From: Gammaproteobacteria bacterium
Lineage (GTDB): Bacteria > Pseudomonadota > Gammaproteobacteria > Pseudomonadales > Azotimanducaceae
Assembly (NCBI GenBank): GCA_026713185.1
Contig: JAPOOX010000258.1
Coordinates: 1 to 64,000 of the forward strand
Direction: 5' to 3'
Length of the DNA: 64,000 bases
A program made the position numbers and the translations under genes. This document shows positions 1 to 64,000 of the stretch, in pieces (positions within the stretch are counted from its first letter, which is position 1; every line of letters starts with the position of its first letter). Under the pieces are notes generated by a model, which was not told where the DNA came from, made no database searches, and saw only the letters and a list, made by a program, of their open reading frames with translations.

Positions 1-672
1 CCTGCCAGATGGATCAAAGACACCAACTCCACCGCCGCCGGCAAGGGCTACCCAGACTCGACCGTCTTGTGATACAACCAATCCATCCGGGCTTCCCTGC
101 TCTTCCCCGATTCGTGCGAATACCTGTTTCTCTCCCAGTGTCCCATCTTCATGGACAGCATACTTGTGTACAGTCTGCCGCCTTGAATCCGAGTGATACA
201 GGGTTCCGCCATCCGGTGAAAATCCCAGGCCATTGTTCAGTCTGATATCAGTGGCAACTTTTTTTGACGATGCATCCAGATCAATCAGATACAAATCACC
301 GGCTCGTGGCTCCAGTCCATCTTCGAAAACCGGACTCGACCCCAGGGAACCTGCGTATATCCTGCCGGCCGCGTCCGTGGTGATATCATTGAACCCGACG
401 ATACCCGCAGCTTCGTCCCGGTCCATAAGGGTGACTGTTGCACCGCCGTCAAAAGGCTTGAAAGCAATATTCCGACCACTCACCACCAGCCCGCCTTCCT
501 GGTGTACTGACATACCGCCAATACCCCGACGATGCTCGAACACGCTCGACACGTTTCCGGAAGGATCAACGATATAAACACCTCCATTCAGAACATCGCT
601 GAAAATCAAGCCCTTGCCCTGTATCCACACGGGGCCTTCTATCAGGCCATATCCCTCACACAGTGTGTCCAT
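1..672 (-). CDS. SMP-30/gluconolactonase family protein (C-terminus outside window)
   Basis: The reverse strand is open from an ATG at 672 to the window edge (224 codons), so the C-terminus is missing. The product begins MDTLCEGYGLIEGPVWIQG; the EGPVW motif near residue 12 is the metal-binding glutamate motif of the SMP-30/gluconolactonase/LRE six-bladed beta-propeller family. Later motifs (NNGLGFSPDG, GSPDGLVV) are repeat-blade signatures with the expected Asn and Asp ligands. Family members hydrolyse sugar lactones or related esters, usually in the cytoplasm. It lies 56 bp downstream of an aldehyde dehydrogenase on the same strand, so the two may be one operon oxidising a sugar- or lactone-derived aldehyde. 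The substrate cannot be told from sequence. Confidence 0.85.
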   Translation of the reverse strand, partial: MDTLCEGYGLIEGPVWIQGKGLIFSDVLNGGVYIVDPSGNVSSVFEHRRGIGGMSVHQEGGLVVSGRNIAFKPFDGGATVTLMDRDEAAGIVGFNDITTDAAGRIYAGSLGSSPVFEDGLEPRAGDLYLIDLDASSKKVATDIRLNNGLGFSPDGGTLYHSDSRRQTVHKYAVHEDGTLGEKQVFARIGEEQGSPDGLVVSQDGRVWVALAGGGGVGVFDPSGR

Positions 673-728
673 AAATTCTCCCTGGGGACCATCAGATTTA
701 AGGCTGGATTGCCGACGATGCCAGGGTC

Positions 729-2159
729 TTATGCCACTCTCGGTGCAAACACTGCCTTGGTTTCGAGGAATTCCTCAAAACCGAGTTCACCCCATTCACG
801 GCCGTTACCGGAAGCCTTGTAGCCGCCAAATGGAGCGTTGAAGTCAGGACCACTGCCATTGATATGGACATTACCCGTGCGGATTTGCGCCGCGACTTCC
901 TGAGCATGTTCAACACTGCCGGACTGGACATAGCCAGACAATCCATAGGGTGTATCATTGGCGATCTGGATCGCTTCTTCTTCCGTTTCGTAAGGAAGAA
1001 TCGTCAATACAGGGCCGAATATCTCCTCCCGGGCAATCGTCATGTCATTGCTGACATTACCGAATACGGTGGGTTTGACGAAATAACCAACATTCATGCC
1101 TTCGGGTCGACCGGTACCGCCGGTGACCAGGGTCGCGCCCTCGTCAATGCCTTTTTGAATCAGTCCCTGAATCTTGTCAAACTGTACTTCGCTGACCACG
1201 GGACCAATGTTGGTGCCGCTTGCGAACGGGTCGCCCGCCTTAGTGCTTTCTGCCACTTCCCGGGCGATCTCCAGTGCATCGTTGTGGACATTCGCCGGAA
1301 CCAGCATACGGGACGGTGCGTTACAGGACTGGCCGGAATTCTGAAATATCTGGCTCACCCCACCACTCACCGCCTGCTTGAGGTCCGCATCCTCCAGAAT
1401 GATGTTGGCGGACTTGCCGCCCAACTCCTGGGCCACGCGCTTGACCGAATCCGCGGCTGCCCTGGCAACCTGAATACCCGCGCGGGTTGAGCCAGTGAAT
1501 GACATCATATGGATATCAGGATGACCGGAAAGCGCTTCGCCTACTGTAGGTCCATCACCGTTCACCAGGTTGAAAACACCTTTGGGAACACCGGCTGCAT
1601 CCAGAATCTCGGCCAGGATAATGGCGTTTACCGGCGCCACTTCACTCGGCTTTAATACCATGGTGCAACCCGCCGCCAGCGCCGGGGCAACCTTGCAGGT
1701 AATCTGGTTCATGGGCCAGTTCCAGGGTGTGATCAGTCCGCAGACACCCACTGGCTCCTTTCTGAGCTTGTACGATCTCTTCTGTTCTTCCCACTGGTAG
1801 TCCTTCAGAATCTGCATCGCCGTCGAAAAGTGCATCTGACCAGTCATGGCCTGCGCTGCGTTGGATAACCAGATAGGCGCGCCCATTTCAGTGGATATGG
1901 TTTGTGCAATTTCTTCATAGCGTTTTCCGTATTCCGCCAGAATTGCTTCAAACAACTCGACTCTCTCCTGCGGGGTGGTCCGCAAGAATTGCTCAAAGGC
2001 GTCGGCAGCAGCAGACACTGCTTTATCTACATCGGCGGCACTACCCAGACTGATCCTGGCAAACGGTTCTTCGGTGGCCGGATTAATGACATCCAGTGTT
2101 CTGGGTGTAACGGGGTCAACCCATTCACCATCGATATAAAATTTAAGATGTTCTTTCAT
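729..2159 (-). CDS. NAD(P)+-dependent aldehyde dehydrogenase
   Basis: A 476-residue ALDH-superfamily enzyme oxidising an aldehyde to its acid. Visible in order: the Rossmann segment with TPWNWP (Asn about 147, which stabilises the oxyanion) and KPSEVAP; SFTGSTRAG; the general-base glutamate in ELGGKSANIIL (about E245); the nucleophile in NSGQSCNAPSR (about C279); and the late EEIFGPVL motif. I chose the ATG at 2159 over an in-frame start 33 bp upstream because a GGAG Shine-Dalgarno sits about 10 bases before it and the product then starts like the family (MKEHLKFYIDGEWV). The gluconolactonase fragment follows on the same strand. Subfamily and substrate are uncertain. Confidence 0.93.
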   Translation of the reverse strand: MKEHLKFYIDGEWVDPVTPRTLDVINPATEEPFARISLGSAADVDKAVSAAADAFEQFLRTTPQERVELFEAILAEYGKRYEEIAQTISTEMGAPIWLSNAAQAMTGQMHFSTAMQILKDYQWEEQKRSYKLRKEPVGVCGLITPWNWPMNQITCKVAPALAAGCTMVLKPSEVAPVNAIILAEILDAAGVPKGVFNLVNGDGPTVGEALSGHPDIHMMSFTGSTRAGIQVARAAADSVKRVAQELGGKSANIILEDADLKQAVSGGVSQIFQNSGQSCNAPSRMLVPANVHNDALEIAREVAESTKAGDPFASGTNIGPVVSEVQFDKIQGLIQKGIDEGATLVTGGTGRPEGMNVGYFVKPTVFGNVSNDMTIAREEIFGPVLTILPYETEEEAIQIANDTPYGLSGYVQSGSVEHAQEVAAQIRTGNVHINGSGPDFNAPFGGYKASGNGREWGELGFEEFLETKAVFAPRVA

Positions 2160-2288
2160 GTTGGATGTTCTCCGGGTAATTTTGAGAACCACCTAAGGGT
2201 GGCCCTGGGAAACAGGGATGCCTACGCTACAAATTCAGTGTATTGCTGTCAAGGTTCAAACTTCACCCGTCACAATACAATTGGGGGG

Positions 2289-2921
2289 CTATGTATGATC
2301 CTCCAGAAGAATATCATCCTCGTCCTTGCGGTCCAGATTCAGCGCGAGGTCGGAAGACACCTGGGTATCAACCCATTTGGCGACAGCACCTACAATCTGA
2401 TTGATTTTCTTGCTCGACGTATCAATCACTTTTACCTGCCAGCGCGGGTCTCCGCTTTTCCACTGCTGCCAGTTTTCCCAATTCATCCTTTTGTAACCCT
2501 GCCTGGTGATAACCCGCGGATACCACTCTGGGTCAACTGCGTGTACCCGTAGCCATGCAGACCAGGACAGCAGTTCCATAGTTGCCGTTCCGTCGTTGCT
2601 TCGAACACGCCGGATACGCTCTATATCCGAGCAATCCAGCAGGCAGACTCCCAATCCATCAATCTGCCGTATGGAAGGGCAGGCGAGAATTTCACCATAG
2701 ACTGCACCCCCACAGATGATGGTGTCCTGACCAAGATGCTGATTGCTGATACTTTTGCTGATCCAGAATTCAGTCTGTTCCTGGCGCCATCGGGTGTCTG
2801 CGCCTTCCGGGACACCACGTTCATCAAAATCATGTATGGAATATTCGGGGAATTTTGCCGTTAACCCTGGGATAACCGCAGTCTTGCCGGAACCACTTGC
2901 ACCAGTGACAAAGAGGAGCAT
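2289..2921 (-). CDS. P-loop ATPase/kinase-like protein
   Basis: A 210-residue protein starting MLLFVTGASGSGKTAVIPGL, with a Walker A motif (GASGSGKT, residues 7-14) directly at the N-terminus as in small-molecule kinases and AAA-type P-loop proteins. A possible Walker B/acidic segment is GLGVCLLDCSD near residue 90, and an Arg-rich DIERIRRVR follows as a lid might. The tail is charged (DRKDEDDILLEDHT). No substrate-binding signature is recognisable. It is on the same strand as the aldehyde dehydrogenase, 129 bp upstream of that gene's start, and its own start lies about 210 bp from the divergent tRNA-Arg. Confidence 0.6.
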   Translation of the reverse strand: MLLFVTGASGSGKTAVIPGLTAKFPEYSIHDFDERGVPEGADTRWRQEQTEFWISKSISNQHLGQDTIICGGAVYGEILACPSIRQIDGLGVCLLDCSDIERIRRVRSNDGTATMELLSWSAWLRVHAVDPEWYPRVITRQGYKRMNWENWQQWKSGDPRWQVKVIDTSSKKINQIVGAVAKWVDTQVSSDLALNLDRKDEDDILLEDHT

Positions 2922-3095
2922 ATCTCACCTCGTACATCTCAATTAGAATCCAACCCAAACAAGCAGGCGGCTGTTGCGCAATTGTCCACTGACCACGTCC
3001 CCATGCAAGCCTTCTTTTCTCTTTTTTGATTCCTCACTGCTTGCATGTAATGCGTTTCGACTTATGTCGCATGGGTCGAAGACCGGCGCCTCAAG

Positions 3096-3124
3096 TTGAC
3101 GGCAGGTGATGCCACGATGATAAT
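3096..3124 (+). promoter_or_regulatory. Sigma-70 promoter of the tRNA-Arg/tRNA-Ser pair
   Basis: TTGACG at 3096-3101 and GATAAT at 3119-3124 are separated by exactly 17 bases, close to the sigma-70 consensus. The -10 box ends 9 bases before the tRNA-Arg 5' end, so transcription would begin almost at the mature tRNA. Confidence 0.7.
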
Positions 3125-3133
3125 ACCTTCTCT

Positions 3134-3210
3134 GCGCTGGTAGCTCAGTTGGACAGAGTTCCTGGCTACGAACCAGGCGGTCGGGGGTTCGAATCCCTCC
3201 CAGCGCGCCA
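3134..3210 (+). tRNA. tRNA-Arg (anticodon ACG)
   Basis: A 77-base cloverleaf. The acceptor stem GCGCTGG pairs with CCAGCGC, followed by an encoded CCA. The D arm is TAGCTCAGTTGGACAGAG, the anticodon stem CCTGG/CCAGG encloses CTACGAA (anticodon ACG), and the T arm is GGGGGTTCGAATCCCTC. ACG is normally edited to ICG by TadA to read CGU/CGC/CGA. It is 29 bp upstream of tRNA-Ser and probably cotranscribed. Confidence 0.97.
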
Positions 3211-3239
3211 GTCAAGATGAAAATCAACTCATTGTGACC

Positions 3240-3330
3240 GGAGAGGTGGCCGAGTGGCTGAAGGCGCTCCCCTGCTAAGGGAGTATGGGTTAATAGCCCA
3301 TCGAGGGTTCGAATCCCTCCTTCTCCGCCA
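3240..3330 (+). tRNA. tRNA-Ser (anticodon GCT), integration target
   Basis: A 91-base class II tRNA with a long variable arm. The acceptor GGAGAGG pairs with CTTCTCC (one G-T), CCA is encoded, and the anticodon loop CTGCTAA (anticodon GCT, reading AGC/AGU) lies between CTCCC and GGGAG. Its 3' end from 3295 is repeated exactly at 11786-11821, so this tRNA is the attachment site of the defense island. The gene is intact because the element restores the 3' end. Confidence 0.97.
3295..3330 (+). repeat. attL core (3' end of tRNA-Ser)
   Basis: 36 bases from the variable arm through the T arm and acceptor to CCA, identical to 11786-11821. Going further upstream, seven more bases match with one mismatch (43 bp in all). 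Confidence 0.9.
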
Positions 3331-3347
3331 ATAAAACAATAACTTAG

Positions 3348-3418
3348 GTGTCCATCGTGTCTAACTTTAGGGGTGTTTTGGGATAGTTTAGGCTCCAGTT
3401 AGATACGATTTTGGACAC
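3348..3418. repeat. Imperfect inverted repeat just inside attL
   Basis: GTGTCCATCGTGTCTAAC (3348-3365) faces GTTAGATACGATTTTGGACAC-type sequence at 3398-3418. The arms match apart from one substitution and a 3-base insertion. It sits 17 bp inside the island end, where integrase arm-type or excisionase sites usually lie; that role is inferred. It could instead be a terminator for the ABC-3C operon, which ends at 3435. Confidence 0.45.
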
Positions 3419-3434
3419 GATTTTCACTTTATTG

Positions 3435-5375
3435 CTAGTCGACTCGAGGCCAATCGTCGGGGACGAGCTTCAACCCCTGGCGCCATCGCTCGACAACAGC
3501 GTCCTGGTACCAATCCTCGTTGATATCAGCATGCTCCGTGATCACCACTTGGAAGTGCGGCGCTCGCTCGTTGACGATGTCGAAGACGAAACGAAACATA
3601 CGCAAGACTGCCTCGCGATCATTCTCGCTGACAGTAGACATCGAGCCGTCGGTGTCTTTTTCTGGAGGGAAGTACACCTGCGAGGGTTGGTCCAAGAACA
3701 GAAATCTTGGGACTGGCCGATCGCGATCTACGAACCATTCATGGAGAGCAAGGTGTCCGATCAGGTGGTAGCCGACCCAATTTTCGCCGCTACCCATGCG
3801 GTCCATCGGAACGGGGCCGTCCGGTGTATCAGCAACAATGGTCAGCTTCTTGAGATCCAAACGTAGCGGCGATGCCGAATGTTCCAGCTCTAGTGACCAC
3901 GCCCAATCACTCATGCGCCGGCCCAGAATCGACGTAATCGAATCAATTCGTTCCTTAACGCGTTCCTCGCTGAGTTCGGCCTCAAGGCTTTCACATTGAT
4001 CTCGCAAACGTTGTGCTTCGCGCTCGAGCGCTTGTGTGTCTGGCAGGTCCGGTAGACTTTCGAGATAAAGGCTAATGCGTCCCACGATAAGCGCGCGCCT
4101 CGTCGCTTCATCCCTTAGCTGTTGGACTCGGTCGCTAGTGCTTTGCACCACCTCCATCTCTGCACGGTTTCTGGACAGTTCCGCTTGAACAGCTTGCAGT
4201 TTGGACTCGAGCTCCGAAATCGCCCGCTCTACCTGCGGGGCCGCTCGTTTCACGGTGTCCAGCCGCGATGTGATATCGGTCAGGACTCCCTGTAGCTGCC
4301 CCACTTCTGGGAGATCCGCAGGTTCACCGAGGTCCTGGGAGCACAACGGGCAGGTATGAGTCGGATCTGACCCGTCGAAGATCCCGATAGATACTAACCG
4401 CGCGCGTTGCTCCGAGGCTTCGCGTGAAAAGGCCGATTCATCATGTTCGAAAGAGCGCGCGGCCGCGATTTCATCTCTTAGCTGTCTCTGCTGACGCTGT
4501 AGTTGATTTCTTTCGTCGCTGAGGCGCTGATATTCTGTTTCGTCCGGCGCATCTACATCGATTGCAGTTCCGGGCAGATCTGCGACTCCGCGAAGAGCAG
4601 AGACCACCTCTTCCCATGTGCTCGCCAACGACGTTGACAAGCCGGCGTTACGCGCTTCCGCGAGGAGCGTCGATGCTTTTGTAACGCCATCACCTCGCAA
4701 CGACGAAAGCTCTCGAAGTTGCCTTTCATGTTGACGCAACCGGTCTTTGAGGCGCTTCAACTCTTCGCGCCTTTTAAGGTAGTCGTCGTCGACAGCCCCC
4801 AAGAGATATGGCAGCGTGTCTTTGAGGGCTTGCGCGATGAAGTTGTCTGCTGCGCCATGAAATAACTGTTGGCGACGAATGATTTCATCCTGTGGCTGAA
4901 AACAGAGCGCCAAGGCATGTCGTATAGTCGCTGACAGGGGTGGTCGCGTTTGCCCTTCAGGGGGCTCGTGAAGGTTATCGCTGATCCCTCCCCAGCTGGT
5001 AAGGAGACCTCCGAGCCCTCTCGTGTTTGTTGTCTGCCGTAGGCTGCGATGTTCGGGGATGACGACTTCGTCACCGATGTCGACAAAGCAATCCTCGCTA
5101 GACGCAGCTGTTGGATCTGGACAGCGGCGCGCAACAAACGCTTCACCAGTTTTCAGTTTGAATCGTAATCCGAACCAGGAAACGGAGCGTCGAATTGGTC
5201 CCTCAGGAACTCGACATTCACCGGCACCGAAGCAGTAGTCGACGATGTCAACCAGCGCCGACTTTCCAGTTTTCGATGCACCAGTGATGATATTGACCTG
5301 TCCAGATCTTAAGGAAAGGACGCGTCGTTGGCCGTCGTGACTGTAAATCACTATGTCGAGAATTTGCATGGTCAT
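3435..5375 (-). CDS. ABC-3C system ATPase (DUF3732, Rad50-like)
   Basis: A 646-residue SMC/Rad50-like ATPase. The Walker A motif GASKTGKS is at residues 32-39, followed by DIVDYCFG. Two long heptad-rich coiled-coil stretches flank a zinc-hook-like TCPLCSQDLG. The C-terminal half has a signature-like MGSGENWVGYHL and the Walker B stretch FLFLDQPSQVYFP, which is diagnostic of the DUF3732 family. In ABC-three-component systems this protein is thought to act as the sensor/motor that controls the effector. I start it at the ATG at 5375, which overlaps the middle-component stop by 4 bp (ATGA); the upstream extension to 5432 is the preceding gene in another frame. It is the last gene of the operon. 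Confidence 0.85.
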   Translation of the reverse strand: MTMQILDIVIYSHDGQRRVLSLRSGQVNIITGASKTGKSALVDIVDYCFGAGECRVPEGPIRRSVSWFGLRFKLKTGEAFVARRCPDPTAASSEDCFVDIGDEVVIPEHRSLRQTTNTRGLGGLLTSWGGISDNLHEPPEGQTRPPLSATIRHALALCFQPQDEIIRRQQLFHGAADNFIAQALKDTLPYLLGAVDDDYLKRREELKRLKDRLRQHERQLRELSSLRGDGVTKASTLLAEARNAGLSTSLASTWEEVVSALRGVADLPGTAIDVDAPDETEYQRLSDERNQLQRQQRQLRDEIAAARSFEHDESAFSREASEQRARLVSIGIFDGSDPTHTCPLCSQDLGEPADLPEVGQLQGVLTDITSRLDTVKRAAPQVERAISELESKLQAVQAELSRNRAEMEVVQSTSDRVQQLRDEATRRALIVGRISLYLESLPDLPDTQALEREAQRLRDQCESLEAELSEERVKERIDSITSILGRRMSDWAWSLELEHSASPLRLDLKKLTIVADTPDGPVPMDRMGSGENWVGYHLIGHLALHEWFVDRDRPVPRFLFLDQPSQVYFPPEKDTDGSMSTVSENDREAVLRMFRFVFDIVNERAPHFQVVITEHADINEDWYQDAVVERWRQGLKLVPDDWPRVD

Positions 5376-5869
5376 GGGCGGACCCCGATTAGCGCAAGCA
5401 CGGTTGCGCCGTTTCCGGTCTGGGCAAACCACCTACCAACGAAATCAGCGCGCCGCGCGCAAAGACGCACTTCATCGCTCGTATCTTGAAGTGAACGGTT
5501 GATCGGTCGCCGCCAGTTGTCATTCGGTCGAAGTCGACCGTTTTCAATCTGGATTGCGCCTTGCATACCGCCGAATAGAATGCCTTCTCTCGTAAAAGTG
5601 ACGAGCGCCTTCGACCGGGTAGCAATTCGCCCCGGCGCAAGAGGATTGGTACTGATCCAGACCGCCAACGACGTGCGAGTATCGCGAGGAAGTGCTTCTC
5701 TTGTTGCGCGGTGAAGCACCATTGGCAAGACCAAGAATGATTCTTCAAAAGACAAGCCGTCAGGATTGACGCTGACGTAGCCCTTTGCGGCCCACCAAAG
5801 AAGCAACGAACAGAACGCCGGGTTCAATAGCACTTGTTCTTCTCTCGATCGCTCGGTCCACTGAGTCAT
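5372..5869 (-). CDS. ABC-3C system middle component
   Basis: A 165-residue protein with the N-terminal signature LLNPAFCSLLLWWAAKGY and the FEESFLVLPMVLH stretch typical of 'three component ABC system middle component' proteins, small helical adaptors between the nuclease effector and the DUF3732 ATPase. It overlaps the effector stop and the ATPase start by 4 bp each (both ATGA), so all three are probably translationally coupled and made in fixed ratio. Its length is normal for the family. No catalytic motif is visible, consistent with an adaptor role. Confidence 0.83.
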   Translation of the reverse strand: MTQWTERSREEQVLLNPAFCSLLLWWAAKGYVSVNPDGLSFEESFLVLPMVLHRATREALPRDTRTSLAVWISTNPLAPGRIATRSKALVTFTREGILFGGMQGAIQIENGRLRPNDNWRRPINRSLQDTSDEVRLCARRADFVGRWFAQTGNGATVLALIGVRP

Positions 5870-7095
5870 GTCGCTCCCGTCCCAGTGCGTAGTAGATCAG
5901 CGAGGTGCTCTCGAAAGTCGATGTGCCAACCGACGCGCAGGTCGTCTGAGAGCATATGCAAAGATCCGCGACTGACAAACGGTTCTGTCACATACGGGCG
6001 AATTGGTAACAACGTCTGTTCGGCCCATTTGAGAAGCTTGCGAGCCGCAGCCTCCTTCACGTCAGCGGTCGCAGAGTCCCAGAGTTCATCACGCATGGCC
6101 TCGAACGTGAGCTCCCACTCTTCTACGAGGCGCTTTTCGTATTTGTGCAAGTCCATGCCGACGATCAAGTCGTCTCGCAGCCAACGAGATCGTTGTTCGA
6201 ATGCTCGATAGTAGTCTCGTATTGCAGCCGCGATCCGGCGCTTTCCGGCTTTTGTGAGTTCAATCTGTCGAACGAAGTTCGAGTTCTTGTGCTCTTCCCT
6301 TTTGGCTTCGTCAAGGGAGAATTCGAGGAGGTCATCGTCAATGGGAAGTGCTTGTTGCTTGAACTGCTCTCGCAAGTCTGACATCTGCGATTCCAGTTCG
6401 ACTGAACCAATACGGTCGGTTGCCGCCATAGAAAGCTGCTGCAAAACACGGCGGAGCCACCAACCTTCAAGTCGTTGAAGGAACGCAGCATGGTGCTCGC
6501 GGCCAGCGGCCCAATAAACCTCTTGCGTAAGTTCGTCGTCGAGGTTTGTTACTGAGGGTGCGGAATCAAGTACCGTTACTTTTTCAAGTATGTCGAGCCT
6601 TGTCGACTCGTCGACAGCCAGGAAAGCTTCATAGGCCTTGGCGTTTGCTTGGTTGATAGACGTCGTTGCGGTTGCGGTCAGCGTGTATTGAGCGGCGAAT
6701 ACGTCTCTCTGTGAGGCCCGAAGATTCCATGCCGCACTTCCGCTTGGCGCGGATGACGTCGTGACAAGGTATAGATTGCTTTGCGGGGTGACTTCTCCGG
6801 ACAGGCGGCCTTCGAACCATATGCGCAGCGTCTTCCATAGGTCCGAACTGGCATCGGTCAAAGTACCGGTGCCACTCTTATGATGCTTAGTCTGAAGAAG
6901 CTCGGTAGGCTCGCCACCTGTTGTTTCAAACGTAACATCGTCGAGCGTTTCGATGCCGACTAAGAACTCGGGGTCCGTCTTCAGCCGCCTAAGCGTCCAG
7001 AGCAATGCCGACCGAACTTGATAAAGGTAGCCAAGCGTTGCATCGACGGCGGAAAAATCAGATAGACCTTGGTGGGTCACTGCTGTTTTCCCCAT
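5866..7095 (-). CDS. ABC-3C system effector with N-terminal nuclease-like domain
   Basis: A 409-residue protein. Near the N-terminus is an acidic pair (D52-D53) followed by E65-L-L-Q-T-K70, which fits a PD-(D/E)XK nuclease core of the Mrr/Cap4 (DUF4297) kind. The N-terminal segment SDFSAVDATLGYLYQVRSAL resembles other DUF4297-like proteins, where it recognises DNA. The rest (about 200-409) is charged, helical and typical of the C-terminal region of ABC-3C effectors. Inferred role: degrading DNA once the ATPase senses infection. The ATG at 7095 overlaps the stop of the recombinase remnant (7077), so this gene was formerly expressed behind the integrase. No separate promoter is obvious. Confidence 0.75.
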   Translation of the reverse strand: MGKTAVTHQGLSDFSAVDATLGYLYQVRSALLWTLRRLKTDPEFLVGIETLDDVTFETTGGEPTELLQTKHHKSGTGTLTDASSDLWKTLRIWFEGRLSGEVTPQSNLYLVTTSSAPSGSAAWNLRASQRDVFAAQYTLTATATTSINQANAKAYEAFLAVDESTRLDILEKVTVLDSAPSVTNLDDELTQEVYWAAGREHHAAFLQRLEGWWLRRVLQQLSMAATDRIGSVELESQMSDLREQFKQQALPIDDDLLEFSLDEAKREEHKNSNFVRQIELTKAGKRRIAAAIRDYYRAFEQRSRWLRDDLIVGMDLHKYEKRLVEEWELTFEAMRDELWDSATADVKEAAARKLLKWAEQTLLPIRPYVTEPFVSRGSLHMLSDDLRVGWHIDFREHLADLLRTGTGAT

Positions 7096-7488
7096 TTACT
7101 CAAGACTTTCTGCCCGGCATCACTGGCGTCCTTCGGGATCCACCGATAGTAGACCCGCGCCGTGAACATCCAGTCGGTATGACCCATTTGCGCGGCGACC
7201 CACTGCGGTGACTCGCCCGCCATCAACGACATCGAAGCGAACGTATGACGCATCTGGCCGGGTGGACGATAGCGAACGCCAGCCCGTCGGGAAAGCGTGT
7301 TCCATTGCCGAGTACGAAGCGCCTGGTCGCCTGTCCATCGTACCCGCGTATGCAGATTCTGGAAAACCTCGGCACCCTTCAGGAATGTATGTTCCTTCTG
7401 AGCCTTGAGCGCGGCAAGCGCCGGTGGCAGGAGGTTGACCGTGCGCTCGCCAGCTTCCGTTTTGTATCCTCGATTTCATACGCGTCCT
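7077..7488 (-). pseudogene. C-terminal remnant of a tyrosine recombinase (island integrase)
   Basis: Reading the minus strand and ending at TGA 7077, the frame encodes TEAGERTVNLLPPALAALKA and later PGQMRHTFASMSLMAGE, WVAAQMGHTDW and VYYRWIP. These are box II Arg (RHTFA), the GH motif and the nucleophilic Tyr of phage-type integrases. The N-terminal two thirds are gone: hairpin element copy A abuts at 7489 and no integrase sequence continues beyond it. At about 7461-7466 the upstream frame (DAYEIEDTK) and the downstream frame (TEAGERT) are joined only by a one-base slip in an A run, suggesting a further frameshift. It presumably once mobilised this island. Not functional as it stands. Confidence 0.8.
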
Positions 7489-7584
7489 GAATAAATGGGT
7501 TCGGAGTAAAGTGCCGGAGTAAAACGTCACGCTTTTGCAGCAACGTTGAGTTTTACTCCGGCACTTTACTCCGACCCCACTATT
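7489..7584. repeat. Hairpin element copy A
   Basis: Starts with GAATAAATGGGTTCGG, a diverged form of the family left end GAACAAACGGGGTCGG. It continues through the 5' arm (GGAGTAAA twice), the 26-base centre starting CGTCACGCTTTTGC, and the 3' arm to CCGACCCCACTATT. It truncates the integrase remnant. In the same orientation as copies B, D and E. Confidence 0.9.
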
Positions 7585-7600
7585 CAGGCAACTAGGGAGG

Positions 7601-7639
7601 TCAATTTTATTGTCCGATAGGGGGTCAAAATATTGTCCG
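7601..7639. repeat. Tandem terminal-like repeats
   Basis: TCAATTTTATTGTCCG (7601-7616) and TCAAAATATTGTCCG (7625-7639) are direct repeats 24 bases apart, followed by TTGACAAC. They look like the end of a lost insertion sequence, but no transposase is nearby and I cannot assign a family. Confidence 0.35.
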
Positions 7640-7710
7640 TTGACAACAGTTTCGTCTCACCCAAAAGACCCAATAAGATTCGAATGGATGCTTCCCGATC
7701 AACTTCGCGT

Positions 7711-10700
7711 CTACCCCAGTCTATCGTTTAATTCCTGAAATAATTCGTTGTCATTAATACCGGGTTGTGCTTCCGTAATCATTCCTACTAAACTTTCCAG
7801 CGAGACTTCATCACTTTCATCATGTACTACCCTATGCATTAGAATCAACGTTGCACACGGATACCGTCTTACCAATTTGCAGTCCTTCTCTTTGCCGATA
7901 AGTTTACGTAGGACAGAACTGTATTCCTCCTGCATAAGGACATCCTTAATCGTCTCGACCGCTTCAGGAAACGCTGCATCTGTCTCCGATGCCATCCACG
8001 CTAACCATCTGGACAGTTCTGGCGATCGATCTTTGGGGCGTGTAGGCCACACCTCTTTGAACCACGGACCAACCGTTTCCCGCCATAGTGTCGAGGATTT
8101 CTTGTCCGCACCCTGGAGAATATCGCGAAGCGCCATCGCAGCAAAAATCAAACCCCGAGGGCTCAGTTGCCACAAAACGTCTTTCGCCTCTACCGTATCG
8201 ATCCCTCGTCCAATCGGAATCGCCATATGCACGAATACTCTGATTGCTTTAGAGTGTACTCGAATTGGAATAAGATCTAAATTCTTAAGTACCTTGAGAA
8301 ATGATGACTTGAATGCCTTCAGAAGATCTGACGTCCAACTCAAGTGAAGAAAGTACGCCTCCCACAGGTATGGGTCAAACATCTCTTGATCCTCAGGATC
8401 CATCCGCACAAAGAATGTACGCTGCGTCCAATCGGGATCAATCCGGAAAAGAGCGAATAACATTGGCGCCATGCTTACACGCGCCAGCTTGACGGATGGA
8501 TCCTCGCTAGCGACCAACCGATTAAAGTCCAATTTGAGCAGTCTCGGGAAACCCGTATTCTGCCCCGGTAAAGCCTTCGGAATCTGTTCCGCCATTTCCT
8601 GATATAGCACCTTTCCCAAAATGCCGCCGGCATGAGTTGTCGCTGTATCAAGATTCAGATCACCACTCGGTGCAGCACTATTCAATGAAGCCTTCCATAT
8701 TCGCCGCCACACCTGTTGTCTGAGACGTTTTCCAAGTCTTAGCCGGTTATTCTCCAGCCATCTGGCAGCCTGGTCTGCTAATCCTGTTAATGCTTGCGAC
8801 GACATCCCGCTCAGAAGGATCGCGACTTCCTTCTGCCCTTCATCCAGCTGCTTTCCCCCTTTGTTCTGATTCCATTCGCTGAGAATCATGTACCACGGAG
8901 GAATTGGCCACACACCCCGAGCCGCTGCGTCCCTCAACAACCGCAAGGCCCCTGAAAAATCCTTCTTGACAAACCCGGCCCATCCACCGCCACAATCCCA
9001 TGGATGGGAATCGTTCTGTGCTTGCGTTTCCGACCACTTAAGAAATTGCTCAATTGTCATACCAGCAAAATTTTCGAGAGATTCCCCATCTCCAAAGCGA
9101 AAGCCGTGGAGATTAGAAGACCCAAAGACAACGAATTCCTCAGATTGATCACCACATGGATTCCATTGCCTTTCACCTCGAATGTGTTCATACGTCTCTA
9201 GTGCATGTTGTGGCAGTCTTGCTCCAGACTCTATCAGTTTATACAAACGCAATAATATTGCTCTGTCGCGCCAGTTCTCCCTCTCTTTCACCGACAAACC
9301 GGCGCTATACGCGCCCTCTGGAGGACCCTGTAGGATCGCCTCGATAAGACGAGCAAGTCGATCTGACGTTATATCGGCTCCTCGCTTCCTGAGAAATCGC
9401 GACGTTTCCCTCAACGTGTAGATATCCCAAAGTGCAGGCTTGGAGCCATCCAGCAATATCTCCATACCACCGTCGATATCGGCGTCTGATGGCTCCGTCG
9501 AAGTGTACAGAACGAGACGCCTAAAAATCGGATATGGAAGTGACCGCCACCGACCCACGAGTCGTGATTCGGCAGCTTGATCCCCGCAAGCGAGAAGAGC
9601 GTCACGCGAATCCCGCACAAGTCCAATTAGATGTGTCCAGATTGGCGCGTACTCGTTCTGCTTATGTTGACTCACGGATGGATATTGGGAATATGTCTTG
9701 TCGAAGTCTTCATTGGCCATACCGAATTCATGAAACCAAACCATTGCTTCGTTTAGCCGTGTGGTGAGGTCATCGGCCATCATCGCCAACGATTTAGTCC
9801 AGTCCTCGGATTGCTCTTGATAATCACTAAATTCATGGTCCTCTTTGATACCAACCAGTTCCATTTCAATCTCGTACCAATCACTTGGACACTCGGGATT
9901 CTGGTTCCTCTCATCCTGAAGATAGTCAGGCTTCACTTTGAAAGTCGGGATTGGCCGCACGCGATTGAGGAAAGTTAATGTTGACAATGGCACACTTGAT
10001 GACACACGGACAAGGTCGCCATAATCTAAATCATCACTCACAATCCTTTCCGATAGCATGTGCGAGTAACCATAGTCTGCCAGTACCTGCCAAAGTTTCC
10101 TTGCATACGATGGGAAACCTGTTCCCTCTTTGTGCTTTAGTTCTTGCTGGACAAAGTTGCGCATCTCGACGTGCAAGACAGCACCCTCTCGCAAGACCCA
10201 GTCAATTGCCGCCTGGCTCTCCAGACAATTGCAAACCCATCGTCCCAGTTGATGTGTGGCCGGGTGAAGCTCGCCGTAATCGTTAAGCTGGCGAGCAACC
10301 AGCGATACACTGATTTCCTTACCATCATCCTTTCGACCAGTGGGAAGACAGAACAATCCCTGCTTCTGTAAGTGTGGAATCCATTCGGGCGACGGGCGAC
10401 GATCTCCATTGAGGTCTGCGAAGTACTTTGCAACCTTGGGGTCTTTGAGTGCCCAAACCATCTCCCGTACGGTCGTATCCTCCTCACTCGACGCAGGCGG
10501 ATTCTGCCCAAGGAGTGCCACTTTCTGTTTACGGTCTGATATTCCCTGACGATGATCGTTTGCCCAAGCTTCCAATTCCGTCCAAAACGCATCGTAGTTC
10601 CCCTTCTTATCAAACGGAAGAGGCGTAATTCCGGAAAGTTTCCACTCCCTTTCTGACTTTTCTCGTGTGCCACTATCGGCATTGCTTTCGTAAGAGGTGA

Positions 10701-11466
10701 ATGCGAAAGGCTCTTTGAATTGCTGCGAATCTCTTTCCCTTGCCACCGCCAATGCTCTCACCAAGTAGCTCATTGTTGGATCTTCCAAACTGTATCCAAT
10801 GAACACGACATGGAAGTGCCGGAATAGCTCGACGACAAACCGGAGCGCCCACCCTTCCAGCATGTAAGCCATGCCGAAATCACCTGTCGTCAATACCAGT
10901 TCTCGGTCAACGGGCGAGCTACCCAATCTGCCGTGTAGATACACCAACCCTTTGAATGTCTTTGGTTTAGCCGGCGGTAAAGCGGGCGCAACAGAAACAG
11001 TCATTTCTCTATCAAAATGTTTGTCACGCCTCAGCTTCCGATATGCCCTTTCGAAAAGTGTATCGAAATTTGTGGTGACTAAACGTCCATCCTTGGAATC
11101 AAGGTCCGCCAATCGAACCAGCGTCTCGTGATTATGGAGCGCTCTTGCTTGCTTGGAGAGATAATAGCGTACACGTTCACGCACCTTCTTTGGATCGTAG
11201 CCATCTAGATTAGGTGTCTCCAGAATACTCAGCGCCTCATCGTATCGCTTCTGATCAAATGTTTCCCAGGTCAGTGCTTCCATCGACCCCGGTTTGCAGT
11301 TGTCCTTGGGGGGCAGAAGATCCGTGAGAATGGACTTCACCAATCCTTCGAACGACGGTAAGCCAGCACCCTTCGAGACGCCCGCACCGCAGAAGAACAC
11401 AACTTCACGGTCTTCGAGCGATTGACGTAACTTCTCTGGAATCAAGTCCACAGGCGCACGACACAC
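7711..11466 (-). CDS. DSR1-like defense-associated sirtuin (SIR2 domain, large C-terminal region)
   Basis: About 1,251 residues. The N-terminal SIR2 domain has the NAD-binding FFCGAGVSKGAGLPSF (about 25-40), VTTNFDTLFERAY (N about 133), the catalytic-type LHG (H about 178) and GYSLEDPTMSYLVRAL. The remaining ~900 residues are a helical region as in DSR1-type proteins (DUF4020-like), which sense phage proteins. Known members deplete NAD+ on infection and abort phage growth; that activity is inferred here. The longest frame begins with TTG at 11517, but a GTG at 11466 has GAAGGGA 5 bases before it and is the start I prefer. Its base composition is lower in GC than the neighbouring ABC-3C genes, so the two systems may have separate origins. 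Confidence 0.8.
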   Translation of the reverse strand: MCRAPVDLIPEKLRQSLEDREVVFFCGAGVSKGAGLPSFEGLVKSILTDLLPPKDNCKPGSMEALTWETFDQKRYDEALSILETPNLDGYDPKKVRERVRYYLSKQARALHNHETLVRLADLDSKDGRLVTTNFDTLFERAYRKLRRDKHFDREMTVSVAPALPPAKPKTFKGLVYLHGRLGSSPVDRELVLTTGDFGMAYMLEGWALRFVVELFRHFHVVFIGYSLEDPTMSYLVRALAVARERDSQQFKEPFAFTSYESNADSGTREKSEREWKLSGITPLPFDKKGNYDAFWTELEAWANDHRQGISDRKQKVALLGQNPPASSEEDTTVREMVWALKDPKVAKYFADLNGDRRPSPEWIPHLQKQGLFCLPTGRKDDGKEISVSLVARQLNDYGELHPATHQLGRWVCNCLESQAAIDWVLREGAVLHVEMRNFVQQELKHKEGTGFPSYARKLWQVLADYGYSHMLSERIVSDDLDYGDLVRVSSSVPLSTLTFLNRVRPIPTFKVKPDYLQDERNQNPECPSDWYEIEMELVGIKEDHEFSDYQEQSEDWTKSLAMMADDLTTRLNEAMVWFHEFGMANEDFDKTYSQYPSVSQHKQNEYAPIWTHLIGLVRDSRDALLACGDQAAESRLVGRWRSLPYPIFRRLVLYTSTEPSDADIDGGMEILLDGSKPALWDIYTLRETSRFLRKRGADITSDRLARLIEAILQGPPEGAYSAGLSVKERENWRDRAILLRLYKLIESGARLPQHALETYEHIRGERQWNPCGDQSEEFVVFGSSNLHGFRFGDGESLENFAGMTIEQFLKWSETQAQNDSHPWDCGGGWAGFVKKDFSGALRLLRDAAARGVWPIPPWYMILSEWNQNKGGKQLDEGQKEVAILLSGMSSQALTGLADQAARWLENNRLRLGKRLRQQVWRRIWKASLNSAAPSGDLNLDTATTHAGGILGKVLYQEMAEQIPKALPGQNTGFPRLLKLDFNRLVASEDPSVKLARVSMAPMLFALFRIDPDWTQRTFFVRMDPEDQEMFDPYLWEAYFLHLSWTSDLLKAFKSSFLKVLKNLDLIPIRVHSKAIRVFVHMAIPIGRGIDTVEAKDVLWQLSPRGLIFAAMALRDILQGADKKSSTLWRETVGPWFKEVWPTRPKDRSPELSRWLAWMASETDAAFPEAVETIKDVLMQEEYSSVLRKLIGKEKDCKLVRRYPCATLILMHRVVHDESDEVSLESLVGMITEAQPGINDNELFQELNDRLG

Positions 11467-11745
11467 ATGTTTCCCTTCATGAAAATCTCCCTGACAAACG
11501 GCTTTGAAGTGCAGCAATTAAAGAGAAACTTCTATCTCTCTGCAACCTTGGAAACTTTACTGGCTCGTACTCTCGTACGTATGTTTATGCCGAAACTCCC
11601 AGTAATCTGACAATTTCATTGGGAGACGAACTGATCCGCTAATGGTCACTAACATTAATTCCCCGTTGATCGCGAAAGCCGGGGGCAGGTCTACGCGAAC
11701 TAATCCGAAATTTCGAGCAACCAACCCACTGTATGTTCCGCATTA

Positions 11746-11780
11746 CAACGTTGACTTTACTCCGACCCCACTATTTTTGG
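11746..11780. repeat. Hairpin element copy F (deleted, at attR)
   Basis: CAACGTTGA joined directly to CTTTACTCCGACCCC and the right end ACTATTTTTGG. Compared with full copies, the inner of the two tandem ACTCC repeats of the 3' arm and everything left of CAACG are missing. It ends five bases before the attR core. Otherwise 11467-11785 holds only the SIR2 gene's 5' region and no gene I can support. Confidence 0.75.
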
Positions 11781-11785
11781 TTAAA

Positions 11786-11821
11786 AGCCCATCGAGGGTT
11801 CGAATCCCTCCTTCTCCGCCA
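11786..11821. repeat. attR core
   Basis: A 36-base exact copy of the tRNA-Ser 3' end (3295-3330), without the rest of the tRNA. It marks the right end of the island. Confidence 0.9.
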
Positions 11822-11950
11822 TCTGTAGCTGTCAGACCTTACTTGCAATTTCGCTGGATAGGGCGTTAATGGTGCCTATACTCCAGTGGCGTCAGGACCA
11901 TGTCAGGGCGTGTCAGGCTGTCAAGGCCTACCTGACCTGACCATGGCCAC

Positions 11951-13513
11951 CTACGACCAGTCCGGCATCTGGAATTCGGCTAATGGGCCCGCGTATGGGG
12001 CGGACTCGAATCGGCAGGGCTGTTCCGTTACCCTCGGGTCGTGCTGCTCGACAAGAATTTTCATTAATCGCACTTCCATGGCCCGACGCACGTTGGCATA
12101 TGCTGGATCGTCGGCGACGTTCTTCATGTAGTGGGGATCTTCATTGAGGTCATAGAGTTCCTCGCGAGGCCGCTTGCCCACCGCAAGCTCGAGTAGCGGC
12201 TTCACTTCCCGGTCTCCACGGTGATGGATCATCCATGCCTTGGTGGGACTTGCATCCAGGTCGCGGTAAGCGACCATCGTGTCATAGGCCAGCGCCTCGT
12301 AGTCCGGAGTCGGTGCGTTCGAGTCATCCAACCCCCTTGGGTCTCCCATGGGCCAGCGATCGGGTTCGAAATTGATGATGTAGATAAAATCCCTGGTGCG
12401 GACCGAGCGCTGGGGATAGGGGAGCATCCCGTCCCGGGCATGGTGGACATGACGTTCGCGCCCGGTCACCACGAAGTCTCGCTCAGGCTCGACCTGGCCG
12501 CTCGCTGTGCTCGTCAGTAGCGGCATCAGACTGTGTGCCGTCATGTCCTCCGGGATGTCTATACCCCCTGCCTGACAGAAGGTGGGGGCCAGGTCCATCA
12601 GATTGACGAAGTCATGCACCACCCTGCCGGGTTCGATCACGCCCGGCCAACGCATCGCGAGCGCCGCCTCGCAGCCGATGTTGTAGAGATTGCACTTGGC
12701 ACGGGGCATCCCGGGTATACCATGGTCGCCGCTAACGACGAAGAGCGTGTTCTCCAATTCGCCCGCAGAATTGAGTTCGTCAAGCAGAATACCAATGCCC
12801 TGATCGACCGCGAGGCATTCGCCGAGGTAATCGCAAGTATCTTCCCGGACCTCGTGGACATCCGGCATGAATGCCGGGAGCCGGTCCTGTAGATCGTCAG
12901 GATTCATACCCCACAAAGCCATGCCTGAGCCCCGCTCCCAGGTGCGGTGCGTATTCGTAGGACCCCACCAATAGCAGAACGGCTGGTCGTCCGGGCGAGC
13001 CTTGAGGAAGGCGCGAAAATTCTGGCGGGTCTCCTCGTAAAGGACGTCCTTTGCCCCGTCAACACCCAGTTCGTCGGCATGCCTGGTTACCCAGTGCGAG
13101 AAATTGTTGAACTTGCCACCGGCTGGTTGGTAACGGGTTCTTGTCGCGCCGATCGGGGCGTTGTTGGATCGCCCGGGACTCCAGACCTTGTACTGGTACC
13201 CGATGAAGTAACCTCCTTTCGACTCCAACTCCAGGGGGTATGTGGGTATGGACTCGTCCCAGACGGCGCCAACGAGAATGGCGCCCAGCCCGGTCTGCCA
13301 GAAATACTGCCCTGAGAGGATTGAGCTGCGACAAGGCGTACAGGTCGGGGCGGGCACCAGGGCATTGGTGAACAGGGCCCCCTCCTTCGCCACACGATCG
13401 AAATTGGGCGTGCTGATCAGTTCATTGAGAGAGCCCGTACCCTCGTGTTCCGCGTAGGCGCTGGCGTACCGCCCCCAATCGTCAGCAAAGGCGAAGACTA
13501 TATTCGGTTTCAT
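11951..13513 (-). CDS. Sulfatase (type I, formylglycine-dependent)
   Basis: A 520-residue alkaline-phosphatase-superfamily sulfatase. N-terminal MKPNIVFAFADDWGR supplies the calcium-binding D11-D12. The activation motif C58-T-P-C61-R62 (TCTPCRSSILSG) contains the cysteine that becomes formylglycine. Later come VVSGDHGIPG and RWPGVIEPG. No signal peptide is visible, so it is probably cytoplasmic, unlike many periplasmic polysaccharide sulfatases. The ATG at 13513 is chosen because GAGGGG lies 8 bases upstream and the sequence then starts at the family N-terminus; the in-frame extension upstream has no homologous look. It is transcribed divergently from 13785. The substrate is unknown. Confidence 0.92.
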   Translation of the reverse strand: MKPNIVFAFADDWGRYASAYAEHEGTGSLNELISTPNFDRVAKEGALFTNALVPAPTCTPCRSSILSGQYFWQTGLGAILVGAVWDESIPTYPLELESKGGYFIGYQYKVWSPGRSNNAPIGATRTRYQPAGGKFNNFSHWVTRHADELGVDGAKDVLYEETRQNFRAFLKARPDDQPFCYWWGPTNTHRTWERGSGMALWGMNPDDLQDRLPAFMPDVHEVREDTCDYLGECLAVDQGIGILLDELNSAGELENTLFVVSGDHGIPGMPRAKCNLYNIGCEAALAMRWPGVIEPGRVVHDFVNLMDLAPTFCQAGGIDIPEDMTAHSLMPLLTSTASGQVEPERDFVVTGRERHVHHARDGMLPYPQRSVRTRDFIYIINFEPDRWPMGDPRGLDDSNAPTPDYEALAYDTMVAYRDLDASPTKAWMIHHRGDREVKPLLELAVGKRPREELYDLNEDPHYMKNVADDPAYANVRRAMEVRLMKILVEQHDPRVTEQPCRFESAPYAGPLAEFQMPDWS

Positions 13514-13784
13514 GTCGAGTACCCCTCGGCGAGGTGGGCAATAAGCATTGAACAAAAATAAATCCACGATTGCAAACGGACAAGCCTGTTCACAAGGCTT
13601 ACTCGATGACATGGGCGCAACGGTTAAAGCGCGTCTTTTCGATAGACATCGCAAGGCCGTAACGGGCGTAGGAATCGCTCTGGAGCCCTCATAAGGTCAG
13701 TGTAGCCGAGGTTTGGCGGAGGTGCGGCAGCGCGAGGGCGATCTCTATGCCCCAAAATTCGGAACGCCATGCTAAAATCGACCC

Positions 13785-14012
13785 ATGAAGCACCGCCACC
13801 TCAACCACTCACGCCTTACACTGGCGGCCATTGATGACATCATCGCGCGCGGTCAGTGGCGCGACTGGGTATCGCTGCGCCGCGCCGCGCTGGAGGACCC
13901 CGAGGTGCTGCCGAGAATCGAACAAATCTGTAGAGCACGCACCAGCGGTCCGGGTGCACAACGCTTTCACTTCTGGAAAAACTATGCCGCCTCCCGCCGG
14001 CAGGCTGCCTGA
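13785..14012 (+). CDS. Small partner of AbiEii-like nucleotidyltransferase
   Basis: A 75-residue, Arg-rich helical protein (MKHRHLNHSRLTLAAIDDII...). It overlaps the following nucleotidyltransferase by 29 bp in another frame, the arrangement of a toxin-antitoxin operon with the small gene first. I see no clear helix-turn-helix and cannot assign a family, so its antitoxin role rests on position only. Confidence 0.55.
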   Translation: MKHRHLNHSRLTLAAIDDIIARGQWRDWVSLRRAALEDPEVLPRIEQICRARTSGPGAQRFHFWKNYAASRRQAA

Positions 14013-14697
14013 CTGGGACGCACTGCTGTCGGCAGCAGCCCGGCTGCAAGCAATCGTCCTCAACGCCGTGCTGGTCGGGGGAACGGCCGCAACCCTCCAC
14101 GCAGGACACCGGAGATCCCTCGTTCACGACCCTGTGCTGAACGACCTGCAGATACATTTCGCTGATGTTCTGGCGGACCTGGAGTCAGTCGCGGGCTGGA
14201 AGACGGCGCGGATGACCAGGCCAGTCATGATCCTGGGGAGCCTGGATGGCATCGAAACCGGTATCCGGCAACTCATCCGCGAGGCGCCCCTCGAAACCGA
14301 GACCCTTGAGATCGGTGGAGTGCGCCTGCGGATCCCGACCGCCGCAGAGACTCTGCGCATCAAGGCCGTTCTCATCCTCAAGCGCAATGCGACACGCGAC
14401 TACGTAGACTTCGCGGCCCTTGCCGATCACCTGGGCGCGGCGGAGACAGCCAAGGCGCTGGAAGATTTCGACCGGCTGTACCCGCAGCCGAATGGCGAAT
14501 CGGCGCTACAGCAACTGGACCCGAGGTGGCATCACTGGGAAGACGTCCGGCAGACCTGTGCCGATCACATGTCCGCGGTGTTTGATCTCGCTGCCGACCG
14601 CGAGGATCAGGTAGTGACTGCGCGTCCCAACAAGCAATCGTCGTCGACCCGATTGGGTGCGGCCACAACGCGGGAATCGCTTCCTCCGGCGAATTGA
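13984..14697 (+). CDS. Nucleotidyltransferase, AbiEii/AbiGii toxin-like
   Basis: A 237-residue protein. VLVGGTAATLHAGHRRS near residue 26 is the GG-S/T helix turn of the polymerase-beta nucleotidyltransferase fold, followed by HDPVLNDL (acidic metal ligands), GIETGIRQLIR, and LRIPTAAETLRIKAVLILKR with RDYVDFAALADHLG, all seen in AbiEii/AbiGii-type toxins. The ATG at 13984, preceded by GGAAAA, gives the family length; the frame is open further upstream only because of high GC. AbiE toxins act with an antitoxin from the same operon and give abortive infection. The first metal motif is less acidic than in classical AbiEii, so the activity is uncertain. Confidence 0.65.
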   Translation: MPPPAGRLPDWDALLSAAARLQAIVLNAVLVGGTAATLHAGHRRSLVHDPVLNDLQIHFADVLADLESVAGWKTARMTRPVMILGSLDGIETGIRQLIREAPLETETLEIGGVRLRIPTAAETLRIKAVLILKRNATRDYVDFAALADHLGAAETAKALEDFDRLYPQPNGESALQQLDPRWHHWEDVRQTCADHMSAVFDLAADREDQVVTARPNKQSSSTRLGAATTRESLPPAN

Positions 14698-14784
14698 GTG
14701 TGACGAATTCGTAACTCGGTGTGTCTATTCAACTATAATAGCTACGCATGTCCCGCCGAGGAACTGCCAAGAGGAGGGTTTTTC

Positions 14785-15246
14785 ATGACCGACAGAGACG
14801 CCGACGACCCCGAGGCTCCACGCCCAGAAGATTCAAGTCCCTCACCATCCGCAAACAGCACAGAAAGCAAATCAACGCGGTCGCAGTTAGCAGATGATGT
14901 GTTGCAAACGATACGTCAACGTGTACATCCCGGGAGGGAGTCAGCAACGCGTTTGTGGCGATGGGTGCGTTCTCTGTCTCTTCATGGTTCCCAGGCTACC
15001 CGACCGCTCCAGATCGCATTGAGAGCCACGGGCCTCGTCCTGGTGGTGTTCGCACCGCTGTGGCCACTATTCGGTTCGGAAATCAATGGATGGTGGGACT
15101 GGTTTCTGACCATGCTTGCCAATATGGGTATCGGCATCGCCCTGTTCGGCGCGGGCGAGGTGGTCCGCATGATTGCCGAGATCCATAGTACTCTGGTCAG
15201 CGACACCGAGCACGACCTTAATTCCGTACAGGGGAACACCGCGTGA
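14785..15246 (+). CDS. Membrane protein, two predicted TM helices
   Basis: 153 residues: a hydrophilic, Ser/Pro/Asp-rich N-terminal 70 residues, then two hydrophobic helices (ALRATGLVLVVFAPLWPLFG and WFLTMLANMGIGIALFGAGE), and a charged tail. The start at 14785 has a strong AGGAGGG six bases upstream. It is the first gene of the channel/RimK cluster and overlaps the next start by 4 bp (GTGA). I recognise no family. Confidence 0.6.
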   Translation: MTDRDADDPEAPRPEDSSPSPSANSTESKSTRSQLADDVLQTIRQRVHPGRESATRLWRWVRSLSLHGSQATRPLQIALRATGLVLVVFAPLWPLFGSEINGWWDWFLTMLANMGIGIALFGAGEVVRMIAEIHSTLVSDTEHDLNSVQGNTA

Positions 15247-15521
15247 ATGAACCTCGGAACGAAGCGACCGCCCGCGACATCTATCGTCAGCATCTGCCGT
15301 CCCAAGACGGATTGTCCGCGGAAGACGGCGTTCGTCAGGTCATGGAGCGCGCACGTGCGCAACTTGCCGTCCGCGATGTACTGGGCTTCGCGTTCAGCGG
15401 CATGGTTCGGTTAGTGCTAAGCCTCGTCGTCGTGGTCTCCAGACACGCGCAGCGCAGACGGTCACAACCGACGCGTCGAGCGCAATCCCCCCACATTGAA
15501 ACCGGAGGCAATAATGATTGA
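15243..15521 (+). CDS. Small single-pass membrane protein
   Basis: 92 residues with a GTG start overlapping the upstream stop (GTGA). An acidic/Arg-rich N-terminal half is followed by one hydrophobic segment (FSGMVRLVLSLVVVVSR) and a basic tail rich in RRR and TRR. The stop overlaps the next start by 8 bp. No recognisable family; the tight coupling on both sides argues that it is real. Confidence 0.5.
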   Translation: MNEPRNEATARDIYRQHLPSQDGLSAEDGVRQVMERARAQLAVRDVLGFAFSGMVRLVLSLVVVVSRHAQRRRSQPTRRAQSPHIETGGNND

Positions 15522-16365
15522 TTCAATAGGAGACCTTGGTCAGGGAACGTTGGTTGCCTTGACCACCATGTGGAGCGAGGTTGCCGCCTTCGCACCCAAC
15601 TTCGTCGGCGCACTCGTCATCCTCGCAGTCGGCTACGTGGTCGCCAGGATTCTGTCCGCTGTCGTACGCCGTCTGCTGTCGGCAATAGGGTTTGACCATC
15701 TCGCGGAGAAGACAGGCGTCGCCGACCAACTCACCAGAATGAATGTCAACCGGCCCGCAAGCGGCATCTTTGCGGCCGTGGTTTTCTGGATTCTCATGCT
15801 CGCATTTCTCCTGTCCGCCTCCGAGTCGCTAGGGCTCGAGCGCCTCTCCGAGACCATCGACAGCCTCGTACGCTACCTGCCGCGCGTACTCGGTGCGATT
15901 CTCATATTATCCATTGGCCTGTTCGTCGCAACCTTCACCCGCGATACCGTGCGCGCGGGAATGACCAACATAGGATCGGAGCACGCCCATGCCATCGGTC
16001 AGGCTGCCTACGTCCTGCTTGCCGTCATTGCCATTGCCTTGGCAGTCGGTCAACTGGAACTCGAGACAGTCCTGCTGACGGTCGCTGTTACCGTCGTCTT
16101 GACTGCTGCCGGCGTCGCTATTGCACTTGCCTTCGGCCTCGGCTCTCGGGAAGTCGCCGCGAACGTCCTTGCTGGCGCGTACCTGCGCGACTCACTTCCT
16201 GAAGGCACCCAAATTACCGTCGCCGGCGTCCAGGGAGAAGTCAAGGCAGTCGAGGCGCTCAGCACCGTTGTGGTTACCGAAGACGGCGAAACCAGCGTTC
16301 CGAACATGACGCTGGTGCGCGAAAACGTGCACATCACCACGCACGGCACAGAGCCGGGCGTCTAG
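15514..16365 (+). CDS. MscS-like mechanosensitive channel with conserved TM-helix repeats (paralog 1)
   Basis: 283 residues. It has several hydrophobic helices with the 'conserved TM helix' (PF05552-like) repeat LVILAVGYVVARILSAVVRR, the pattern YLPRVLGAILILSIGLFVA, and the MscS-type pore and beta domain AFGLGSREVAANVLAGAYLRD followed by GEVKAVEALSTVV and VPNM. It would sit in the inner membrane and open on tension or osmotic downshock. The ATG at 15514 has GGAGG six bases upstream. A clear paralog lies at 21451, and the two bracket the other cluster genes. It is shorter than E. coli MscK/MscM and about the size of MscS. Confidence 0.85.
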   Translation: MIDSIGDLGQGTLVALTTMWSEVAAFAPNFVGALVILAVGYVVARILSAVVRRLLSAIGFDHLAEKTGVADQLTRMNVNRPASGIFAAVVFWILMLAFLLSASESLGLERLSETIDSLVRYLPRVLGAILILSIGLFVATFTRDTVRAGMTNIGSEHAHAIGQAAYVLLAVIAIALAVGQLELETVLLTVAVTVVLTAAGVAIALAFGLGSREVAANVLAGAYLRDSLPEGTQITVAGVQGEVKAVEALSTVVVTEDGETSVPNMTLVRENVHITTHGTEPGV

Positions 16366-16404
16366 GCGGCGTGGGTTCAGACTGCTACCCGCTGCCGACC
16401 TTCC

Positions 16405-16956
16405 GTGGATCGGGACGTCGCCCAGCTTGTTGCCCTCGCGCGGATCGAGTTGCCTTACCGTACCGCCGCGTTCGAACGACTGGCCGCGCATTGCTATCCT
16501 CGGATTCGCCGTCTGGCCCGTGCCATCACCGGCAGCCGGGACGACGCAGACACTGTCGCCCAGGAAACGATGCTCAAGGTATTCCACGGACTCCCGGCGC
16601 TCCGCGAGCCCGCCAGGTTCGACGCGTGGCTCCAGCGCACGCTGGTCAACACAGCGAACTCACACCTCGCGGCGGAGCGTCGCCAACGCGAGAAGGCCCG
16701 GGTCTGGCGCCAACGCATTGGGACGGAACTGCAAGCAAGATCGGATGCAGAAAGCACTTCCCTGGAAACAGCCTCGTTCGACGCATTGATCGAAGGGCTC
16801 AACCTCCGGGATCGATCAATTCTCGCGTTCCGACTCGTCGAGGAACTCGACTACCCTGCCATCGCCCACATCATGGGCATGGGCGAGAGCGCTGTGAAAA
16901 TGGCCTATCGGCGGGCCATAGAGCGACTGCGCCAGCGGCACCAGGATTTGGTGTAA
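16405..16956 (+). CDS. ECF-type RNA polymerase sigma factor
   Basis: 183 residues with a GTG start. Region 2 reads ITGSRDDADTVAQETMLKVFHGL, and region 4 (LNLRDRSILAFRLVEELDYP with the helix-turn-helix AIAHIMGMGESAVKMAYRRAIERLR) binds the -35 element. There is no anti-sigma factor next to it, which is unusual for ECF factors. Its place inside a set of channel genes suggests that it controls the cluster itself, perhaps from envelope or osmotic signals; this is inference. It lies 39 bp after the first MscS-like gene and 10 bp before the CorA-like gene. Confidence 0.85.
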   Translation: MDRDVAQLVALARIELPYRTAAFERLAAHCYPRIRRLARAITGSRDDADTVAQETMLKVFHGLPALREPARFDAWLQRTLVNTANSHLAAERRQREKARVWRQRIGTELQARSDAESTSLETASFDALIEGLNLRDRSILAFRLVEELDYPAIAHIMGMGESAVKMAYRRAIERLRQRHQDLV

Positions 16957-16966
16957 GGGGGTATGG

Positions 16967-18055
16967 ATGAGACTTCGAAGCCACACCGCATCGACAGCGC
17001 TCGGGGCATTGGGAACCGCAATGCAGACCATCATCGACGGCGTGGCGGCTGCTGTCCACGCGTTGGCCAGCGAACGACCAGGGTCGCAGCCGGCGACGCC
17101 AGACCCTCAGGTGGGAGCCGTGATCCTTGATGCCGAAGGACGCCCATTGAAGCGCGGTGGTGTCGATCTCGCCAAAACACTGACGCTGTCCGACGGGTCC
17201 TGGCTCTGGGTCGACATCGAAGGCTCCGTCGCCGTTGCTGAACCTGTCCTTGCGGCCCTTGGTGTCGAGCGGCCCGCCATTAGGAGTGCTCTGCAGCCCG
17301 AGGTTCCGCCAACGGCCACCGGCTTCGGCGACACGTTGCTGGTGGTGTACCATGAGTTCATCACCTCGCCGGCTATTACCCATCCCCTTGCGGTGTTCGT
17401 CACCGACCGATTCGTCGCCACCTGCCACGCATCGCCATCGCCCACGGTCGCCGCCCTCACCGAAAGTCTGGGGAGACCCGCATCGCCAACATCACCGCAA
17501 GGACTGGCATTGGCCACCGGGCGTCTCGCCGCCACACACCTCCTCGACGCAGCGGACCGGTACGAACCCACCCTGGACGACATCGAGGATCGTGTCTTCG
17601 GCGACCCGGACGACACGATCCTCGAACAGTTGACTGCATTCAAGCGGGAGCTGCGACTCCTGGCGCGTACGGGCCGAAGCCACGAGCGCATCGCCGGGCG
17701 GCTGGAAGAACATCCGGACCCAGAGCACACCCTCCAGCACGAGCGGGACCTCGATGCATTCCGCGAACAGTCCCACCGCCTACTCAGTCTTGCGACCATG
17801 CACGCGGGCACAGCAGGCGACCTGACTGACGGCTATCTCGCGATGTCCGCGCATCGCCTCAATCGGGTCATGCAGATCCTCACCGTTATCACGGTGATCT
17901 TCGTTCCACTCACGCTTCTCGCGGGTATCTACGGCATGAACTTCCAGAACATGCCCGAACTCACCACGCGCAATGGCTACTTCGTGATACTGACCGTGAT
18001 GTTCGTCGCTGTCGTCATCCAGGCGTTCTTTTTCAGGCGCAAACGATGGATCTGA
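16967..18055 (+). CDS. CorA-family divalent cation transporter
   Basis: 362 residues: a long soluble N-terminal domain, the coiled helix leading to the pore, and two C-terminal TM helices. The signature YGMNFQNMPEL (GMN loop) follows the first TM helix (ITVIFVPLTLLAGI), and the last helix ends in the basic FFFRRKRWI, as in CorA/ZntB Mg2+, Co2+ or Zn2+ channels. The ATG at 16967 has AAGGGG upstream; translation may also start at the Met at residue 19. It overlaps the K+-channel gene by 10 bp. Confidence 0.88.
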   Translation: MRLRSHTASTALGALGTAMQTIIDGVAAAVHALASERPGSQPATPDPQVGAVILDAEGRPLKRGGVDLAKTLTLSDGSWLWVDIEGSVAVAEPVLAALGVERPAIRSALQPEVPPTATGFGDTLLVVYHEFITSPAITHPLAVFVTDRFVATCHASPSPTVAALTESLGRPASPTSPQGLALATGRLAATHLLDAADRYEPTLDDIEDRVFGDPDDTILEQLTAFKRELRLLARTGRSHERIAGRLEEHPDPEHTLQHERDLDAFREQSHRLLSLATMHAGTAGDLTDGYLAMSAHRLNRVMQILTVITVIFVPLTLLAGIYGMNFQNMPELTTRNGYFVILTVMFVAVVIQAFFFRRKRWI

Positions 18056-18741
18056 ATCCCGAACGCAGGTTGGCTATCGTCAAACGGCTCGATTTCGTCT
18101 CAGCACCGTTCATAGTGCTGTCAGCCGTTTCGCTCGTAGTCGGTACGGAACTCGACGATGCATCCGACGTGGCATGGATGCTCAGGCAGTTCGAGACCGT
18201 GCTATCCGTACTCTTCACCGTCGAGTATGCGGCGAGACTCTATCTCGGCGGCCGAAAATACGCGTTCAGCCTGTTCGGAGTGGTCGATCTTCTCGCGGGT
18301 ATTCCCGGTTTGCTCATTCTTGCCGGTAGCAGCGATCTCATGGCACTCCGCCTGCTGCGAATCTTCCGGCTGTTCGCGCTTCTCAAGGTGGGTCGCTATA
18401 ACACTGCGGCCGCGCGCCTGGGCAGAGCCCTGCGATCCGTCCGCGAAGAGTTCGCCCTGCTAGGCGCCACTGCGGGCACCGTCCTGTATCTCTCGGCATT
18501 CGGTATTCACTACTTCGAACACGAGGCGCAGCCCGAAGAGTTCGCGACGTTCGGCGATTGCCTCTGGTGGGCCATCGTCTCTCTGACCACGGTCGGCTAT
18601 GGCGATGCGTATCCCACAACGCCCGGTGGAAAGGCTTTCGCCTCCCTTGTCCTGCTATTGTCGCTTGGTATCGTCGCCGCGCCAGCCGGCCTCATCGCTG
18701 CTGCGCTCACTTCCCAACGATCCGAACGCGAAGAGCCATGA
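18046..18741 (+). CDS. Voltage-gated potassium channel (six-TM Kv type)
   Basis: 231 residues. S1-S3 are hydrophobic, S4 (LMALRLLRIFRLFALLKVGR, about 98-117) carries spaced Arg/Lys voltage-sensor charges, and the selectivity filter T-V-G-Y-G-D is at 182-187, followed by the inner helix. It is a homotetrameric inner-membrane K+ channel by family. The stop overlaps the start of the RimB-like gene (ATGA). The C-terminus has no cytoplasmic RCK domain. Confidence 0.9.
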   Translation: MDLNPERRLAIVKRLDFVSAPFIVLSAVSLVVGTELDDASDVAWMLRQFETVLSVLFTVEYAARLYLGGRKYAFSLFGVVDLLAGIPGLLILAGSSDLMALRLLRIFRLFALLKVGRYNTAAARLGRALRSVREEFALLGATAGTVLYLSAFGIHYFEHEAQPEEFATFGDCLWWAIVSLTTVGYGDAYPTTPGGKAFASLVLLLSLGIVAAPAGLIAAALTSQRSEREEP

Positions 18742-19223
18742 CCACCCCGACCGGCTCCGTGAAACCCCCTCGATCCCGAGAATTGCTTGGATGGCGGGAA
18801 TGGGTGAGGCTCCCTACCATCGGCATTCCCGCCATCCGCGTCAAGGTTGATACCGGCGCACGAACTTCGGCGCTGAACGCCCGGCATATCGAGCCCTTCG
18901 ACTTCGACGGAGTCCCGTGGGTGAGGTTCACGTTGCACCAGCCCCGCGCGCGCGACCTCGTCTGCGCTGCCCCGGTCACGGAAAAGCGCGTCGTCAAGGA
19001 CTCCGGTGGCCATGCTGAGGAACGGTTCGTGATCGAAACTACCGTGGCGATCGGTGCAAGACCCGGGACCTGGCCGATCGAGATCACACTCGCGGATCGC
19101 GGCGACATGAGTTTCGCCATGTTGCTCGGACGCACTGCTATCCGTAACCGATTTACGGTCGACCCCGCCCTTTCCTACGTCGCCGGTATCCCACAGGTGG
19201 CACACAAAACGGAGACTATATAG
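18738..19223 (+). CDS. RimB-like retropepsin-type protease (PF05618, 'ATP-dependent zinc protease')
   Basis: 161 residues. [20 protein letters not shown] contains the aspartic-protease-like D-T-G-A motif, followed by [11 protein letters not shown] in the C-terminal half, both typical of the family first named putative ATP-dependent zinc protease and seen as RimB beside RimK in Pseudomonas. It is placed directly before rimK (19223 is shared by its stop and the GTG start). The likely job is to cut or regulate RimK-added tails on a target protein, as inferred from the rimABK context. The ATG at 18738 overlaps the K+-channel stop (ATGA). Confidence 0.82.
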
Positions 19224-20128
19224 TGAAAATCGCCATCCTTTCCCGCAGTTCCAAGCTCTATTCCACCCGGCGCCTCGTCGAAGCGGCCAGCGCACGCGGT
19301 CACGATGTCAAAATCGTCGACACGCTGCGCTGCTACATGAACATGGCCACCGCGAGACCTTCCATCAACTACCGGGGCAAGCCGCTCGACGACTTCGATG
19401 CCGTCATACCCCGCATCGGCGCGTCCATCACGTTCTACGGCACCGCCGTGGTGCGCCAGTTTGAAATGATGGGCGTCTATGCTGTCAATGAGTCCGTCGC
19501 CATCTCGCGCTCCCGCGATAAGCTACGCTCCATGCAGCTGCTGGCGCGCCGGGATATTGGCCTGCCGGTCACGGGCTTTGCGCACACGACCGACGACATA
19601 CCGGATCTCATCAACATGGTCGGCGGAGCGCCGCTGGTCGTGAAGCTCCTGGAAGGGACGCAGGGCGTGGGGGTCGTGCTCTGCGAGACACGCAAAGCTG
19701 CCGAGAGCGTCATCGAGGCATTCTTCGGCATCGACGTCAACATCATGGTGCAAGAGTACATAGCGGAGGCCGGTGGGGCGGACATCCGCTGCTTCGTGAT
19801 TGGCGACCGGGTCGTGGCGGCGATGCGCCGCCAGGCACAGCCGGGGGAGTTCCGCTCCAACCTCCACCGTGGCGGTTCTGCACAGATGGCGCGCATCACG
19901 CCGGCCGAGCGCCGCACCGCAGTCGGCGCGGCGCGGGCGATGGGCCTCAACATGGCCGGCGTCGACCTCATCCGCTCGAACCACGGGCCACTCGTCCTCG
20001 AAGTCAACAGTTCTCCGGGCCTTGAGGGCATCGAAGAGTCGACCGACATCAATGTTGCCGATCTCATCATCCAATTCATTGAGCGGCATGCCCGCCGCGG
20101 AAGGACCCAGACCCGTGGCACAGGATAA
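19223..20128 (+). CDS. rimK: RimK-type ATP-grasp alpha-L-glutamate ligase
   Basis: 301 residues with a GTG start. An N-terminal [20 protein letters not shown] pre-ATP-grasp domain, then the ATP-grasp fold with [16 protein letters not shown] (glycine-rich loop), [26 protein letters not shown] and the metal-binding [14 protein letters not shown]. RimK adds glutamates to the C-terminus of ribosomal protein S6, or to another substrate in paralogous systems. Its length and motifs match the classical enzyme. Here it sits with channels rather than with ribosomal genes, so S6 may not be its only target. Confidence 0.92.
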
Positions 20129-21266
20129 GGCAACCGGCGCGAAGGCGCCCATGACAGTGCTGGCCACAGAACCTGAAGCGGGAGTAACACGTCGCCGCAT
20201 AGCCACGCTACAGGGTCCGTTCCAGATCGCCGGTCGGCGCGTGCGCGGGGGCGAGCGCCTGCAGTTCGAACTGCCAATGGCCCAGCTATATACGCAGGCG
20301 CCGCTCGACATGCCCGTGGAAGTGATCCGCGGACGATGGGATGGTCCGGTTCTCCTCATCAGCGCCGCCATTCACGGCGACGAGATCAACGGCATCGAGA
20401 TTATCCGCCGCCTGCGAACGCTGACGGCACTAAACCGACTGCACGGCACTCTGGTTCTCGTGCCGATCGTAAACCTGTTTGGCTTCCTGAGCCAGTCACG
20501 CTATCTGCCGGACCGCCGCGACCTCAACCGCAGCTTTCCCGGCTTGGTGAAGGGCTCAGTTGCGGCGCGCACCGCCAATGTGTTTTTCGAATCGGTCGTC
20601 ACCCGATGCACACATATCATCGACCTGCACACGGCCGCCATCAACCGCGAGAACCTGCCCCAGATACGGGCCACACTCGACCAACCGGGTGTCGAGGAGA
20701 TGGCGCGCGGATTCGCCATTCCCGTCATCGTCGACTCCGGGCTTCTCGACGGCAGCCTGCGCGCCGAAGCTGGCAAAATCGACATCCCGGTCATCACATA
20801 CGAAGCCGGCGAGGCACTGCGTCTCGATGAGAAAGCAATCGTCGCCGGAGTGCGCGGCGTGGTTAACGTCATGCGCACGCTCGAAATGTTGCCGTCCCGT
20901 CGGAGCCGCGCGGCGCGCGCCGAACCTTACGTCGCCAACACGACCAGCTGGTTCCGGTCTCCCGCCGACGGTCTGTTTCGACCATTGACCCGCCTCGGCT
21001 CGCAAGTCCGAAAAGGCGAGACGCTGGGTGTCGTCTCCGCTCCGTTCACGTCGGACGACACCGTGCTTGCGGCGCCGTTCGAGGGCATCGTCATCTGCGT
21101 CAGCAAAATGCCTCTGGTGAATGAAGGCGATGCGCTGTTCCATCTCGCGCGTTTCCGTACGGCATCGGAGGTCGAGGGAGAAATCGCGTCCCACGATAGC
21201 GAAATCGCGGACGACCCGTTGTTTGACATCGAGACCGTAGACGACATTGAGGCGGAATCCAGTTGA
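20115..21266 (+). CDS. Succinylglutamate desuccinylase/aspartoacylase-family (M14-like) hydrolase
   Basis: About 383 residues. The zinc site is visible as [12 protein letters not shown] (H..E), the substrate Arg-Asn pair as [10 protein letters not shown], and the third zinc ligand as HIIDLHTA; the family base may be E in [14 protein letters not shown]-terminal all-beta domain ([20 protein letters not shown]) resembles a biotinyl-lipoyl-like hybrid fold. AstE-like proteins often occur beside RimK and are expected to remove an acyl or amino-acid group. I take the GTG at 20115, preceded by GGAAGG; ATGs at 20088 and 20151 are alternatives. It overlaps rimK by 14 bp. Confidence 0.83.
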
Positions 21267-21450
21267 CCGCGAGTCCGACGTTTCTTCTGGTCGGTCCCCG
21301 GCTCTCTACTGTGCGCCTGACCGACCACGGCGCTGCGGTACTCGCGGTTCCGATTGGCTTCCGTATCCGTCCCGTGGTCAAGCGCTGGCCTCGCATGGTC
21401 ACTGACACGTTCTTCCTTTTCCCAACGCCACATCCCCAAGGAGACACAAA

Positions 21451-22323
21451 ATGCTGGATTCGATAAACAACCTCGGCGAGGGTGCATTCGCCGCGCTCAC
21501 ATCCACATGGAGCGAAATCGCCGCCTTTCTCCCCAATCTCGCTGGTGCACTGGTCATCCTCACCCTGGGCTACATCGTTGCCAAGATCGCATCGTCCGTG
21601 GTTCGTCGCCTCCTGGCCGCCTTGGGCCTTGACCACCTCAGCGAGCGAACCGGGATCGTAAAGCTGCTCAAGCAAATCAACGTGGAGAGGACCGCGAGTT
21701 ACATACTCGGACGGATCGTCTTCTGGATTCTCATGCTGACATTCCTGCTGTCCGCGTCGGAGTCGCTTGGGCTCGACCGGCTGTCCGCGACAATCAACAG
21801 CCTCGTCCAGTATCTGCCGCGGGTCCTCGGCGCAGTGTTCATCCTATCGATAGGCTTGTTTGTCGCGACTTTTGCCCGCGATGCGGTGCGTGGAGCTGCC
21901 GCCAACATAGGCTCGCGCCATGCGAACACCCTTGGGCAAACAACCTACGTGCTGCTCGCCGTAATCGCGGCCGCTCTGGCCGTCGGCCAGCTCGACCTGG
22001 AGACTGAACTGCTCACCGTCGCCGTCGGTGTCGTAATCCTGTCGGCCGGCGTCGCCGCTGCACTCGCATTCGGTCTCGGTTCACGAGATGTCGCAGGCAA
22101 TGTGATCGCTGGAGCCTACCTGCGCGACACCTTCTCCCCCGGAACCCGGATCGAGGTCGAGGGTCTGAAAGGGGAGGTCAAGGCGGTGGAGGCGACCAGT
22201 ACCGTGTTGGCCACGAACGACGACAGCGAGGCTTGCGTCCCGAACATGTTTCTGCTGCGGAACACCGTGTTCGTGGACCTGCCACCCATGGAGCTAGACG
22301 AGGACGCGACCGACGAATCATGA
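21451..22323 (+). CDS. MscS-like mechanosensitive channel (paralog 2)
   Basis: 290 residues, collinear with the 15514 gene from the first residue (MLDSINNLGEGAFAALTSTW against MIDSIGDLGQGTLVALTTMW) through ILMLTFLLSASESLGLDRLS, AFGLGSRDVAGNVIAGAYLRD and GEVKAVEATSTVL. AAGGAG precedes the ATG. The 184 bp before it hold no other gene I support. The pair probably arose by duplication and may form mixed oligomers or be differently regulated; that is inference. Confidence 0.87.
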   Translation: MLDSINNLGEGAFAALTSTWSEIAAFLPNLAGALVILTLGYIVAKIASSVVRRLLAALGLDHLSERTGIVKLLKQINVERTASYILGRIVFWILMLTFLLSASESLGLDRLSATINSLVQYLPRVLGAVFILSIGLFVATFARDAVRGAAANIGSRHANTLGQTTYVLLAVIAAALAVGQLDLETELLTVAVGVVILSAGVAAALAFGLGSRDVAGNVIAGAYLRDTFSPGTRIEVEGLKGEVKAVEATSTVLATNDDSEACVPNMFLLRNTVFVDLPPMELDEDATDES

Positions 22324-22402
22324 CCCAAGCTGGGCAGCATTGAAAAGTTGACAGCATTGACGGTCCAAACTCGAAACGACGCGGGTGCGACCTAAATTAT
22401 TC

Positions 22403-22501
22403 GAACAAACGGGTCGGAGTAAAGTGCCGGAGTAAAACGTCACGCTTTTGCAGCAACGTTGAGTTTTACTCCGGCACTTTACTCTGACCCCACTATTTTT
22501 T
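22403..22501. repeat. Hairpin element copy B (upstream of hipBA)
   Basis: Left end GAACAAACGGGTCGG (one G fewer than C and E), tandem GGAGTAAA arm, the 26-base centre in the forward orientation, and the 3' arm with one change (ACTCTGACCCC) to ACTATTTTT. The rest of 22324-22616 is the AT-rich hipBA promoter region. Confidence 0.92.
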
Positions 22502-22616
22502 GAAGCAATTCCCTGACTTGGATGAAGGCGCCAGTCGATAAGGACTTGCAGTGTCAGATATATCGTAATATGCTTTCAAAAGCTGTTTATATCAATTAAT
22601 TTGCTCTTGAAGTGCT

Positions 22617-22958
22617 ATGTCTACACGGAACGCCCTCACAACATCCCCGCCCTACCCGGTCGAACAGACCATCAGACAGATTGGCGCCAACCTGCGCACT
22701 GCGCGCTTGCGGCGCAACCTGAGCATTGAACATGTAGCAGAGATAATCGGCGCAGGATCCCGGGCAATTCGAGCCGCTGAGCAAGGCAGGGTATCAACCG
22801 GTGTTGGAGTCTATATCGCGCTGCTGTGGGCCTACGATCTGTTGGACCCCGCATTGGAACTGGCGGACCCGGGCAAAGACGAGACAGGCTTGTCCTACTT
22901 GGCAGAAAAAGAACGACAACGTGCCCGCAACCGGACCATACTGGACAATGATTTCTGA
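22617..22958 (+). CDS. hipB: HipB-like XRE-family antitoxin
   Basis: 113 residues. A Cro/CI-type helix-turn-helix spans about 20-80 (IRQIGANLRTARLRRNLSIE and VAEIIGAGSRAIRAAEQGR), followed by a conserved YIALLWAYDLLDPALELADP segment and a charged tail. HipB binds and neutralises HipA and represses the operon. It overlaps hipA by 11 bp. The AT-rich region upstream is the likely autoregulated promoter, with hairpin element B just before it. Confidence 0.85.
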   Translation: MSTRNALTTSPPYPVEQTIRQIGANLRTARLRRNLSIEHVAEIIGAGSRAIRAAEQGRVSTGVGVYIALLWAYDLLDPALELADPGKDETGLSYLAEKERQRARNRTILDNDF

Positions 22959-24243
22959 ATTCAATCAGTCCGAATGTTTTGTCTATATCAACTTGCCAGG
23001 TGAGACAAGACCGGTCACTGCGGGTAAATTGGTCATTCGGCCTGATAAGTCAGGCCTGCCTCACGGGATGTTTGTCTACGGGAGAAGCTATCTGGACCGA
23101 CAGGACAAGGTGCCGATTGACCCTATCGAGTTGAAACTTTCTGACCGTGTTTATGAAACGCGCGCTTTGAAGGGCGTGTTCGGCGCCTTCCGGGATGCCG
23201 GCCCGGACCACTGGGGACGGCAGGTCCTGGAACGGCATGCGGGAAAGCCTGAACTGAGCGAACTGGATTATTTGCTTCTGTCGCCGGATGATCGGGCAGG
23301 CGCCTTGGGTTTTGGCTTGAGTCCGATAGCGCCGACTGAATCACCCGGGTTCAATCAAACCCTGGATCTGGCGCAACTGCAAAATGTTGCAATGGCTGTA
23401 GTTAATGACGAACCGCTTCCCGATGAGTCGTATAAGGAACAGGTTTTTGACCTGATGTTGGTCGGCACCTCCATGGGTGGGGCACGGCCCAAGACGGTTG
23501 TCGAAGATTATGAGGGATTGTGGCTGGCAAAGTTTAATCGCGAGGATGATAAGTGGAACAACGCCCGGGTGGAACATGCAATGTTGATGCTCGCCCGGTC
23601 TTGTGGCCTCACGTCAGCCACAAGCACCGTCGTTCAAGTCGGGAATCGTGATGTGTTGCTCGTCAAACGCTTCGACCGGGAGAAAACCGGGGAAGGCTAT
23701 ACCCGCGCCCGCATGCTCAGTGCCTTGACCTTGTTGCGCGCTGAGGATACTCACTCTGCACGCAGGAAATGGTCTTACCCTGTGCTGGCAGAAGAGTTGC
23801 GCCGAATGTCTGCAACGCCGGGTGAGAATGCCGAGGAACTGTTTCGGCGTATGTGTTTCAATGCATTAATCTCCAATATTGATGATCACCCGCGCAATCA
23901 CGCCGTTATTGCGAAAGGGCATGACTGGGAATTATCTCCTGCTTACGATTTGACTCCCTTCTCGCCTGTCAGCATTGAACGACGCGATCTGGCCATGATC
24001 TGCGGGGATGACGGCCGCCGCGCCAAGGCGGCAAACCTGCTGTCTCAATCAAACCGGTTCTGCTGGATAAAGACGCAGCGGCAAACATTCTGGATAACAT
24101 GCAAAAACAGATCAAGAGCACATGGTATGAAACGGCCTGCCGGGCAGGGGTTTCGGAATCCGACTGCAAAAAAATCAGCGGCACCTTTGTCTATGAAGGA
24201 TTCTTTTACGAACAAACGGGGTCGGAGTAAAGTGCCGGAGTAA
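22948..24243 (+). CDS. hipA: HipA-like serine/threonine kinase toxin, frameshifted near the C-terminus
   Basis: The frame encodes 431 residues. The couple domain (VYINLPGETRPVTAGKL), the P-loop-like FDLMLVGTSMGGARPK, the catalytic NALISNIDDHPRNHAVI (D312/D313) and the metal-binding PAYDLTPF (D334) are all present, so the kinase core is intact. After about residue 370 (near 24058) the protein changes to a Lys/Arg-rich tail. The +1 frame there reads on smoothly as LLDKDAAANILDNMQKQIKS and ends in TAA at 24228-24230, inside hairpin copy C. So a single-base loss probably replaced the last ~60 residues. HipA kinases phosphorylate tRNA synthetases or other targets and cause dormancy. Whether this version is active is unknown. 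Confidence 0.8.
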   Translation: MISEFNQSECFVYINLPGETRPVTAGKLVIRPDKSGLPHGMFVYGRSYLDRQDKVPIDPIELKLSDRVYETRALKGVFGAFRDAGPDHWGRQVLERHAGKPELSELDYLLLSPDDRAGALGFGLSPIAPTESPGFNQTLDLAQLQNVAMAVVNDEPLPDESYKEQVFDLMLVGTSMGGARPKTVVEDYEGLWLAKFNREDDKWNNARVEHAMLMLARSCGLTSATSTVVQVGNRDVLLVKRFDREKTGEGYTRARMLSALTLLRAEDTHSARRKWSYPVLAEELRRMSATPGENAEELFRRMCFNALISNIDDHPRNHAVIAKGHDWELSPAYDLTPFSPVSIERRDLAMICGDDGRRAKAANLLSQSNRFCWIKTQRQTFWITCKNRSRAHGMKRPAGQGFRNPTAKKSAAPLSMKDSFTNKRGRSKVPE

Positions 24244-24310
24244 AACTCAACGTTGCTGCAAAAGCGTGACGTTTTACTTCGGCACTTTACTCCGACCCCA
24301 CTATTTTTGG
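24210..24310. repeat. Hairpin element copy C (centre inverted)
   Basis: Left end GAACAAACGGGGTCGG and right end CCGACCCCACTATTTTTGG are oriented as in copies B and E, but the 26-base centre reads CTCAACGTTGCTGCAAAAGC, the reverse complement of the others. The 3' arm carries ACTTCGG instead of ACTCCGG. Its first 21 bases supply the last six codons and stop of the ancestral hipA frame. Confidence 0.93.
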
Positions 24311-24414
24311 TAACCCAACTCGTCGGTGCAGCCTGTCACTTTGCTCTCAGCATAAGAAAATATATTATTTCATCTATGTACACAGACTTTTTCAGTAGCA
24401 AGTAGGGTACGCAA

Positions 24415-24957
24415 TTGAAGACCTTGATAACTCAGGCTTGCCACTCGCATGCCGGTCGGCTCGCGATGCTTTTCACGGCATGGTTCGTTCCAACGACTGC
24501 TTTGGATCTTTGGATTACATGGTTAGGGATATACCACCTCCCTGAACGCATTGAGAGGTTCGGCATCGTCGAGGGGAACCCCTATACGGACCTGACGTCG
24601 GTCTACGCGTTTGTGATGCCGGAAGTCGTCGCTTTTTTCATTGGGATCGTCTTGGTGTTCAGTGGTGGCATGCTCAAGACGCGACGTCTGGCGGCGCTCG
24701 GTCAACGTCTGGATGACCTTCGCCAGCAAGGCTACTGGACCTTCTGCAAACAGTACAACAAGGCTGGCCAATTTACGAGCTACATGATCCTCATCCCCAT
24801 TGTGGTTGCAGTCGGCCGCGTTGAGCCGGTGGTCAACAATATCATGTGGCTTGCGATAGGTTGGGGACCCACTGCCCTGTTTGGCGCTTTTACGGCTATC
24901 GTCGCATGCGGTATTGCCGTGTTTCCGACGTACTACATGATTCTCAGGTGGACATGA
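24415..24957 (+). CDS. Hypothetical integral membrane protein
   Basis: 180 residues (TTG start) or 163 from an ATG at 24466. It has about four hydrophobic helices: LAMLFTAWFVPTTALDLWIT, VMPEVVAFFIGIVLVFSGG, YMILIPIVVAVGRVEPVV and ALFGAFTAIVACGIAVFPTY. I recognise no family. It stands alone between hipBA and a convergent fic gene. 24958-25240 holds no gene or repeat I can support. Confidence 0.6.
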   Translation: MKTLITQACHSHAGRLAMLFTAWFVPTTALDLWITWLGIYHLPERIERFGIVEGNPYTDLTSVYAFVMPEVVAFFIGIVLVFSGGMLKTRRLAALGQRLDDLRQQGYWTFCKQYNKAGQFTSYMILIPIVVAVGRVEPVVNNIMWLAIGWGPTALFGAFTAIVACGIAVFPTYYMILRWT

Positions 24958-25240
24958 GGATCAACCTATCCAATTTTCCCGGTTTTGGGCAAACGGTCAG
25001 ATTTTTTCTGTTCGGCGACAATTCTCCTTACCAGTAGTATTGACTCATCTAAGAATCACACTACTTTGCCATAAAATTTAAACTGTCCTTATAATTCAAT
25101 ACGTCGGTACTCAGGCTTAAACAGGTTGGATTTCATTTTGCACTTTTTCACCTCCCATAAGCGTGCAAAAATCAGGAGTCTTGCCAGGTAAAACCCAATA
25201 TGGGGCGATTCTGCTACGTCATGATGCCTGTGTCAGGTGT

Positions 25241-26248
25241 TCAGCGTGGCTCCATACCGTCCCCTTTATCTTTTGGGAGGCGTTGCCAATTGCCGTTACT
25301 CGGCTTGAGAGAACCATCTCCATTACTGTGGCGGAAATATGATCCATGGGCTATCGTATTTCGTGCAGCAGTGATACCGGCGACCAACGCTACGGTTGCT
25401 AAACCGGACAGGTACTGGGTAAATGGTTGCAAATCACCCTTATCTGCTTCCTCCAGCATTGCAATGTAAGCGGGTTTATTACTGGCAGGCACAACTGGTG
25501 GGAATTCTCCTCGCTGTATATAGACATACGCCATCAGCAGGCGGGCGGTACGTCCGTTACCGTCCTGAAAAGGATGTATGCTGATATACCGATGATGCAA
25601 CCAGGCAGCTTCTACTTCAGTGGGGTATCCCACCACCCGGATATCTTCGTACATCGCCAGTAACCGATCCATTTCACTTTGCACATGTTCCGGTGGGCAG
25701 TATTCGTGAATAAGACCATCCGGTCGACGTGGATTATTCGGACGTATCTTGTAAACGCCCTTGCGCAATGGTATCCGAACACGTTTTCCATTGCTGATCC
25801 CTGCCGCACTTTCTTGATTCCGGGTCAGCAAGGCATGCCATTCACGGATAACCGAATGCGACAACGGTCGAACCTGCTTTACAGCATCAAAGACCATTTC
25901 CAGTGCGTTCTCCTGATCGGTCAACAGACCACTCAGCGTCTTGTCATCCGCCACTTCACTGGCAACCGTATGGCTTATGCGGGCTCCTTCAAGGCCATGC
26001 GTGATCAGTTCTTCAGTGATTCCCCTACGGAACAGGTAGAGGTTTTCAATCTGTCCATTTTCGATAGCAAACAGACGTCGATTCTCCTTTGACCACAATT
26101 CCATAATCGTTTTGTCCAGCGCAGGGTCCTCAAGCCGATGCCTGTGATGATGCCATTCAGCCACCCGATCCTGATATTCCTTGCTGCCCCAGTCATGGGC
26201 GCCATCGGGCATACCCGTTATTGGGCGCCAATGAATACGATCATTCAT
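25241..26248 (-). CDS. Fic-family protein (putative AMP/UMP transferase)
   Basis: 335 residues. The Fic motif HPFQDGNGRTAR starts at H225, with the catalytic His and the anion-binding GNGR loop intact. N-terminal helices carry GITEELITHGLEGARISH, and the flap (about 155-175) has KRVRIPLRKGVYKI. Fic proteins transfer AMP or related groups to a hydroxyl on a target protein. I see no perfect (S/T)xxxE(G/N) inhibitory motif. The ATG at 26248 has GGAGG upstream. It reads toward the hypothetical membrane gene and away from the DUF1971 gene. Confidence 0.9.
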   Translation of the reverse strand: MNDRIHWRPITGMPDGAHDWGSKEYQDRVAEWHHHRHRLEDPALDKTIMELWSKENRRLFAIENGQIENLYLFRRGITEELITHGLEGARISHTVASEVADDKTLSGLLTDQENALEMVFDAVKQVRPLSHSVIREWHALLTRNQESAAGISNGKRVRIPLRKGVYKIRPNNPRRPDGLIHEYCPPEHVQSEMDRLLAMYEDIRVVGYPTEVEAAWLHHRYISIHPFQDGNGRTARLLMAYVYIQRGEFPPVVPASNKPAYIAMLEEADKGDLQPFTQYLSGLATVALVAGITAARNTIAHGSYFRHSNGDGSLKPSNGNWQRLPKDKGDGMEPR

Positions 26249-26406
26249 CTGATAGCCGCCTCCAGGCCATTGTTTCTCTCGTAAAATTAAAACCCATATT
26301 ACCATTTTAAACGCGCTGGGTATTTATCGTGAATCGGTTGACAGTACTGGTGCAGATTATAAGATGATAACGAGAACCGACATCTGAATACCCAAGGGGG
26401 ACTGTC

Positions 26407-26682
26407 ATGAAAACACTACCGTCCGGGGTTGCATATTATGCCAGGAGCCCCAAATTTTCCGATCAGTCGATTCCAGAAAACCTGCTTGATTCTCACCGGA
26501 CCAAAACCATGACCTGGGCAAACATCGTTGTTACGCAGGGCAGGATTCTATACCGCATTCTTGAACCGCGGATTGAGGAGCACGAACTTTCGCCGGACAG
26601 GAGCGGGGTCGTTGAGCCGCAAGTTCCCCATGAACTCGAGGTTATGGGAGACGTTCGTTTCCATCTGGAATTCTATCGCTGA
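26407..26682 (+). CDS. DUF1971 cupin-like protein
   Basis: 91 residues: MKTLPSGVAYYARSPKFSDQ..., then GRILYRILEP and GVVEPQVPHELEVMGDVRFH, matching the DUF1971 family (single small cupin-like domain, sometimes fused to TehB-like tellurite methyltransferases or YeaR). Function is not established. Strong GGGGG at 26397-26401 serves as ribosome site. It has its own promoter region and precedes gpsA by about 120 bp. Confidence 0.8.
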   Translation: MKTLPSGVAYYARSPKFSDQSIPENLLDSHRTKTMTWANIVVTQGRILYRILEPRIEEHELSPDRSGVVEPQVPHELEVMGDVRFHLEFYR

Positions 26683-26799
26683 CTACTGCACGTCATTGAT
26701 AAAGATCAGCAACTCTATAGCCCGACAGCATAAGCTGTGATAATTTATTCATTGCAGAGAATCATCTGCGAACAGGAATGGGCGTAACTGAATTTTCCC

Positions 26800-27807
26800 A
26801 TGGTACAGGATAAAAAAGTCGGGGTAATTGGTGGTGGTAGTTGGGGTACTACTGTCGCCTCGCTGGTGTCCCGGAATGCCAGGTGCATATTGTGGGCGAG
26901 AAATGCAGACACGGTTGATGAAATCAATCAGGCACACACCAACAGCAAATACCTTCCGGGTGCTCAATTAGCTGCAAAACTGAGTGCAACCCATGATCTT
27001 GAGGAAGCTGTCCATGAAGTGGATTCCATTGTCATGGGTATTCCATCGCAGTCCTTCAGAAACGTGCTGCAGGAACTCAGAACATTGATTCGGCCGGGGG
27101 TACCCATTATCAGTCTCACCAAAGGCCTGGAATTGAATTCGGGATTGAGGATGACTGAAATTATCCGGGATTTGACGCCGGAGCAGCCTTGCGGAGTATT
27201 GACGGGACCCAACCTCGCCCGGGAAATCATGGACGGGTTTGCCGCTGCCAGTGTACTTGCCATGGAAAATCAGGACATTATCAAGGATTTACAAAAGTTG
27301 TTTCACAGCGGCCTTTTCCGGGTCTATACCAACCACGATGTCACTGGTTGCGAACTCGGTGGCGCACTCAAGAACATCATTGCCATTGCCGCCGGCATAG
27401 GTGACGGACTTGGCTCGGGTGATAATACCCGGGCGGCCTTTATCACCCGCGGACTGGCTGAAATTACCCGGCTGGGTACGGCGATGGGCGGTGAAGTCCA
27501 GACGTTTGCCGGGTTGACCGGTATGGGTGATCTGGTTGCCACCTGTACCAGCGCCCAAAGCCGAAATCGGACAGTCGGGTTCCAACTCGGTAAGGGCCGC
27601 AGCATTGATGACATCATTGCCGACATGTTTATGGTCGCAGAAGGTGTCAAAAGCGCGGGGGCCGTGATGGCGCTTGCCGAAAAATTCCAGGTGGAAATGC
27701 CCATCACACGGGAAGTCAAGGAAGTCGTCCAGGGTAAGCGGAGGGCTCGAGATGCCCTGCGAGAAATGTTACGGGCCAGTATCGGGTCTGAATCTGAACC
27801 CAATTGA
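26800..27807 (+). CDS. gpsA: Glycerol-3-phosphate dehydrogenase [NAD(P)+]
   Basis: 335 residues. The N-terminal dinucleotide-binding VGVIGGGSWGTTVASLV is followed by LTGPNLAREI and the catalytic-lysine segment CELGGALKNIIAIAAGIGDG, then FAGLTGMGDLVATCTS and SRN-type substrate residues. It makes sn-glycerol 3-phosphate from dihydroxyacetone phosphate for phospholipid synthesis. Length and motifs are normal. The next gene is also lipid-related (a desaturase), 63 bp downstream. Confidence 0.95.
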   Translation: MVQDKKVGVIGGGSWGTTVASLVSRNARCILWARNADTVDEINQAHTNSKYLPGAQLAAKLSATHDLEEAVHEVDSIVMGIPSQSFRNVLQELRTLIRPGVPIISLTKGLELNSGLRMTEIIRDLTPEQPCGVLTGPNLAREIMDGFAAASVLAMENQDIIKDLQKLFHSGLFRVYTNHDVTGCELGGALKNIIAIAAGIGDGLGSGDNTRAAFITRGLAEITRLGTAMGGEVQTFAGLTGMGDLVATCTSAQSRNRTVGFQLGKGRSIDDIIADMFMVAEGVKSAGAVMALAEKFQVEMPITREVKEVVQGKRRARDALREMLRASIGSESEPN

Positions 27808-27870
27808 ACATACATTCCAATTTCCGGTCTACAGTATTAAAGTGGACCTGACCCCTTTTTGGGAAAAATC

Positions 27871-28818
27871 ATGACAACAAGTCATTGGACAGAAAAGACT
27901 GCCCGGGATTTACTGACCGCAGAAGAACTGGTGCAAGTCACCAGGAAAAGTAATTTGCAGGGCTGGTCTGTCATTCTGTTCGACTGGATGATTATCGTGG
28001 GTATCTTCTGTGTCGCCGCCGTGTATCCCAATCCATTCACCCTCATCGCAGCGGTCGTTTTATTGGGAGGGCGGCAACTGGCGCTGGGGATTGTGGTTCA
28101 TGAAACCGGACACCGTACACTTTTTCAGTCTCAGGCACTCAATGACTTCTGCGGGAAATGGCTCTCTGGCTACTGGGTTTTTTCCGATAAAGAAAGTTAT
28201 ATGAAGGGGCATTTGAAACATCATCAGAATGCCGGAACGGCCCAGGATCCGGATCTTCCCAATTACAGCGCCTACCCGGTTTCACGGGAGAGTTTACGAC
28301 GCAAAATAAAACGCGATCTGACAGGACAGATTGGCTGGCGACGGATAAAATCAATCGGCCGTTCCATACGACGGATCAGGACAATTCAACCCAGGCTTCG
28401 CCAGACACTCATTCGATCTTTGCTGGTGAACCTTGCCATGCTGATCACCATGACTCTGTTCGGTCATCCATGGTTATACTTACTCTGGGTTATCGCGTTC
28501 ATGACCAGCCACATGCTGGTTACGAGGATTCGCCAGATCGCGGAACACGCTGCAGTTCCGGACAACACCAGCCTGGATATCAGACGCAATACGAGAACAA
28601 TCCATATATCAAGACTGGAACGTCTGCTGATTGCACCACATCGGGTAAATTACCACATTGAGCATCATCTGATGCCCTCTGTACCGATCTATCATTTGCA
28701 TCTACTGCATGATCTGCTGCTGAGGAAGGGATACTACGATGGCATTGAATTTTCACGCGGATATTACAATCTGCTGAAACAGGTCACTTATCCTGCTGCC
28801 CAGGGGACTGTTTCCTAG
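27871..28818 (+). CDS. Membrane fatty acid desaturase
   Basis: About 315 residues with the three histidine boxes of the membrane desaturase superfamily: HETGH near 78, HLKHH near 112 and HIEHH near 260. Four or so hydrophobic helices surround them. These bind a di-iron centre and introduce double bonds in acyl chains. The ATG at 27871 is four codons inside the longest frame and is preceded by GGGAAAAATC. The region to csrA (28819-29129) holds a terminal-inverted-repeat element and no gene. Confidence 0.9.
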   Translation: MTTSHWTEKTARDLLTAEELVQVTRKSNLQGWSVILFDWMIIVGIFCVAAVYPNPFTLIAAVVLLGGRQLALGIVVHETGHRTLFQSQALNDFCGKWLSGYWVFSDKESYMKGHLKHHQNAGTAQDPDLPNYSAYPVSRESLRRKIKRDLTGQIGWRRIKSIGRSIRRIRTIQPRLRQTLIRSLLVNLAMLITMTLFGHPWLYLLWVIAFMTSHMLVTRIRQIAEHAAVPDNTSLDIRRNTRTIHISRLERLLIAPHRVNYHIEHHLMPSVPIYHLHLLHDLLLRKGYYDGIEFSRGYYNLLKQVTYPAAQGTVS

Positions 28819-28922
28819 AAGGCCGTCCGATAACTCTCATCAAACAAATAGTCTCTAAACCCGGGTTTCAGGGCAGCCACCCCGTACGATGCTGTCAAAC
28901 ACACACTATTCCCGGCATACAG

Positions 28923-29067
28923 CAGATGGCTTTGGGGTGTTCATTTGCACCAGCATAATGTCGGAGCGCCGAGTTGGAGGAGCATGACTACAGGCATGCG
29001 GGGGAAGCGCGGGAATCCCGGAGGGACGCGCAGACGCTGAAGCAAATGAATGCCCCAAAGCCATCTG
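28923..29067. mobile_element. 145-bp nonautonomous element with 26-bp terminal inverted repeats
   Basis: CAGATGGCTTTGGGGTGTTC at 28923 faces an inverted copy at 29042-29067; the 26-bp ends match except for two adjacent bases. The GC-rich interior (GGAGCGCCGAGTTGG..., CGGAGGGACGCGCAGACG) has stem-forming potential and no open frame. A remnant follows fdxA. No target duplication is obvious, and no transposase is in the window. Confidence 0.75.
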
Positions 29068-29129
29068 CGAACACACTCGTTAATGAAACAAGCTCTTACC
29101 AAACATGACGAAGATAATCCGGTGATCAG

Positions 29130-29321
29130 TTACCCCTGATCACCATCCGGTCTCTTATCTTCCGTCTGAATACGATCGTATATTTCCTCACGATGAACGG
29201 CTACGTCTCTGGGTGCGTTCACGCCAATGCGAACCTGATTGCTTTTTATTGCCAGCACCCTGACCGTAATATCATCGCCAATCATCAGTGTTTCACCAAC
29301 TCGCCGAGTCAAAATAAGCAT
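29130..29321 (-). CDS. csrA: Carbon storage regulator CsrA/RsmA
   Basis: 63 residues starting [20 protein letters not shown], with the two RNA-binding edges (LTRRVGE and the later [13 protein letters not shown]). CsrA dimers bind GGA loops in mRNAs and alter translation and stability. It lies 20 bp downstream of lysC on the same strand, matching the Pseudomonas and E. coli order (lysC or alaS then csrA). Its length is typical. Confidence 0.96.
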
Positions 29322-29341
29322 TATGCTACTCCTTGTGTTTT

Positions 29342-30589
29342 TTATTTCCCTGTCAAGCTATCTTCTGCAAGATCAAACGCTGCGTGCAAGGCACGAGCGG
29401 CCAATTCGATGTATTCCTCTGCAATAACTACTGATATTTTAATTTCGGAGGTTGAAATCATTTGAATATTGATCGCCTTCTCTGCCAGCACTTCGAACAT
29501 CCTGCTGGCGACACCTGCGTGCATCTTCATGCCAACTCCGACTATCGACAACTTTGCAATTCTGTTGTCTCCCGTGACTTCCCGGGCGCCAATGCCGGTA
29601 ATACCTGTCGTCTGTTGCAGGATATCCATTGCCTGCACATAATCATCCCGACTCACGGTAAATGTAAAGTCTGTCGTATTATCAGCTGCTACGTTCTGGA
29701 CTATCATGTCCACTTCTATATCTGCTTCACTGATGGGTCCCAATATTCGCCAGGCGACACCGGGAACGTCCTTCACTCCCAATACTGTCAGTTTCGCCTC
29801 ATCCCTGGTGAATGCAATACCCGAAATGATGGGTTGTTCCATAGTCGATTCATCCTCAATGGTGATTAACGTTCCCGGTGTATCATCAAAGGTTGACAGT
29901 ACACGCAATGGCATCTGATATTTTCCTGCGAATGCCACAGCTCTTGAATGTAATACATTTGACCCAAGACTGGCGAGTTCCAGCATTTCTTCGAATGTGA
30001 CTTGGTCCATACAACGGGCAGAATCCACAACTCTCGGGTCCGTAGTGTAAACCCCTTTTACATCAGTAAAGATCTGACATTCCCGGGCTTTGAGTACGAC
30101 GGCCAAGGCAACCGCAGTTGTATCGGAACCGCCTCTGCCAAAGGTTGTGATATTGCCGAATTCATCCACTCCCTGGAAACCGGCAATGACAGGTACTTCC
30201 CCATCGTCGATGGAATTCTGGAGTGCTCCGGTGTCGATCTGTTGGATTCTGGCCCGGGTATGCGACGAATTGGTTAAAATGCCTGCCTGGGCGCCGGTGA
30301 AGGATCTTGCGGCGCAACCGAATTTCATCAAAGTCATCGCCAGTACGGCAATGGTGATCTGCTCACCGGTGGACAGCAGCACATCAACCTCACGTCGCGA
30401 TGCTGGTTTATTGAAATCGACTTCATTCGCCAGACTGTCCAGTCTATCCGTCTGATCTCCCATCGCAGACACGACAACGGCTACCTGGTCACCCGCATTC
30501 CGAGCTGCCATGATTAACCTGGCCACATGTTCGATATGTGTAACCGAAGCCACTGAAGTCCCACCAAATTTCTGCACTATTATCGACAT
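29342..30589 (-). CDS. lysC: Aspartate kinase, single-domain type
   Basis: 415 residues: [15 protein letters not shown], the KFGGTS ATP/aspartate-binding motif, [13 protein letters not shown] in the kinase domain, and two ACT-type regulatory domains (from about 265, [18 protein letters not shown] and [16 protein letters not shown]). It phosphorylates aspartate for lysine, threonine and methionine synthesis, normally with feedback inhibition by lysine/threonine. It is downstream of alaS and upstream of csrA. There is no lysine riboswitch-like leader in the 106-bp upstream gap. Confidence 0.95.
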
Positions 30590-30695
30590 CGACTATCCCT
30601 GCCCCTGCGCCATCCTCAACCGGCAAAAGGCTTTCACTGTAAACACCTCTCCCAGACTTTATCTGTAACTCTTGCCAGATCTGAAAGTTCTCTAT

Positions 30696-33293
30696 TCAGC
30701 CAAGCTTTTCCTTAACAAAGTCCGTGACACTTTCCAATGCTGATGGCAGATTCACAACATCACCGCCACCGGCTTGTGCCATATCCGGTCTTCCGCCTCC
30801 TCTACCTCCTATCTGACCAGCAACATAGTTGACCAGTTCCGACGCGTTGACTTTATCGGTCAGATCCTTTGTGACGCCGGCGATGAGTGACACTTTTTCG
30901 TTATTCACAGATGCCAGAACGACAATGCCGGTGCCAACCTTGTTTTTCAGACGATCAATTGTATCGGGTAGAGTCTTTGGATTGGTATCCTGCATCTGGT
31001 TGACGATCAACCTGGCATTACCAAGGTCAATTACCGAATCAGCAAGATCGCTGCCAGCCCCGCTGGCGAGTTTCATATTGAGCCGGTCCACTTCCTTTTT
31101 CAGCTTCCTGTTCCGGTCTATCAGTTGTTGCAATTTGTCGACGGCACTGGTCTCATCTGTACGCAATAACGAAACGGTTTCCGACAGTGTACTCTCCAGT
31201 GTCTCGATACGATCAATTGCACGTTCGCCAGTCATCGCTTCGATACGCCGGACACCGGCAGCAATACCCTCTTCGCTGATGATCCTGAACACACCAATGT
31301 CACCGGTGCGCCTTGCGTGAGTCCCGCCACAGAGCTCTATGGAGTAACCATTACCCATCGTCAATACACGCACATTTTCTGCATATTTTTCACCAAACAA
31401 TGCCATGGCGCCTTTTTCACGAGCCTCTTCAAGGCTCGTCACTTCAGTCTGGATGTCGCTGTTGAGCCTTATCTGTTCATTCACCTGCCGCTCGATCAGA
31501 CGCAGTTCCTTGCTGGTGACCTTTTCAAAGTGCGAAAAGTCGAAGCGCAGTCTGTCCGGTCCAACCAGGGACCCGCGCTGCTTTACATGATCTCCCAGTA
31601 CTTGCCGCAAGGCTGCATGCATCAGGTGTGTTGCCGAGTGATTAAGACGGGTGGCATTGCGCAGTTGGGCATCTACCTCACCGGTCAGCGTATCGCCAAC
31701 CGAAATCCGGCCTTCGATCACCTGTATTTTATGGACCGTGATGTTCCCGTTCTTAACCGTATCCTGGACATCAACAGTGACGCCATTGCCAGTGAATTGC
31801 CCGGTATCACCCACCTGACCCCCTGATTCCGCATAGAATGGCGTTCTGTCGGTAATCAGGAGACACTTTTCTCCAGCTTCACAGCTTGTCTTTTCAGACC
31901 CGTCCTGGATCAGGGCAAGTATTGTGCTGTCGCACATCAGGGTGTCATAACCCGTAAACGTCGTTTCGGTATCCAGATTCAACTTTGGAATCTCTTCTTC
32001 CGAGAACCTGCTTGCCGCCCGTGCGCGTTCTTTTTGCAATTGCATCTGGCGGTGGAAACCATCCATGTCCAGCGTCAGTTTACGTTCACGGGCAATATCT
32101 TCCGTAAGATCCGTGGGGAAGCCATAGGTATCGTACAGCTTGAAGACAACCTCGCCGGGGATCTGGTTTCCATCCAGATCTTTGATGGCATTCATCAACA
32201 TGTGCATACCCTGATCCAATGTCAAATCAAACTGCTGTTCCTCTTTGAGCAGAATTCTCTTGATCTGGTCCTGATGACTGACCAACTGCGGATTGTTCTC
32301 ACCCATCTCGTCCACCAGAGTATCCACAAGCTGGTGGAAGAAAGGTCCCCTGGACTGCAGTCTGGTCTGCCCATGTCGCAGCGCACGGCGGATAATACGC
32401 CGCATGACATATCCCCGGCCATTATTGGACGGCAGTACACCATCCGCTATGAGGAATGCCGCACTCCGGAGGTGATCGGCAATCACATTCAGGGACGGTT
32501 CGTCCGGATTGTTGCAATCAAGGAGTTCCGCCGCTTTTTTGCGTAAAGCCTTAAACAGGTCAATATCAAAGTTGTTGTGTACACCCTGCAGGATTGCCGA
32601 AAGTCGTTCCAGCCCCAGACCAGTGTCCACACTGGGTTTGTCCAGCGGGGTTAAAGTACCGTCTGCTTCCCTTTCATACTGGGTAAATACCAGATTCCAG
32701 ATTTCAACATATCGATCCTGGTCTTCATCTGGCGATCCGGGTGGACCACCGGGTACCTCTGGTCCGTGATCGTAAAAAATTTCGGAGCAGGGTCCGCAAG
32801 GCCCGGTATCCCCCATGGTCCAGAAGTTATCCTCCAGACGCGTAATCCTGTTTGGGTCGAATCCGATATCCTCCAGCCAGATACGTTCTGCCTCATCATC
32901 ATCCTTGTAGACCGTTACCCACAGACTTTCCCTGGGTAACCCAATCACCCGGGTCAGAAATTCCCAGGCATAGGCAATGGCTTCTTTCTTGAAATAGTCA
33001 CCAAAACTGAAATTACCCAACATTTCGAAAAACGTGTGGTGACGAGCGGTATAACCTACGTTATCAAGATCGTTATGCTTTCCACCGGCGCGAATACACC
33101 GCTGACAACTGACCGCACGGGTAAAGCCTCTGTTCTCTCGCAGCGCCAGTGCTTCCTTGAACTGTACCATCCCGGCATTGGTAAACAGCAGTGTAGGGTC
33201 GTTGTCCGGCACCAGAGACGCTGACTCGACGATATGATGCCCCTTATCGACAAAAAACTGTATAAAAGCCTGGCGAAGTTCACGACTATCCAC
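30696..33293 (-). CDS. alaS: Alanyl-tRNA synthetase
   Basis: 865 residues, the usual length. Class II core at the N-terminus (RELRQAFIQFFVDKGHHIVE; TNAGMVQFK), the editing domain with HSATHLMHAALRQVLG (H..H zinc/catalytic motif) and CGGTHARRTGDIG, and the C-terminal oligomerisation region. It charges tRNA-Ala and clears mischarged Ser/Gly. It sits between recX and lysC. The 181-bp gap upstream toward recX (33294-33474) shows no gene or repeat I can identify. Confidence 0.97.
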   Translation of the reverse strand: MDSRELRQAFIQFFVDKGHHIVESASLVPDNDPTLLFTNAGMVQFKEALALRENRGFTRAVSCQRCIRAGGKHNDLDNVGYTARHHTFFEMLGNFSFGDYFKKEAIAYAWEFLTRVIGLPRESLWVTVYKDDDEAERIWLEDIGFDPNRITRLEDNFWTMGDTGPCGPCSEIFYDHGPEVPGGPPGSPDEDQDRYVEIWNLVFTQYEREADGTLTPLDKPSVDTGLGLERLSAILQGVHNNFDIDLFKALRKKAAELLDCNNPDEPSLNVIADHLRSAAFLIADGVLPSNNGRGYVMRRIIRRALRHGQTRLQSRGPFFHQLVDTLVDEMGENNPQLVSHQDQIKRILLKEEQQFDLTLDQGMHMLMNAIKDLDGNQIPGEVVFKLYDTYGFPTDLTEDIARERKLTLDMDGFHRQMQLQKERARAASRFSEEEIPKLNLDTETTFTGYDTLMCDSTILALIQDGSEKTSCEAGEKCLLITDRTPFYAESGGQVGDTGQFTGNGVTVDVQDTVKNGNITVHKIQVIEGRISVGDTLTGEVDAQLRNATRLNHSATHLMHAALRQVLGDHVKQRGSLVGPDRLRFDFSHFEKVTSKELRLIERQVNEQIRLNSDIQTEVTSLEEAREKGAMALFGEKYAENVRVLTMGNGYSIELCGGTHARRTGDIGVFRIISEEGIAAGVRRIEAMTGERAIDRIETLESTLSETVSLLRTDETSAVDKLQQLIDRNRKLKKEVDRLNMKLASGAGSDLADSVIDLGNARLIVNQMQDTNPKTLPDTIDRLKNKVGTGIVVLASVNNEKVSLIAGVTKDLTDKVNASELVNYVAGQIGGRGGGRPDMAQAGGGDVVNLPSALESVTDFVKEKLG

Positions 33294-33474
33294 GGGTGTT
33301 ACTCATTTAGATTTAAAATACATAAAAATACGTGACTGCTCCCCGTCCCTTAAGAACGGTGCGTCCTGCTTTGCAGGTTACCGATGGCGAAAGACAACCC
33401 TCCCTCTTCCGGTGCATTTTACATGGAATATAAATAGAACTGAAACTCCCGGAAGTCGACGTTCATGACAGGAA

Positions 33475-33954
33475 TCAATAAAGCGAGTTGATCTGTTCAA
33501 ATGAGAAACCACGCTGCTGCAGGAATCTGATTCTCCTGGCTCTTTCCTTTGCGTTTGCAGGGGGTGTATTGCCAAATTGCTTCTGCACCACCGTTTTAAT
33601 GCCTGCGATCCAATCCATGTCGAAATCTGTAAAGACTTTCTCGATTGTCGTGTTGTCAACGCCCTTGTTTTTGAGTTCCGCCCGGATTTTCAGTGGACCC
33701 TGGCCTCGACCGGCACGGCTCCTGAGAAATACCTCGGCAAGTCTGGCATCACTCTGCAGACCCTGTTTACTGAGCAACGCTATCTCATTTTCAATCAGCG
33801 TTATCTCAACAGCAAAGCGTTGTTGCAGTTTATGGCGCAATTCCTGACGGGAATGCTCCCGTCGCGCCAGTAAATTTAATGCGGCACGGCGGATATCAAC
33901 ATGGGTTGCTTCCGTCTCTGGTTCCCGCCTCCAGTGTCCCATCTTTCTCTGCAA
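33475..33954 (-). CDS. recX: Regulatory protein RecX
   Basis: 159 residues with the three-helix repeats of RecX: ALNLLARREHSRQELRHKL, then EIALLSKQGLQSDARLAEVF and IRAELKNKGVDNTTIEKVF, and the C-terminal ARRIRFLQQRGFSFEQI. It caps RecA filaments and limits recombinase activity. It follows recA by 140 bp on the same strand, as in Pseudomonas. Confidence 0.93.
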   Translation of the reverse strand: MQRKMGHWRREPETEATHVDIRRAALNLLARREHSRQELRHKLQQRFAVEITLIENEIALLSKQGLQSDARLAEVFLRSRAGRGQGPLKIRAELKNKGVDNTTIEKVFTDFDMDWIAGIKTVVQKQFGNTPPANAKERARRIRFLQQRGFSFEQINSLY

Positions 33955-33958
33955 CGCT

Positions 33959-34112
33959 ATCTTAAAAAACCGGCCGGTACTGTGAGTCTGTCAAAAGCCA
34001 TTAATGGGCATCATCAGGCAACTGCATCTTATTGCGACTGATTCTTTTACCCGGCCGGCACGACGATTGTGTCAGAAACCGATGTTGGGTGTCATCAGGC
34101 AATGGTGATAGG
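33959..34112. repeat. Imperfect duplication of the recA 3' end
   Basis: Downstream of recA two ~55-base blocks share CCGGCCGG...TGTCA...CATCAGGCAA: one includes the recA stop region (about 34050-34112), the other (about 33972-34020) follows it. The second block is bounded by the palindrome ACCGGCCGGT with a T run in the minus-strand direction, so it may be a terminator between recA and recX. Confidence 0.45.
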
Positions 34113-35144
34113 CGTAACGTTGTCAACGCCTTCACTGTTGTCATCCGACTCTCCAAGTAATCTGATGCGAATCTGCTTTTCTATTTCGTCTGCAATTTCT
34201 GGATTCTCCTCCATGTAGGCCGCGGCATTTTTCTTACCCTGGCCGATTCGATTATTCCCGTAGCTGTACCAGGCGCCGGCTTTATCGATCAATCTCAACT
34301 GGACGCCCAGATCGATGATTTCACCCAGACGATAAATCCCCTTGCCATACAGGATCTGAAACTCTGTCTGCTTGAAGGGTGGTGCGACCTTGTTCTTGAT
34401 GACCTTGACCCTGGTTTCACTGCCGACAACCTCATCACCATCCTTGATGGAACCAATTCGACGGATATCAAGACGAACAGAAGTATAAAATTTCAGTGCA
34501 TTACCGCCAGTGGTGGTTTCAGGACTGCCGAACATGACACCGATCTTCATACGGATCTGGTTGATGAATACCACCAGGGTATTGGAGTTCTTGATGTTTG
34601 CTGCCATCTTCCGCAGCGCCTGGCTCATCAGGCGAGCCTGCAGGCCTACGTGATGGTCGCCCATTTCACCTTCAATTTCCGCTTTTGGTGTCAGTGCGGC
34701 AACCGAATCCACAATAACCACATCCACAGCGCCGGAGCGTACGATCATGTCGCAGATTTCCAGCGCCTGTTCTCCGTTGTCCGGCTGTGAAATCAGCAGA
34801 CTGTCTATGTTGACACCCAGGTTACTGGCATAGGTTGGATCCAGGGCATGTTCGGCGTCGACGAAAGCACAGGTCCCTCCAATCTTCTGACACTCGGCAA
34901 TCACCTGCAGGGTCAGGGTTGTTTTCCCGGAGGATTCCGGCCCGTAGATCTCAACGATTCGACCTCTTGGTAATCCTCCAATGCCCAGCGCCACGTCCAG
35001 TCCAAGGGATCCTGTTGAAATTGATGGTATCTTTTCCTGCGGGGTATCGCCCAGCCGCATCATCGCGCCTTTTCCAAATTGTCTCTCAATCTGGGAAAGT
35101 GCCGCGTTAAGTGCTTTTTCTCTGTTGTTATCTTTATCTGACAT
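34095..35144 (-). CDS. recA: Recombinase RecA
   Basis: 349 residues: [20 protein letters not shown], Walker [11 protein letters not shown], the L1/L2 loops (including [20 protein letters not shown]) and Walker [11 protein letters not shown]. It forms ATP-dependent filaments on single-stranded DNA for strand exchange and triggers LexA self-cleavage. Length and motifs are typical. A LexA-type box lies 126 bp upstream of its start; recX follows. Confidence 0.98.
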
Positions 35145-35270
35145 ATATTCCTCTTCTTATGCTAATTAATTCTTCTTGTCCGACTGAATGGTTGTCTTCC
35201 AATTCTCTCTTTATTGTTCTTTCTTTGCTCTTTCTTCAAGTGACTCGCTGCAAGTGTCCCTAAATCAATT

Positions 35271-35305
35271 CACTGTATGATTACACAGTATCCTTAATTG
35301 CTCAA
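35271..35305 (-). promoter_or_regulatory. LexA (SOS) box and promoter of recA
   Basis: CTGTATGATTACACAG at 35273-35288 has the CTG-N10-CAG form of the LexA box. Minus-strand TTGAGC (35300-35305) and TAATCA (35278-35283), 16 bases apart, fit a promoter whose -10 is covered by the box, as for LexA-controlled recA. The box is seen directly; LexA binding is inferred. Confidence 0.75.
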
Positions 35306-35343
35306 GTCTTTTTGGAAAAACATTTACGATACCGGATGTACCC

Positions 35344-35434
35344 GTGGGGTCGGAGTAAAGTGCCGGAGTAAAATGTCACGCTTTTGCAGCAACGTTGAGT
35401 TTTACTCCGGCACTTTACTCCGACCCCACTATTT
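35344..35434. repeat. Hairpin element copy D (between recA and mutS)
   Basis: Perfect 30-bp arms at 35344-35373 and 35400-35429 (GTGGGGTCGGAGTAAAG... and complement) with a 26-base centre starting TGTCACGC. It lacks the family left end GAACAAAC and has GTACCC instead. It lies between the divergent promoters of recA and mutS, where cinA is found in Pseudomonas. Confidence 0.93.
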
Positions 35435-35498
35435 ATTCTTTGTTTCCTGCTTCAGGATTCACGTAGAATCAGATTCATCTGAAGCAGACAAGCAGCCC

Positions 35499-38057
35499 GT
35501 GTCCCAATCATCCCATACTCCCATGATGCAGCAGTATCTCGGCATCAAGTCCCGGCATGCAGAAGAACTGCTGTTCTACCGCATGGGTGATTTCTACGAA
35601 CTCTTCTTTGATGATGCCGAACGAGCCTCGAAACTGCTCGATATCACTCTGACTTCCCGGTCCCAGCATAATAATCAAAAGATTCCCATGTGTGGTGTGC
35701 CCTATCACACCGTCGATACCTATCTCGCCCGACTGGTAAAACTCGGTGAGTCTGTTGCCATCTGTGAACAGATAGGCGATCCAAATGAATCCAAAGGACC
35801 CGTTGAAAGAAAAGTCGTTCGCATCGTTACACCAGGCACCCTCACTGAAGATGCGTTACTGGATGCCAGCCGGGATAACCTCATTACCGCTGTCAACAAA
35901 GTCGACAACACCTGGGGAATGGCGTCACTGGATCTTTCCAGCGGCAGCTTTGAACTCCAGGAACTGGATGATGATGAATCCCTTGCCGGCGAACTCTATC
36001 GACTGCTTCCGGCTGAACTTGTTACTTCCGATGCCATACTCTATCCCACTGTGGTCACCAGTCATGTCAGTGTCCGGACATGTCCGGCGTGGGAATTTGA
36101 CCATCTGAACGCGGTCAATGTACTGACAAAACAATTCAATACACGTGATCTTTCCGGGTTTGGATGTGACGGCAGAATCGCGGCGACCTCTGCCGCGGGA
36201 TGCCTGTTGACGTATGTCCAGGAGACCCAACAGACAGAGCTGCCCCATATTCATTCGCTACGCTTTGTTGATCGTGATGATTCAGTCATTATTGATCCGG
36301 CTTCCAGACGCAATCTGGAACTCGACACCAATATTGCCGGTGGCGCCGACAATACCCTGTTCCAGGTGATGAACAACACCTGCACCGCGATGGGCGCCCG
36401 ACTGCTCAAACGCTGGATCAGCAGGCCTGTCAGAGACCGGGAAATTCGCGAAACAAGACTGGATGCCATCGCTTACCTGATGGATAACTATACCTATGAA
36501 GTGCTGCAGTCACCGCTGCAGAAAATTGGCGACATGGAACGTATTCTGGCCCGCGTTGCTTTACGCTCTGCACGCCCCCGGGACCTGGCGCGCTTACGTG
36601 ATTCACTTGCCGTTCTGCCGGAACTTGAACAACTGCTTGATCAGTTTCACATTTCCGGCATCCAGGCACTGCGCGCACTTTGTCCACCCTTACCGGATAT
36701 AGCAGACGAATTGCAGCGGGCCATTGTCGACAATCCGCCGATGGTCATCCGCGAAGGCGGTGTCATCAAAGAAGGATACGACAGTGAACTGGATGAATTG
36801 CGCAGTATCAGCGGGAATGCAGCCGGATTTCTGGTGCAACTGGAGCAGGAAGAGAAAGAAAAAACCGCACTCTCGACGCTGAAAGTCGGATATAACCGGG
36901 TACATGGCTACTATATCGAAATCAGCCGGAATCAATCTGAATCAGCGCCAGCATACTATATCAGACGACAGACATTGAAGAACGTCGAACGTTTTATCAC
37001 CCCGGAGTTGAAGACCTTTGAAGACCAGGCATTGTCGAGCAAAAGCAGGTCCCTGGCACGGGAACGGGAACTCTATGAACGCCTCATCGACAGACTTCTG
37101 GAATTTCTGGTCCCAATGCAGAAGGCAGCCAGTGCAATTGCAGAACTGGATATACTGACCAACCTTGCCGAGCGGGCAACTTCCCTTGATCTGTGCCGTC
37201 CCAATCTGTCCGCGGAACCTGGTATTGAAATTCGGGGAGGCCGGCATCTTGTGGTGGAACAAATGCTGTCAGACCCATTTGTCGCCAACGACCTGATCAT
37301 GAATCAGGACCGCCGCATGTTGATCATCACCGGCCCCAACATGGGTGGCAAGTCAACCTATATGCGACAGATTGCACAAACCACGATTCTGGCGCATATC
37401 GGCAGTTTTGTGCCTGCGAGTTACGCCGACATTGGCGAGATAGACCGGATATTTACGCGTATCGGCTCGTCCGACGATCTCGCCAGCGGACGTTCGACTT
37501 TCATGGTCGAAATGACAGAGACAGCTTTGATTCTCAATAACGCCAGTGAAAACAGTCTCGTTCTTCTGGATGAGATTGGACGCGGCACTTCGACTTTTGA
37601 TGGTCTGTCGCTTGCCTGGGCCTGTGCCTGCCACATGGCGGAACATGTTCGTGCCCTGACGCTGTTTGCTACACATTATTTTGAACTGACCGCGCTTGAG
37701 GAAACGCTGACTGCCACCAGAAACGTACATCTCTCCGCCCGCGAATTCGAGGACAGGATCATCTTCATGTATTCCGTGTGTGAAGGTCCGGCAAACCAGA
37801 GTTACGGGTTGCAGGTGGCCAAACTGGCCGGCATACCAAAACCGGTCATTGAAGCTGCCCGGAGAAAACTGAAAGTTCTGGAGCAGAATGATGTCAGACG
37901 AGACAAGGTACCGATTCAGTCTGACCTGTTCGTTGCGCCAGACCCGGTCGAAGAATCTTTAAAGGACCACCTCTCTGATATCGATGCCGACAATCTCTCA
38001 CCCCGTGAAGCACTCGACCTGACCTACAGACTAAAGGCGATACTCCGGGACCAATGA
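35499..38057 (+). CDS. mutS: DNA mismatch repair protein MutS
   Basis: About 852 residues. N-terminal [20 protein letters not shown] with the mismatch-wedge segment [14 protein letters not shown] (Phe-Met-Glu), the lever and clamp domains, and the ATPase with [13 protein letters not shown] (Walker A), [14 protein letters not shown] and [11 protein letters not shown]. It recognises mismatches and recruits MutL. I take the GTG at 35499, which gives the family N-terminus; ATGs at 35523/35526 are alternatives. The open frame reaching back through the hairpin element is not expected to be translated. Confidence 0.95.
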
Positions 38058-38227
38058 GCGCCTGCAACCTGATGTCACGCCGTGTTTATATTGTGTGATC
38101 ATGGAAACCTGTTAAAATGCCATTTTTTCGGGCACCCGGTGCCTGCCGTATAACGGGTCAGGTTCTAGAACCTTGAGTGGGTAAAGTGGAAAAACCTGCA
38201 GCCTGAAAAGTATCAAGAGGAACAAAT

Positions 38228-38551
38228 ATGACATTTGTGGTAAGTGACTCCTGTATCATGTGCAAGCACACGGACTGTGTAGAAGTCTGCCCGGTAGACT
38301 GTTTCTATGAAGGTCCGAATTTCCTGGTGATCCATCCCGACGAGTGCATCGACTGTGCTTTATGTGAACCTGAATGCCCCGTGGACGCCATATTTTCAGA
38401 AGACGAATTACCGGAAGAAGAGCAGGAATTCCTGGAGCTCAATACTGAACTCTGCGAAATCTGGCCCAATATTACGGAAAAAAAGGATCCTCTGGATGAC
38501 TACGAAGCCTGGGAGGATGTAAAGGGCAAGTTGCAATACCTGGAGCGCTGA
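38228..38551 (+). CDS. fdxA: Ferredoxin FdxA (7Fe-8S type)
   Basis: 107 residues: [20 protein letters not shown] with the first cluster cysteines, then [16 protein letters not shown] as the second 4Fe-4S set and an acidic C-terminal tail. It is an electron carrier in the cytoplasm. AGAGGAAC precedes the ATG. In related gammaproteobacteria fdxA is followed by rpoS and nlpD; here unrelated genes follow. Confidence 0.95.
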
Positions 38552-38588
38552 TCAGTCTCTACAGCAATCGGCAGCAACCCGGAACCCC

Positions 38589-38670
38589 CTGCGAACACTC
38601 CCGTTAAGTATTCCAGAAAATAATTCATAATTTTCACCCCACAGCAGATGGCTTTGGGGTGTTCGTTTGC
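38589..38670. repeat. Rearranged remnant of the 145-bp element
   Basis: CAGATGGCTTTGGGGTGTTC at 38645-38670 matches the left end of the 28923 element with one difference in 26. About 40 bases earlier, CTGCGAACACTCCCGTTAA (38589) matches the sequence just outside the right end of that element. Both ends are kept in reversed order with the interior lost. Confidence 0.6.
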
Positions 38671-38745
38671 GTAAGCCTGTTTTGGAACTACAACCCGATG
38701 TAATTTGGGCTATTCAGATTTTCCAATCTGGTCAACAACAGCTAA

Positions 38746-38790
38746 TACAGATTATCTACTAATTTGTCATAAATTAGTAGATAATCTGTA
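38746..38790. repeat. 45-bp palindrome before fic (P1)
   Basis: Perfect 20-bp arms TACAGATTATCTACTAATTT with a 5-base loop (GTCAT). It ends 34 bases before the fic start. As RNA it would be a strong AT-rich hairpin; as DNA an operator or recombination site. See P2 at 40286. Confidence 0.85.
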
Positions 38791-38824
38791 ACAGAAGCTT
38801 TGATCACTACAGGACGAACCGTAT

Positions 38825-40180
38825 ATGCGAATGCCCAAGTCCCCACCGTCCATCCAGAGTCTGCTCTCTTCCGTCACTTCCGAAAGGCTGAGTGAGTTGT
38901 TGCGATCCGATATCGGAAACCTGCCTCTCGGCAGATACCTGCATTGGGATGAAGTGCGAGTCAGGCCTTCTCCCAAAGGGTACACCAGCGAAGAGTGGTG
39001 GACCGCGATCAAGCTCAAGCGACTCTCCTCTCGACACATCCTCCCGTTTATGGATAAGTCGAACTTCGAGTTCTCGTTCAACGACTCCGGAGACATATAT
39101 CGACTGCTCCACGAAGTAGACCGGGAAGCAAGCGGGCGTATAGAGGTTCCTCGCGCAAATGTGGTCAATCCGGACCAACGTAACATGTACATAATGAATT
39201 CGTTGATCGAGGAAGCAATAACTTCCAGTCAGCTTGAGGGTGCTGTGACAACTCGCCGCGTGGCGAAGGAGATGTTGAGGTCTGGTCGTTTACCCCAGGA
39301 CAACAGCGAGCAGATGATCGTTAACAACTACAATGGCATGGAATTCCTGCGTATGCACTCGGATGAGGACCTGTCTGTGCAGATGCTTCTTGAGCTACAG
39401 AAAATCCTCACCGAAGGGACGCTGGATGATCCCAATGCAGTAGGACGGTTCAGGAATGAGTCTGACAACGTTCACATCGTCGATCAACGAGATGGGACCA
39501 TTGTGCATGTTCCACCGTCATCGCACGAAATCGAAGCCCGGATGGTGCGATTAGTCAAGTTTGCAAATTCCTACGACGAAGAACATTTCATCCATCCTGT
39601 AGTCAAGGCAATACTTCTTCATTTCATGATCGGCTATGACCACCCGTTCGTGGACGGCAATGGCCGAACAGCCCGCGCACTGTTCTATTGGTCGATGGCG
39701 CGGTCGGGTTACTGGTTAACTGAGTTTCTCTCTATATCAACGATCATTCGGAAATCTCCAGCACAGTACGTACGTGCCTATGTGTATTCAGAAACTGATG
39801 ACAACGACGTTACGTATTTTCTTCTCTACAATCTTCGAGTGATCTCGAGAGCAATCCAGTCTCTCCACGATTATCTGTCACGGAAGGCTAAAGAGAGCAA
39901 TGCTCTGGAAGACAGGCTTAGAGAGTCGGAACTTGCTCACATCCTCAACCACCGACAAGTTGCATTGCTTGCACACGTATTGAAGCACCCTGATACAACT
40001 TATACGATTGAGAGTCATCGTCGATCTCACAATGTCACCTATGAGACAGCAAGGACAGACTTGATCGGTCTCGACAAACTAGGATTAATTACCAGCAGAA
40101 AGCAACGACGCAAATTGGTATACAGGCGGCATCGAAACTTTGAGAGTCTGATACAGTCGACTTTTACACGTAAGACATGA
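38825..40180 (+). CDS. Fic-family protein with inhibitory helix and C-terminal winged helix
   Basis: 451 residues. The N-terminal Fic_N-like region leads to T133-S134-S135-Q-L-E138-G139, an (S/T)xxxE(G/N) inhibitory motif (class II arrangement, Glu blocking the ATP gamma-phosphate). The Fic motif HPFVDGNGRTAR starts at H273. The C-terminus (about 380-440: HRQVALLAHVLKHPDTTYTI, VTYETARTDLIGLDKLGLIT) is a winged-helix domain, so it may also bind DNA, possibly its own palindromic upstream region. Predicted function: AMPylation under auto-inhibition. It stands where rpoS is expected and is bracketed by related palindromes. Confidence 0.9.
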   Translation: MRMPKSPPSIQSLLSSVTSERLSELLRSDIGNLPLGRYLHWDEVRVRPSPKGYTSEEWWTAIKLKRLSSRHILPFMDKSNFEFSFNDSGDIYRLLHEVDREASGRIEVPRANVVNPDQRNMYIMNSLIEEAITSSQLEGAVTTRRVAKEMLRSGRLPQDNSEQMIVNNYNGMEFLRMHSDEDLSVQMLLELQKILTEGTLDDPNAVGRFRNESDNVHIVDQRDGTIVHVPPSSHEIEARMVRLVKFANSYDEEHFIHPVVKAILLHFMIGYDHPFVDGNGRTARALFYWSMARSGYWLTEFLSISTIIRKSPAQYVRAYVYSETDDNDVTYFLLYNLRVISRAIQSLHDYLSRKAKESNALEDRLRESELAHILNHRQVALLAHVLKHPDTTYTIESHRRSHNVTYETARTDLIGLDKLGLITSRKQRRKLVYRRHRNFESLIQSTFTRKT

Positions 40181-40285
40181 CACTGAACGCTGTAGAGAAC
40201 ACACTTGATACTACAAACCAGGCAATGAATACACTCGATGTACGACACTCGGCGATAGAATGTGGTCTGATTTCATTCTCTCTAA

Positions 40286-40330
40286 TACAGAATAACTACT
40301 AATTTAGTATAGATTAGTAGTTATTCTGTA
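40286..40330. repeat. 45-bp palindrome after fic (P2)
   Basis: Same build as P1: left arm TACAGAATAACTACTAATTT, loop AGTAT, right arm with one mismatch. The sequence around it resembles P1's (CTAATACAG before, AACTGAATCTTCGATC after, against AACAGAAGCTTTGATC), so the two are copies of one ~80-bp unit. Confidence 0.85.
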
Positions 40331-40395
40331 ACTGAATCTTCGATCTCAACAGAACGCTTCGTTCATTCAGAAAGAATGGTGATGACGAAACATAC

Positions 40396-40421
40396 GGGGT
40401 TGGAGTCTTTACTCCTACCCC
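40396..40421. repeat. Short inverted repeat related to the hairpin family
   Basis: GGGGTTGGAGT (40396-40406) and ACTCCTACCCC (40411-40421), 11-bp arms with one mismatch around CTTT. It resembles the outer tips of the hairpin element (GGGGTCGGAGT/ACTCCGACCCC), including the preceding ACATAC against ACAAAC. It ends five bases before the PhyH stop and could act as its terminator. Confidence 0.6.
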
Positions 40422-40426
40422 AGGGA

Positions 40427-41323
40427 TCAGGCCCAGGGATTGTAGCCCGCAGCCATCATATAGTTATTTTCTTCTTTTGATGCCGGTTTTCCCTCTTTGA
40501 ATGGGTACATACTGTTTGCGCCGATAAGATGCGCGAACTCAACCGGGTGCCGATCAAGTACTTCTTTTGGGACCGTACTAAAGTCATTAATCGGCTTCAT
40601 ATATACCCGCGTAAATGTCATGATCAGGTTCATTCTCAAACCCGGATTTCCCCTGGGGTACGAGCCGTGCCAGGTGGCGCCCTTCCAGACGATCAGAGAA
40701 CCGGCCGCCGCCTCGACAGGTATAGCCTTGACCGGCGCATCCTCGCCCAGGAAGTTGCCTTCCTCAGGCAGCGGATAGCGCCCTTTCAAATGACTCTTGG
40801 GGACTATCGCTGTAGTGCCATCGCCCTTCCTGTAGTCAGTCAATGTCCAGGTCACATTGCAGACCTGAGAATAAGGCGGCAGCGGGGGCGGTGTGCCGTG
40901 TTGATCGGTGTGCAGCGGATGAGTAAATCGTTCATGCTTCTGCTTCAGCATGCCAAGCAGTTCGCTCAAAATCACACTGTTGCCGCATAGATATTTCGCC
41001 ATGGCAAGCACCGTGGGGTTCATAATCACTTCCTCAAATACCGGGTCTTCAGTGAGAATGTCCCAGTGACTTTTAACCGGGGTGTCCTTGCTCAGTGTGG
41101 CGGTTGCGATATCATCAATGTGCTGACCGGTACGTTTTTCGTGAACCTCAAGCACCGCGTGACGTAAACGGTCCTGGAATACCTCCGGCGCCACCAGGTC
41201 TGGCGGAATCACGGCGTAACCTTCTTCGTCGAGATGATCAATGTGGTCAACGAGCCCCAGCTTCTCGATCTGCTCGTAGATCTTCTTGTAGTGCTTTGAA
41301 TCTTTGTATTGTTCCAGGCTCAT
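40427..41323 (-). CDS. Phytanoyl-CoA dioxygenase (PhyH)-family oxygenase 1
   Basis: 298 residues. It has the 2-oxoglutarate/Fe(II) site HTDQHG (His-X-Asp) and the second iron His with the 2-OG Arg in SLIVWKGATWHGSYPRG...LRM. Family members hydroxylate lipids, natural products or small substrates; the substrate here is not deducible. The ATG at 41323 has AGGAGA 8 bases upstream and gives MSLEQYKDSKHYKK; the frame upstream of it is not expected to be coding. It is divergent from the TonB-dependent receptor, and a second PhyH follows that receptor. Confidence 0.85.
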   Translation of the reverse strand: MSLEQYKDSKHYKKIYEQIEKLGLVDHIDHLDEEGYAVIPPDLVAPEVFQDRLRHAVLEVHEKRTGQHIDDIATATLSKDTPVKSHWDILTEDPVFEEVIMNPTVLAMAKYLCGNSVILSELLGMLKQKHERFTHPLHTDQHGTPPPLPPYSQVCNVTWTLTDYRKGDGTTAIVPKSHLKGRYPLPEEGNFLGEDAPVKAIPVEAAAGSLIVWKGATWHGSYPRGNPGLRMNLIMTFTRVYMKPINDFSTVPKEVLDRHPVEFAHLIGANSMYPFKEGKPASKEENNYMMAAGYNPWA

Positions 41324-41392
41324 AACGCTCTCTCCTTTCGTTGTAGCGGTTGAAAGAGGCGCCGCCAGGCGCGTGGTTGACAATTTCTCATT

Positions 41393-41411
41393 AGTACACT
41401 ATATAGTACAC
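41393..41411. promoter_or_regulatory. Candidate operator between phyH and TonB receptor
   Basis: AGTACACTATATAGTACAC contains a direct repeat AGTACAC (41393, 41405) and a perfect 10-bp palindrome ACTATATAGT (41398-41407). It lies centrally in the 120-bp divergent intergenic region, so it could control both genes. No regulator is encoded nearby. Confidence 0.4.
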
Positions 41412-41443
41412 ATACAATCTCAATCAACAACGGGGGAATTACC

Positions 41444-43825
41444 ATGAATCAAGAACAAACAACGACACGCCCAACGCTATTCAAACGCCTGGGCGCGGCG
41501 CTGGTCATGACGAGTTTCAAAATGAAAAAACTGATAGTTCTATGCGCATTGTCACTATTTGCTACCAATTCAGCATTCGCTGAGTCAGATGAGACAGAAG
41601 AAGGAATAATAGAAGAGGTAGTCGTCACAGCAACCTACCGGGAAACCGACCTGATGGATACGCCGGTATCTATCAGCGCGGTCACCGATGAAATGGTAAG
41701 GGATACGGGAGCACACGACATGGAAGGTCTGTTTACCCTGATCCCAAGCCTCAGTATGTCCACTGGGGGTGGGGCCGAGGGTAAGCATCGCTATACCGTG
41801 CGGGGTGTCACCGCACAGAGTGGTTATGTCGGCAGTTCGCCCACAATGGGTACAGTCGGTATCTACATTGATGATGTTCCGGTGACATCAAATTTGGGAC
41901 CGGATAGTCAGATGAACGGGGTCCTGTTTGATATTGAGCGGGTGGAAGTGTTAAAGGGTCCCCAGGGCACGCTATTCGGCGAAGGCTCGCAAGGCGGCAC
42001 CATTCGCTATCTCTACAAGCAGCCCGATCCTGGTGGTTTCGATGCGGCCGTGAACCTCAGTGCTGCGTCCATGGAAGATTCTGACGACAACTCATCGCGG
42101 ATAGATGGCATGATAAACCTGCCACTGGGTGATTCTGCTGCCATACGGTTGGCCGCATGGCGTTCGGAAACAGCAGGCTTTATCGACAATCAGACGCCAG
42201 TTGAGCCGGACTATAATACGGCTGAGTCTGAAGGGGTTCGGGCCTCAGTGCGCCTGGAAGGGGAAACATACACGGCTACGCTAACCTATCGCACGAGCGA
42301 GCAACGGACCAAGGGCGGCAATTCCACCTCTGCACCTTACACTGTGCGGACCGCTAGAATACCTGAACTCCCGCCTTCTTCTTTTGATGAAACCGGAATC
42401 ATCAATCTGGATATTAAAAAAGAATTCAGCTGGGGGACCCTTCAGTCTCTGACTTCCTCTTTGTCGCGTGATGGCGGAGCAATAAACGAGAGTAGCGCCT
42501 TTGGTCCTGCACTCTCGGATTTCTTCTATTTCGGCGCCATAGACGCTGTAGGCCATGAGCAGTGTGAACGTGCGGATATCCTCGGGGCGGCGTTCGGCCT
42601 GCCGGGTTTGTGTGGATTCTGGCCGGGACTGCTTGCAGGGGCGGGCATCCCGAGTGATGGCAGGAATATTATTGCGCAGTCGTCTCGGGGTGGGTTCGAC
42701 AGCGAGCTGTTGGTACAGGAGTTTCGCCTGGTGTCGAACGCGGATGGGCGACTGCGGTGGACCGCCGGTTTCGTCTATAAAGACAACGAAGACTCACGCA
42801 GGCTTACTCCGGTCGTCGGCTATTATCCTGGTCGGGAGGCCGCAAAGCCATTGTTTGATCCGATCTTGACGGAAAACCCTACCCTCAATCACGACGACTT
42901 TTTGGAGGAGACAGCTGTCTTCGGCGAGATCAGTTACGACCTCTCGGATACGCTTGAGATAACCGCAGGCATACGATGGGCTGACCTCGAACAAACTTTT
43001 CAGCGGGCGCCGGAAGGTAACACGCACGACACGCCGGTGTCCCCCAAGCTGGTGTTTGCATGGCAACCAAGGGATGAGCTGTTGGTGTATGGCGGCTATA
43101 CTACAGGTTTCAGACCCGGCAACGTGAACAACGGTATAGCGTTTAATCTCAACTCGGGATTTGTAGCCGATCCTGAGTTTTCCCGTCAGTTCCTGTTTTT
43201 TAATGGTGACGAAGTTGACAACTTTGAGCTGGGTGTCAAGACGACGTTCTGGGAGGGCCGTGTGTCCCTGCAGGCTGCGGCCTTTTTTCTCGACTGGAAA
43301 GACATGCTGGTACACGACAGTAATCCCCGTGTCATCCCCCAGGGTATCTACAACGCCAACAGCGGCGGTGCCGAGATTAGAGGAGCCGAGTTCGAAGTTA
43401 AGGCTTACTTGACCGATAGTCTGCAGATTCGACTCACCGGTGACGTCAATGATGCGGAAATCACCGGTGGAGGGGAATTCCAGACTAGCCCCGTGGGTAA
43501 CGATCTCACCTATTCCCCAAACCACAGCTATTCCCTCTCGATCAACTACGAGCTAGGGCTGCAAAATGGCTGGAGGCTGGATTTTTATATCGACAGGGCC
43601 TGGGTCGCCAAGCAATTTCAGGATCCCCGGAACACCGTAGTAATACCCAGTTACGAGCGGTCAAACGGCCGCGTTACGCTGACCAGTGCGGATGAAAAAT
43701 GGCGTGTGGCGCTGTTTGGCGCCAATCTCGATGATAAGCAGACCCTGCGGGGTCTGAATGAAACCGGGACGCTATACTGGTTCGATCCCCGGCAGCTTGG
43801 TATAGAGGTTGGTTACCGGCTATAA
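41444..43825 (+). CDS. TonB-dependent outer-membrane receptor
   Basis: 793 residues from the ATG at 41444 (GGGGGAATT before it), or 767 from an internal Met at 41522 that begins a textbook signal peptide (MKKLIVLCALSLFATNSAFA). After cleavage comes the acidic start and EVVVTATYRETDLMDTPVSI (TonB box/plug start), plug-domain motifs (YTVRGVTAQSG, DVPVTSNLGPDSQMNGV, EVLKGPQGTLFGEGSQGGTI), then the 22-strand beta-barrel ending in RQLGIEVGYRL. It imports a large or scarce substrate with TonB energy. The neighbours are PhyH oxygenases, so the ligand may be what they hydroxylate; that is inference. Confidence 0.93.
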   Translation: MNQEQTTTRPTLFKRLGAALVMTSFKMKKLIVLCALSLFATNSAFAESDETEEGIIEEVVVTATYRETDLMDTPVSISAVTDEMVRDTGAHDMEGLFTLIPSLSMSTGGGAEGKHRYTVRGVTAQSGYVGSSPTMGTVGIYIDDVPVTSNLGPDSQMNGVLFDIERVEVLKGPQGTLFGEGSQGGTIRYLYKQPDPGGFDAAVNLSAASMEDSDDNSSRIDGMINLPLGDSAAIRLAAWRSETAGFIDNQTPVEPDYNTAESEGVRASVRLEGETYTATLTYRTSEQRTKGGNSTSAPYTVRTARIPELPPSSFDETGIINLDIKKEFSWGTLQSLTSSLSRDGGAINESSAFGPALSDFFYFGAIDAVGHEQCERADILGAAFGLPGLCGFWPGLLAGAGIPSDGRNIIAQSSRGGFDSELLVQEFRLVSNADGRLRWTAGFVYKDNEDSRRLTPVVGYYPGREAAKPLFDPILTENPTLNHDDFLEETAVFGEISYDLSDTLEITAGIRWADLEQTFQRAPEGNTHDTPVSPKLVFAWQPRDELLVYGGYTTGFRPGNVNNGIAFNLNSGFVADPEFSRQFLFFNGDEVDNFELGVKTTFWEGRVSLQAAAFFLDWKDMLVHDSNPRVIPQGIYNANSGGAEIRGAEFEVKAYLTDSLQIRLTGDVNDAEITGGGEFQTSPVGNDLTYSPNHSYSLSINYELGLQNGWRLDFYIDRAWVAKQFQDPRNTVVIPSYERSNGRVTLTSADEKWRVALFGANLDDKQTLRGLNETGTLYWFDPRQLGIEVGYRL

Positions 43826-43844
43826 CTACCGGTTCCAACAGATT

Positions 43845-44723
43845 ATGGACATAGCATCACTAGGCACCTTGCCACAACTTGATGCCCTCATGCAGGACTT
43901 CGAGCGCTACGACATCACCCAACATGCGCTTGAGCTTGCGACCTATGGATTTACCGTGGTTCCCCCGGAAAAGCTCCGCATTGAGGATGGCTTCGTCGAC
44001 CGGCTCCGCAACGCGATCATCAGTACCGCCGAACGACGCCACGGCATCGAGATCGGCGATTACACCACTGCAAACGTCGAGGAGAACGTGGTGGGAAAGA
44101 AAGCCTGGCGACTGCTGTTCGAGGACCAGGCCTTCGTCGACGCCGCGCTCAACCCGGTCGCACTGTCATTGATACGCTTCCTCCTCGGCCAGAGCGCCGT
44201 GCTGTCCGCGAACTTGTGGATCATCAAGCCACCCAACAAGCGCAAGCTGGCTCTGCACAGTGATGCGGCCGGGATCACACTCGGGGCCGGCCAGATCGCC
44301 CACGTGGTCAACGCATCCTGGCTCTGCACCGACTACGTGGACGCCGACGACGGGCCGACAGTCCTCGTCCCCGGCAGCTTCCGATTCGGCCGCGGGACAC
44401 TCCCGCACGAGTCCGATCCGTTGGACACCCCGTTCCCGGTCGTGCCGCTGCAGGGCAAAGCCGGGTCTTGTGCCATCTGGCACGGAGGCACCTGGCACGG
44501 ATCGATACCGAGGAGCCGGGACGGACTCCGGATCACCCTGGTGCAGAACTGGATGCGCTCCTACATGAAGCAGGTCCACCAGTGGGATGATGCTCCCGCC
44601 GACCTTCTCGAGCGGCACCCTGAGCTCAATCACATCCTCGGACTCGACTCGTACTTCCCCTACGGCGAAGATCCGAATCCGGACGGGAAGTTCATTCTAA
44701 GGAGCATTGATCCGTATGCCTGA
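43845..44723 (+). CDS. Phytanoyl-CoA dioxygenase (PhyH)-family oxygenase 2
   Basis: 292 residues. The iron ligands are in LHSDAAG (His-X-Asp) and CAIWHGGTWHGSIPRSRDGLR (His, 2-OG Arg). It shares the WHGS region and the ending (SYFPYGEDPNPDGKFILRSIDPYA against ANSMYPF...AAGYNPWA) with the 40427 protein, but is distinctly more GC-rich in codon use than the receptor before it. It begins 19 bp after the receptor stop and is likely cotranscribed. Convergent with nlpD, with hairpin copy E between them. Confidence 0.85.
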   Translation: MDIASLGTLPQLDALMQDFERYDITQHALELATYGFTVVPPEKLRIEDGFVDRLRNAIISTAERRHGIEIGDYTTANVEENVVGKKAWRLLFEDQAFVDAALNPVALSLIRFLLGQSAVLSANLWIIKPPNKRKLALHSDAAGITLGAGQIAHVVNASWLCTDYVDADDGPTVLVPGSFRFGRGTLPHESDPLDTPFPVVPLQGKAGSCAIWHGGTWHGSIPRSRDGLRITLVQNWMRSYMKQVHQWDDAPADLLERHPELNHILGLDSYFPYGEDPNPDGKFILRSIDPYA

Positions 44724-44750
44724 ACTGTATGGGCCCAAAACGATGGGTCA

Positions 44751-44846
44751 GAACAAACGGGGTCGGAGTAAAGTGCCGGAGTAAAACGTCACGCTTTTGC
44801 AGCAACGTTGAGTTTTACTCCGGCACTTTACTCCGACCCCACTATT
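44751..44846. repeat. Hairpin element copy E (between phyH 2 and nlpD)
   Basis: GAACAAACGGGGTCGG left end, tandem GGAGTAAA arm, 26-base centre (CGTCACGC...) in the common orientation, and 3' arm to CCGACCCCACTATT. As the two flanking genes converge here, the hairpin could also work as a bidirectional terminator. Confidence 0.92.
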
Positions 44847-44862
44847 AAGGCTCCCCCTGATA

Positions 44863-45819
44863 CTACAAGGACGGCAGATATCGCAGGGGGTCCTCCGGCT
44901 CACCCTTCAATCTGATCTCAAAATGCAGAGTCTCCCCTTTTGGAGCATTCGACCCGATACTGGCAAGAACCTGACCCTGCTTTACAACTTCTCCCTCATG
45001 AACCCGAATGTCCTGATTGTTACTGTACGCACTCAGATATTCATCGTTGTGTCTGACGATAACCAGATTGCCATACCTTTTTTGTTCCCCGACATACACC
45101 ACGACACCATCGGCAGCGGCGTTGACCCGGTCCCCGTCATTTCCCCTGATATCAACCCCCTTGTTGACATTGCCGGGACGGAGGGAAAATCTTTTGACGA
45201 GTTTTCCGCGTAGTGGCCACTGCCAGCTTAACCCGTCTGTCACTTTACTGTCCGGTTGTGAAGAATCCATCCTGATATCATTTTCTGGCGGTCCGGGTAA
45301 CTGCGTTGGAGTTGACACGATCGCAACCTCCCCGGTTGACCGGGAAGACTCAGCAGGTTCTGGCGAGGTCGTTATCTTTGCAGTCGACCGGGAAGACTGC
45401 GCCGGTTCAGGCCTGGTTGTAACCTCCGCAGACGGCCGGGAAGACTGCGCTGATTCAGGCCTGGTTGTAACCACCTCAGACGACCGGGAAGACTCAGCAG
45501 GTTCTGACACGGCAGTATTCACATCCAGTACGATATTCTGACCCACGAAAATCGTAAAAGGAGGGCTGATATTGTTCGCCCGGGCAACATCCCTGTAATC
45601 CAGACCGTTGAGAAAAGCGATGGAGTACAGAGTATCTCCCTTGCGTACACGATAAGTACCCAGGCTGGTGGTACTGCTGGCTGTTACTGCTTCAGTCCGA
45701 ACTTCAGTTTGAGCTTCGGTTACCGCCGCACTGATATCCTGCACCGGCTTGATGCTTTTCTGACTGCCACATCCGAAAACAACAGGCAGGAAAATCAATA
45801 TCCAGAATTTACGGATCAT
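44863..45819 (-). CDS. nlpD: NlpD-like lipoprotein (LysM plus degenerate M23 domain)
   Basis: 318 residues. Lipoprotein signal MIRKFWILIFLPVVFGCGSQ with the lipobox cysteine at 17, a LysM domain (TYRVRKGDTLYSIAF, about 55-100), a Ser/Thr/Pro-rich linker of four ~16-residue repeats (about 106-171), and a C-terminal M23 (LytM) domain with GVDIRG and GETLHFEIRLKGEPEDP. The first zinc His is missing, so it is the activator type of NlpD/EnvC that stimulates AmiC during cell division. It normally follows rpoS in this group; here rpoS is absent upstream of it. Confidence 0.88.
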   Translation of the reverse strand: MIRKFWILIFLPVVFGCGSQKSIKPVQDISAAVTEAQTEVRTEAVTASSTTSLGTYRVRKGDTLYSIAFLNGLDYRDVARANNISPPFTIFVGQNIVLDVNTAVSEPAESSRSSEVVTTRPESAQSSRPSAEVTTRPEPAQSSRSTAKITTSPEPAESSRSTGEVAIVSTPTQLPGPPENDIRMDSSQPDSKVTDGLSWQWPLRGKLVKRFSLRPGNVNKGVDIRGNDGDRVNAAADGVVVYVGEQKRYGNLVIVRHNDEYLSAYSNNQDIRVHEGEVVKQGQVLASIGSNAPKGETLHFEIRLKGEPEDPLRYLPSL

Positions 45820-45856
45820 GACTGAAAAAATTCTAGCAAAATCAATTTATCCACAA

Positions 45857-46804
45857 CTATTCAGCATTCAAAATACTATATTTCTTTCTACTTCTCCGGG
45901 CTAAACTCTCAAGGAGAATAACCAGTATACAACCACTCAAGGCAGCCAGTGCAGCCATGACAATGTCCGCATCCTGCCCGGTAGTCATTTCAAAGTTTAA
46001 AGGCAATAACCGTTCCTCCACCAGAGGTATCGCTGACCCGTCAGCATTCAGTTGATAACTCATCGTTTGGCTCCATGGCCATAACTTTAAAAGCGATCCG
46101 AGCATAAAACCAGTGAGCACGGAGAGCGTCAGTCTGCGAAATCTGGCAAACAGGTGTGACAGGATCCGGGCAAAGCTCACCAGTCCAAGGACACATCCAC
46201 AGGCGAGACATACAATACTGAGGATATCAAACGTTGTAATCGCCTCCAGTACAACACTGTAAAGACCCAGTATCAGCAAAATAAAACTACCTGATATACC
46301 GGGAAGTATCCATGCACAAACCGCAAACATGCCGCCCAGAAACAAGGTAAACAGTGACGGTTCCAATTCAAGCGGGGCAAGTTTTACCAGAAATAATCCA
46401 ATTGCCAACCCGGCAGAAAAAGCGATACCAATCTCAAAATCAGGCTTTTCGATCTGCCTGCCAATAACCCAGCCGGATGCCAGTACAAGACCAAAGAAAA
46501 ATGCCCGGACGCCAATGGGTTCATTCACCAACAGGTAACTGACCGCATTAGCAAATACAAAGACGGATAAACCCATGGAACCGAACAACATCAGCAGGAA
46601 TGTAGCATCCAGCCATGACCATACCCCTTTGAAACCACGGTGCTTCAGTTCCACCAGTAGCCGGGGAGTGAATCGTTTGAGGCCATTGATCAGTCTTTCA
46701 TAGATGCCGGAAATAAAGGCGACAGTACCGCCGGACACCCCGGGTACAATCTCCACGATACCCATCAGAACACCGATGGCCACAATGCGTAACTGAGCTT
46801 TCAA
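45857..46804 (-). CDS. DUF368 membrane protein (PopT-type undecaprenyl-phosphate transporter)
   Basis: About 315 residues and roughly eight TM helices. The signature VEIVPGVSGGTVAFISGIYERLI near the N-terminus and AWILPGISGSFILLILGLY in the middle are the two-fold inverted repeats of DUF368, which in recent work recycles C55-phosphate across the inner membrane. I place the start at a TTG at 46804, after the pcm stop and preceded by GGGAAAG; an in-frame GTG at 46867 would overlap pcm by 62 bp. It follows pcm and precedes nlpD on the same strand. Confidence 0.85.
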   Translation of the reverse strand: MKAQLRIVAIGVLMGIVEIVPGVSGGTVAFISGIYERLINGLKRFTPRLLVELKHRGFKGVWSWLDATFLLMLFGSMGLSVFVFANAVSYLLVNEPIGVRAFFFGLVLASGWVIGRQIEKPDFEIGIAFSAGLAIGLFLVKLAPLELEPSLFTLFLGGMFAVCAWILPGISGSFILLILGLYSVVLEAITTFDILSIVCLACGCVLGLVSFARILSHLFARFRRLTLSVLTGFMLGSLLKLWPWSQTMSYQLNADGSAIPLVEERLLPLNFEMTTGQDADIVMAALAALSGCILVILLESLARRSRKKYSILNAE

Positions 46805-46805
46805 C

Positions 46806-47474
46806 TTATACTTTCCCGGACAGCAGTGGCACAAAACGAACCTTATCCATAACCTCCGTAGTGACACCCGGACCGGATTTTTCCCGCGTTACCATAACCA
46901 GATCCTGTACACCCCCACTACCCAACGGCACGACCATCCTGCCGCCAGGCGCAAGTTGTCTGATCAGTTCTTCCGGGATGGACATAGGCGCTGCCGTTAC
47001 CATAATACCGTCGAAGGGGCCTTTCTCCGGCCAGCCCATGCCTCCGTCCGCATGCCGGTGGCTGATATTCCACAAGCGCAGGAGCTTGAATCTCCTTACT
47101 GCCTGCTCAAGTAGTTTCTCGATCCTTTCCACGGTGTAGACCTTCTTCACCAGCTGGGCCAGGATTGTTGCCTGATAACCGGAACCGGTGCCTACTTCCA
47201 GGACTCTGGACAGGGGACCCGTCGCCAATAACAACTCTGTCATTCTGGCAACCATATAGGGTTGGGAAATCGTCTGGTTGAATCCAATCGGTAATGCCAT
47301 GTCTTCGTAAGCCCGGTGAGAGAGAGCTTCATCAACAAACAGGTGCCTGGGAGTCGAGTTGATCACATCGAGTATTCTCTGATCTGTGATACCCTGATCC
47401 AGCAGTCTGTTGATCAACCGGTTTCTGGTCCGCTGGGAAGTCATCCCCACACCGGACAAATCAATTTCACCCAT
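46806..47474 (-). CDS. pcm: Protein-L-isoaspartate O-methyltransferase
   Basis: 222 residues. [19 protein letters not shown] and [20 protein letters not shown] at the start, the SAM-binding [39 protein letters not shown], and the conserved C-terminal VRFVPL. It methylates isoaspartate residues in damaged proteins so that they can revert. In Pseudomonas surE and truD lie between it and ispF; here the gap to ispF is only 66 bp, so both are missing. Confidence 0.95.
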
Positions 47475-47540
47475 CAGCTAACATCCACTCCATATATCCG
47501 GACTGAACCGGTTTTATATTACCTGTACCATAATCAAACA

Positions 47541-48023
47541 TCATTTGTTGTCCAGCAATACGATGGCCAGCCCGGCCAGACCTTCGCCACGGCCAGTAAA
47601 ACCCATGCCTTCTGTAGTGGTTGCCTTGATACTGATACATCGCCTGTCGGTCTGCATCGCTTGAGCCATCACATTACGCATGGCATCAACATGACCCGCA
47701 ATCCGCGGTGACTCCGCAATCAGCGTCATGTCTGCATTCACCACTGTGTACTGACTGTCCCGGATCAATTGATAAACTTTTTGCAAAATTTCTACACTGT
47801 TCATATCCCGCCAGGCAGGTTCCTTATCAGGAAAATGACTTCCGATGTCACCCAGAGCCAAAGCACCGAGTAACGCATCGCACAACGCATGGATCAGGAC
47901 ATCTCCATCCGAATGTGCAATCACCTGTCGGTCATGTGCAATCGAAACCCCACCGAGACGGATCGTGAATTCACCGATGTCCCGGGAAAAACGATGTGCA
48001 TCAAAACCCTGACCTGTTCTCAA
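47541..48023 (-). CDS. ispF: 2-C-methyl-D-erythritol 2,4-cyclodiphosphate synthase
   Basis: 160 residues: MRTGQGFDAHRFSRD, with zinc ligands in GFDAHRF and AHSDGDVLIHALCDALLGAL, then DIGSHFPD and TTTEGMGFTGRGEG. It makes the cyclic diphosphate intermediate of the MEP isoprenoid pathway. It overlaps ispD by 4 bp (ATGA). Confidence 0.97.
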   Translation of the reverse strand: MRTGQGFDAHRFSRDIGEFTIRLGGVSIAHDRQVIAHSDGDVLIHALCDALLGALALGDIGSHFPDKEPAWRDMNSVEILQKVYQLIRDSQYTVVNADMTLIAESPRIAGHVDAMRNVMAQAMQTDRRCISIKATTTEGMGFTGRGEGLAGLAIVLLDNK

Positions 48024-48727
48024 ACCCCGGACCCTGAAGCAGAAAGAAAAATTCTGGCGAGTTCAATATCTTCCGGTTCTGTAATCTTGATATTGTCGCG
48101 ATGACCCTCTACCAGCCTTGGATGCATACCGGCGTTCTCTACAGCCGCAGACTCATCAGTGATCTGCATGCCTTCTACCTGCTGTAATGCTTCATTTAAC
48201 ACGCCAAAACGGAATAATTGCGGTGTCTGTGCCTGCCACAGACCCTGTCTGTTTATGGTATGACTGACTTGTGAACCGCAGGATACGGTCCGGGACGCTT
48301 TTATGGTATCTGTCACAGGAATCGCCAGGAGGCCCCCAACACGACTCCGGGCAACCGTTGCAACGAGTCGCAGAATATCAGCTGTACGTACACAGGGACG
48401 TACCGCATCATGTACCATGACCCAGTCGTCCTGTTGCAACTTCAATTCACGTAGTCCGGCCAGCACTGAATCAGACCGCTCAACGCCGCCCTTTACGACC
48501 CTGCACGATGCCACACCCGGAATTTCCTGAAAATAATCATCTGTCGGAGACACCACCAGCACAATCTGATCGGGCTGCAATGACAGAAAGCGATCCAGGG
48601 TTATTTCCAGAACACTACGATGACCGCATGTCAGGTATTGTTTGGGTATTGATGAACCCATGCGAATACCCATACCAGCCGCTGGTATCACCACGGAAAT
48701 ACCGGTCAGTGACCGTTTAGAACCCAT
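48020..48727 (-). CDS. ispD: 2-C-methyl-D-erythritol 4-phosphate cytidylyltransferase
   Basis: 235 residues. The nucleotide-binding VVIPAAGMGIRMGSSIPKQY at the N-terminus, VMVHDAVRPCVRTADI and the DTIKASRTV segment identify IspD, which makes CDP-methylerythritol in the MEP pathway. I start at the ATG at 48727, one base after the ftsB stop. ispF follows. Confidence 0.95.
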   Translation of the reverse strand: MGSKRSLTGISVVIPAAGMGIRMGSSIPKQYLTCGHRSVLEITLDRFLSLQPDQIVLVVSPTDDYFQEIPGVASCRVVKGGVERSDSVLAGLRELKLQQDDWVMVHDAVRPCVRTADILRLVATVARSRVGGLLAIPVTDTIKASRTVSCGSQVSHTINRQGLWQAQTPQLFRFGVLNEALQQVEGMQITDESAAVENAGMHPRLVEGHRDNIKITEPEDIELARIFLSASGSGV

Positions 48728-48728
48728 C

Positions 48729-51137
<2,409 letters not shown>

Positions 51138-51198
51138 TAATACTTCTGTCAATGTTGTATCCACCAATGATTCCTGTTCAATGTTGTAAGGACCAATG

Positions 51199-52839
<1,641 letters not shown>

Positions 52840-52869
52840 TTAGAAATCAGAACTCCCATTCACTGTAAA

Positions 52870-52889
52870 AGGTCATCCGTGCATGACCT
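52870..52889. promoter_or_regulatory. Short hairpin in the pyrG upstream region
   Basis: AGGTCAT and ATGACCT separated by CCGTGC form a perfect 7-bp stem 31 bases upstream of pyrG. No U run follows on either strand, so it does not look like a terminator. An operator or RNA-stability role is possible. The rest of 52840-53043 is AT-rich and holds the promoters of pyrG and of the toxin-antitoxin pair. Confidence 0.3.
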
Positions 52890-53043
52890 GAATGGGATTT
52901 AAGAATAGCACTTCGGTGATGAACCCTCAACGTTCTTCTTGCATTTTGTCAAGAGTAATTTATTTGCCGGTTTTTTTATAATGCTATTTTAAATATACTT
53001 AATTTTGTAATACAATTGTAATGTTCACATTTTGAGTCTCCCA

Positions 53044-53277
53044 ATGAAAACCATTACATTAAAAGCCGATGATCAACTCCATCAGACCATATCACGGCTG
53101 GCAAATTTACAGATGAAAACCAGGAGCGCCGTGATCAGAGAAGCAATCTTCAGCTATGAGATGCAGTTGGCCAAAGAAGCCTTGAAACAACAAGTGAAGC
53201 AGGCTTCAATGATCGTCCGTATGGAGTCACTCAAAACCACTCAGGATCTGCAGGATTCCAACCTCGATGGTATTTAA
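53044..53277 (+). CDS. Ribbon-helix-helix (CopG-like) antitoxin
   Basis: 77 residues: MKTITLKADDQLHQTISRLA forms the beta-strand and first helix of an RHH fold, and KTRSAVIREAIFSYEM the second helix. A Gln/Lys-rich helix and acidic tail follow, typical for wrapping a PemK-type toxin. The start is the ATG at 53044. It overlaps the toxin by 11 bp and would autoregulate the operon from the AT-rich upstream region. Confidence 0.8.
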   Translation: MKTITLKADDQLHQTISRLANLQMKTRSAVIREAIFSYEMQLAKEALKQQVKQASMIVRMESLKTTQDLQDSNLDGI

Positions 53278-53614
53278 ACGGGGCCAGATTTTTCTGGCCA
53301 ATTTTAATCCGTCAAAGGGAAACGAACCGGGGAAAATCAGACCTTGCCTGATATTGCAAACGGACCTGCTGAATGACATTGGCCATCCGACCACCACCGT
53401 TATCCCGCTGACAACGCAACTGAATGAAGCTGTACCTCTGAGATATAGAATAAACGCAAGAAGCAAACTGCAGCACAATTCTGACCTGATGCTGGATCAA
53501 TCAAGAACTATAGACAATCAGCGATTCATTGGAGATGCCATGGCTGAACTGACCGCTGGTGAGTTGGCCCAGTTAAACGAATATCTACAGATCGTTTTGG
53601 GATTTCAGGATTGA
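53267..53614 (+). CDS. PemK/MazF-family endoribonuclease toxin
   Basis: 115 residues. VFKRGQIFLANFNPSKGNEP with GKIRPCLILQTDLLN is the N-terminal strand-loop of PemK/MazF, followed by TVIPLTTQL and the later DQSRTIDNQRFIGDAMAEL. The family cleaves mRNA at short sequence motifs. Start overlaps the antitoxin; the 3' end overlaps the convergent tilS stop by about 10 bp. Confidence 0.88.
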   Translation: MVFKRGQIFLANFNPSKGNEPGKIRPCLILQTDLLNDIGHPTTTVIPLTTQLNEAVPLRYRINARSKLQHNSDLMLDQSRTIDNQRFIGDAMAELTAGELAQLNEYLQIVLGFQD

Positions 53615-54945
53615 AAGTAGCTGCAGTTCTCTTCAAACCAGAACTCCGTTCCTTCCTCGTCGGGGTCGACCTGTACATCGGAAGCCGTGACCGGCGGAAT
53701 ATTCCACGCCGCGACCCCCGGTACCGCGATGAGTTGATCGTCCTGAAAAATCAGTGGCAGATGAACTCGCAACCAGGGCGGGACACCATTTTCCTGTAAT
53801 ACCTTCTTCAATTTCCGGTTTGTGCCTCGAATGTTTATCTTCTCGCCACCGCTGCGAAACCGGATATTGACAAGCTGATTTGATTTACGAATACCTGAGC
53901 CTTTTCCGGCAATCACCGAGACCGCCCCGACGCCAAGATCAAGAGGTGCAGATCCGTCGTATTCAATGTCACCGGATGGCAGGTTCATACTCCTGCGGGC
54001 ATTGATATACATGACACCGTTATAACGCCTGATCTCGGCATTTTGCCAGGCGGTATATGGCGCCGCATCTTGCGCGGAATCCAGAAATGCCACCCTCAAT
54101 GCCTGCAGCATTTTTTGGGGGGGATGGGGAAATCCGCATGATCTGATCCAGTATCGCAACAGGTTTTCACTTCTGGAAGGCAACAGACCCCGCAATCGTT
54201 CAATACTGAGTCCACTCCGGTGCGAAACCATCCTGTAATCCTCTTTTGCGATATCTGCAAGGAGACGCCGCGCGTCGATGTCCCGTTCCAGGGCCTGTGA
54301 AAGGGTCTCTCTGATGCCGGTCCAACGTCGTTCAATAACCGGCAATAGAGAATGTCTGAGGAAGCTTCTATCCATTGTCGTATCGAGGTTGCTGTCATCT
54401 TCTATCCAGTCGAGTCCCTGCTCCTGACACCAGGCAGTCAGTTCGGATTTTGGCACCGTCAACAGAGGACGGTACAAACGTCCGGCGCCAAGAGGACGAT
54501 CTGCAGGCATACCCAGCAGACCAACGGCCGCATTGCCTCTTAAGAGGTTGAACAGCACGGTTTCCACCTGATCGTCTGCATGATGCGCCTGCAGCAGGAT
54601 ATCTCCGGGCTTAAGAACTGATTCGAAGGCACGATAACGAACCCTGCGGGCATTTTCCTCGACGCTCCCGGTGGTTTCGACATCAACCGAGATGCTTTCA
54701 AACGCAATATCAAGGGCCTGGCACTGACGGGCACAGTGAGCCTGCCACGCGTTCGCGTCGGCGTGCAGCCCATGATTGATGTGCAATGCCAGTAGTGGTT
54801 TTTGATGTTCCAGCATGGATATCAGATGCAATAGACAGGTTGAGTCCGCACCACCACTAAAGGCTATGACCCATCGCACCACACTCTGGTCATACAGTGG
54901 CGCCTGCGTCCTGGATTGCGTCCAGCAATTCTGAAGAGTTGACAT
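53605..54945 (-). CDS. tilS: tRNA(Ile)-lysidine synthase
   Basis: 446 residues with the PP-loop motif AFSGGADSTCLLHLI near residue 30, ALHINHGLHADANAW, DDQVETVLFNLLRGNAAVGL and a C-terminal TilS domain (FRSGGEKINIRGTNRKLKKV, PPWLRVHLPLIFQDDQLIAV). It modifies the wobble C of tRNA-Ile(CAU) so that it reads AUA. It follows dnaE with a 1-bp overlap (TAATG). Confidence 0.95.
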   Translation of the reverse strand: MSTLQNCWTQSRTQAPLYDQSVVRWVIAFSGGADSTCLLHLISMLEHQKPLLALHINHGLHADANAWQAHCARQCQALDIAFESISVDVETTGSVEENARRVRYRAFESVLKPGDILLQAHHADDQVETVLFNLLRGNAAVGLLGMPADRPLGAGRLYRPLLTVPKSELTAWCQEQGLDWIEDDSNLDTTMDRSFLRHSLLPVIERRWTGIRETLSQALERDIDARRLLADIAKEDYRMVSHRSGLSIERLRGLLPSRSENLLRYWIRSCGFPHPPQKMLQALRVAFLDSAQDAAPYTAWQNAEIRRYNGVMYINARRSMNLPSGDIEYDGSAPLDLGVGAVSVIAGKGSGIRKSNQLVNIRFRSGGEKINIRGTNRKLKKVLQENGVPPWLRVHLPLIFQDDQLIAVPGVAAWNIPPVTASDVQVDPDEEGTEFWFEENCSYFQS

Positions 54946-57900
54946 TAATATTGAAGATTCACCTGCTCTGAACCATAGCGATCCCGCAGATTCTGCAGCA
55001 GATCATCTTCCGGCAACACTCGCCATTCATCTCCCAGGACAACCTCCGCCATCGCATCCGGTCGATGATACCCAACTGCAACAGGGCATCCATTACCCCT
55101 GTAGGGTGTCAGCATATCAGCAAGTTCCGTGACAAAATCCGGCGGCAGATTCGAGTGATCGACATTGAGCATCAGTTTCCTGGCAGATCTGGCACGAGCC
55201 TGTGCAATGCTGAATAACTCATCACTGCGCAGGCGAACACCGCCGCTATACTCATCAGCCCGCACCTTCCCCTTAACCACGATGACATCATCTTTTTGCA
55301 GGTGCTCGCGATGCAGTTCATACAGATCTGCAGAAATGCCGACATCTATCCGTCCACTACGATCTTCCAGCGTGAGATAGGTCGTCGATCCACCTCTTCT
55401 GTTTTGCGTCCTGCGTATCGCGAGAATCGAACCTGCGACCATCTGAATTCCCGCCCCGGCACGCAGGTCCGCAATTTGGGTCCTGGCCAGATGTTTTAAT
55501 TCATTTCGATACATATCAATGGGGTGTGCCGTGAGATAGAGACCCAGGGTTAACTTTTCTCTTGCCAGTCTGTCTTTGAGTGTGAGGCGCTGCATATTGT
55601 CAAAATGGCTATATCTGCCATGCTCCCCTTGCGACAACATCATGTCTTCGCCAAACAGATCACTGATACCACTGTCGATATTACGCGCCTTCTGTTCCGC
55701 CATTTTTACCGCATCTTCCTGATTGACATAGAGTAGTGCACGTTTGTAGTCGATGGTGTCGTCCGGCGCCAGATCCGACGTCACCAGGGAGTCCAGGGCG
55801 CCGGAACCGGTTAACGCATCGACAGTCCTGCGATTGACCAACCGGGAACCCACTCTTTCACAGAATTCATACAAATCCTTAAACTCGCCATCCTGCTCCC
55901 GTGCGGTAACGATGCCTGATACATGACCCTCACCAAGCCCCTTGACGGCGCCAAGACCATAGATAATGTTGCCTTCGTCATCTGCCTTGAAGCGGAATTC
56001 ACCACGATTGACATCCGGCGGGATGAGATTGAGGCCCATCTCCTGGCATTCTTCGACTCTGATGACCAGCTTGTCGGTATTCTGCATGTCCTCGGACAAC
56101 ACCGCGGCCATAAAGTCGGATGGATAATGATGTTTGAGCCAGGCCGTCTGAAAGGCAATCAGGGCGTAGGCAACGGAGTGGGGTTTGTTGAAACCATAGC
56201 CGGCAAATTTTTCCATGAGACTGAAAATATGCTCTGCCTGCTTCTCATCCACACCCTTACTGACTGCTCCTGCAAGAAACACCTGCCGTTGCTTCGCCAT
56301 CTCTTCCGGCTGTTTCTTACCCATGGCCTTACGCAGGATATCCGCATCCGCCAGCGTATAGCCAGCCAGAACCTGTGCTATCTGCATCACCTGTTCCTGA
56401 TACAGCATCACGCCATAGGTATCTTCCAGGACTTTTTCCAGCTTCGGATGCAGGTAGTCCACCGGGATCTCGCCTTGTTTGCGTTTGACAAAATCATCAG
56501 CGAGTTGCATTGGACCTGGCCGGTACAGCGCAACCAGCGCCACAACATCGGAGAACCTGTCCGGTTTAACCTTTTTGATCAGGTCTTTCATGCCGCGTGA
56601 TTCGAGCTGGAATACCGCCGTGGTTTTCGCCTGCTTCAAATCCCTGTAAATCGCGGCGTCATCCAGGGGAATCGAAGCAATATCTACCGGAGACCGGCCA
56701 TTGGCCAACAATCTGTCGTTAATGCTCTTCACCGCCTGATCGATAATGGTCAAGGTTCTGAGTCCAAGAAAATCAAACTTGACCAGGCCCACTTTTTCGC
56801 AGTCGATCATATCGAACTGGGTCATCATGCCATCGCCAGCTGCATCGCAAAAAACCGGAGAAAAGTCCGTCAACTGTGTCGGTGCAATTACCACGCCCCC
56901 GGCGTGTTTCCCGATGTTCCTGGCGATACCTTCCAGTTTGTAAGCCATTTCCATAATTTCATCGGCATCTTCATCCCGGGCAACGAATTCTTTTAACAGC
57001 GGTTCCTCATCCATCGCCCTGGCCAGGGTCATGCCGGGTTCAAATGGAATCAATTTGGACAGTTTATCTGCCAGGTTGTACGGTTTTCCCTGGACTCTGG
57101 CGACATCCCGAACGACTGCTTTAGCCGCCATGGAGCCGAACGTAATGATTTGTGATACCGCCTCTCTGCCATAACGTTCCATAACATGATGAATAACCTG
57201 GTCCCTGCCATTGATACAGAAGTCGATATCGAAATCAGGTGGTGAGATCCGGTCCGGAGTAAGAAAACGTTCAAATAACAGATCGTACTCCAGAGGATCG
57301 ATATCGGTAATCCGCAAAGCATAGGCAACCAGCGACCCGACGCCGGAACCACGGCCGGGTCCCACGGGAATGTCATGCTCCCTGGCCCACTGAATAAATT
57401 CCATCACGATCAGGTAATAACCGGCAAACCCCGTCTTTTTGATAACCTCCAGTTCATATTCCAAACGCTCGCGATACTCGCTGAAAGGTCTTGCCAGCGC
57501 TTCCTGGTCCATCCTGGCAAACCTTTCAGTCAGGCCCTTCCCGGCAATTTCAATGAGCAGCGTTTCCGGGGTGTAGTTCTCGGGAATCTGGTAATTGGGC
57601 AGGGAATAGTGACCCAGAGTGACCTTGACGCTGCATCGGCGGGCAATCTCCACGGTGTTTTCGATTGCTTCGAGAATATCATGGAACAGCGCCGCCATTT
57701 CTTCCGGCGATTTAAAATACTGCTCAGCACTGTAACGGCGTTCCCTGCGGGGGTCATCCAGCGTTCTGCCATCGTGAATGCATACGCGAACTTCGTGAGC
57801 TTCAAATTCATCCGGTCTGATAAATCGAACATCATTGGTGGCGACCACGGGACAATCCAGTTGCTGTGCTATATCCAACGCCTGTTGGATATAGTCTTCT

Positions 57901-58472
57901 TCACCGGCTCGACCAGTCCGCTGCAATTCAAGATAGAAAGCTTCAGGAAAAATCCGCATCCACTCACGGGTATAGTTCTCTGCATCCTTGACACGTCCAT
58001 TTGACAGCGCCTCTCCCACATCGCCTTCCAGACCGCCGGAGAGCGCCAGCAACCCATCTGCCCTCTCTTCTATCCAGTCCGGCTGCAACATGGCATGTCT
58101 GGTATTCTGCCCCTCTGTGTAGGCCCTGGAGATGAGTTGGCTCAGGTTCCGATAGCCGACTTCATTGCGGGCAAACAGCATCAGGTGTGTCGGAGGGTCA
58201 TTTTCAGTACGGGGAACGACCAGGACATCCGCGGCGAGAACCGGTTTAACACCTGCCGCCTGTGCAGCGCTATAGAATTTGATCAACGCAAAGAGGTTGT
58301 TGATATCGGTGACGGCAACCGCGGGCATTGATTGCGCTACCGTGGATTCAATCAGAGGATCTATTCGTACGATACTGCTTCCTAAAGAGTATTCAGAGTG
58401 AACTCGCAGATGTACGAACGAAGGTGGTTTTAACGGGGATGACTCGGACAGGGTCGATACAGTCAAGGTCAT
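54945..58472 (-). CDS. dnaE: DNA polymerase III alpha subunit
   Basis: 1,175 residues, close to E. coli DnaE. PHP domain at the N-terminus (FVHLRVHSEYSLGSSIVRID), the palm catalytic PDFDIDFCINGRDQVI and fingers motifs GRGSGVGSLVAYAL and YQEQVMQIAQVLAGYTLADA, then HhH and the OB-fold with an AAP-type C-terminus. It is the replicative polymerase of the holoenzyme. Its ATG overlaps the stop of the small upstream gene (ATGA). accA, which sits between dnaE and tilS in Pseudomonas, is missing here. Confidence 0.98.
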   Translation of the reverse strand: MTLTVSTLSESSPLKPPSFVHLRVHSEYSLGSSIVRIDPLIESTVAQSMPAVAVTDINNLFALIKFYSAAQAAGVKPVLAADVLVVPRTENDPPTHLMLFARNEVGYRNLSQLISRAYTEGQNTRHAMLQPDWIEERADGLLALSGGLEGDVGEALSNGRVKDAENYTREWMRIFPEAFYLELQRTGRAGEEDYIQQALDIAQQLDCPVVATNDVRFIRPDEFEAHEVRVCIHDGRTLDDPRRERRYSAEQYFKSPEEMAALFHDILEAIENTVEIARRCSVKVTLGHYSLPNYQIPENYTPETLLIEIAGKGLTERFARMDQEALARPFSEYRERLEYELEVIKKTGFAGYYLIVMEFIQWAREHDIPVGPGRGSGVGSLVAYALRITDIDPLEYDLLFERFLTPDRISPPDFDIDFCINGRDQVIHHVMERYGREAVSQIITFGSMAAKAVVRDVARVQGKPYNLADKLSKLIPFEPGMTLARAMDEEPLLKEFVARDEDADEIMEMAYKLEGIARNIGKHAGGVVIAPTQLTDFSPVFCDAAGDGMMTQFDMIDCEKVGLVKFDFLGLRTLTIIDQAVKSINDRLLANGRSPVDIASIPLDDAAIYRDLKQAKTTAVFQLESRGMKDLIKKVKPDRFSDVVALVALYRPGPMQLADDFVKRKQGEIPVDYLHPKLEKVLEDTYGVMLYQEQVMQIAQVLAGYTLADADILRKAMGKKQPEEMAKQRQVFLAGAVSKGVDEKQAEHIFSLMEKFAGYGFNKPHSVAYALIAFQTAWLKHHYPSDFMAAVLSEDMQNTDKLVIRVEECQEMGLNLIPPDVNRGEFRFKADDEGNIIYGLGAVKGLGEGHVSGIVTAREQDGEFKDLYEFCERVGSRLVNRRTVDALTGSGALDSLVTSDLAPDDTIDYKRALLYVNQEDAVKMAEQKARNIDSGISDLFGEDMMLSQGEHGRYSHFDNMQRLTLKDRLAREKLTLGLYLTAHPIDMYRNELKHLARTQIADLRAGAGIQMVAGSILAIRRTQNRRGGSTTYLTLEDRSGRIDVGISADLYELHREHLQKDDVIVVKGKVRADEYSGGVRLRSDELFSIAQARARSARKLMLNVDHSNLPPDFVTELADMLTPYRGNGCPVAVGYHRPDAMAEVVLGDEWRVLPEDDLLQNLRDRYGSEQVNLQY

Positions 58473-58765
58473 GCACGAATACCAGAGAAAGTCGCTTCAC
58501 CAAAGGCGCCCAGTTTGATCTTGCCGCTGATCGAGTCACCATCAACAGTACCTGAGCAATCCAGTGTCATCGCTATGGGCCGCGTAATGTCCATCGACCA
58601 GGCAACATCGTTGCCATTCACTGAACCGTTGGATAACTTCTGGGCGCCATCCTGACCCTCCATGGAACCTGACAGATTATCACCATCCTGTGCAAAGGTC
58701 AGTGTTACATCCCGTGATCCCAACGGTGAATTAATCGTACACTTGTAGCTGCCATCGACACTCAT
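58469..58765 (-). CDS. Small hypothetical protein coupled to dnaE
   Basis: 98 residues starting MSVDGSYKCTINSPLGSRDV; mainly beta-strand, Gly/Ser/Asp-rich, with repeated pattern (GSYKCTI, GSMEGQD, GKIKLGAFGEATFSG), possibly a small beta-barrel. I recognise no family. GAGGACGG precedes the ATG at 58765. The stop overlaps the dnaE start (ATGA), so the two are probably translationally coupled; it lies between ccmI and dnaE on the same strand. The start is 92 bp downstream of ccmI. Confidence 0.55.
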   Translation of the reverse strand: MSVDGSYKCTINSPLGSRDVTLTFAQDGDNLSGSMEGQDGAQKLSNGSVNGNDVAWSMDITRPIAMTLDCSGTVDGDSISGKIKLGAFGEATFSGIRA

Positions 58766-58857
58766 GACCGTCCTCTTCCGATTATGATTTGAAAGTAAAC
58801 GGTAACGCATCCGGTGGTACAAAGAAACTACTATTGAACATCAATTTCGGGCCCGGC

Positions 58858-60174
58858 TCAACCACCCCTCCTTTCCTCGATTACCAGCTTGATGACCCCG
58901 GTTTTTTTCGTTATGTCAACCTCTTCTGACAGCACTTCGTAGTCGTCCGGAGACGCATTGGCTATGCCGCTCGACGAGATACGCGCCACCAGTTGAACCT
59001 TGTCTACATCACTTAAGCTCATACCCTGAATCATCGCCTGTGAGGAGGTGAGCGTGATCAATGCCGGTAACCCTGCGACTGCCAGACGTTGTACCGCCAA
59101 AGGCATTGGAGGACCGTTAAAAGCACGGGCATAGACATAAACCGTATCCTGGGGACCGGCATCCACACCGGGAGCGACTTCTACCAGTACCTGCACAATC
59201 CGGTCCGCAGAATCACCGGCGGGAGATTGCTGTATTGAATCCTCCTGTGGCGTTGAACCCATCTGTTGTCCTGAACCTGAAATCTGTCCCGAACCTGCTT
59301 GCTGCCCCTGAACTGATTGCTGCCCCTGAACCGCTTGCTGTCCCGGACCTGCCTGCAGTCTCTCGATAGTCTGCTGCAGCAACTCGGCCCGTTCACCCTG
59401 AATACCCGTTTCCAATGCCCTCTTGAACAATGCCAGGGCGCTGTTCTCATCTCCCTGCTGCCAGGCAGACATGGCACTCAGTTCCAGCATCAGAAGATTA
59501 TCGCCATCCAGTCCCAGGGCGCGTTCTATCGCCTCCTTTACCGGTATTGTAAATTTTTTATCTTCCGCGAGAAACAAAGTCTCTGCATATTGAGCCGCAA
59601 TTGAGGCGTCAGCAGGATACCGGTCTGCCAGATGTCTGAACGCTTCGGCTGAATGACCGTACTCCGACAACAGCCGCCAGGACTGCGCCAATAGAAACCA
59701 TCCCTGATCATTGTCGGGCTGATCCAGCATTTTCAGAGAGAGTTTTTCCACGGTTGCCCGCATTCCATGCATGTCATGGGGGTTGGATTGTTGAATCTCA
59801 CGGGCCAGCAGCAGATCATTCAAAGCACCGAACGAGAGACCATACTCACTGTAGGCAAATATCGCGAAGACAACAATCATCGCTGCCGCGGTTACCGGCA
59901 GCCGGCTGCCGGATATCCATGAATTCACGCCTTCGTCCACTTCGGAAAGCAGGGCGGCCTGACGTTCTTCTTCCAATTGCCGGTATTGGGCTTCACCGAT
60001 CTCCCCGTCCTCCCGGTTTTTATTCAACTCCTGCATTCGATCCTCATACAGGAGAACATTGAGTTCCGTTCGTTCGACCCTGGTCGCTTCTCTTTGTCTC
60101 ATCGAAGGCCAGAGAACAAACCCAACGGCGAGCAGGCAAAACAACCCGGCAGACAGCCAGAATATTTCCGGCAT
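58858..60174 (-). CDS. ccmI: Cytochrome c maturation protein CcmI (CycH-type)
   Basis: 438 residues. An N-terminal TM helix (FWLSAGLFCLLAVGFVLW), a basic periplasm/cytoplasm loop, a second TM (VTAAAMIVVFAIFAYSEYGL), then TPR-type helices (NDQGWFLLAQSWRLLSEYGH and ADASIAAQYAETLFLAED) and a low-complexity Gln/Gly/Ser stretch (GQQ repeats, about 290-320) before a beta-rich C-terminal domain. It chaperones apocytochrome c to CcmF/H. The start overlaps the ccmH stop. The GQQ-rich segment is unusual for the family. Confidence 0.87.
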   Translation of the reverse strand: MPEIFWLSAGLFCLLAVGFVLWPSMRQREATRVERTELNVLLYEDRMQELNKNREDGEIGEAQYRQLEEERQAALLSEVDEGVNSWISGSRLPVTAAAMIVVFAIFAYSEYGLSFGALNDLLLAREIQQSNPHDMHGMRATVEKLSLKMLDQPDNDQGWFLLAQSWRLLSEYGHSAEAFRHLADRYPADASIAAQYAETLFLAEDKKFTIPVKEAIERALGLDGDNLLMLELSAMSAWQQGDENSALALFKRALETGIQGERAELLQQTIERLQAGPGQQAVQGQQSVQGQQAGSGQISGSGQQMGSTPQEDSIQQSPAGDSADRIVQVLVEVAPGVDAGPQDTVYVYARAFNGPPMPLAVQRLAVAGLPALITLTSSQAMIQGMSLSDVDKVQLVARISSSGIANASPDDYEVLSEEVDITKKTGVIKLVIEERRGG

Positions 60175-60629
60175 CAGTCCTGACCCCGACGATGTTTTGC
60201 CAACAGGGTATCCAGTCTTGACCTGTCGACATCTGGCGTTATTACGTCTTTACGGTGCCTGACGATGATGACCAGAATCAAACCCGCAATGCCCAGAAAC
60301 ACCAGGGGTCCAAACCATAGCAGCCAGGTACCCGCCATCAACCGCGGTTTATAGAGGATAAAGTCACCATAACGCTGGTGCATGAAGTCGAGGATAGCTT
60401 CATCTGACTCACCTTCGAGCAGCAGCCGATGCACCTCACGTCGGAGGTCCCGGGCAATCATGGCATCGGACCCTGCGAGATTGGTATTGAGGCATTGCGG
60501 ACAACGTAGCCTCGCGATAATTTCATGGTATCGAACCTGTAAAGTCTCGTCAGGGAACGGGTAGGCATCAATAGTGGCGACCGCGACAGGACAGATCAGC
60601 CACAGGACGAGAAAACTGACAACTTTCAT
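60174..60629 (-). CDS. ccmH: Cytochrome c maturation protein CcmH (CcmL-type thiol protein)
   Basis: 151 residues. Signal peptide MKVVSFLVLWLICPVAVAT, the redox motif RLRCPQCLNTNLAGSDAMIA (CxxC), and a C-terminal TM helix (LLWFGPLVFLGIAGLILVII). The CxxC faces the periplasm and reduces apocytochrome heme-binding cysteines. It overlaps ccmG and ccmI at either end. Confidence 0.95.
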   Translation of the reverse strand: MKVVSFLVLWLICPVAVATIDAYPFPDETLQVRYHEIIARLRCPQCLNTNLAGSDAMIARDLRREVHRLLLEGESDEAILDFMHQRYGDFILYKPRLMAGTWLLWFGPLVFLGIAGLILVIIVRHRKDVITPDVDRSRLDTLLAKHRRGQD

Positions 60630-61168
60630 CCCGGGGTCCCGATCTGTTTGATGACAGGAGACAGTATCTCGCCCCAGACTTCCCGGGTTACCGGGCCCAC
60701 ATGGCGATAACGAATCACACCGTTCGAATCCACAATGAATGTTTCCGGCGCCCCATAGACGCCAAGATCGATTGCCAGACGGCCTGCATCGTCCACAATA
60801 CTGAATTCATACGGATTTCCATACCGATTCAACCAGGCTCTTGCCGCTGCAGATTCGTCATTATAGTTCACACCGATCAGAGGAATGTCTTCCTCACTGC
60901 TGATACGCATCAATTCAGGATGTTCCACCAGGCAATTCGGGCACCAGGTGGCCCAGATATTGACCAACGATATATTGCCCCTGACGGCATCCTCAGTCAG
61001 TTCGCGGTCAGGCCAGTGCAAATCAGCCAGGGCAAATGCGGGGAATGGTCTGTCAATCAATTCCGATGGCAGATAATGGGGATCCCTGAGACTAAAACCA
61101 AAGGCCAGGAGCATCATCAACAACGCGAATACCAGCAACGGGACAAGGAGTTTTCTGTTCATCATCAT
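60626..61168 (-). CDS. ccmG: Thioredoxin-like CcmG/DsbE
   Basis: 180 residues. N-terminal membrane anchor (RKLLVPLLVFALLMMLLAFG) and a thioredoxin fold with NIWATWCPNCLVEHPELMRI (active-site WCPNC) and GAPETFIVDSNGVIRYRHVG (cis-Pro region). It reduces CcmH or apocytochrome in the periplasm. 4-bp overlaps with ccmF and ccmH. Confidence 0.96.
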   Translation of the reverse strand: MMMNRKLLVPLLVFALLMMLLAFGFSLRDPHYLPSELIDRPFPAFALADLHWPDRELTEDAVRGNISLVNIWATWCPNCLVEHPELMRISSEEDIPLIGVNYNDESAAARAWLNRYGNPYEFSIVDDAGRLAIDLGVYGAPETFIVDSNGVIRYRHVGPVTREVWGEILSPVIKQIGTPG

Positions 61169-63135
61169 GGTTCTGAAGGCACGCCTTCCGTGACTTCCCT
61201 CAGGCGGCGTGACCGGTAGCGTTTGTCCACCACCGCCAGTATACCTCCCATCGCTATCAACAAACCGCCAAACCAGATCCAGCGAACAAATGGTTTTACG
61301 TGAATGCGAACAGCCCAGGCCTGTTCACCAATGGGTTCACCCAGCGCCACATACAGATCACGAAATATGCCGGGATCCATATCCGCTTCTGTCATAACAC
61401 TCCCGCTGGCGGAATAAACCCGTTTTTCAGGATACAATGTGATCACCGGTCTGCCCCCGGCAGTCACCAGAAATTCACCCTGGTCCGCCATGTAGTTTGG
61501 TCCCGTGACCTTTTTCATATTCTGAAACGAGAACTCATATTCGCCCATCGTCAGCTTCTCACCAGGCTCCATCCGGACATCATTTTCCGTGCTGAAATAC
61601 ACCGTACAGCAAACACCGATGATGCTGACAACAATGCCTGTATGTCCCAGACACATGCCGTAATATGCCAGTGGCTGCCTGACCAGGGCTTGAATTTTCT
61701 TGCGCTTGTACTTCAGTTTTCCCCACAGGTCGTCAGCCAGATTCAGGGCTATCCAGAAGGCTATTCCGGTGATCAGCACGACCACAGGAATAAATTCGGC
61801 AAACACAAGAGACAGTATGCTGACAAATACCATGGATGAGAGAAGATAGACGGCCTGACGCCGTAACTTGAAACCTTCGGCAGTGTTTTTCCAGCGCGAG
61901 TGCGGACTGGGCGCCATCATAATGAACAGGACCATCACCACCGGTACGAATACAGCAGCGAAATAAGGCGGACCCACCGACAGTTTATCACCGCCGGTAA
62001 AGGCTTCATAAGCCAGGGGATACAAGGTCCCCAGCAGAACCGTGCCGGTGGCGACCACCAGAAGGAGGTTGTTGACCAGCAGCAGTGCTTCACGTGAAGT
62101 CCAGGTAAATCCGGCGCCACCCCTGATGCCCTGTGCCCTTATCGCATACAGCGTCAGTGAGCTGCCGATTACGATGACCAGAAAGACCAGGATATACATC
62201 CCACGTTCCGGGTCCTGGGCAAATGCATGAACCGATGTGAGTACGCCTGAACGCACCAGAAATCCACCCAGCAGGCTGAGTGAGAATGCCGAGATTGCCA
62301 GTAACACCGTCCAGCTTCTGAAAACTCCGCGCTTTTCTGTTGATGCCAATGAGTGTATCAGGGCAGTGCCTACCAGCCAGGGCATAAATGACGCATTCTC
62401 AACTGCATCCCAGAACCACCAGCCACCCCAGCCCAGTTCGTAATAGGCCCACCAGCTGCCCAGGGTAATTCCCACCGTCAGAAACGCCCAGGCAATGTTG
62501 GTCCACGGCCGGGACCAGCGCGCCCATGCCGTATCAAGACGACCGCTCCACAAGGTGGCAACGGCAAAGGCAAACGGTACCGCAAAGCCCACATAACCCG
62601 AGTACAGCAGTGGCGGATGTACAATCAAGCCAAAGTCCTGCAGAACTGGATTGAGATCCGCACCTTCAGCCGGATACACCGGCAGGGATCTCTCAAAAGG
62701 ATTGGAAGTCAACAATAAAAACAGGATAAAACCCGTTGCAAGACCGCCCAGTATGGATAACACCCGGGCGCGCATATCAACAGTCAGCTGCTGGCTGAAC
62801 ATGGCAACCGCAAAAGTCCATGTGGTCAGCACCAGTGTCCACAACAGAAACGAGCCCTCATGAGCTCCCCAAACCGCGGACAACTTGTAATGATCCGGCA
62901 AGGCGGTATTCGAATTCCGTGCGACATAGTTGACAGAGAAATCATCTGTTGAAAATGCATATCCAAGACTGATGAAGGATACCAGCAGAAAGACAAACAA
63001 CCCGGCAGCAATGGAATTGCCGGTATTCATCAATGTCAGGTTACGAGTCTGAACCCCCCAGGCAGGTAGCAGGGTGAGGCTTGTCGCCAGCCCCAATGCA
63101 AGAATCAGACTGAAGTGTCCCAGTTCAACGATCAC
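61165..63135 (-). CDS. ccmF: Heme lyase CcmF
   Basis: 656 residues with about 14 TM helices. The tryptophan-rich heme-handling motif is WGGWWFWDAVENASFMPWL in the middle; WGAHEGSFLLW and HPPLLYSGY are also conserved in CcmF, and the C-terminal periplasmic region is intact. It transfers heme from CcmE to apocytochrome c. Overlaps ccmE and ccmG by 4 bp each. Confidence 0.96.
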   Translation of the reverse strand: MIVELGHFSLILALGLATSLTLLPAWGVQTRNLTLMNTGNSIAAGLFVFLLVSFISLGYAFSTDDFSVNYVARNSNTALPDHYKLSAVWGAHEGSFLLWTLVLTTWTFAVAMFSQQLTVDMRARVLSILGGLATGFILFLLLTSNPFERSLPVYPAEGADLNPVLQDFGLIVHPPLLYSGYVGFAVPFAFAVATLWSGRLDTAWARWSRPWTNIAWAFLTVGITLGSWWAYYELGWGGWWFWDAVENASFMPWLVGTALIHSLASTEKRGVFRSWTVLLAISAFSLSLLGGFLVRSGVLTSVHAFAQDPERGMYILVFLVIVIGSSLTLYAIRAQGIRGGAGFTWTSREALLLVNNLLLVVATGTVLLGTLYPLAYEAFTGGDKLSVGPPYFAAVFVPVVMVLFIMMAPSPHSRWKNTAEGFKLRRQAVYLLSSMVFVSILSLVFAEFIPVVVLITGIAFWIALNLADDLWGKLKYKRKKIQALVRQPLAYYGMCLGHTGIVVSIIGVCCTVYFSTENDVRMEPGEKLTMGEYEFSFQNMKKVTGPNYMADQGEFLVTAGGRPVITLYPEKRVYSASGSVMTEADMDPGIFRDLYVALGEPIGEQAWAVRIHVKPFVRWIWFGGLLIAMGGILAVVDKRYRSRRLREVTEGVPSEP

Positions 63136-63590
63136 TCTTTTGAGTCCGCATGGGCTTCTGCTATCACGTCGGCAACTTCTGGCGGCATATATTTCTCATC
63201 GTGTTTGGCCAGTACTTCCCGCGCTGTGAACTCACCATCTTCACTCAACACCCCCCTTGCGACAACACCCTGACCCTCACGAAACAGATCCGGCAGAATC
63301 CCCTCGTAATGGACCTTGAATTCGGCGTCACGCAGATCGCTGACCACAAAACTGACCGAGAGGTCCACATCGGACCGCTGGACGCTGCCATTCTGGACCA
63401 TGCCACCGGCACGGATCAATTTACCGACAGGCGCGATTCCTGCAACTATTTCTTCCGGTGAGTAGAACAGATTGATATTTTCATTCAACGCCATCATGGT
63501 CAAGCCAACACCTATACCGGAAAAGACCACCAGAAACGTCACGAGAAAGAGGCGATTTCTACGCTGTGATTTCATTCTGCCAAACTTCAT
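63132..63590 (-). CDS. ccmE: Heme chaperone CcmE
   Basis: 152 residues. A basic N-terminus and one TM helix (LFLVTFLVVFSGIGVGLTMM), a beta-barrel OB domain, and the heme-ligand motif VLAKHDEKYMPPEV with the covalent-binding His. The ATG at 63590 overlaps the ccmD stop (ATGA). Confidence 0.96.
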   Translation of the reverse strand: MKFGRMKSQRRNRLFLVTFLVVFSGIGVGLTMMALNENINLFYSPEEIVAGIAPVGKLIRAGGMVQNGSVQRSDVDLSVSFVVSDLRDAEFKVHYEGILPDLFREGQGVVARGVLSEDGEFTAREVLAKHDEKYMPPEVADVIAEAHADSKE

Positions 63591-63760
63591 TCGTTGTTTT
63601 CCCTTATCAGACGACGGCGGTGTTCCGCAATGACCCTACGGCGCATCCTGCCGGGTTGAATAATGTTCCAGGCAAATACCAGCAACGCAAAACCATAGGC
63701 ACTCCAGACGAAAGGGCCATAGCCATCCATACTGAGAAACGCACTGAAACTGTCAAACAT
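63587..63760 (-). CDS. ccmD: Cytochrome c maturation protein CcmD
   Basis: 57 residues, shorter than usual search limits. [20 protein letters not shown] followed by a TM helix ([16 protein letters not shown]) and a basic tail with [11 protein letters not shown], the standard layout of CcmD, which helps release holo-CcmE from CcmABC. Its start overlaps the ccmC stop by 8 bp and its stop overlaps the ccmE start (ATGA). Confidence 0.9.
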
Positions 63761-64000
63761 CATTGGAACGTATTAACTCCCTGACCCAGTCTGTACGATA
63801 TTCGCGATGCAAAATTTCTGTTCTGATCCTGTTTATCCAGGTGCTGCAAAAGAACAGGTAAAAACCCGGTACCATCACCAGCAGCGGCAACCACATTTCC
63901 ATCGGCATGGCGGGTTTTGATATTAATGAAAAACTGGAAGGCTGGTGCAGCGTATGCCACCAGTCTACTGAATACCTGATAATCGGCAAATTTATCACAC
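63753..64000 (-). CDS. ccmC: Heme exporter CcmC, C-terminal part
   Basis: The last 81 or so residues, read in from the window edge: [19 protein letters not shown] is the conserved WWNTLHQ-type motif with the heme-ligand His, followed by the last TM segments ([20 protein letters not shown]) and a basic C-terminus. Its N-terminal part is beyond 64000. It is the first gene seen of the ccmCDEFGHI operon. Confidence 0.9.

Follow-up and report, generated by a model that had tools for sequence, protein, structure and literature searches.

A dispersed palindromic repeat in a gammaproteobacterial genome with one centre reversed between constant ends

The window, a 64,000-nucleotide stretch of contig C200 in a gammaproteobacterial draft genome (G000), contains five full copies (A to E) and one partial copy (F) of a palindromic repeat of 95–96 bp. 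Every full copy is built in the same order, with an 8-nt left end, a 29-nt arm (GGGGTCGGAGTAAAGTGCCGGAGTAAAAC, with single-base departures among the copies), a 24-nt centre, the second arm and the right end ACTATT (Table 1). As single-stranded DNA, copy C folds at −36.8 kcal/mol (z −9.4), and Rfam recognizes two tRNAs only in the window and no known RNA at the repeats. A tRNA-bounded defence island spans positions 3240–11821, where hairpin A sits between the Lamassu-like and Dsr1-like systems and the partial copy F marks the right edge. Further downstream, a hipBA-like gene pair is flanked by hairpins B and C (22403–24305); hipA seems to change frame ahead of its terminus, at about 24050–24080, and in either frame the stop codon comes from the left arm of C.

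Table 1. Repeat copies, parts of copy C and neighbouring features, in window coordinates
Feature	Position	Strand	Remarks
tRNA-Ser	3240-3330		
Lamassu-like LmuABC genes	3435-7095		
Copy A	7489..7584	+	left end GAATAAAT; common centre orientation; ACTATT
Dsr1-like SIR2 gene	7711-11517		
Partial copy F	11746..11775	+	centre end in common orientation; shortened right arm; ACTATT
43-bp, 98% copy of tRNA-Ser 3' end	11779-11821		
Copy B	22403..22497	+	left end GAACAAAC; left arm minus one G; common centre orientation; ACTATT
HTH of hipBA-like pair	22617-22958		
HipA_C of hipBA-like pair	22801-24243		
Copy C, whole	24210-24305		
Copy C, left end GAACAAAC	24210..24217	+	read directly; also in B, E
Copy C, left arm, 29 nt	24218..24246	+	inverted-repeat pair I17, 97% complementary to right arm
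Copy C, centre, 24 nt	24247..24270	-	reverse complement of the A, B, D, E centre
Copy C, right arm	24271..24299	+	T24279 unlike every other alpha arm
Copy C, right end ACTATT	24300..24305	+	read directly
Copy D	35338..35433	+	left end GTACCCGT; common centre orientation; ACTATT
Copy E	44751..44846	+	left end GAACAAAC; perfect arms; common centre orientation; ACTATT

The centre reads GTCACGCTTTTGCAGCAACGTTGA in copies A, B, D and E and TCAACGTTGCTGCAAAAGCGTGAC, the exact reverse complement, in C. A sequence-only reading of this DNA had claimed that the centre of C is reversed relative to B and E while the flanks stay constant, and direct reading, repeat pairs and scores of both centres and ends bear it out. 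Copies A, B, D and E are direct repeats of one another (D1), whereas each forms an inverted repeat with C over 81–84 nt at 98–99% (pairs I1–I4). Once the outer 20 bases of each arm are removed, the centre of C scores 0.98 in reverse complement against A, B or E and 0.75 directly, with corresponding values of 0.95 and 0.73 against D. The ends, by contrast, agree in direct orientation: counted over the eight positions beside the core, C and E match at 8 on the left and 6 on the right (2 and 3 when crossed), and A and C at 6 and 6 (4 and 2 when crossed). The left-end score of C with B is only 3 in this ungapped count because B is one G short; by eye both copies read CGAACAAAC. For random window sequence, the chance of three of five 8-mers agreeing is about 2e-8, and that of five of five 6-mers about 2e-14. 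The comparison of C with A, B, D and E displays both centre orientations between unchanged arms and outer flanks, with A, D and the partial F adding to the common form.

Relative to ACTATT or ACTAAT, the common orientation is found in five of the six copies of this subfamily, alpha (A, B, D, E and F), and in all three of its sister alpha' (L013, L014 and the nested L008, assigned by its outer ends), leaving C as the sole exception; by this count, the common form is ancestral. When pairs with related centres were compared within genomes, a reversed centre between two clearly conserved ends appeared only in pairs of C with other alpha copies. In genome G006, the copies at L153:1639, L148:2259 and L152:806 have the left end GGCTTA in common, and the 8-nt centre of the first is apparently reversed, though the right ends differ and the centre identities (0.88 reversed vs. 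0.80 direct) are ambiguous and too close to count. Other reversed centres (L033 vs. L028 and L031; L191 vs. L193) lie between symmetric or unconserved ends and are hence uninformative.

The significance of C depends on whether its ends belong to the element. ACTATT terminates all five full copies and the partial F, and GAACAAAC opens B, C and E. The alpha' copies carry a different pair, with GGYTCC as left and ACTAAT as right end, in three of three cases (for L008 as the outer ends of the nested hairpin), and the ends of L013 and L014 match at 7 and 6 of 8 positions directly but at 0 and 1 when crossed. L010 and L012 have yet another pair, ACAAAT/ATTTGT, and the G000 copies at 88–93% to C lie on other contigs and represent types with other ends. 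Since sister subfamilies keep different conserved end pairs, which a single target preference would not predict, the sequence comparison favours inheritance, and the ends are most likely carried along by the element rather than being chance insertion sites. The objection that they might be independent insertion-site sequences is thereby disfavoured, the ends being common to independent loci and specific to the centre subfamily. Copy D has the alpha right end, while its left end GTACCCGT recurs at the start of L032:3151, whose centre is unrelated; judged from these sequences, its mosaic ends look like an exchange of parts. The empty site of C was sought through three hipA homologues (54–57% identity), which do not tell whether GAACAA was present beforehand, as each continues with 6–16 residues of unrelated sequence beyond a shared YxG close to its end. 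Inversion of the hipBA segment between B and C was also considered and rejected on paper, as each hairpin would then carry the reverse complement of an end, which is not seen.

Could C be an artefact of a short-read assembly graph traversed the wrong way through the hairpin? The genome is a draft of 352 contigs, and short k-mers are ambiguous here, the arms being near-perfect inverted repeats. Each junction of C is, however, decided by a single 31-mer (24217–24247 and 24270–24300). Its right arm has T24279, a base that no other alpha arm shows and that links the centre with the ACTATT side; in the G000 DNA examined, k-mers spanning this base are unique from k = 29 and recur once elsewhere at k = 21 to 25. 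With one deciding 31-mer per junction and a right-arm base found only in C, an assembly error, which the sequence-only reading had allowed for, becomes unlikely.

Copies at least 98% similar to C occur only on the window contig and nowhere else in the 3.38 Mb of G000. The alpha subfamily is confined to about 37 kb of C200 and its related subfamilies are scattered, a pattern that may reflect local spread or acquisition as a block. Matches to C were obtained in 10 of the 58 genomes searched, its own included, the others matching through the arms and without a C-type centre; among the matches listed for the six other genomes of the genus, likewise, none has such a centre. A 27-mer of the arm matches exactly in 18 stretches from named uncultured Proteobacteria, the majority labelled Gammaproteobacteria or a subgroup, and a 42-mer across the centre of C has no exact match in genome contigs outside its own and very near genomes. 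Spread by plasmid or phage was rejected: copy E has no match in plasmid and phage collections (blastn, E 0.001), and a 25-nt stretch of the centre has no exact match in viral contigs.

The arms point to the kind of element involved. TIRtrons, as described in excerpts of PMC3733652, consist of an IS200/IS605-type tyrosine transposase gene within long terminal inverted repeats (TIRs) unrelated to GTAG; their TIRs spread as dimers or clusters, and several share the motif GGGGWSAS. In genome G030, contig C55 encodes a 228-aa Y1 transposase (PF01797, 42.4 bits against a cut-off of 23) flanked on both sides by our arms as terminal inverted repeats (L175, 866 and 1772), and in G006 (C117) a gene 63% identical to it lies between arms at L153 848 and 1639, so that in both genomes a Y1 (HUH) tyrosine transposase gene is bounded by the repeat as its TIR. 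G000 itself retains a C-terminal transposase fragment (72 residues, 71% identical) that adjoins an arm close to where contig C243 ends; it also has a Y1 gene that is more distant and shows no arms in the stretch examined. Away from these genes, the G000 stretches examined contain 30 paired hairpins corresponding to TIR dimers. The sequence GGGGTCAG, found in G022 and some G000 copies, fits GGGGWSAS, and GGGGTCGG of the window copies misses it at one position. A GTAG REP identity was rejected: base composition over 8 flanking positions in 110 flanks of 55 copies contains no conserved GTAG tag beside the palindrome (55 of 56 hairpins, L190 being cut off by a contig end). Because the same arms bound a transposase gene in a related genome and adjoin a transposase fragment in G000, the sequences favour classing the window copies as the TIR dimers of a tyrosine-transposase (RAYT/TIRYT) element.

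In light of these results, we somewhat favour a reading of C as a non-autonomous, MITE-like TIR dimer whose centre was inverted in place by exchange between its arms, most plausibly via template switching. The hairpin would have inserted in the common form, and its centre would then have been inverted through exchange between its own two arms: a replicating strand would leave its template in one arm, copy the centre off the complementary strand and regain its own template in the other arm, inverting everything between the switch points and leaving the outer ends untouched. The geometry is exact, C being inverted only between its arms. Excerpts of PMC8604942 report arm homogenisation and spacer inversion, the latter with longer arms, as outcomes of template switching between inverted repeats, and it is because these are its two published outcomes, with loop inversion reported elsewhere as well, that we prefer this route. 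Homogenisation predicts that the two arms of a copy should co-vary, as they do in G000, where they agree at 25.24 of 26 positions against 24.28 when shuffled and none of 5000 shuffles reaches the observed value (29 copies), a signal inflated by common descent, given that copies of one lineage inherit their arm states together. Copy-specific extension of the palindrome into the flanks is similarly raised in G000 (4.2 of 8 vs. 2.97; 0 of 5000 shuffles; 30 copies). G006 shows neither effect clearly (12 copies; 2769 of 5000 shuffles for the arms and 617 of 5000 for the extension), and both are weak in G022 (108 of 5000 with 7 copies and 659 of 5000 with 9). These analyses drew on all contigs with matches in G000 and a subset of the pattern matches in G014, G022 and G007, the arms being scored in 52 of 56 hairpins overall and 29 of 30 in G000. 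The palindrome often runs 6–8 nt into copy-specific flanks (L007:1501, L008:1501, L010:1502, L028:1501, L033:959), with extensions such as GAATAGT, GATTAGT, GACAAAT and GAACTTT and a consensus GAATAAT ahead of GGGG; they could reflect a transposase guide/target pair or template-switch extension. Compound hairpins occur as well, namely a tandem partial duplication at L006:1139–1290 and a hairpin nested within the arms of another at L008:1475–1615.

The sequence-only reading had set exchange between the arms against insertion in the opposite orientation, and exchange does explain C better, since the flanks behave as element ends; intramolecular recombination as such is not singled out from template switching or conversion. 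The centre might instead have been overwritten by ectopic gene conversion from another alpha copy with the arms paired in opposite register, as the left and right arms are equivalent and a donor can pair either way round. The inverted centre of C has the same sequence as the centres of A, B and E, all copies closest to C share one contig, and the mosaic look of D would suit such traffic; nevertheless, a second copy is required, homologous pairing has a lower length limit near which the 29-nt arms lie, and with identical centres no tract boundary sets conversion apart, so that we hold this route to be rather unlikely. Quite unlikely, in our judgement, is a reversed insertion from a donor with symmetric ends, in which GAACAAAC would be target sequence and the element, being a palindrome, could transpose from either strand. 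IS200/IS605 elements do insert beside a short target sequence, the ends of L007 are symmetric (GAATAGT/ACTATTC), and the alpha left ends (GAACAAAC, GAATAAAT, GTACCCGT) vary more than the right; yet the eight left-end bases are common to three independent loci, and alpha' has another left end, a difference that one transposase target preference does not explain.

A transposase could also have excised the hairpin as single-stranded DNA and reinserted it strand-swapped between the same ends, for which the arm-bounded Y1 genes of G030 and G006 and the fragment beside an arm in G000 would provide the enzyme family; given that G000 has only this fragment near a contig end and a distant gene without arms, and that the excerpts of the literature consulted describe no such reaction, we regard it as very unlikely. 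A broader proposal, that arm-mediated and possibly transposase-driven exchange is the regular mode of evolution of transposase-linked hairpins, flipping centres and swapping ends, draws hints from the flip in C, the mosaic ends of D and the weak G006 case at L153:1639, and strikes us as doubtful. Under template switching between the arms, C is probably a single in-place inversion, a rare mutation of the repeat, and one old event among six alpha copies suffices. A regulatory switch finds no support: Pfam analysis of 10 window proteins identifies no recombinase beside C, its neighbours being the HTH protein, the HipA-like protein and one without a family, and nothing seen here points to a dedicated recombinase or to regulation.

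If our reading is correct, C represents, in a bacterial transposase-linked repeat, a clean natural case of the spacer inversion documented in yeast, rRNA and chloroplasts, and such inversions can be scored without strain collections wherever dispersed repeats have asymmetric ends. It also advises caution, in that the direction in which the middle of a palindromic repeat reads is no guide to the orientation of its insertion, and C provides no evidence for a regulatory switch.

REPINs are RAYT-linked inverted pairs of short repeats dispersed in a bacterial genome. The window repeats resemble them as dispersed, transposase-linked inverted pairs but differ in having no conserved GTAG tag and in folding as one long hairpin rather than two. 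Among the titles listed in searches for flips in REP or MITE repeats, none was on that subject, and of the 20 papers matching four 14-mers of the motif, the 19 listed include no title on bacterial repeats. With TIRtrons, the family shares a transposase gene bounded by TIRs and dispersed TIR dimers, whereas its arms are about 29 nt and its centre is non-conserved, and the excerpts of PMC3733652 contain no fixed-end inversion of a centre. The closest parallels to C come from spacers and loops reversed between conserved arms, accompanied by arm homogenisation, in yeast genes and rRNA (excerpts of PMC8604942 and PMC8794818), the latter including hairpins from bacteria; there, the spacers are much shorter, with only 2–5 bp altered in the yeast cases (PMC8604942), and the inversions are shown by phylogenies, whereas C emerges from dispersed copies in one genome. 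The small inversions of plastomes, as excerpted from PMC6824564, likewise present the loop of a stem-loop in both orientations with the stem unchanged, at orthologous chloroplast sites across species rather than in dispersed copies within one bacterium, and the 24-bp centre of C falls at the upper end of their 4–24 bp loop range. The kind of mutation is thus already known, and C probably adds a further case.

Follow-up and report, generated by a model that had tools for sequence, protein, structure and literature searches.

RpoS usually acts as the master switch in starvation and stress, and in free-living gammaproteobacteria it is treated as the standard regulator of the general stress response. 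In Pseudomonas its gene lies in the order nlpD-rpoS-rsmZ-fdxA (PMC3395598, PMC4353343), and we find nlpD-rpoS-fdxA kept in Pseudomonas, in Zooshikella, and in several other families and lineages. Loss of RpoS in E. coli favours nutrient uptake over stress protection, the SPANC trade-off (PMC7527412). The same source places lineage-wide losses in the alpha- and epsilonproteobacteria and describes the others as strain polymorphisms (PMC7527412, citing Chiang and Schellhorn 2010). The loss described here is like these cases in that a non-essential stationary-phase sigma factor has gone, one whose loss alleles are favoured where uptake outweighs stress protection, but it differs in being recurrent within a single gammaproteobacterial family, with the site itself preserved. 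It is a real, recurrent gene loss of a kind already known. In the literature searched we found no paper on rpoS together with OM182, on rpoS loss with nlpD in Gammaproteobacteria, or on the losses in this family.

The locus lies in a window of 64,000 nucleotides, the whole stretch of DNA analysed. A check of gene order places recA (34095-35144, minus strand) and mutS (plus strand, ending at 38057) before fdxA (38228-38551, plus strand), a ferredoxin gene that borders the former rpoS site on the left and is 84-88% identical to its counterparts at this position in the six congeners. On the right flank stands nlpD (44863-45819, minus strand; LysM and peptidase M23 domains by Pfam), directly downstream of which rpoS is found in relatives, and then come a DUF368-like gene and pcm (46806-47474, minus strand). 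These coordinates confirm the mutS-fdxA and nlpD-pcm order given in the initial annotation, and its statement that Pseudomonas has rpoS between fdxA and nlpD also holds (mutS-fdxA-rpoS-nlpD). The two flanking genes are convergent, with stops at 38551 and 44863 and about 6.3 kb between them. None of the open reading frames of this interval (38552-44862) encodes rpoS, and neither an nhmmer DNA profile nor tblastn detected remnants at the window site or in emptied gaps. The annotation was thus right that the gene is gone from the interval, where these searches found not even a trace of it, and right that fic, PhyH, a TonB receptor, a second PhyH and repeats fill the space, as both Pfam and repeat analysis agree.

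Relatives point to this site as the original one. The arrangement nlpD-rpoS-fdxA is retained by no fewer than a dozen members of this family, with rpoS present at the site in G007, G091, G165, G011, G147, G152, G150, G169, G015, G139, G024, G020, G172 and G149; the first three of these are close to the genus studied here, and many of the other holders belong to the other half of the family. The RpoS protein tree places the copies that G007, G091 and G165 carry at the site in one group (support 99), beside the site copies of other families, a position that fits descent in place. A second RpoS paralog, encoded away from fdxA, forms a separate and well supported group in the other half of the family (L210-L228); it often accompanies the site copy and is the sole copy in G010, G036 and G099-G102. 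Gene order and the protein tree together indicate that rpoS is ancestral at this site. The earlier claim of a loss at the ancestral site is upheld, there being site copies in relatives within and outside the family and no intact rpoS elsewhere in this genome.

The latter result comes from a search of the whole assembly (3.38 Mb in 352 contigs, 98.8% complete), which the initial annotation had proposed as the way to tell loss from relocation. The RpoS model TIGR02394 (cut-off 379 bits) matched four proteins, all below the cut-off, which speaks for loss; the top scores, 275 and 271 bits, belong to two full-length RpoD-type proteins, and RpoH scores 142 bits. Nor does any of the seven genomes of the genus (this one and the six congeners) hold an RpoS over the cut-off. 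That rpoS has moved is an idea suggested by the other half of the family, with its RpoS-like genes away from fdxA, but neither this genome nor its congeners have one, and the model readily detects RpoD and RpoH; relocation is extremely improbable, and for the assembled 98.8% of the genome it is already refuted. An assembly in 352 contigs could also prompt the suspicion that incompleteness has hidden the gene. Against this stand the high completeness, a site that is assembled intact, and the agreement of all seven genomes of the genus, and such an artefact is almost certainly not the explanation. Most of the compared genomes are multi-contig drafts, in which single absences carry some risk, but that risk is small because the fdxA-nlpD junctions are intact and none of the seven genomes of the genus has the gene. 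A 78-aa sigma fragment at a contig end (L004 2-235) was considered as RpoS and rejected, its sequence reading like the C-terminus of RpoH. It is the second RpoH-like C-terminus in this genome.

A different question is how the present content of the site came to be there. The initial annotation had the 6.3 kb replacing rpoS, and a swap of this cargo for the gene in one recombination event would account for its occupying the site and for a gap that starts and ends close to both flanking genes. The congeners do not bear this out. Their fdxA-nlpD gaps measure 54, 64, 198, 275, 318 and 469 bp, and none contains fic, a TonB receptor or PhyH. In the MutS tree, G006 is the earliest branch of the genus; this genome splits off next, ahead of the other five congeners. 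Because the six congeners branch both before and after this genome and every one of them lacks rpoS as well as the insert, the gene was lost before the insert arrived; a one-event replacement is already contradicted and very improbable. A lineage-specific loss of rpoS followed by an unrelated insertion is, judging from these comparisons, very probably the correct order. Such a course would begin from an ancestral order nlpD-rpoS-(RsmZ-like sRNA)-fdxA. The deletion of rpoS would have taken place before the genus diversified, probably in an ancestor common to it and two other sampled genera, and would have joined the end of nlpD to the promoter of the sRNA, whose gene may later have been lost separately in some species, including that of this genome. 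The cargo would have entered this lineage only after the loss, landing in non-coding sequence where fdxA and nlpD converge; it would have consisted of fic together with the palindromes on either side of it, the uptake-and-oxidation set in which PhyH diverges from TonB receptor-PhyH, and the pair of dispersed repeats.

Most genomes of the family lack rpoS, and the loss is no peculiarity of this genome. By our count, about 32 of 206 family genomes have an intact-looking RpoS-like protein that scores clearly above the RpoD proteins, and in the OM182-like sub-clade intact RpoS is found in about 3 of 62 (also our count). The family includes OM182 bacterium MED-G24 (placed as G033 by identical match coordinates and an identical MutS), which puts the marine OM182 clade inside it; the family may correspond to GTDB Pseudohongiellaceae. 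From the distribution on the MutS tree, rpoS appears to have been lost many times across the wider family. Losses-only parsimony gives 16 genome-level losses, falling to 12 when branches below 80 support are collapsed and to 8 when those below 95 are (each count takes in one outgroup, Luminiphilus), and 10-11 changes are needed when gains are allowed; the number is uncertain because several branches of the MutS tree are weak. Genus g2 is mixed, with RpoS in G007 and G091 and none in G092 and G093. Two relatives hold damaged copies at the site: that of G025 is frameshifted, and that of G022 is without the QTIERAIMNQTRTIR stretch of region 2 and has an internal TGA. Both genes are visibly broken, as decaying intermediates would be; the lesions could be assembly errors. 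A cell of the kind studied here would be without an RpoS-type general stress response, and its stress regulation is presumably changed. By analogy with the known losses, selection may plausibly have favoured the losses in a marine oligotroph lineage, where taking up nutrients would count for more than protection from stress. Relatives that hold rpoS, carry a broken copy or have an emptied site offer ready comparisons for this trade-off outside the laboratory, and the family lets one ask what controls starvation without RpoS.

The emptied site also shows that the neighbours nlpD, fdxA, and an sRNA can outlive the gene that defines the locus. In the congeners G002, G003 and G006, and also in G088, G086, G008, G178 and G177, the emptied gap contains a conserved element that is rich in GGA, has a strong terminator on the strand of rpoS and is preceded by TGTARG-type boxes (gaps with the sRNA candidate: L116, L117, L120, L131, L132, L138, L141 and L142; also L121 and L125). 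It lies on the fdxA side of the gap in the three congeners, and in the rpoS holders G007 and G165 it lies downstream of rpoS, that is, between rpoS and fdxA. The candidate has many GGA motifs and a terminator hairpin, and 5 of the 17 pairs predicted for it show changes on both sides. Half boxes of the form TGTARGAYAT, arranged in tandem at a spacing of 22 bp, are clearest in G002, G003 and G088 and mostly do not make up the full Pseudomonas palindrome. In G001 the promoter part alone is kept, without the sRNA. Rfam returned no match to the relatives' element, which did not reach the RsmZ gathering score; in a Pseudomonas control, RF00166 was found in the same position (L049 13076-13209). "RsmZ-like" is therefore a reading from position and features, and on that reading the element would be a candidate sRNA with putative GacA-type boxes. 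The locus resembles that of Pseudomonas in gene order, and several relatives likewise have a GGA-rich sRNA candidate with a terminator and TGTARG-type boxes, situated between rpoS and fdxA where rpoS persists and in the gap where it has gone. It differs in that rpoS is gone, the relatives' sRNA scores below the Rfam threshold for RsmZ, and this genome has lost the sRNA as well. The fdxA-fic intergenic region (38552-38824) matches neither the sRNA model R1 nor the promoter+sRNA profile; the best candidate for such an sRNA elsewhere in the genome (E 0.44) was not accepted, and searches of the genome for tandem boxes with 2 mismatches and for a single palindromic box found none. The gene csrA (29166-29321, minus strand; PF02599, E 9.1e-25) is retained in all seven genomes of the genus, this one included, in which the site's candidate CsrA-binding-type sRNA is missing.

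The two full-length RpoD-type proteins of this genome (open frames of 655 and 610 aa) bear on how the loss might have been tolerated. One, of 607 aa and encoded on contig C111 (L191 2755-4578), is probably the product of the original rpoD; the protein next to it resembles the end of DnaG in sequence. The second is a 640-aa protein on contig C47 (L190 4509-6431) and belongs to one well supported group (100 in the tree), present in all OM182-like genomes that were sampled for it apart from G008, in which only one RpoD was seen. A takeover of RpoS duties by the C47 protein, which would add to the loss and is no alternative to it, is suggested by the occurrence of this group throughout the sub-clade where so few genomes keep an intact RpoS. 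However, the rpoS holder G007 and G025, with its broken rpoS, also carry the second RpoD, which must therefore predate the loss; repeated losses of RpoS occurred in the family's other half with no second RpoD present; and the recognition regions of the C47 protein resemble those of ordinary RpoD. Since it is older than the loss, and losses also occurred where it is absent, the second RpoD is at most permissive, and the takeover is unlikely. Doubtful as well is the broader proposal that RpoS was dropped eight or more times in a family that has free-living marine members and that, in the family's OM182-like half, the older duplicated full-length RpoD and the remaining Gac/Rsm-type circuit would serve the starvation response instead. 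In G013, four RpoD-like genes lie close together on one contig (L207).

Judged by its genes, the insert combines fic with what looks like an uptake-and-oxidation set. The Fic/DOC protein gene (38825-40180, plus strand; PF02661, E 7.7e-19) encodes the HPFVDGNGRTAR motif and an inhibitory-type SSQLEG motif. A first PhyH-type dioxygenase gene (40427-41320, to 41323, minus strand; PF05721, E 3.7e-20) is divergent from a TonB-dependent receptor gene (41444-43825, plus strand; PF00593 and PF07715), and directly behind the latter comes a second PhyH-type gene (43845-44723, plus strand; PF05721, E 3.1e-13), where the insert has a local G+C content of 65%, unlike the surroundings. The HxD...H ligands are kept in both dioxygenases. 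Two 75-nt repeats, 81% identical, flank fic, and each contains a near-perfect palindrome: copy 1, with 20-bp arms, just upstream of the gene (38746-38790, within the repeat 38742-38816), and copy 2 downstream of it (40286-40330, within 40282-40356). The palindrome occurs nowhere else in the genome, and the repeat may serve the Fic protein as an operator, or it may be the trace of a lost second copy. The only Rfam matches at the window site were chance ones of microRNA type to palindromes. At the right edge of the insert (44759-44840) stands an inverted pair of a 29-bp dispersed, REPIN-like repeat, GGGGTCGGAGTAAAGTGCCGGAGTAAAAC, with further inverted pairs in the window at 7497-7578, 22410-22491, 24218-24299 and 35346-35427. 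Single-motif matches number 1 in G002, 32 in G006 and 66 in this genome (about 30 pairs), with none in the other four congeners, and, like REPIN/REP elements, the repeat is scattered over a single genome as short inverted pairs at many sites.
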